DNA of 24,481 nt from positions 1 to 24,481 of the IMG/VR virus record IMGVR_UViG_3300021093_003265, one strand, 5' to 3'. The notes under the pieces were generated by a model. It did no database searches. It saw only the letters and a program-made list of their open reading frames with translations, and was not told where the DNA came from. This DNA comes from a virus. The translations under genes were made by a program, and so were the position numbers. This document shows positions 1-24,481 of the stretch, in pieces (within the stretch, counting starts at the first letter, position 1; each line of letters opens with the position of its first letter).

Positions 1-927
1 AGTATTATTATTTTTAGGAAATACTATATTTGTAGGAAATTGAAAAACATAATCGTTTTCTAAAATTAAAGTTGTACTGTAAACTGTTCCAGGATGCCAT
101 CCTGTTGTTCCTGTAAATCCTGTTATTATCGCCGGAGTATGAATATAAAATACTCCAGCTTCTGTTAAATCTAATGTTATTCCTACTGGACTTGAAATAG
201 GAATTGTTTTTATTTTAGATTTCGAAAGAGTTCTACTGTTTAAACTAAAATACGCATCTTTAGTTGTTCCACTTGGTTGAGAAACATAACCTAATGTAAA
301 TCCGTTGTCTAATGTTATTCCCCTCGTTTGTGAATGAGAAATCCAATACAATAACTCGTTTTGACCAAATCCACTAGAACCAGCAGATATTTGAGTTGTG
401 TCTATGTATATGTAATTAGAGTCCGAGCCTACAGTTAATCCTGATCCGGATATTCCAAAAGAACGGAAAACAAAAGTGCCACCGGAAATTCCTGTAAATA
501 AAGAAAGATTTCCGGTTGTTGCGCCGATTACCCCACTACTGTCAGAATAACTGGTTCCATGATATTCGCCAATATAAAACGTTGATCCTGCCAAACTACC
601 AACATTGATATTAAATTGTTTTTGATTATTATCACGAATTTTAACGGGCCATGAGAGAGTATCAAAATAGAATAAAGCTTCCCATGCTTTATAATAGTCG
701 TATGTACTACCCCAACCTTCATTACCAAATAGTTTTTGAAAAGATGATCCTGCTCCTCCACCAATATCAAATTGCAAAGAATCTAACCATGTTCCTTTGG
801 ATCCAGTTGCTTCATTGCACCCTGTCGCATTTATTCCTGTATTTCCTGTTGGGCCTATAGGACCTTCTGGGCCACTAGGACCTGTAAATCCTCTTACTGA
901 TATTGAACTAGATCCGATGATACTCAT
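1..927 (-). CDS. Collagen-like tail fibre protein, C-terminus cut by window edge
   Basis: The frame is open from an ATG at 927 to base 1 (309 codons, no stop). The N-terminus begins MSIIGSSSISVRG and passes into Gly-x-y triplets at about residues 14-34 (GFTGPSGPEGPIGPTGNTG), a phage-type collagen-like stalk that usually forms trimers. The rest is Gly/Ser/Thr/aromatic-rich and looks like beta structure, with no signal peptide or membrane segment. The last visible stretch (FQFPTNIVFPKNN) and the preceding 'SKIKTIPIS...ITLDLTE' resemble residues about 245-315 of the 1899-residue protein at 9379-15078. I therefore infer a paralogue of that N-terminal domain, and the missing part may also carry repeats or a binding module. 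The start is supported by the collagen motif following at once and by a CTAAATA motif just upstream. The exact adhesive role is unknown. Confidence 0.9.
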   Translation of the reverse strand, partial: MSIIGSSSISVRGFTGPSGPEGPIGPTGNTGINATGCNEATGSKGTWLDSLQFDIGGGAGSSFQKLFGNEGWGSTYDYYKAWEALFYFDTLSWPVKIRDNNQKQFNINVGSLAGSTFYIGEYHGTSYSDSSGVIGATTGNLSLFTGISGGTFVFRSFGISGSGLTVGSDSNYIYIDTTQISAGSSGFGQNELLYWISHSQTRGITLDNGFTLGYVSQPSGTTKDAYFSLNSRTLSKSKIKTIPISSPVGITLDLTEAGVFYIHTPAIITGFTGTTGWHPGTVYSTTLILENDYVFQFPTNIVFPKNNNT

Positions 928-932
928 TGCAT

Positions 933-939
933 TATTTAG
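933..939 (-). promoter_or_regulatory. CTAAATA late-promoter-like motif
   Basis: Read on the minus strand, CTAAATA ends 5 bases before the ATG at 927, inside the 27-base gap after the 473-residue gene. It resembles the T4 late promoter element TATAAATA but is the weakest match of the seven. No Shine-Dalgarno sequence is apparent here. Confidence 0.4.
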
Positions 940-954
940 ATTACTTTATATTAA

Positions 955-2376
955 TTAACTGGGACAATTATCGCAAGTTTGATTAAAGCCTAAGAATATT
1001 CCATTTAAATTTTTGCACTCTTGTGGAGTCTTATATCCACATCCGGAAGGATATTGACAACAAGGACCTATAAAATAATCACAACAATCTGTTCCGCTGC
1101 CACCACCACCACCACCACCACCATCATCACACGGATTTGAGGTACAGGATGTGTTCTCTCCCTTAAAAACACCACCAGCACTTTGACATTGAAGAAGCGT
1201 TTTGATACTACAACCAGTTCCCTGGCAACACGCACCAGTGGGATTTGGATTAGAACCAGTTTGTTTAATTGTTATTATTTTAGTAATATTGTTTTGTCTT
1301 ACCGTGATATCGCCTTGTCTAAACTGTCCATTTGAATTATCCTGTACAGTGACTGTTATTGAATTAACAGTTCCCTGGTCAGGATTTATACTGAACCAGT
1401 CGACATCTTTTTGGGCTGTCCAATTACACAAAAGAGTTTCATTGTGTATAGTAACGGATCGAGATTGTTGAGTATTACTGAAGTTTTCTGTTATTGGTGT
1501 GTTGTTTATTTGTTTACAGGACGGACACAGACTGGAACATGTACCCTGAGCCCATTCTCCTCCAGACAAACAACACTGAGTCTTTGGAACACTTTCTTTA
1601 CATGCTCCATTTGTTTTACAACAACCAGTAGTTCCATCGTATTTGCACGTATCACAATTATACGGCTTTTTATCATTGTAAACATTATCAATTCGTCTAT
1701 TTTTATTCCCTGAATAGCAAAGATTGTGAGAGGCTATGACAGGATATTTTGGAGTCCACGAAGGTAACCAATAATTTCTTAACCAATATGGAATACTAGG
1801 CCATTGTTGAGTATATGGATTAAATCCATCCGAAGACGAAAAATCAGAATACGGAGAACCTAATACAACTGTCTCACTAGGAGTTGTTAGCCAATCTTCT
1901 ATCAAGAATGGATAAGTATTTCCTTCTGTTATGGCATATATTTCACTTTGAAAATAATCGTAACCAGAAGGATAACTAAATCTTCTATTGAAATTTCTAT
2001 TTGTTTTATTTTGTTCTGATGTATAATGTACCGGTATTGGATCTCCTATTGTTGCATTATAATCAGAACGGAAAATAAAAGCTCCAGATGATCTATATGG
2101 AGATATTGTTTTTGCTAATGTGTTATAGGTATTTGCAATTAAATTATTATTTTTTGATTCATACCAGGAGACATACGGTAAAGACTTCATATAAAATATT
2201 GATTGATCTGGAGACCTACCCCATCCAGCCACTTGACACGGACTCCAAGTAATATCTATTGGATTATTACAATGAGCGTAGTTTTCCGTCTTTTGTTCAA
2301 GATCATCTCCTGAGAATAACGCTTCAACTGCTCCTATTCTAATCGGTGTGTCATTACATTTACAACATGGGGCCAT
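955..2376 (-). CDS. Mosaic Cys-rich virion protein with BACON domain
   Basis: 473 residues, starting MAPCCKCND. Residues 1-240 are aromatic- and Asn-rich with no family I recognise. A Cys-rich module with a GCC...C...CC...GGxW core follows at about 247-285. Residues about 296-375 look like a BACON domain: 'CNWTAQKDVDWFSINPDQG', then alternating Val/Thr strands, an RQGDITV strand and a closing 'IIKQTG'. Two more Cys modules of the GACC type follow (about 380-416 and 437-473), separated by an eight-glycine linker (419-426). BACON domains are Ig-like folds found in gut-bacterial surface enzymes and in some phage tail proteins, where binding to carbohydrate or mucin is proposed. Position among fibre genes suggests a virion adhesin or fibre-tip accessory. 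It follows the 1281-residue gene by 8 bases and has its own ATAAATA motif. The BACON call is fairly secure; the function is inferred. Confidence 0.9.
   Translation of the reverse strand: MAPCCKCNDTPIRIGAVEALFSGDDLEQKTENYAHCNNPIDITWSPCQVAGWGRSPDQSIFYMKSLPYVSWYESKNNNLIANTYNTLAKTISPYRSSGAFIFRSDYNATIGDPIPVHYTSEQNKTNRNFNRRFSYPSGYDYFQSEIYAITEGNTYPFLIEDWLTTPSETVVLGSPYSDFSSSDGFNPYTQQWPSIPYWLRNYWLPSWTPKYPVIASHNLCYSGNKNRRIDNVYNDKKPYNCDTCKYDGTTGCCKTNGACKESVPKTQCCLSGGEWAQGTCSSLCPSCKQINNTPITENFSNTQQSRSVTIHNETLLCNWTAQKDVDWFSINPDQGTVNSITVTVQDNSNGQFRQGDITVRQNNITKIITIKQTGSNPNPTGACCQGTGCSIKTLLQCQSAGGVFKGENTSCTSNPCDDGGGGGGGGSGTDCCDYFIGPCCQYPSGCGYKTPQECKNLNGIFLGFNQTCDNCPS
1100..1123 (-). repeat. (CCA)8 microsatellite encoding a polyglycine linker
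   Basis: Eight perfect CCA triplets on the plus strand, read in frame on the minus strand as a run of eight glycines between the last two Cys modules of the 473-residue protein. Slippage would change linker length by whole residues without a frameshift. Confidence 0.9.
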
Positions 2377-2381
2377 TATAT

Positions 2382-2388
2382 TATTTAT
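2382..2388 (-). promoter_or_regulatory. ATAAATA motif before the BACON-domain gene
   Basis: On the minus strand the 1281-residue gene ends GGA TAA and continues ATAATATAATG. The motif ATAAATA therefore contains the TAA stop and ends 5 bases before the next ATG (2376). It resembles a T4 late promoter -10 element. Confidence 0.5.
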
Positions 2389-3360
2389 CCTATTGGTTGA
2401 ACTATTATTGGAATCCCCGGATCAGGATTCCAGCAGAATCCTTTAACTGTTAGATCGTTAGGGTTTGGTCCAAAGCTCAGCGCTACGTAAGCGTAATGTG
2501 GGGTTCGATAATTTCCTCCCCAGACGTTGAAACCTATCTGCACTGGCTGAAGTCTGACTCCATAGTAACCTGTATTAACTCCTGCTGGCCACTGACCGGG
2601 TATATTTCCAATCGTGCATTGCTGCCGAACCCGACCGCTTGGCCCACCGAACATTCCCCAACATTGTTCGTTCTCTTCATTACAATTAAAGGAACATACT
2701 GGTCCTTCACAATTCGCGTTGTACCACTTGTTGACTGTAGTCTGGTCATTACGATATTCACCGACCTGGGTACCGACAGGGAGGTTGGTGCGGTTCCATA
2801 CAGAATACCCGCAGCAGTTCTCTGGTTCGCCTGATGGTTGACATCCATATGGTTGACAACATGGGAAAACCTCATCGGGGCCTGTTACCCCTGGGGTTTT
2901 CATGTGGCCGTGCAGCCCCGCAAGCACCCCGGGGTCGATCGCTGACGGGGCATTGCCCCTAGATTGGCTCAAAACAAATTGACTCACATACTTAAACGCT
3001 GGGGGGAATTGTTGTCCCGTGATCGGGGAGGGGGGACATCCGATTGTCACACCAACAGCTAATTGATTGTAGACGGAGGTATTAGCGTTCACACCAGCTA
3101 CGCTATTAGCATTGAAGATCAGACCGTTGGGTATATCAATGTGAGTTCTTAGACCTGTAAAGTATTGATCAACAAAACTGCCTGTGGGGGGGACTGGATG
3201 ATTGCATTCTTTGCATATGATCTCGCATATTGGAATCTCAGGCAACTCATAACATTTTTCTTGACATGGAGTTTCCATACAAACTTTCCAGACTCCTGGT
3301 TGCACTTGCGCGTCGTCGAAAAAAACTACCATCACGGGGTCATCTCCGTGTGCCCCCTCT
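2385..3360 (-). other. GC-rich C-terminal module of the 1281-residue protein
   Basis: The DNA encoding residues about 957-1281 is GC-rich (2881-2940: 40 G/C of 60 by hand count) within an AT-rich gene. It encodes the domain shared with the 1899-residue protein, with an added Cys-rich insert (FPCCQPYGCQP...CCGYSVW...CSFNCNEE). Composition and paralogy suggest a transferred module. Confidence 0.7.
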
Positions 3361-6230
3361 ACTTTTATTATAAAATTATCGGCTAATATTGGAGCAGCGC
3401 CTTCTTTTTGTAATGATACTTTATTGATTCCTAACTTTTTCGAAATATTCGTTCCACTGATTATTAGCTGTTGAAACACATTATTTTCGTTAGAGGTAGG
3501 AGATGCACATATCCATGGTCTTTGCACCTTTCCTGTAAGAGCGGGCTCACCATGTCCATCGAAATAATAATAATACCAAGTTGCACCATGCATCTCAGTA
3601 GAGTTCAAAGTGAGTGGAGTATAAGCACTTGGAATAATAAAATCTTTACAAGGTGGGTTTATTAATTTAATATCTACCGGTATATCTTGATCTTCAACGT
3701 CAAATTGAAGTGGTGTTTTTACCGTTAAAATTTGGTTCTCGTAATCCTCAGAATCAGCAACACCCACAATAGTACCGGGCTTATTACTAAAATATACATT
3801 TGTTACTCTATCAAGATTTTTACCTTTAATTTTAACAATAGTTGCAGTATCCGAACACCAAGGTCCTTCTGGTGGGAATGCCTTGTAATTCGTTGGTGGA
3901 CCCGTAAAGGGTACTACGTCTAAACAGTCATGCCATGGCAAAAAATCACCCTCATATAATTTAACAAATTTTTTAGTAATTTGATCTAAACGATCCGTCC
4001 AAGACAATACTGCATTCAACGTATTGGCATCGATCCAATCCCAACTGGCAGATTCAGCATCATTATCAAATGTTTTTGCATGAGCCAATGCGTCTAAGAC
4101 GTAAACATAAGGCATATCAGGTCTACCGTCTGTTTTTGTGTTCCATATAGGATGATTAGAATCACCAAATTCTATTTCCTCTTTGAAACATGAAGTAAAT
4201 CCTGATAGAGAAGAAGTCATACATGCCAATGGATTGATAATATAATTATTTTCTGTTTGTCCACCGCTGCCGGATCCACCGCCGTCGAGTCCACCGCCAC
4301 CACTCTCAACCGGCGGATTACAAAATCTACAAACGTCGTTATCGTAATCTGGTATTTTAACGTGACTTCCATTCTCCAAAGTAAATCCGTAATAGTGTAT
4401 AGTATCCATCTCGTTAAATGTTAATAAACGAGTTCGCACATCCTCTTTAACAGGATCTAAGATAGAATGTGGTGTAACTGTATCAGTATTTATCAATGGC
4501 ACAGTTCTATACTCATTTGTGGTGGATATCATGAATAACCATCGTGCCTGTTCTCTTCTATTTTCCCATACTTGTCTTCCAACTTCATGAATCTGTGAAT
4601 CACTAATTTTAAGTAAGTCTTCATCGTATTGTGGTTCGTAGTGAGCAAGAGTAACTAAAGCAAAATCACTACTTAACGAGACTTGTTTATAATACAAGGA
4701 AGTTGGTACTTGATTAGAATCACACTCCTCCATAAAAGTTTGTCCCATAAATCCAGACCATTCTCTGCCGTCACATTGCTGGTTAGTATATGTAAACCCT
4801 TCACAATTTGTATATCCTCTGGTAAATGCCTCAGGGTACAATTGATGTGCGAATTTCCACAGTATTAAATCTGGACGAATACCGTATGCCTGTTTTTGTG
4901 CAGTTCCTCCGTTTAATTGCCATGTTATTCCGTTTAATTCAGAAGAAGGATCGTCTTTCAAATAGTATAAATTCATTCCAAAACTTCTGTACGGATTTTT
5001 CTTTGTGTTTGACCATAAAGTGGCAAATACATCACCTGCTGTTGTCGACGCACTAGAAATATAATACGGAATATTGAATTCGTTAAAAGAAAATGGAGAT
5101 TTATAATTTCTTGCAGATATTCTTATTTTTTTATCATCTCGTAATAATCCGTTATCATATACAATCTGACCGTTAATTGGCCAAAAAAATAAACTAGAAT
5201 AATCCGGTTCGTTTAGTCCAGTGCTACCTTTGAACGTGTATTCATCAATCAGATTGTCCATAAGATTAGCTGCATTAGAATGAATAATAGTACCGTACTT
5301 CGAACCAACAGCAACCTGTAAATAGTCACCAGGTGCTGAAACACTATTAGGATCTTGCCATTCTAATATTATTCGCTTGTTTGGCTGGTTTTCCACACCC
5401 ACTGCGCTTGGATATAATACCGTATCCGGTTCCTGAACAATGCCGAGGCCTCGATTATTTACAACATACCATCCATCTGGTCCTAATGATCGTATTGGGT
5501 TAGATCCAATATTTTTATTAAATAAATTTGGTTCACCTAACCATGCTTGTTTGGGCACTATTTGAGAGTTATCTCCATCACTAATTAAGTTAGGAGAAAA
5601 AAGATCAGCAAGATTCCATCCTCCTAATTGAACAGTAATTGTGTCGTCACATGGAGGCGGAGGTCCAAGTTTCACAGCCCATTTATAAGGTAAATCAGAA
5701 CATTTTTGAGGACACTTTATAAATACCGTAGACGGATCAGGACCTGGACATTCTCCTGGACACCATGGTACCAGTGTACCTGGCATAAAAGGATATACTT
5801 CTTTTACGTTTGCTTGTGGCTCATCTTCTAAATCCGGAGAAACATAATGATATAAATCTCCAGGAGGTCCTGATACTCCTATGGGAGGAATATAGTTAAA
5901 GGTATTTCCTCCTCCTCCTCCAGCAACACACGGAAAGCACATCTCGCACGATTCCCACCAATACGGACAAAAACCCCCACATTGTACGGTATCATCTCCA
6001 CAACACCTGCCGAAATGCATGGAACAAGGATCCCCAGGCACAGGTGGCGGTGGCGGTCCACCACCAGCGCATGCTAAAACATCTTGAACGGTACACAAAT
6101 TACATGGACAGGGTACACCATTTCCCTCTAATATTTTACACAAGCATGCTAGAAGACTGTGTGGAAATGCATCAGGCCCTACGATTGATCCATAACAGTA
6201 ACCATGAACTTCAGGACCGCCTATACCCAT
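2385..6230 (-). CDS. Giant Cys/Gly/Pro-rich fibre protein with TIG-like and shared C-terminal adhesin module
   Basis: 1281 residues. The N-terminal 105 residues are rich in Cys, with a Pro run (about 59-63) and a Gly run (about 104-108). Residues about 180-640 are a large unrecognised region rich in aromatic residues. A second Gly/Ser linker is at about 642-658. Residues about 785-860 look like a TIG domain ('ATIVKIKGKNLDRVTNVYF'). From there to the C-terminus the protein is colinear with the end of the 1899-residue protein: NKVSLQKEG, WKVCMETPC, CYELPEI, then YYGVRL, HYAYVALSFG and GFCWNPDPG. The last 325 or so residues are encoded by GC-rich DNA, unlike the rest. No signal peptide is seen, which fits a virion protein. 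The start lies one base after the upstream stop, with GGGGAG 12 bases before the ATG. It is probably a receptor-binding or adhesive fibre; the ligand is unknown. Confidence 0.92.
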   Translation of the reverse strand: MGIGGPEVHGYCYGSIVGPDAFPHSLLACLCKILEGNGVPCPCNLCTVQDVLACAGGGPPPPPVPGDPCSMHFGRCCGDDTVQCGGFCPYWWESCEMCFPCVAGGGGGNTFNYIPPIGVSGPPGDLYHYVSPDLEDEPQANVKEVYPFMPGTLVPWCPGECPGPDPSTVFIKCPQKCSDLPYKWAVKLGPPPPCDDTITVQLGGWNLADLFSPNLISDGDNSQIVPKQAWLGEPNLFNKNIGSNPIRSLGPDGWYVVNNRGLGIVQEPDTVLYPSAVGVENQPNKRIILEWQDPNSVSAPGDYLQVAVGSKYGTIIHSNAANLMDNLIDEYTFKGSTGLNEPDYSSLFFWPINGQIVYDNGLLRDDKKIRISARNYKSPFSFNEFNIPYYISSASTTAGDVFATLWSNTKKNPYRSFGMNLYYLKDDPSSELNGITWQLNGGTAQKQAYGIRPDLILWKFAHQLYPEAFTRGYTNCEGFTYTNQQCDGREWSGFMGQTFMEECDSNQVPTSLYYKQVSLSSDFALVTLAHYEPQYDEDLLKISDSQIHEVGRQVWENRREQARWLFMISTTNEYRTVPLINTDTVTPHSILDPVKEDVRTRLLTFNEMDTIHYYGFTLENGSHVKIPDYDNDVCRFCNPPVESGGGGLDGGGSGSGGQTENNYIINPLACMTSSLSGFTSCFKEEIEFGDSNHPIWNTKTDGRPDMPYVYVLDALAHAKTFDNDAESASWDWIDANTLNAVLSWTDRLDQITKKFVKLYEGDFLPWHDCLDVVPFTGPPTNYKAFPPEGPWCSDTATIVKIKGKNLDRVTNVYFSNKPGTIVGVADSEDYENQILTVKTPLQFDVEDQDIPVDIKLINPPCKDFIIPSAYTPLTLNSTEMHGATWYYYYFDGHGEPALTGKVQRPWICASPTSNENNVFQQLIISGTNISKKLGINKVSLQKEGAAPILADNFIIKVEGAHGDDPVMVVFFDDAQVQPGVWKVCMETPCQEKCYELPEIPICEIICKECNHPVPPTGSFVDQYFTGLRTHIDIPNGLIFNANSVAGVNANTSVYNQLAVGVTIGCPPSPITGQQFPPAFKYVSQFVLSQSRGNAPSAIDPGVLAGLHGHMKTPGVTGPDEVFPCCQPYGCQPSGEPENCCGYSVWNRTNLPVGTQVGEYRNDQTTVNKWYNANCEGPVCSFNCNEENEQCWGMFGGPSGRVRQQCTIGNIPGQWPAGVNTGYYGVRLQPVQIGFNVWGGNYRTPHYAYVALSFGPNPNDLTVKGFCWNPDPGIPIIVQPIG

Positions 6231-6231
6231 T

Positions 6232-7623
6232 TTAACAAGTCTCCCCGAACCAGACAGCTCCTGGATAATTTAACAAACAATTGTATTCTGATTCTGGAAT
6301 ACAACGACCCTTAAAACAACATTTTCCAATCAAACAACTAAAACACATATCAGGAAGATCCGAACATCTGTTTAATATTCCCTCGTATATGTTGCATTTG
6401 ACGTTTCCTACAACTCCCATCCATTCAAGACACTCTACAGGCCAGGTATTTATACAAGTTATTCCATTTGTATCGTAATCGTACAGACAACAAGCTGTCT
6501 GAAATTCTAATAATTCATCTCTTTCTTTACACGGTTCATCGTCCCATGTTCCACCAATAGAGTCACAATACGTTTTAGAAACAAAGTCTACACATTTTTT
6601 ACGAGGATCCGGTATACTGGCAATAAAACAAGATCCCATCGTAGGACCAGAACCCGTAATTAAATTTGCAGTTTTTCCTGGACTGTAATCTTGAAGCAAA
6701 AACGGAATTCTTAGATTTTTATTATCTCCTACTATATTTAATACTGGTTGTATAGATTTAGTGATACCTTCTGTTCCTAATTGGTTCACTAATGTAATTG
6801 CATTTGCGTAGGATGAACCCACTGGGGCCCCAGTGTTTCCCATCAAAACAGAATTAGGAATAAAAGTATCAAGTGAGTTTGTCACGCCTCCCGTTGCGGT
6901 AATCCAATTATCGTTGTAATAAGTGGAACCGTCCCAACCAAACGGATAAATTTCTCTTGTATTTTTAGAAGTATAACTAAGTAGTCCAAGATTTTTATTC
7001 CATTGAGCACCAGATGTTCCTCTAAGAACAAGTTTATCATTTTCTGAAGTATCAACAAATACCAATTGACCTGGCAACCCTGATCCAGATAATTCGTCTA
7101 TTACTTCATTCAAAGATAATATTATGCCACCAGAAGTCTCAGTTGCATTTATACCAGTCAAAGTTATTCCGTAAAATTCTGGATAACTATTCGCTTCTAA
7201 TTGAGTAGGAGAAGCTGCCTGATACTCACGAGTGGCTTTAGAATATTCTTCTGGTGTGCTTGTTTTAAATATAAGTTGACCGTTTGTTGTTGTTCCCTTT
7301 AACGTATAGTATGAATCATTTATGAAGGGTGCTCCATTTGCTGGAACAATTAACTTTGCAGCGGTTCCACCGTGTACTACTGCTAAAGTAAATCCATCGT
7401 TAAAATTTAAGATGAATAAATACTTTTGCTCATGCAAAAGATACTCAGATTGGAATCCAAAAGTTCCACCAGATATTTGTCTTCCCGTGACACCAGGAAA
7501 ACATAAACCGTCTGGTCCAGTAGGTCCAGTAGGTCCAGTAGGTCCAGTAGGTCCAATTGGACCTAGATCTCCTCGAACTTCTAGTCGTATTCGTGCAGAT
7601 GAACTTCCTTTATTAATACTCAT
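6232..7623 (-). CDS. Collagen-stalk fibre protein with C-terminal Cys-rich modules
   Basis: 463 residues. After MSINKGSSSARIRLEVRG comes a regular Gly-Pro-Thr stalk (about residues 19-37), encoded by a 9-base tandem repeat. Residues about 40-325 are a beta-rich fibre domain like those of the other collagen-type proteins here ('KSIQPVLNIVGDNKNLRIPF' near its end). The last 135 residues hold three Cys modules (about 330-365, 376-410, 432-463), each with paired or single Cys, a spaced Cys, then G-G-x-W or W/F-x-G and a final Cys; the last is GKCCFKGRC...WFGETC. The start overlaps the upstream stop by four bases (ATGA), with GGGAG 13 bases before the ATG, so translation is probably coupled. It is probably a trimeric tail fibre whose tip is stabilised by disulphides after release from the host. 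No enzymatic motif is visible. Confidence 0.92.
   Translation of the reverse strand: MSINKGSSSARIRLEVRGDLGPIGPTGPTGPTGPTGPDGLCFPGVTGRQISGGTFGFQSEYLLHEQKYLFILNFNDGFTLAVVHGGTAAKLIVPANGAPFINDSYYTLKGTTTNGQLIFKTSTPEEYSKATREYQAASPTQLEANSYPEFYGITLTGINATETSGGIILSLNEVIDELSGSGLPGQLVFVDTSENDKLVLRGTSGAQWNKNLGLLSYTSKNTREIYPFGWDGSTYYNDNWITATGGVTNSLDTFIPNSVLMGNTGAPVGSSYANAITLVNQLGTEGITKSIQPVLNIVGDNKNLRIPFLLQDYSPGKTANLITGSGPTMGSCFIASIPDPRKKCVDFVSKTYCDSIGGTWDDEPCKERDELLEFQTACCLYDYDTNGITCINTWPVECLEWMGVVGNVKCNIYEGILNRCSDLPDMCFSCLIGKCCFKGRCIPESEYNCLLNYPGAVWFGETC
7514..7558 (-). repeat. 9-bp tandem repeat encoding the Gly-Pro-Thr stalk
   Basis: Four perfect copies of GGTCCAGTA (7514-7549) are followed by a diverged copy ending at 7558. 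Read on the minus strand they encode the Gly-Pro-Thr collagen stalk of the 463-residue fibre protein. Copy-number change would lengthen or shorten the stalk in frame. Confidence 0.93.
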
Positions 7624-9365
7624 TCTGGATTAATCTCCCAAAGACTAGAGTATTTAGTTTTAATTAAAGTTTTTCCATCACATCGTATCATTCGAATTGG
7701 TCTAATTTTTGCTGTTTCTAGACGATTGATTTTTTTGAATTTACGATTAGAAAAATTACCAATCCATGCTTGACTTCCACCAGATATTGTAGACCCAGAC
7801 CAAATTCCTTCTGTGGGATAATTAAATGCACCAGTTGAAGTCCAATATGAATCCGTTAATGGTGTCACTCCAGCGGAAACAAGAATTTCATTGAATGAAT
7901 GATTTTGTGTTTGATTCATGATGTAAGCTAGTTCGTTATGACTAGGAATAAACCATGGACTTACATTTACTTTATTTGAAACTCTAGATACGCCTTTTGC
8001 TAAAAGTTCTGTTAATAAAACTCCAGAGAAAAATCCAGGACGAGTAAATAAATCTTCCATTGATTTATAAAGATTGTTTATTTCTATAATTGCCTCGGCA
8101 GCACTAGTCATACTGGAATTCCATTGAGAAGAATTTGCATACAAAGACTTACTTAATCCTTGATGATTTATTCCGTATTTACTAAACAAATAGGCATTAA
8201 CTGATCTAACAGTATTGTATATGCCCCAATCAGAAGACCATCTTCCGTTTATTCCTTGAGTTGCCTTTTGTATTGCTCGTCTGAAAGGATTGTCTCCGTC
8301 TTCTCTTTTTTGACAAAACAAATTATGATTATTTGATATAATTTCAGAATTTTCATCATCTGTTAAACTAGAATTTTTTATGTATCCTTCATTAAAAGAA
8401 ATTAAATCTGTTGCATTATTTTCTAATATTTTTCCTATTTCATTGTATAAAGGACCCCAATCGTTTCCTCCTCTGCTCCAAGTAAAACGAGTGCTGTCTT
8501 TTGAAGTCGTAAGATCACTTGGCGCAAGTATCATTAAATAAGAATCATTAGAGTCGCAAACATTTGAATAATCTATACCGTATCCGTTTCCGTCAATTCG
8601 TCCAGTATAAAGTTCAGAATTTGTTTCATTAATAGAACTCAAAGACAAATCTGTTTTAGGACCAAAGTAAGGATGTCCTAAACAACGAGATTTCCCCGGA
8701 TTATATACTCCTACAACAATACCTCCTGCATAATTATCTCCTGGTCTGAGTCGTTCTTGATATATGCTGTTAAAACAATCTAATGCACCGTTGTCGCATT
8801 CAAATTCCGCACAAGTTTTAGATTTTCCAAAATATATATTTTTCTTTTCAAGACAATAACTACCAGTTATCCCGTTTTCACAACTTATTCCATCACAACA
8901 CGCTCCAGTACCTCCATAACACAAACCAGTTTCACATAAAGTTCCGTTTCCTTGATAATATCTTTTTAGTAATTCACAATCTGATTTAGTAGTTTCTTTG
9001 CATAGTCCGTTTCCATCACAACATGCTCCTTTTTGTTCTACGGTTCGGAATGTGCAACGAGTATTACGACACAACACATTAGACCAAGAAGACTGATATC
9101 TAAATTGAGTAGCTAGTGCGTTACATTGAGATAAAGTAGTATCTTGACAGGGCAAAACTTGTTTTAGTTGAGGATCGTACAAACAACACGATCCAATTTC
9201 TTGATTTATTTGACCACAAGTTACTCCAGCTCGAAATACACTTCCTAGTTTTCCGTATCTGACAGCACAAGTATACGCATCGGTATTAATGCATCTTTCT
9301 CCTGTACTACCTTTCCAGATACAGGCTCCTTGTGTATTAGATTGTATGTTAGAAAATAGACTCAT
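7620..9365 (-). CDS. Four Cys-rich modules fused to a DUF1566-type C-type-lectin-like domain
   Basis: 581 residues. Residues 11-190 hold four consecutive Cys modules (about 11-50, 57-99, 112-149, 152-190); the third is clearest: KGACCDGNGLCKETTKSDC followed by YYQGNGTLC. Residues about 205-565 match a DUF1566/fibrobacter-major-paralogue-like domain. It has an opening 'AGGIVVGV', an 'LMILAPSDL...F.WS' segment, 'WFIPSHNELAYIM' (about 469-481), 'YWTSTGAFNY' and the closing 'AKIRPIRMIR' (about 550-560). This fold is C-type-lectin-like and is used for ligand binding in bacterial surface proteins and in many diversity-generating-retroelement target proteins. A large insertion (about 290-440) separates the halves. 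The gene follows the 1899-residue gene by 13 bases, with an ATAAATA motif. A tail-tip receptor-binding protein is the most likely role; no retroelement is visible nearby. Confidence 0.92.
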   Translation of the reverse strand: MSLFSNIQSNTQGACIWKGSTGERCINTDAYTCAVRYGKLGSVFRAGVTCGQINQEIGSCCLYDPQLKQVLPCQDTTLSQCNALATQFRYQSSWSNVLCRNTRCTFRTVEQKGACCDGNGLCKETTKSDCELLKRYYQGNGTLCETGLCYGGTGACCDGISCENGITGSYCLEKKNIYFGKSKTCAEFECDNGALDCFNSIYQERLRPGDNYAGGIVVGVYNPGKSRCLGHPYFGPKTDLSLSSINETNSELYTGRIDGNGYGIDYSNVCDSNDSYLMILAPSDLTTSKDSTRFTWSRGGNDWGPLYNEIGKILENNATDLISFNEGYIKNSSLTDDENSEIISNNHNLFCQKREDGDNPFRRAIQKATQGINGRWSSDWGIYNTVRSVNAYLFSKYGINHQGLSKSLYANSSQWNSSMTSAAEAIIEINNLYKSMEDLFTRPGFFSGVLLTELLAKGVSRVSNKVNVSPWFIPSHNELAYIMNQTQNHSFNEILVSAGVTPLTDSYWTSTGAFNYPTEGIWSGSTISGGSQAWIGNFSNRKFKKINRLETAKIRPIRMIRCDGKTLIKTKYSSLWEINPE

Positions 9366-9372
9366 GACATGT

Positions 9373-9379
9373 TATTTAT
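9373..9379 (-). promoter_or_regulatory. ATAAATA motif before the DUF1566 gene
   Basis: Minus strand: ATAAATA lies in the 13-base gap after the TGA of the 1899-residue gene and ends 7 bases before the ATG at 9365. No Shine-Dalgarno sequence is visible. It resembles a T4-type late promoter element. Confidence 0.5.
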
Positions 9380-12300
9380 CATACTATTTCTTGAACTGTT
9401 ATTGAAACATTTGGTGTAGGATTCCAACAGTATCCAACAATTTCTCGGTCGGTGGCATTTGCACCGATTCGCATCGCTACATAACCGTAGTGGGTCGTAT
9501 TTGTCGCCTCGTTTTTGAACTTGACTCCGAAGTAGCCAATGGAGTTTGCTGTCCACTGGCCAACCGAAGTTCCAATGGCGGCGGCGGAGCTGATGTAGAA
9601 GAATGCCGAGGGGCCGACCACGGTACCGAGCGCGAGATTGGTGCGGAAGGTGCTTGTGCCTGCGTTAGGGTTTCGCATGATCCCTGTGCCAGCTCCTGCC
9701 AGCAGAGCCACACTGGTATCGCTCGTGCCGTAGGGATTGACATCCCACCCAGGAATGCTATTCGCCGGCGCGTTTTCGATCTCACTCGTGACGAAGTTGA
9801 TGACAGTGCCCTGGAAACTCACGGGCACCCGGTGGTTCAGTATGCCACTGCATATCGAATAACAATCTGAAATATCAGATAACTGATAATATTGACTATG
9901 GCATGGAGTTTCTACATAAACTTTCCATGATCCTGATTGTACAGGAGTGTTGAATTGAGCTGTTATCAGATTTGACGTGTCGATGATAAACGATGTAGCA
10001 ATTATTGAATTACCACCTATCTTCTGCAATGATACTCTGTGTATTCCTTGATCTGTAAAATTGTTTCCGGCAATATTTAATTGTCCAAAATTTCCTGAAC
10101 CAACACATATTGTATTTTGCCATGTTGCACTAGTTATGGTGTAATTTGCACTGCGTGGAGTATATCGAGCATTTAAGGTTGTATCAGTACATCCGGGTTT
10201 TATTACTGTAACCGTTAATGGCAGATCCCATGTCGTAAGAGGGAATTGAACTGGTGTTATAGCTGTCAAAGACTTTCCATTAGTATGGACACTAATGTTA
10301 GTGGCAGAAAGACTAGGATCATTATTAAATATAATTTTATTTATTTCTTGGAAATTCAAACCAGTAATTGTAAAATTAACTCCAGTTGATGAACAAGCTG
10401 GTCCATTATTTGGTGCAATTGCATTAGGTTGTGGGCATGGAGTTGTATAAGTGTAGGCATTGCCTAACACATTAGACTGTTGATATGCGTTCTTGACTTG
10501 GACGCTTCGCGTTCCAGGCGAACTCGAACCAGGAACTATTGCAGTTACTGTGGTAGAATTTAAAACATCGACAGTGTCACAATTTACTCCTCCTATCAAG
10601 ACTTGATTTACTCCTTCATTTTGAGTAAAGTCCTGTCCTGTTATTGTTATCGTATTTCCGCCACCCATAGGTCCCTCATTAGGACTAACTGAAGTGATCT
10701 GCAGAGGAGTTTGACTTGAAGTAAAAGTAAAATAATCGTCAGAGTCGTCGCCTTGATTATCATGTCTCTTAAACGTTAAATCGCATAGTCCTATATCAGA
10801 AACTGAAACCATAGGACTGATAAATTTTAATTGATTTCTAGTAGAGTCAGAATTACATTGAACTTCGATTTGAGGCTGGGTACTAAAGACAACACGACTT
10901 TGATTTGAAGAATTTTTAAGATACCATCCGTTAGCCTGAATAACACATCCTCCTGTATAAACACAAGATGTTGGTGAAATATCATGGAATCCGTTAATTA
11001 TTTTAAGTAATGGAGGAGGCAATGTATAGGTAAAGGTTCTAGTAACTGATGTTGCACCAGTTCTATTGACTGTTAATGACAGCGGACCTTCAAATCCATC
11101 TGTTTGCACTGGAACATCGATAGTTATGCTACCAGAAGATTGATTTGTTATAACACAATCCTTATTTCCTATTTTAACAGTGCAATCATCTAAATTAGAT
11201 CCTGTTATCGTAACACTAGTTGCTGGACGATCAGATTGACCACCATAATCTGGTTTACCCCATCCATTATCAGGATTAACACTGGTTATGGTTGGTTGAG
11301 GAACTGTATATGTAAATAGTATACTAGCAGAACCGGTTTGGGTGGTGACTACTATCGGTTGATTTCCGGCTGTACCAAGCGGAGTCGTTGCAGTTATTTG
11401 TGTTGAGGAGTTAACGGTGTAGGTCACAGCAACTCCTCCAACAGTAACAGAAGATACACCAACAAAATTTGTACCGGTAATTGTTATAGGTGTTCCGCCG
11501 GTAGTAGGACCACTACTAGGATTAACATTGGTTATGGTTGGTTGAGGAACTGTATATGTAAATAGTATACTAGCAGAACCGGTTTGGGTGGTGACTACTA
11601 TCGGTTGATTTCCGGCTGTACCAAGCGGAGTCGTTGCAGTTATTTGTGTTGAGGAGTTAACGGTGTAGGTCACAGCAGCAACTCCTCCAACACGAACAGA
11701 ACTTACATTAACAAAATTTGTACCGGTAATTATTATAGATGTTCCGCCGGTAGTAGGACCATTATTAGGATTAACATTGGTTATGGTTGGTACAGGAATT
11801 TGGGTATACTCGAAGCCTTGAGTTATTGTTGTTTCTTGAATACCATCACCATCCGCCGGCCATGGTCCTTCGGATCTTTGAACCTTAATAGGAACCGATC
11901 CAGAACTCTGAGAAGGTGGAACAACAATTTGTAATTGATTTTCTGTTGAATTGGTTACTAAAACTTCATTTCCATTTACAAAAACTTTAGTAGTTTCATC
12001 TGAATAGTATAATCTAAGTCCTGATATTGTTACAAGATGTGAATCTGTACGAAGTCCTCTATTCGGTTGTATATTATTTATTTGAGGCGCGGGTTGATAA
12101 TAAATAAATTGATTTGGTAATTGCAGAGTGGATATCGATTCTCCCAGTATATCTCTTTTTCGTCTACGCCAGAATTTATATTCTCCTTTTGTTGTAATGG
12201 CAGGAAGTTTGACTTTAAAGTAAATATCATTGTATTGTTCAAATAATCTGGAGTCTGTGCATGTTATTCCGGACTCTCCTCTTTGAATTCCAGAATAATC

Positions 12301-15078
12301 AAAACCGCTTTGATCATTTTTGGCATCCATATATGTTCCATAGACTTTAATAACAGGAGTTTCACCAATACCAATTCCGTACGGAGCACTCAAAGTTGTA
12401 TCAGAGTCTAATTTTATTGAAGAAATAATACCATCAACTTTCCAGTTAGTCGGGAATTCATTACTTTCTATATCATTAGATTTTATTGCTGTAATCATTA
12501 CACGATGATTGTGTTCAAATGGAACTCCCTCTAACTGGAATACAATTTTTGTATCATCGACAGGAGTAACTGGCTGAACAATAGAAAACGGAGAATAAAT
12601 TCCCTCTATGCCGTCGGGATGTGCTGATTTTATATTGATCTTATTAACTGGATATTGTCCCATAAAATTCTGACCATAAATACACACTGTTTGATTTGGT
12701 TCAGAAGGAGTAGTTTTTAACTGGTTGTCTAACGTTTGATTGCCTACTTGAGTTGTTATACTCTGAATCATCGGACTAGTTGGATTGTATGTGAAAGTCT
12801 TGGTTTCAGTTCCATTTTCTGCACTAAATCTTAATTCTTGTTGTGTTGCTTCAGTACTTGGTGGAGTTGTTATAGTTACTAGATCGTCTGTTCTAGATGT
12901 AATTTCGACTTCCACACCTCCTATTGTAACTGTAAGAGTGCCTTGATAATTTAAATTCTGCCCACGAAGTTGTACTACGGTGCCTCCTTCTATTGGTCCG
13001 TGATCAGGAACAACTTCATCTATTACTGGCAGGGGAGGAGAATTTCCCTGATATGTAAATGGTTTACTATCTGAACCTTCGTATGTTTGAACTGTTAGTG
13101 GTTGACTTCCTTGTCCACTAGGAACAGTAGCTTTTATTTGCTGGGAAGAAATAATGTTTTGATCTAAACATTCGTGACTTCCAATTCGAACAGATTCTAC
13201 CTGGTTAAAATGTTGTCCTGTTATTATTATAGAATATCCTCCATCTGCCGGTCCAGTATTGGGATCGATACTAATAATGATTGGAGGAACTGCTTGTCTA
13301 TAAGACCAGCCATCATGTTCTACACGACCCTCTGCATTATCAAGTTTAATCCTGGCAGATCCTACATTTCCTCCACGAGTTTTTACCTTGACTAATCCAG
13401 TATTTTTCTCTATAATTTCTGCTTCCCGATCTTGTATAACCACCTGAATAGTAGTATCTAAATTTGTTCCATATATTTTTATTTCATCACCACCGTATCT
13501 GTGACCATTTTGTGGTATTACACTAGTTATTGTGGGCAAAGCAGGAGGATTTCCTGAATAAACAAACGAAAGACCAGTTGCAGATCCGTCCGGAGTAGTT
13601 ACAGTTATCTGTTGTGGTCCACTTCCAAATGGCGTTTTTGCCTGAATTATGGTGGGATCGATTACCCGGAGATCTGTTGCCAGATTCGATCCCACTTTTA
13701 CAGAATTTGCTCCAGTAAATCCTGTTCCAGTGATGGTTATATCAGTTCCTCCTAATTCTGGTCCAGTCGCGGGCTCGACAGAAGCGAGAGTAGGGGGAGG
13801 TTGAGGAGGAGGTGGAACTGGTCCTATACATTCTCTGCCGTAAGATATTCCAGTAATATTGACACAATTTTTATAATAAGGTTGAAATAGGTCTTGTTGC
13901 CATGAAGCGAATGCAATAGTAACATCTGTTGCATCTACTATTTCGTCGTTGTTTAAATCATACGATGGAGTTCTCCATGCTGCCAACAACAAAGTTAATA
14001 AACTGTCTGAAGGAAGATATAGGTTGTCTATTTTTAAATTTTGTTTTGACCAATAATCTTGTGTTATTCCTAATCCAACGCAATTCATATACCAATCTCG
14101 ACCGTAACTTATTGCGGAGTAAACATTTATTCCGGGTTCTGGTTTAGGAATCACATTAAGTGGAAAATAAACTTGTATTGGATTTGCTCCATTTATTTCG
14201 AATGCTCCAGTAAATGCTGTTTCTAGTGGAATGATCAATAGTAAAGATTTACTTTCATCTGGACTTATTGTATTATCTTCTTGAATTTCAATTTTTATTG
14301 AATTCAATTCAGATTTTTTAATCTGAAATATAGAATTATTTTTCGTGTCTATAGGATAAAACGCATCCGATCCATCTGTAGTAATTCCTGAAATCGATGT
14401 TATTCCTTCTAGTGCCTGTCTTGTAACCCAGTCAACTACATTTTCATCACCATACCAACGACTTCCTGTTGCGCCTGCAGCCGCAGTCTCTCCTATTCCA
14501 ATTACAAGAGCCTGTGCGGTTACACCAAATAAAGTGATACCGCCATAATCCGTGTATTTTACTCTTATATTTTTTAAATCATCTGTTAATGTGATTCCGA
14601 TTGTTTCTGGAGTTCTAGTATTAATAGTTTTTAATGTAATAGTAGATTTTTTTGTAGACAATGGATCGTAATCTACATTATCAGAGAATTTAAAATAAGA
14701 TGTATTGTTCGTAGAAACAACGGGACTAAATGTACATCCTGGACAAGTTGCTCCAGCTTGAACAAACCAAAATCCAGTAAATCCTATAAAAGGATTACCA
14801 GACGATAATACTACAGTTCCGTCTGTGAAATGATTCACAAAACGTAAACCAATATGATTTCCTATTTGTACAGTTATTCCTTCTAAAGCACGAAATGGTG
14901 CAGAAAATAACGAATAATGTCCAGTCCATCCAGTTACACCTGGTCCAGTTGTGCCAAAAACATTTAATCCAGAATTACCTATTGATCCTATCGGTCCAGT
15001 AGATCCAGTGGCACCAGTTGGGCCTCTTTCTCCACAAACTCCTATTATGTAATTAGGGTATATAAAACTTGATGACAT
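9379..15078 (-). CDS. 1899-residue multi-TIG fibre/adhesin with collagen stalk and dockerin-like loop
   Basis: It has a short collagen-like stretch (GERGPTGATGSTGPIGSIG, about residues 16-34), then a beta-rich fibre domain (to about 315). Next is a dockerin-like segment at about 372-386 (DLNNDEIVDATDV, flanked by AAW and ASW helices), where the D-x-N-x-D-x-I-x-D spacing suggests calcium binding. A PPPPQPPP hinge follows (about 420). Residues about 430-1740 hold roughly 14 IPT/TIG-type Ig-like units, recognisable by P-x-I-x-S/N-x-x-P-x-x-G-P-x-x-G-G and I-x-I-x-G-x-x-F. The C-terminal 160 residues (VPVSFQGTVINF to GYCWNPTPN) are shared with the 1281-residue protein, and their core is GC-rich. 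That domain recalls lectin-like domains of PEP-CTERM-sorted bacterial surface proteins, a tentative comparison from memory. The start lies one base after the upstream TGA, with a GAGAG stretch upstream. It is probably a long, flexible receptor-binding fibre. Confidence 0.93.
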   Translation of the reverse strand: MSSSFIYPNYIIGVCGERGPTGATGSTGPIGSIGNSGLNVFGTTGPGVTGWTGHYSLFSAPFRALEGITVQIGNHIGLRFVNHFTDGTVVLSSGNPFIGFTGFWFVQAGATCPGCTFSPVVSTNNTSYFKFSDNVDYDPLSTKKSTITLKTINTRTPETIGITLTDDLKNIRVKYTDYGGITLFGVTAQALVIGIGETAAAGATGSRWYGDENVVDWVTRQALEGITSISGITTDGSDAFYPIDTKNNSIFQIKKSELNSIKIEIQEDNTISPDESKSLLLIIPLETAFTGAFEINGANPIQVYFPLNVIPKPEPGINVYSAISYGRDWYMNCVGLGITQDYWSKQNLKIDNLYLPSDSLLTLLLAAWRTPSYDLNNDEIVDATDVTIAFASWQQDLFQPYYKNCVNITGISYGRECIGPVPPPPQPPPTLASVEPATGPELGGTDITITGTGFTGANSVKVGSNLATDLRVIDPTIIQAKTPFGSGPQQITVTTPDGSATGLSFVYSGNPPALPTITSVIPQNGHRYGGDEIKIYGTNLDTTIQVVIQDREAEIIEKNTGLVKVKTRGGNVGSARIKLDNAEGRVEHDGWSYRQAVPPIIISIDPNTGPADGGYSIIITGQHFNQVESVRIGSHECLDQNIISSQQIKATVPSGQGSQPLTVQTYEGSDSKPFTYQGNSPPLPVIDEVVPDHGPIEGGTVVQLRGQNLNYQGTLTVTIGGVEVEITSRTDDLVTITTPPSTEATQQELRFSAENGTETKTFTYNPTSPMIQSITTQVGNQTLDNQLKTTPSEPNQTVCIYGQNFMGQYPVNKINIKSAHPDGIEGIYSPFSIVQPVTPVDDTKIVFQLEGVPFEHNHRVMITAIKSNDIESNEFPTNWKVDGIISSIKLDSDTTLSAPYGIGIGETPVIKVYGTYMDAKNDQSGFDYSGIQRGESGITCTDSRLFEQYNDIYFKVKLPAITTKGEYKFWRRRKRDILGESISTLQLPNQFIYYQPAPQINNIQPNRGLRTDSHLVTISGLRLYYSDETTKVFVNGNEVLVTNSTENQLQIVVPPSQSSGSVPIKVQRSEGPWPADGDGIQETTITQGFEYTQIPVPTITNVNPNNGPTTGGTSIIITGTNFVNVSSVRVGGVAAVTYTVNSSTQITATTPLGTAGNQPIVVTTQTGSASILFTYTVPQPTITNVNPSSGPTTGGTPITITGTNFVGVSSVTVGGVAVTYTVNSSTQITATTPLGTAGNQPIVVTTQTGSASILFTYTVPQPTITSVNPDNGWGKPDYGGQSDRPATSVTITGSNLDDCTVKIGNKDCVITNQSSGSITIDVPVQTDGFEGPLSLTVNRTGATSVTRTFTYTLPPPLLKIINGFHDISPTSCVYTGGCVIQANGWYLKNSSNQSRVVFSTQPQIEVQCNSDSTRNQLKFISPMVSVSDIGLCDLTFKRHDNQGDDSDDYFTFTSSQTPLQITSVSPNEGPMGGGNTITITGQDFTQNEGVNQVLIGGVNCDTVDVLNSTTVTAIVPGSSSPGTRSVQVKNAYQQSNVLGNAYTYTTPCPQPNAIAPNNGPACSSTGVNFTITGLNFQEINKIIFNNDPSLSATNISVHTNGKSLTAITPVQFPLTTWDLPLTVTVIKPGCTDTTLNARYTPRSANYTITSATWQNTICVGSGNFGQLNIAGNNFTDQGIHRVSLQKIGGNSIIATSFIIDTSNLITAQFNTPVQSGSWKVYVETPCHSQYYQLSDISDCYSICSGILNHRVPVSFQGTVINFVTSEIENAPANSIPGWDVNPYGTSDTSVALLAGAGTGIMRNPNAGTSTFRTNLALGTVVGPSAFFYISSAAAIGTSVGQWTANSIGYFGVKFKNEATNTTHYGYVAMRIGANATDREIVGYCWNPTPNVSITVQEIV
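9440..9845 (-). other. GC-rich C-terminal module of the 1899-residue protein
   Basis: This encodes residues about 1745-1880. Hand count: 9601-9660 has 40 G/C of 60, against 9 of 60 at 10321-10380 in the same gene. The module is colinear with the C-terminus of the 1281-residue protein, including YFGVKF, HYGYVAM and GYCWNPTPN. Confidence 0.75.
11281..11526 (-). repeat. TIG-domain direct repeat, copy 1 (246 bp)
   Basis: It encodes one IPT/TIG unit (residues about 1185-1266). Bases 11283-11430 are identical to 11529-11676; the remainder has a few differences. The adjacent copy is 3 bases longer because of an extra Ala codon. Confidence 0.95.
11527..11775 (-). repeat. TIG-domain direct repeat, copy 2 (249 bp)
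   Basis: It encodes the preceding TIG unit in protein order (residues about 1102-1184). It shares 148 identical bases with the neighbouring copy and carries VGGVAAVTY where that copy has VGGVAVTY. This indicates recent tandem duplication or gene conversion. Confidence 0.95.
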
Positions 15079-15079
15079 A

Positions 15080-17215
15080 TCATAATACTCTCATTAAGGT
15101 TTTATATCCTTGGCTAGAATAATTAGGTAATTGTATACCTATAACAGATTTTAACAATTGATCGGATGTTAACTGTAAACTAAATGATTGCGATTGTTGT
15201 GTCGGAAACGAATTTTCGCGTGTTGTTATGGTCCAGTCTATTTGATTATCAGCAGAGCGACAACAATTATTTAAAAATTTATATAGATCTATAGTTCGAA
15301 TGTTCCATTTTTGATTTTTTATTGCCCACCACGGAGAATAAATATAAATTAAATCTCCTTGACGAGGAATATAAAATCCTATTTCTTCTGAAACAGTACC
15401 CATCCAATCCGAATATAATGGTATAATTCCGGAGTCATTTGATATATTAGGAGCCGGAAATTGCACTCCTCCTCTGCGTTTCAGAATAAAACCTGGCAAA
15501 TAAAATGAGGTTAAGATGTCTGTTTTCAATTTATCTTGCAATCTTGTAGTCAATTTATTAATATCAGTTTGTTGAATTCCTTGTTGTGTGCCTTGAAAAT
15601 CCCCAAAATGAGTTCTATCTGTGGCAATAGACTCAGACAATACTAGATTAGCATTAGCCCAGTTTAATACTTTAACATTATTTCCAGATAGATCTGTTTT
15701 GCTGAACCACAATCGTTTTAATTGTGCCCATCGGTCTTGAGCATCTGAATTTTGTGCATTGGCCCAATTGACATCTGATTTAATTTTACATATATGTGAA
15801 ACTCCGTAATCTATAAATCTATTGAGTGGAATGTCTTGAAAAGAAGAGTATGGCGTACTCAACGAACTTCTACTGTTAGTTGTAGTAAGCAAACAATTGA
15901 TACCAATTGCATCAGAATCGGTTAATGTACTTTTTTCACTAATATCACCTTTCTCTTCAGTCAATATTAAGCCACCAGATAATTCAATATAACTTCTACT
16001 AGTATAATCATCCAATAAACCAGATTCATTCAATTCATAAGGAACAGATTTTAACCAAGGAACACTAGTAGCTGGAGTATTATTTTGCTGTATTAGTTCT
16101 AGAAAAGTAGTTAACCAGTCTTGAGCAAATCCTAATCTGTTTCCGTGAAATGAAACTTGTTTAAACTCTCCAAGTCTTATTTCATTTGATCCTTCTGGAG
16201 AGGCTAAATCGTCTACTGTTCCTCCTACTGCATAACCAATATAGTTGATAAGATATCCACTAAATGTGACTCCTCCCATTTCGTGTGGATATTGATAAAA
16301 TATTGGTTTAATTATATGTCCAGCGTCATTTGGTGCCTGATTTTGTAATTGCCCTCCTGTAGAGGCAGAAAGAAACCATATATCATTTCCTCCTGCACCG
16401 CCTGCTCCCATTGAATTTAAAATACTATTGGGTACATTGACAGAACCGTGAGTTACTATTATAGCAGTTGCACCCGCAATACTTTCCACAATACCAAATA
16501 CTTCAGAAGAAACAGAAGCATTTGCTTGAGATTTTGCCCAGGTAGTTCCGGTGACGTCATAATAAACAACGTTACCCAGTGTTAGTCCTGGATTAGTAGA
16601 TATTTCCGCAATCGTTCTGGATGCAGACTTGGTATAATTAGATAATGCTGTATTTTGTTGTTCTTGTTGTTGAAGAACAATGCCTCCGAGTGTTGCTCCA
16701 ATGTTTAGAAATACAGGTTTAATTACGGTTCCGTCACTTGTGGGCCTTGTATCAGTCAATGTACCATCGGAGTTTAAATAAAACAGAGTATTATCTGCTA
16801 ATCCTGTATTTTTTATTCGACCCGAGACTGTTACAGTATAAGAATCGTTTCCTGATATACCGCTTATAAATCCAACGAATTTTCTGGCAGAAGCTGCATC
16901 AGAACTTGTTACTTTTCCCAATTCAGTACCACTTATACCAATAGGCGAATTAAGTGTTAGTCCACCAGGAACACTGCCTGATACAACAATATTAGATGAA
17001 CCACTCAATCCTATTATTGTATTCAGGGTGGTTATATTATTGATTCCTAGTGTCACTCCTCCACTAGATCCAGGTCCTGAAATTATAATACTGCCGTCAG
17101 ATGCAATAGTTCCAATTTCTAAATCATTAATTCTATCGATAACTTGATTGTTTCTTTGAAATAATATCTGAAACGTATCAGTGGGCAGAAGTTTAGTTAG
17201 ATTGGAAAATGGCAT
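15080..17215 (-). CDS. Tail-fibre adaptor / baseplate-attached structural protein
   Basis: 711 residues. The N-terminus contains TDTFQILFQRNNQVIDRIND (about 12-31), a helical motif like the 'TF...W....N.II..IN' openings of many T4-like phage fibre and baseplate-adaptor proteins. Residues about 105-175 and 230-310 look like two copies of a beta module: FVGFISGISG...TVTVSGRI...GTVIKPVF, and FGIVESIAGATAIIVTHGSV...GHIIKPIF. The C-terminal half (about 330-711) is rich in aromatics and Asn, with 'YSDWMGTVSEEIGFYI' and 'YIYSPWW', and I do not recognise it. It occupies the place after gp8 where T4 has gp9/gp10, but I see no clear homology to either. It probably connects fibres to the baseplate. The gene begins 10 bases after its neighbour, with an exact TATAAATA motif. 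Confidence 0.92.
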   Translation of the reverse strand: MPFSNLTKLLPTDTFQILFQRNNQVIDRINDLEIGTIASDGSIIISGPGSSGGVTLGINNITTLNTIIGLSGSSNIVVSGSVPGGLTLNSPIGISGTELGKVTSSDAASARKFVGFISGISGNDSYTVTVSGRIKNTGLADNTLFYLNSDGTLTDTRPTSDGTVIKPVFLNIGATLGGIVLQQQEQQNTALSNYTKSASRTIAEISTNPGLTLGNVVYYDVTGTTWAKSQANASVSSEVFGIVESIAGATAIIVTHGSVNVPNSILNSMGAGGAGGNDIWFLSASTGGQLQNQAPNDAGHIIKPIFYQYPHEMGGVTFSGYLINYIGYAVGGTVDDLASPEGSNEIRLGEFKQVSFHGNRLGFAQDWLTTFLELIQQNNTPATSVPWLKSVPYELNESGLLDDYTSRSYIELSGGLILTEEKGDISEKSTLTDSDAIGINCLLTTTNSRSSLSTPYSSFQDIPLNRFIDYGVSHICKIKSDVNWANAQNSDAQDRWAQLKRLWFSKTDLSGNNVKVLNWANANLVLSESIATDRTHFGDFQGTQQGIQQTDINKLTTRLQDKLKTDILTSFYLPGFILKRRGGVQFPAPNISNDSGIIPLYSDWMGTVSEEIGFYIPRQGDLIYIYSPWWAIKNQKWNIRTIDLYKFLNNCCRSADNQIDWTITTRENSFPTQQSQSFSLQLTSDQLLKSVIGIQLPNYSSQGYKTLMRVL

Positions 17216-17222
17216 ATTATTT

Positions 17223-17230
17223 TATTTATA
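17223..17230 (-). promoter_or_regulatory. Exact TATAAATA late-promoter-like motif
   Basis: The minus strand reads TTATAAATAAAATAATATG. The T4 late consensus TATAAATA overlaps the TAA stop of the 227-residue gene and lies 7 bases before the ATG at 17215 (measured from ATAAATA). It is one of two exact matches among the seven junction motifs. Confidence 0.55.
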
Positions 17231-17909
17231 ATATTGGTATTAATAGATTATTTAAATAATATACTTTGTCTGAACTTATTCCAAATATGTCTCTTCTCAG
17301 AATTATTGGAGATTCGTTTTGTACTAGATTAGATACTAAATTACCAGTAAAGTTTAATTGAAATCTGTCAGCTCCAGAACTGACAGAAGAATCAGAATAT
17401 CCGTTAGAATTATCGTTTAATGTAGAATCTTCTGCAGCAGTTACATATTTTCTTTCTATATTTAATCCTACTACTCCGCCCTGAGGAAATGCACCTGTAA
17501 GAGAACGATTTTTATTATTGTATATCCAAAATTTTAATCCACTGGAGTCGTCTACAAGATACCAACCAGTTGTCATTGTAACACTTCCAGAAGATATTTC
17601 GATCATGTCAGGATGTAAAGGAACTGCTCCCATCCAAGACGGGCCTCTTATGGGTTGTGTAGTATCTCCAGGAATCATTTGTCCAATTTTAAACCAATTT
17701 TTAAGTAAAATATTATATAGAGTTAAATTTTTATAGTAATTTTCTTGAACTTCATTTAATTCTGAAGCTTGAAGTGGATATCCTGGTTTAAACCCATGTA
17801 GTACATAATTTTTAGAATCAGTGTTGGGATCAAATTCGTTTACACCCGTTCTGGAATTATACGGAAATGATGAAAGTGGTGTATTGATTGAGAAGGGCGA
17901 TTTTTCCAT
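17226..17909 (-). CDS. Baseplate/fibre-connector protein with LQASELNE motif
   Basis: 227 residues. Residues about 37-60 read HGFKPGYPLQASELNEVQEN, close to the 'F.PG..LQA.ELN..Q' signature at the start of several phage baseplate and fibre-base proteins, including DUF4815-type proteins of T4-like phages. A helix (YYKNLTLYNILLKNWF) follows, then a beta-rich C-terminal half with 'PSWMGAVPLHPDMIEIS' and 'GWYLVDDSSGLKFWIYN'. It is much shorter than DUF4815 proteins, so it may be only the attachment domain plus a small cap. It lies directly downstream of the gp8-like gene and upstream of the 711-residue adaptor, which suggests a wedge-to-fibre connector. The start has an AGATAAATA motif and no Shine-Dalgarno sequence. 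The family assignment is from memory and moderate. Confidence 0.9.
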   Translation of the reverse strand: MEKSPFSINTPLSSFPYNSRTGVNEFDPNTDSKNYVLHGFKPGYPLQASELNEVQENYYKNLTLYNILLKNWFKIGQMIPGDTTQPIRGPSWMGAVPLHPDMIEISSGSVTMTTGWYLVDDSSGLKFWIYNNKNRSLTGAFPQGGVVGLNIERKYVTAAEDSTLNDNSNGYSDSSVSSGADRFQLNFTGNLVSNLVQNESPIILRRDIFGISSDKVYYLNNLLIPIL

Positions 17910-17914
17910 ATTTG

Positions 17915-17921
17915 TATTTAT
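17915..17921 (-). promoter_or_regulatory. ATAAATA motif before the LQASELNE gene
   Basis: Minus strand: the gp8-like gene ends ATGAGA TAA, then ATACAAATATG. ATAAATA contains the stop codon and ends 5 bases before the ATG at 17909. Confidence 0.5.
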
Positions 17922-19261
17922 CTCATTAGTATTTCAGTTTGACTTACGGGTTTATTAAATATTAGATTTAAATATTCTCTACCAAATGTAAGACCACTAG
18001 TAGAATACGGATATATTTTTAAACTAGTAGGACACAATTCGGCTATTGTTTCCGGGGTAAACGAATCTGCTTCTACCAATCCGTAAAAATTGGTGTTGGG
18101 AGAATGTGAGTCTATCTGTGCGTTTACTATTCGAATAACACTATCGGTACCTATTGAATTTATAGAAGCTGCATCAAAAATAGAATTCAGATTAGTGAAA
18201 GTTAATGATGGTGATGTTCCAGTTAAATGAATTGCATTTTCTATTGTTGTTCTTTTTGTTGAATCCGATATACCAGTTAAACTAACTCGTAGTTGTTCTG
18301 GTACATATCCGTATCCAGAACCAGTCAAGCGTATTCCTATGATTTTATTTTTATTACTGATTGGTGTAGTAATAAAAGATGCACTGGCATCAGTTCCTCC
18401 GGGAATTGTTATAGGAAGTTCTGAATTAGTTAATAACAAATATTCAGAAGACACTCCTTCTATTTGTGTCAGACTTATTTGAGCAGACAATATTGCACCC
18501 GCTGAAAGACCAGAAGATTTTCCAATTTCATAACATTGTGCCTCAAAATTTAAATCAGAATCTATTTTTTTTCCTGTTATATAATTTTCTAAAAAATCTT
18601 GAGTAGATTTTATCAGTATTGTTCCGTCTGGTGTAACTCCAGTCGAATAAAAAATTGTTGTTAATAAATCAGTCTTTGTTGTCTCTTCTGCAATATTCAA
18701 ACAAATAGAACAAGACAATCCAGTTTGATGTATCAGACTTGCAGAAGTTTTATCAGAATTCATTAAATAAATTGCACACGTTCCAGTTATTCCTGCAGTT
18801 AGTCCGCAATCGATATCATCTGTTTCTCTGTTTATTACTAAATTTTTTAGACCGTATGTACTTGGAGCAGGAATCGTATTACTGTTGACCATATTCTGTA
18901 CATTTGCTGTAATTTTGTACAAATATAACCAAGAATACCCGTCTGGATACTGAACGATGCCTGAAGTATGAATCGGAACATATCTGGAAGAATTTGATAT
19001 ATTTTTTATATTTTTATCGTTATTGCTTATACACAAATACACCTTTTCGTTGTGAAACACATAAGATTCTTGAGAATTTGATTTGGAATACGGAACATAT
19101 TGTCCTCCTCTGATCCAATTTTTTCTATTTATTCCTAAGCTAATATTAGAAGTAGGAATACTAAATAACTGTAAATTTGTAGATTGCAACACTTGACTGT
19201 AACTCAGTTGGGAACCTGTCGCCCCTGCAGTATATCCAGTTATTAGAAAAAATTTATTCAT
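17918..19261 (-). CDS. 8: gp8-like baseplate wedge protein
   Basis: 447 residues from the ATG at 19261 (MNKFFLITGYTAG). This start forms a TAATG stop-start overlap with the gp7-like gene; a GTG at 19270 would add three residues but lacks better support. T4 gp8 is a dimeric wedge protein that joins gp7 and gp10 in the baseplate arm. Shared features are INRKNWIRGGQYVPY (about 44-58, like the 'RRDW..TRYP' of gp8), a 'YVFHNEKVYLCIS' strand, and YPDGYSWLYLYKI (about 105-117), matching the gp8 motif 'GDGYVWEYLFEI'. The protein exceeds T4 gp8 (334 residues), mainly in the C-terminal half, which is Ser/Thr/Gly-rich. Gene order after gp6 and gp7 supports the call. Confidence 0.88.
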   Translation of the reverse strand: MNKFFLITGYTAGATGSQLSYSQVLQSTNLQLFSIPTSNISLGINRKNWIRGGQYVPYSKSNSQESYVFHNEKVYLCISNNDKNIKNISNSSRYVPIHTSGIVQYPDGYSWLYLYKITANVQNMVNSNTIPAPSTYGLKNLVINRETDDIDCGLTAGITGTCAIYLMNSDKTSASLIHQTGLSCSICLNIAEETTKTDLLTTIFYSTGVTPDGTILIKSTQDFLENYITGKKIDSDLNFEAQCYEIGKSSGLSAGAILSAQISLTQIEGVSSEYLLLTNSELPITIPGGTDASASFITTPISNKNKIIGIRLTGSGYGYVPEQLRVSLTGISDSTKRTTIENAIHLTGTSPSLTFTNLNSIFDAASINSIGTDSVIRIVNAQIDSHSPNTNFYGLVEADSFTPETIAELCPTSLKIYPYSTSGLTFGREYLNLIFNKPVSQTEILMR

Positions 19262-20403
19262 TAGGGGCACTCTATTGGTATTTGACTGTTTGGATTAACG
19301 CCATTATTTATACGACATAAACTAAACATGTTTTCTATAGGAATATCAAAAAATGAATTATAATCGGTCATTTCGTTTGCCCAATTTGGAAAAAAATAAG
19401 AAGGAACTCCTCCAAAATCACCACTCAAATTACATCCCTCAGTATAAGTTAATCCGGTTGCATAGGTATTTCCCATAACATAAGGTGAATACTGTTGCAA
19501 TCGAGGAAACTCACATATTTGAGTTTGTATTGCGGTGGAACCAGGCGGTTGAAACTGATTTATTTCTAATTCAAATATACAGTTTGTTCCGGCTGGATGA
19601 TTTGAACGAAGATAAAGACCTTTATAATTTTCTTGAGATATTCCTACAGTAAGAATATACGAATAGTCAGTAAAAACTTCTCCGTCTTGAAATCTGCTGT
19701 AATTCAGTTTAGATCCGATTATTTCATTGGCAACACTTTCTGGATCTAGTAAACGATCTGCAGTTACTGCATTAAATTGAAATCTAGAGTCTTGAAATGC
19801 ACCTCCATTCAATCTCAGTATTTGTTTTTTTGGATATTTTAGTGAAAGTTCTGATGACGGAACAGAAAATATTTTTTCAAAAAATATTTTTAGGGCCTCT
19901 GCTGTTCCTTTTTTCAAATAAAATCTAGTTTTTATATATTTAACAAAAGATCCCAAAGAAACTGCAGTTATATTATTTCCATTTTTGTCTTTTAATTGTT
20001 CTTTATCATCGTATTCTGGAAAATATGTAGAGTATAATCTTTTAAGATATTTTGCTTTAGTTTTTTCTATATCTATTACACTAAGAAATTTATCTTCTAA
20101 CAAATAACCTGATCCTGCACCACACTCTAAGTCACAATACAACCAATCATAATATTTTTGCACAAAATCAAATACAGTTAGTTCATTTCCTCCTCGTTCT
20201 TCTTTTTCGATAAGAATCCAGAGGGGTATTTGCTTGGATATATCAAAATTAGTTATACAACATTCTGTTCCTGATATGGTACTGTCTTCATCATTTGCAC
20301 TACTCGCATTTGGTATTAATATATCAAATATTTCCGCTAAAATCGCTTCAGGCGGAATATCATTACTTTGTTCTTGCGATGAAATGTATGGAAAAAAGCT
20401 CAT
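19261..20403 (-). CDS. 7: gp7-like baseplate wedge protein, short form
   Basis: 380 residues, against about 1032 for T4 gp7. It matches only the C-terminal part of gp7: 'VFDFVQKYYDWLYC' (about 77-90), 'YLKRLYSTYFPEYDD', the hallmark 'IKTRFYLKKGTAEALKIFFE' (about 157-176; compare T4 'FYSTKGIEASYKFLF'), and 'YKGLYLRSNHPAGTNCIFEL' (compare T4 'YKSDVIRFVHPVGFGF'). In T4, gp7 binds the gp6 dimer to form the wedge core. The N-terminal beta-propeller-like part of T4 gp7 is absent, with only about 75 residues before the conserved block. The start overlaps the gp6-like stop by four bases (ATGA) without a visible Shine-Dalgarno sequence, so translation is probably coupled. Position between gp6 and gp8 makes the assignment firm. 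Confidence 0.88.
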   Translation of the reverse strand: MSFFPYISSQEQSNDIPPEAILAEIFDILIPNASSANDEDSTISGTECCITNFDISKQIPLWILIEKEERGGNELTVFDFVQKYYDWLYCDLECGAGSGYLLEDKFLSVIDIEKTKAKYLKRLYSTYFPEYDDKEQLKDKNGNNITAVSLGSFVKYIKTRFYLKKGTAEALKIFFEKIFSVPSSELSLKYPKKQILRLNGGAFQDSRFQFNAVTADRLLDPESVANEIIGSKLNYSRFQDGEVFTDYSYILTVGISQENYKGLYLRSNHPAGTNCIFELEINQFQPPGSTAIQTQICEFPRLQQYSPYVMGNTYATGLTYTEGCNLSGDFGGVPSYFFPNWANEMTDYNSFFDIPIENMFSLCRINNGVNPNSQIPIECP

Positions 20404-22070
20404 GTCAGATTAAGAGTCATTTTACTCATTGTTGTTCTGATTTTATTAATATTAGGATTGAAAGATTTTAATTTTAATCTAACGGCCAAATGTTCTTTAA
20501 ATATTTTCTTTATTTGAATAATTCGATTTTGTAGTATTTGACCAACAGGGAAATCAACAATAGGATCTCCATCCTCATTTACAGCAATTAAGCTTAAACC
20601 ATCCCAGGATAATCGTATTTGTTGTCCAGTAATTGATTCAAACTGAGTAGAAATTATTTCATCTCGTCGATTTGCACTGCGTGACACAGTATTGTATAGA
20701 TCTATTGTATTTAATGGTTTATCTTGTAAAGTAAACTCATATGTCGTATTAATGTGTTCCAGATTCTGTACTATAGGAAATTTTTCTAAAATACTATTTC
20801 TCCAATCTTCCCAGTTAAACTCCAAATTAAAAGAATATTTATTTGAATATGTACTGTATTCTTGTCTAAAAGATTCTAGTATTTTTGTTCTCCAATATTG
20901 TTTAGTTCTTTGAGATAAAGTTGTGGGAAATATTGTTTCAACATTCAAAGTTACATCGAGTGTTTGAGGAATAATATATTCCGGAATAACAGTAATCATA
21001 TTTTTTTCTCTGAGAAATTCTATTATTTCTCTAGGATTTCCTATTCCTCCGGAAAAAGATACAAAAACTCTACCATACTTAGGCGGTATCATTTCATCTC
21101 CACCGTATATAGCAATTTCGTTTAGATTTGTAATGTATCCTGATTTCAATAATAATGCAGCATAATCAGAACTGGTTACTGCACGTTCTTGTGCAGAAAA
21201 AACTTTTGGTGCAAGAAATCTTATTAAATTTAAATCAGGACCATCAGATCCACCGGATGTAGTCAGAGCATTCTGTATTTGAAAAACAGGATCTGTCCAA
21301 TCAAATAAATCGTTTGCTGCAGAACCACTTGTAATTAAATAACTTATTCTTACTTGATCTGTTGCTTTTATCGATCTTCCAAGGTTGTTATCTTTTCCAA
21401 AATCTATTACGAAAGTATCATCTAATCTGTCTATGAAAAAAATATTACTGTCGTTGTTTGGAAAAAAATTCACATTGGTCCATTCTTCCCAGTATGGTAC
21501 GTTTTGTGGTTTTACTTCTATTCGTATAGTAGATAAATCTACATCACTGTCATTTATTAAAAATTTTTGTTTTGTTAAATCTATTTGTGTAGTAATATCT
21601 TGTTCTATTACAATTTGTTTTGCTTCCACTACAGTGACGTCTGCAGCTCTTCCTTGGATCAAAGATACCGGATTAATATTATAAAATGTAAAATAATTTC
21701 CATCAGACGTCGAAACTATGAATTGTCGGTATCTAGGAATATCTAGACTTTGTAAAGCTGGATCTGGTGTATAAATTATTAGTTTAGAACTGGCTGATTT
21801 TTTTCCGGGTACAGTATATCCTAATGGCTTCAGTAAAGAAATGATGGAAGTAGGTCGTCGTGCAGTATCTAAAAATGCCTCGTTTGCAATCATATTAGAA
21901 TAGAAGGCATAATAATACGTATTATAAGCCAGTAAATCTATAACTGTTTGAATAACGGTTCCTTCAAAATTAAATCCATTAAAAACAGTTTGATTTTTTA
22001 AAAAATCAGTTAACGAAGATTTAATTTCAGCGAAGTTAAGTTTAGTCAGATTGGGAGGAGTTTGGGTCAT
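20400..22070 (-). CDS. 6: gp6-like baseplate wedge protein (baseplate J family)
   Basis: 556 residues (T4 gp6 is 660). gp6 dimers form the inner ring of the T4 baseplate and are the most conserved wedge component, equivalent to the baseplate J protein of other contractile tails. Visible signatures are 'FEGTVIQTVIDLLAYNTYYYAFYSNMIANEAFLDTARRP' at about residues 35-73, followed by 'LLKPLGYTVPGKKSA', and 'FLAPKVFSAQERAVTSSDYAALL' at about 288-310, both typical of T4-like gp6. The C-terminal third has alternating basic and hydrophobic segments typical of the dimerisation region. The start overlaps the gp25 stop by four bases (ATGA), and the gene is coupled downstream to gp7. No truncation or frameshift is visible. 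Confidence 0.95.
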   Translation of the reverse strand: MTQTPPNLTKLNFAEIKSSLTDFLKNQTVFNGFNFEGTVIQTVIDLLAYNTYYYAFYSNMIANEAFLDTARRPTSIISLLKPLGYTVPGKKSASSKLIIYTPDPALQSLDIPRYRQFIVSTSDGNYFTFYNINPVSLIQGRAADVTVVEAKQIVIEQDITTQIDLTKQKFLINDSDVDLSTIRIEVKPQNVPYWEEWTNVNFFPNNDSNIFFIDRLDDTFVIDFGKDNNLGRSIKATDQVRISYLITSGSAANDLFDWTDPVFQIQNALTTSGGSDGPDLNLIRFLAPKVFSAQERAVTSSDYAALLLKSGYITNLNEIAIYGGDEMIPPKYGRVFVSFSGGIGNPREIIEFLREKNMITVIPEYIIPQTLDVTLNVETIFPTTLSQRTKQYWRTKILESFRQEYSTYSNKYSFNLEFNWEDWRNSILEKFPIVQNLEHINTTYEFTLQDKPLNTIDLYNTVSRSANRRDEIISTQFESITGQQIRLSWDGLSLIAVNEDGDPIVDFPVGQILQNRIIQIKKIFKEHLAVRLKLKSFNPNINKIRTTMSKMTLNLT

Positions 22071-22465
22071 AGAGTTATTATTATTGTTACTGTTTCATCT
22101 GAATTTATTAATTTCATACCAAGAGTAATAAATAAATTCCTTTTTTGATTTTTTATTTTTTCTTCTAAACTTACTTTTAAACTTTGAGCATCTACTCTTG
22201 GTTCGTTTTTTACTATGGCAGGATATATTAGGTTTATTATTTCATATTCTAAAATTTCTAATTTTTCTGTTGAAAACAGACTGTCATAAATTCGAGTTCC
22301 AAAGGATGTATTAAATGGTCTTTCTCTATTTTTAGTTAAAATAATATTTTTTATACTAGCTCGTATTGTATTTTTATCTAACACTACATTGAAATCATTG
22401 GTATATCTATTTTTTGTTAAAAAAATAGGTAAATCGGTGTATTTTGGATTATTAAGTAATGGCAT
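22067..22465 (-). CDS. 25: gp25-like baseplate wedge / sheath initiator
   Basis: 132 residues, the same length as T4 gp25. This protein family (gp25/GpW, also in type VI secretion as TssE) sits at the wedge core, where its fold mimics a sheath subunit and starts sheath polymerisation. The conserved 'NRERPFNTSFGTRIYDSLF' occupies about residues 46-64, and the EPR loop motif is at 88-90 (KNEPRV). The start is set by a TAATG overlap with the upstream stop and by GGAAG 13 bases before the ATG, one of the few Shine-Dalgarno-like sites in the window. It is followed immediately by gp6; in T4 gene 25 lies apart from gene 6, but adjacency is common in other contractile systems. Confidence 0.95.
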   Translation of the reverse strand: MPLLNNPKYTDLPIFLTKNRYTNDFNVVLDKNTIRASIKNIILTKNRERPFNTSFGTRIYDSLFSTEKLEILEYEIINLIYPAIVKNEPRVDAQSLKVSLEEKIKNQKRNLFITLGMKLINSDETVTIIITL

Positions 22466-23532
22466 TAACTTATTTCTTCCCAGTCATTCAAATATATAGG
22501 TTCCCATCCCATTTCTGAAGATTGGAAATTTATATTATTCGTATCTCTGATCAAAGTTACAGTTGTTCCCGATTCTGCATATGGACTAAATTGGTGAGTA
22601 ATAGAAGCCACCATCCAGTTTCCACTATTTTTAAGTGGATTTTCATATTTAATATTATCTTTTTGTATTATATTTACTATGTCTCCCAGCTTAAGATCTC
22701 TTGTTGTTTTGCTTAAATTTATTTTGATAATATTATCTGTAAGTTGGCCCACCTGTGCTGCTCTATGAAGTGGGGTATAATGAGGAGTATCCCAAAAGGT
22801 GGCATATGTTCTGGTTGCTGCCAGATAATCTGCAAAAGAAACTCCTTGTTCTGGACAATTACAACTACATGGATGCTTGGGATCAGACCATATACATCCT
22901 AAATATTGAGGTCCTAAAACTTTTTCTATTTTTTCGCATTCGTTTGTTTCCAGATAGGCCTTATACAAGTCTAGATAAGACGGCTCAGGTTCTGTGGGTT
23001 TTGCAGATTGTGCAGGACAATTTTGATGTATATCTGTGTCTGGACCTCGTTTTGGTCGGGTTGTAGGAGACCACGAACACCAGTCTAAATCCAAACTCTT
23101 GCAAGACATGCCATCGCCTGGACCGAAAACAACAAACTGTGCTGCCCAATTAGAGTCAAAAAGATCGTAGTTTGGTTCATTTACCGGAGGTTCAACCAGT
23201 CCGTATTCACTTTCTCCACTGAGATCCCATTTCCATACGTCTTTGGGGTCTAAGTCTTGGTTTGGATCTGGATCTGGACTGTATATAAGACCGTCGCCCC
23301 GGATCCAACTCATAGTAGTTTCAGTAAACCACTTTTTTAAAGTATTCGTATATTGATCAGAATAAACAGAAACGTAATTATTTTTATACGTTTGAATAGT
23401 TTGTTCTGGTAGTTCTATGTTTGCAGTCGGAACCTGTTGCGGATACTTTTCAGTTAAAGTTAATCCTGGAATCCAGGGCCCGGGTTCGCAATTCGGATCT
23501 TTTGTGGGAGGATTAGGATCGCCGTAGGCCAT
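22465..23532 (-). CDS. Putative baseplate hub-region protein
   Basis: 355 residues. The N-terminal 130 are Pro/Asp-rich (MAYGDPNPPTKDPN; PDPDPNQDLDP). The middle (about 140-240) has several Cys, including CSCNC, which may bind metal or form disulphides. The C-terminal 76 residues begin 'LKLGDIVNII' and continue 'GNWMVASITHQF' and 'TTVTLIRD'. That pattern (a 'GD.V' strand, then 'G.w.V..i.H.f', then a 'T...L.RD' strand) recurs in phage hub and late-control-D-type baseplate proteins. I infer a central baseplate role, supported by the position just before gp25, but cannot name a T4 orthologue. The gene has its own TATAAATA motif 4 bases before the ATG. Neither a lysozyme domain nor a PAAR tip is visible. 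Confidence 0.88.
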   Translation of the reverse strand: MAYGDPNPPTKDPNCEPGPWIPGLTLTEKYPQQVPTANIELPEQTIQTYKNNYVSVYSDQYTNTLKKWFTETTMSWIRGDGLIYSPDPDPNQDLDPKDVWKWDLSGESEYGLVEPPVNEPNYDLFDSNWAAQFVVFGPGDGMSCKSLDLDWCSWSPTTRPKRGPDTDIHQNCPAQSAKPTEPEPSYLDLYKAYLETNECEKIEKVLGPQYLGCIWSDPKHPCSCNCPEQGVSFADYLAATRTYATFWDTPHYTPLHRAAQVGQLTDNIIKINLSKTTRDLKLGDIVNIIQKDNIKYENPLKNSGNWMVASITHQFSPYAESGTTVTLIRDTNNINFQSSEMGWEPIYLNDWEEIS

Positions 23533-23536
23533 ATAT

Positions 23537-23544
23537 TATTTATA
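23537..23544 (-). promoter_or_regulatory. Exact TATAAATA motif before the hub-like gene
   Basis: Minus strand: the gap reads CAATATAAATAATATATG. It is an exact match to the T4 late promoter element, ending 4 bases (measured from ATAAATA) before the ATG at 23532. No Shine-Dalgarno sequence is visible. Confidence 0.55.
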
Positions 23545-23547
23545 TTG

Positions 23548-24063
23548 TTATATTTTTTTTATTGAAAAACTATGAATCATATTCTTGTGGAACCTCCCAT
23601 CATTAGTATACGAATTCAATTGATATCGATATGTTCCAGCAGGCAATTGCAGAACTTTAGTATCAGATCTAAATCCCATCTCACACCCAAGCCCTTCAAG
23701 TGTGGCCGTTATAATCACAAGTTGACTCCAGTAATCAGGAGACAGTTCGAACCATATATTAGAGATATCGAATTGGTCATCCTCCCTTTCAGTTAATCCA
23801 CTAACAGAAAATTCTATTGTGGATTGAGAAGAAAGAGTAATACAGCCATTAATAGTTCCCCATTGATAGTTGTTGTTCATTCCTCCACAGTTTTCGGAAT
23901 CTTCAAACTTAAAATCAATAGAAATTGGAAGATTTCTAGGTATATTATTTGGATCTTTATTTGGTATATTCCAACCATTGTCAGGATTAATCAACCCCTG
24001 TTGAGATAAACTATAATATTGAGGCAAACATTGATTTTGATCTATGCAACAACAAAATGCCAT
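23548..24063 (-). CDS. Small beta-rich virion protein of unknown function
   Basis: 171 residues, beginning MAFCCCIDQNQC; the N-terminal CCC cluster recalls the CC pairs of the fibre proteins downstream. The rest looks like a beta-sandwich: 'ENCGG', 'INGCITLSSQSTIEFSVSGL', 'YWSQLVIITATLEGLGCEMGF', then 'LQLPAGTYRYQLNSYTNDGRFH' and 'HSFSIKKI'. The last segment, with a Pro-Ala-Gly-Thr turn and a 'TND..(Y/F)H' motif, is reminiscent of small structural proteins of T4-like cyanophages, a comparison from memory that I cannot test here. It lies between two baseplate-type genes, so a tail component or decoration domain is likely. The start is preceded by GGATAAATT. No membrane segment or signal peptide is seen. 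Confidence 0.85.
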   Translation of the reverse strand: MAFCCCIDQNQCLPQYYSLSQQGLINPDNGWNIPNKDPNNIPRNLPISIDFKFEDSENCGGMNNNYQWGTINGCITLSSQSTIEFSVSGLTEREDDQFDISNIWFELSPDYWSQLVIITATLEGLGCEMGFRSDTKVLQLPAGTYRYQLNSYTNDGRFHKNMIHSFSIKKI

Positions 24064-24064
24064 A

Positions 24065-24070
24065 ATTTAT
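24065..24070 (-). promoter_or_regulatory. Partial ATAAAT motif before the 171-residue gene
   Basis: Minus strand: CCAGGATAAATTATG, with the upstream TAA stop inside the motif and one T between ATAAAT and the ATG at 24063. It is the shortest spacing in the set and lacks the final A of the consensus. Confidence 0.35.
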
Positions 24071-24481
24071 CCTGGATTGAATGAAGTGTTACGTAGAAGT
24101 GTATCTATTTCTTGTTCAATTATCGGGTCATTATTCAAGAAATTTAACCATCCGTCGTACGGATCTCCAGGCAAATTAGTGTAATTATGATGACCGTGTC
24201 GCCAGACATTACTTAGATCTGTTGTGAGTTGAGAATATAATTTTTGAGATATAAAGATATTTTTTGGAAGATGTATGGACCACCAGGATCGATGAGGTTT
24301 GATCTTTCTATGAGATCCCATAAGTAAGCCGCTTCCCATATGAGTTTTTCTTCGTTCTGGATCCATATCTGCAGATCGTTGTTTTGGAAGTTCTCTACCG
24401 TACCATTGTTCTTCTGGAAGTTCTATTCCGGTATACGAATCAGAATACGACCACATCTGTCTTGGATCTTCTGCGTAATAC
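24067..24481 (-). CDS. C-terminal fragment of an unrecognised virion protein
   Basis: The frame is open through the right edge: codons before the Met at 24456 (YYAEDPRQ) continue without a stop, so that Met is probably internal. 137 residues are visible. A basic segment (DPERRKTHMGSG...GSHRKIKPHRS) is followed by 'WWSIHLPKNIFISQKLYSQL' and an acidic C-terminus ending NPG. I do not recognise a family. Position upstream of hub and wedge genes suggests a tail or baseplate protein. It ends three bases before the 171-residue gene. Confidence 0.8.
   Translation of the reverse strand, partial: YYAEDPRQMWSYSDSYTGIELPEEQWYGRELPKQRSADMDPERRKTHMGSGLLMGSHRKIKPHRSWWSIHLPKNIFISQKLYSQLTTDLSNVWRHGHHNYTNLPGDPYDGWLNFLNNDPIIEQEIDTLLRNTSFNPG

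Follow-up and report, generated by a model that had tools for sequence, protein, structure and literature searches.

Some phage tail fibers are built on Ig-like/TIG or collagen stalks that carry exchangeable tips. In the baseplate region of T4-superfamily phages (cyanophage-like), the gp6-like and gp25-like wedge genes stand ahead of fiber-like genes. Phages of planctomycetes are almost undescribed, and a full-text search for "planctomycete phage" found no paper in the collection covered. On the bacterial side, PEP-CTERM proteins have been tied to exopolysaccharide (EPS) (PMC1569441), and a PEP-CTERM protein in Aquincola promotes bound EPS and flocs (PMC9850573). Here, we analyzed a fiber region of a lake phage of the T4 kind. 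It resembles phage fibers with TIG/collagen stalks in its long repeat stalk, variable C-terminal domain, and tail gene context, but the tip of one of its longest tail-region proteins comes from an apparent host surface protein rather than from other phages.

Results

The window (i.e., the whole 24,481-nt stretch of DNA subjected to our analysis) is a linear viral contig, and its ORF list places all main genes on the minus strand. T4-type baseplate genes are located upstream and the fiber-like proteins are encoded downstream of them, as in the T4 superfamily, which places the latter in a tail/baseplate block, a trait of phage receptor-binding fibers (Table 1). In contrast to T4-superfamily phages, the gp6-like protein is <30% identical to the listed cyanophage relatives, and neither the 1899- nor the 1281-residue protein has a match among 50,697 phage records. 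The TIG domain (PF01833) was found in 10 stretches of the 1899 protein, above the Pfam cut-off (3.2e-109), and the 1281 protein matched nothing in Pfam or PHROG. A dockerin-like stretch, LLTLLLAAWRTPSYDLNNDEIVDATDVTIAFASWQQ, at residues about 359-393 of the 1899 protein resembles, by eye, the end of a planctomycete ORF (L047) and receives no Pfam call. In addition, a BACON domain (PF19190, 2e-8) occurs in the fiber-region neighbor protein encoded at 955-2376, and a repeated Cys motif (GACC...C...C..GG...G...C...C) occurs in four neighbors (955-2376, 6232-7623, 7620-9365, and an extension of gene 1-927 in L201).

Table 1. Features of the fiber region and adjoining baseplate genes, in window coordinates
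Feature	Position	Strand	Evidence and remarks
1281-residue protein, second module copy	2385..6230	-	ORF
Diverged Cys-rich tip of 1281 protein	2388..3215	-	Last three strands alignable to 1899 tip
TIG-like domain + linker, 1281 protein	3216..3893	-	Aligned with 1899 module; beta-strands, moderate pLDDT
1899-residue fiber-like protein	9379..15078	-	ORF; collagen-like start, ~10 TIG domains, linker, terminal tip
Whole tip of 1899 protein, codons 1744-1899	9382..9849	-	L046 match, bacteria-only profile, AlphaFold pLDDT 96
Last 22 residues of 1899 protein, REIVGYCWNPTPNVSITVQEIV	9382..9447	-	Phage-type composition; shared with 1281 end
Host-derived patch, codons 1741-1877 of 1899 gene	9448..9858	-	GC3 0.68; 67-80% identity to L046
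TIG-like domain + linker (KVSLQK...WKVxxETPC), 1899 protein	9850..10431	-	Match to 1281 protein; phage-type composition, GC3 0.19
gp6-like baseplate wedge gene	20400-22070	same as fiber genes	phrog_219, 2e-77
gp25-like baseplate wedge gene	22067-22465	same as fiber genes	phrog_261, 2e-17

The C-terminal modules of the 1281 and 1899 proteins are paralogous, as the preliminary description had claimed, and their similarity reaches well past the short motifs on which that claim was based. Indeed, BLASTP aligned the TIG+linker portions (1281 residues 786-1014 versus 1899 residues 1556-1752) with 33% identity over 230 columns (1e-25) and the terminal regions (residues 1190-1280 versus 1816-1898) with 35% identity over 93 (1e-11 to 4e-13), and Smith-Waterman scores were far above the maxima of 1000 shuffles for both TIG+linker (249 versus 53) and tip (143 versus 71). 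Some details of the earlier account changed. The intervening genes number two (6232-7623 and 7620-9365) rather than three; a module length of about 1,500 bases holds for the 1281 protein (~500 codons, ~1.5 kb) but not for the 1899 protein (~350 codons, ~1.05 kb); and the TIG-like domains ascribed to both proteins are called by Pfam in the 1899 protein alone. The Cys-rich insert of the 1281 tip was confirmed by a hand count on the translations, with 12 Cys after 'NHPVP' versus 1 in the 1899 tip. The fold prediction suggested at the time succeeded for the 1899 tip, for which AlphaFold2 (52 sequences) gave a beta-rich model with pLDDT 96.1 and pTM 0.91, but was poor for the whole 1281 module (pLDDT 54.4), and we make no fold claim for the Cys-rich part. 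The last three strands of the 1281 protein (GYYGVRL, HYAYVALS, VKGFCWN) have counterparts in the 1899 tip. No other phage turned up in a scan for the linker motif WKVxxETPC, whose remaining matches were short chance frames.

Base composition divides the 1899 gene sharply. Codons 1741-1877 have a third-position GC (GC3) of 0.68, compared with 0.19 along the gene, and the final 23 codons are down at 0.09; the high-GC3 patch has a likelihood gain of 69, against a maximum of 11 in 100 shuffles. Six other genes scanned for GC3 shifts gave gains of <10, mostly for low-GC3 stretches. Identity to the best bacterial relative (L046) follows the same boundaries, at 67-80% within codons 1744-1877 versus 27% for the last 22 residues, 10 of which are identical to the end of the 1281 protein. 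Given this GC3 jump and the phage-type last residues shared with the 1281 protein, an existing phage fiber end has had a host-derived patch spliced into it, and the simplest reading is that this segment took the place of its interior. The tip is of bacterial origin, with the transfer running from bacterium to phage. Collectively, the two proteins have a framework in common (i.e., TIG+linker and the last ~22 residues), while the tips themselves differ: the interior of the 1899 tip is a patch that was recently derived from a host, and the 1281 tip has diverged strongly.

A similar-looking domain of bacterial PEP-CTERM proteins served as the search lead. Bacterial relatives were found in genome contigs by a DNA pattern for GWD[IVF]NPY; the set is selected for that motif and is not an unbiased census, and within it most loci encode secreted-looking proteins with the same domain, largely from freshwater planctomycetes. 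The search against bacterial surface proteins proposed in the preliminary description thus identified the 1899 tip as a planctomycete secreted-protein domain, whereas the one proposed against other phages matched neither fiber-like protein. L046 shows 68% identity to the tip over 146 aa (7e-72; planctomycete secreted proteins reach 69%), L049 shows 66%, and the DNA of the tip is 73% identical to that of L046 over 398 bases. A bacteria-only profile scores the tip at 209 bits (2.4e-65), placing it in the planctomycete GWDxNPY domain family. Searches of the tip against Pfam, NCBIfam, and PDB sequences gave nothing significant, no Pfam or NCBIfam domain name was found for the planctomycete GWD[IV]NPY domain, and Foldseek searches of PDB and BFVD came back empty at E<=0.001.

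The planctomycete GWD[IV]NPY secreted proteins (L046, L049) have the whole globular domain in common with the phage tip, at 66-69% identity. The similarity starts at 'SGILNH', right behind an apparent signal peptide (read by eye), and stops at the start of their PEP-CTERM-like tail, and the domain is the main globular part of these short proteins, which have no stalk in front of it. L049 narrowly exceeds the TIGR02595 PEP-CTERM cut-off (16.2 versus 16) and L046 falls below it; an exosortase is encoded in all four relative genomes tested. In contrast, the phage copy follows TIG repeats and has ~22 phage-type residues at its end, and the phage proteins show neither signal peptide nor PEP-CTERM tail (by reading and NCBIfam), so they do not qualify as PEP-CTERM/exosortase-sorted proteins. 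One planctomycete genome (G001:C50; L046, L202) holds three paralogous copies of the domain in a row, so that possible donor alleles sit side by side.

The domain was present in 15 of the 19 genomes of the donor-like genus (cut-off 1e-15), in 25 of 151 genomes of the planctomycete order (1e-10), and in 2 of 294 genomes of the phylum (1e-10), one of them G001 itself; these fractions are only roughly comparable, as the genus value was obtained with a different cut-off and query. Outlier copies occur in other phyla. In a quick tree of 136 rows, which raised long-branch warnings elsewhere but none at the phage-tip clade, the tip groups with three planctomycete rows (support 100) within a 19-row clade of planctomycetes and unassigned bins (95). 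When viral contigs (by exact-peptide and two-row alignment scans), phages, and plasmids were searched directly with the tip, just two near-identical contigs were found, and scanning viral contigs broadly for GWDxNPY returned this pair again, plus unrelated short frames, some of which we attribute to antisense tRNA-like sequence. Contig 3300020083_000157 (L030/L141) aligns in two pieces (99.2% versus 99.98% identity) with a ~40-base overlap at about 11510-11549, which may reflect a small indel or a different repeat number in the TIG array.

The 1281 module shows a weaker rise in GC3 than the 1899 tip (0.45 versus 0.25; gain 22, shuffled maximum 14), and the GC3 of the 1281 tip is 0.44. This tip has diverged beyond the reach of the bacteria-only profile at E<=10, and its best bacterial match is the third paralogue of L046 (31%, 2e-8), located in its last ~90 residues. 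With its intermediate GC3, this Cys-rich relative is probably an older capture.

Freshwater planctomycetes are probably the hosts of the phage, and we infer a host from the genus of L046 and L049. The Cys motif of the protein encoded at 7620-9365 was found in 21 of 61 genomes of the planctomycete family versus none of 61 from the L078 (Rubrivivax) phylum; it is absent from G001, and the genomes that carry it are not the G001- and G002-like ones. Neither gp6 nor the TIG+linker portion had a match in planctomycete genomes (those of the family in the case of gp6), both being weak negatives run without a positive control. Since gp6 is unmatched there, the surface modules alone tie the phage to that host.

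Discussion

We propose that the phage acquired the terminal domain of the 1899 protein by recombination with freshwater planctomycete DNA and that the captured domain was fitted between a TIG/linker stalk and ~22 final residues that are both the phage's own, where it would act as the host-contact tip of a long tail-region fiber. The bacterium would export the domain to its surface or exopolysaccharide matrix, as its signal peptide, PEP-CTERM-like tail, and exosortase suggest, and because of this export the phage copy could dock on the host coat. Docking might use the same glycan or protein partner, or a homotypic contact with the host's own copies; both binding modes are guesses. The 1281 tip, on a second fiber-like protein, would be a relative that is older or was captured independently and has since diverged and become Cys-rich. 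Taken as a whole, capture from a planctomycete with a predicted host-contact role for the 1899 tip, and an older or independent relative in the 1281 protein, is the explanation we favor with fair confidence.

Could the patch be an artifact, or the transfer have run the other way? An abrupt composition jump within one gene is what an assembler would leave on joining bacterial DNA to a phage gene, but we rejected this extremely improbable origin, since the junctions recur identically in two other contigs: the 800 bases around both are 100% identical in contigs from separate metagenomes (IMG 3300020109 and 3300020083), which are listed as Lake Tanganyika metagenomes (PMC8245535). Moreover, the 1899 reading frame is open across the whole patch, its end reverts to phage-type sequence shared with the 1281 end, and a diverged relative of the tip lies on a second gene. 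It is very improbable that bacteria acquired the domain from phages; the 1281 tip does show longer residence of a related domain in the phage, but the patch has a GC3 foreign to the phage, the nearest bacterial relatives have loci of 63% GC, the tip is nested inside a planctomycete clade, and no further viral contig with the domain was found.

As for function, the preliminary description had seen in the terminal domain either a receptor-contacting part or a trimerization cap shared by both fibers. The tips turned out not to be one domain simply reused, and the identity of the 1899 tip as a planctomycete secreted-protein domain favors host contact over a phage-internal cap. A folding or oligomerization cap refreshed from a bacterial gene, with another part of the fiber binding the host, would fit the terminal position of the domain, which follows the same linker in both proteins, and their retention of a phage-type end. 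We nevertheless consider it unlikely, as the domain forms the main globular part of the short, stalkless proteins secreted by the bacteria and replacement by a host allele has no rationale for such a cap. The tip might instead hold virions in planctomycete EPS or disguise them, increasing encounters rather than serving as the injection receptor contact. The association of PEP-CTERM proteins with EPS (PMC1569441, PMC9850573) and the further planctomycete-type modules and BACON domain of neighboring proteins are consistent with such retention or coat mimicry, which nothing directly sets apart from receptor binding; we rate it as quite improbable. Host contact best explains why a domain that planctomycetes export by an EPS-associated sorting system should form the terminus of a long tail-region protein.

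We infer, for the 1899 tip, a position on the virion surface, binding, the host, and a ligand, and its most likely role would be host contact by docking on an exopolysaccharide or protein coat. A bolder version, which we hold as a doubtful possibility, is that the phage repeatedly refreshes its fiber tips from exosortase-sorted surface genes of the host, with the conserved linker and C-terminal end as a cassette, and adsorbs by homotypic contact of its copies of the domain with those of the host.

Our data suggest that the virus makes contact with its host through a piece of that host's coat. The sharp-edged, host-derived tip points to the likely host lineage of an uncultured phage and, in addition, singles out a conserved surface domain for which no structural relative has been solved. 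The idea of a phage adsorbing with a copy of its host's coat domain is thereby made directly testable with purified proteins.
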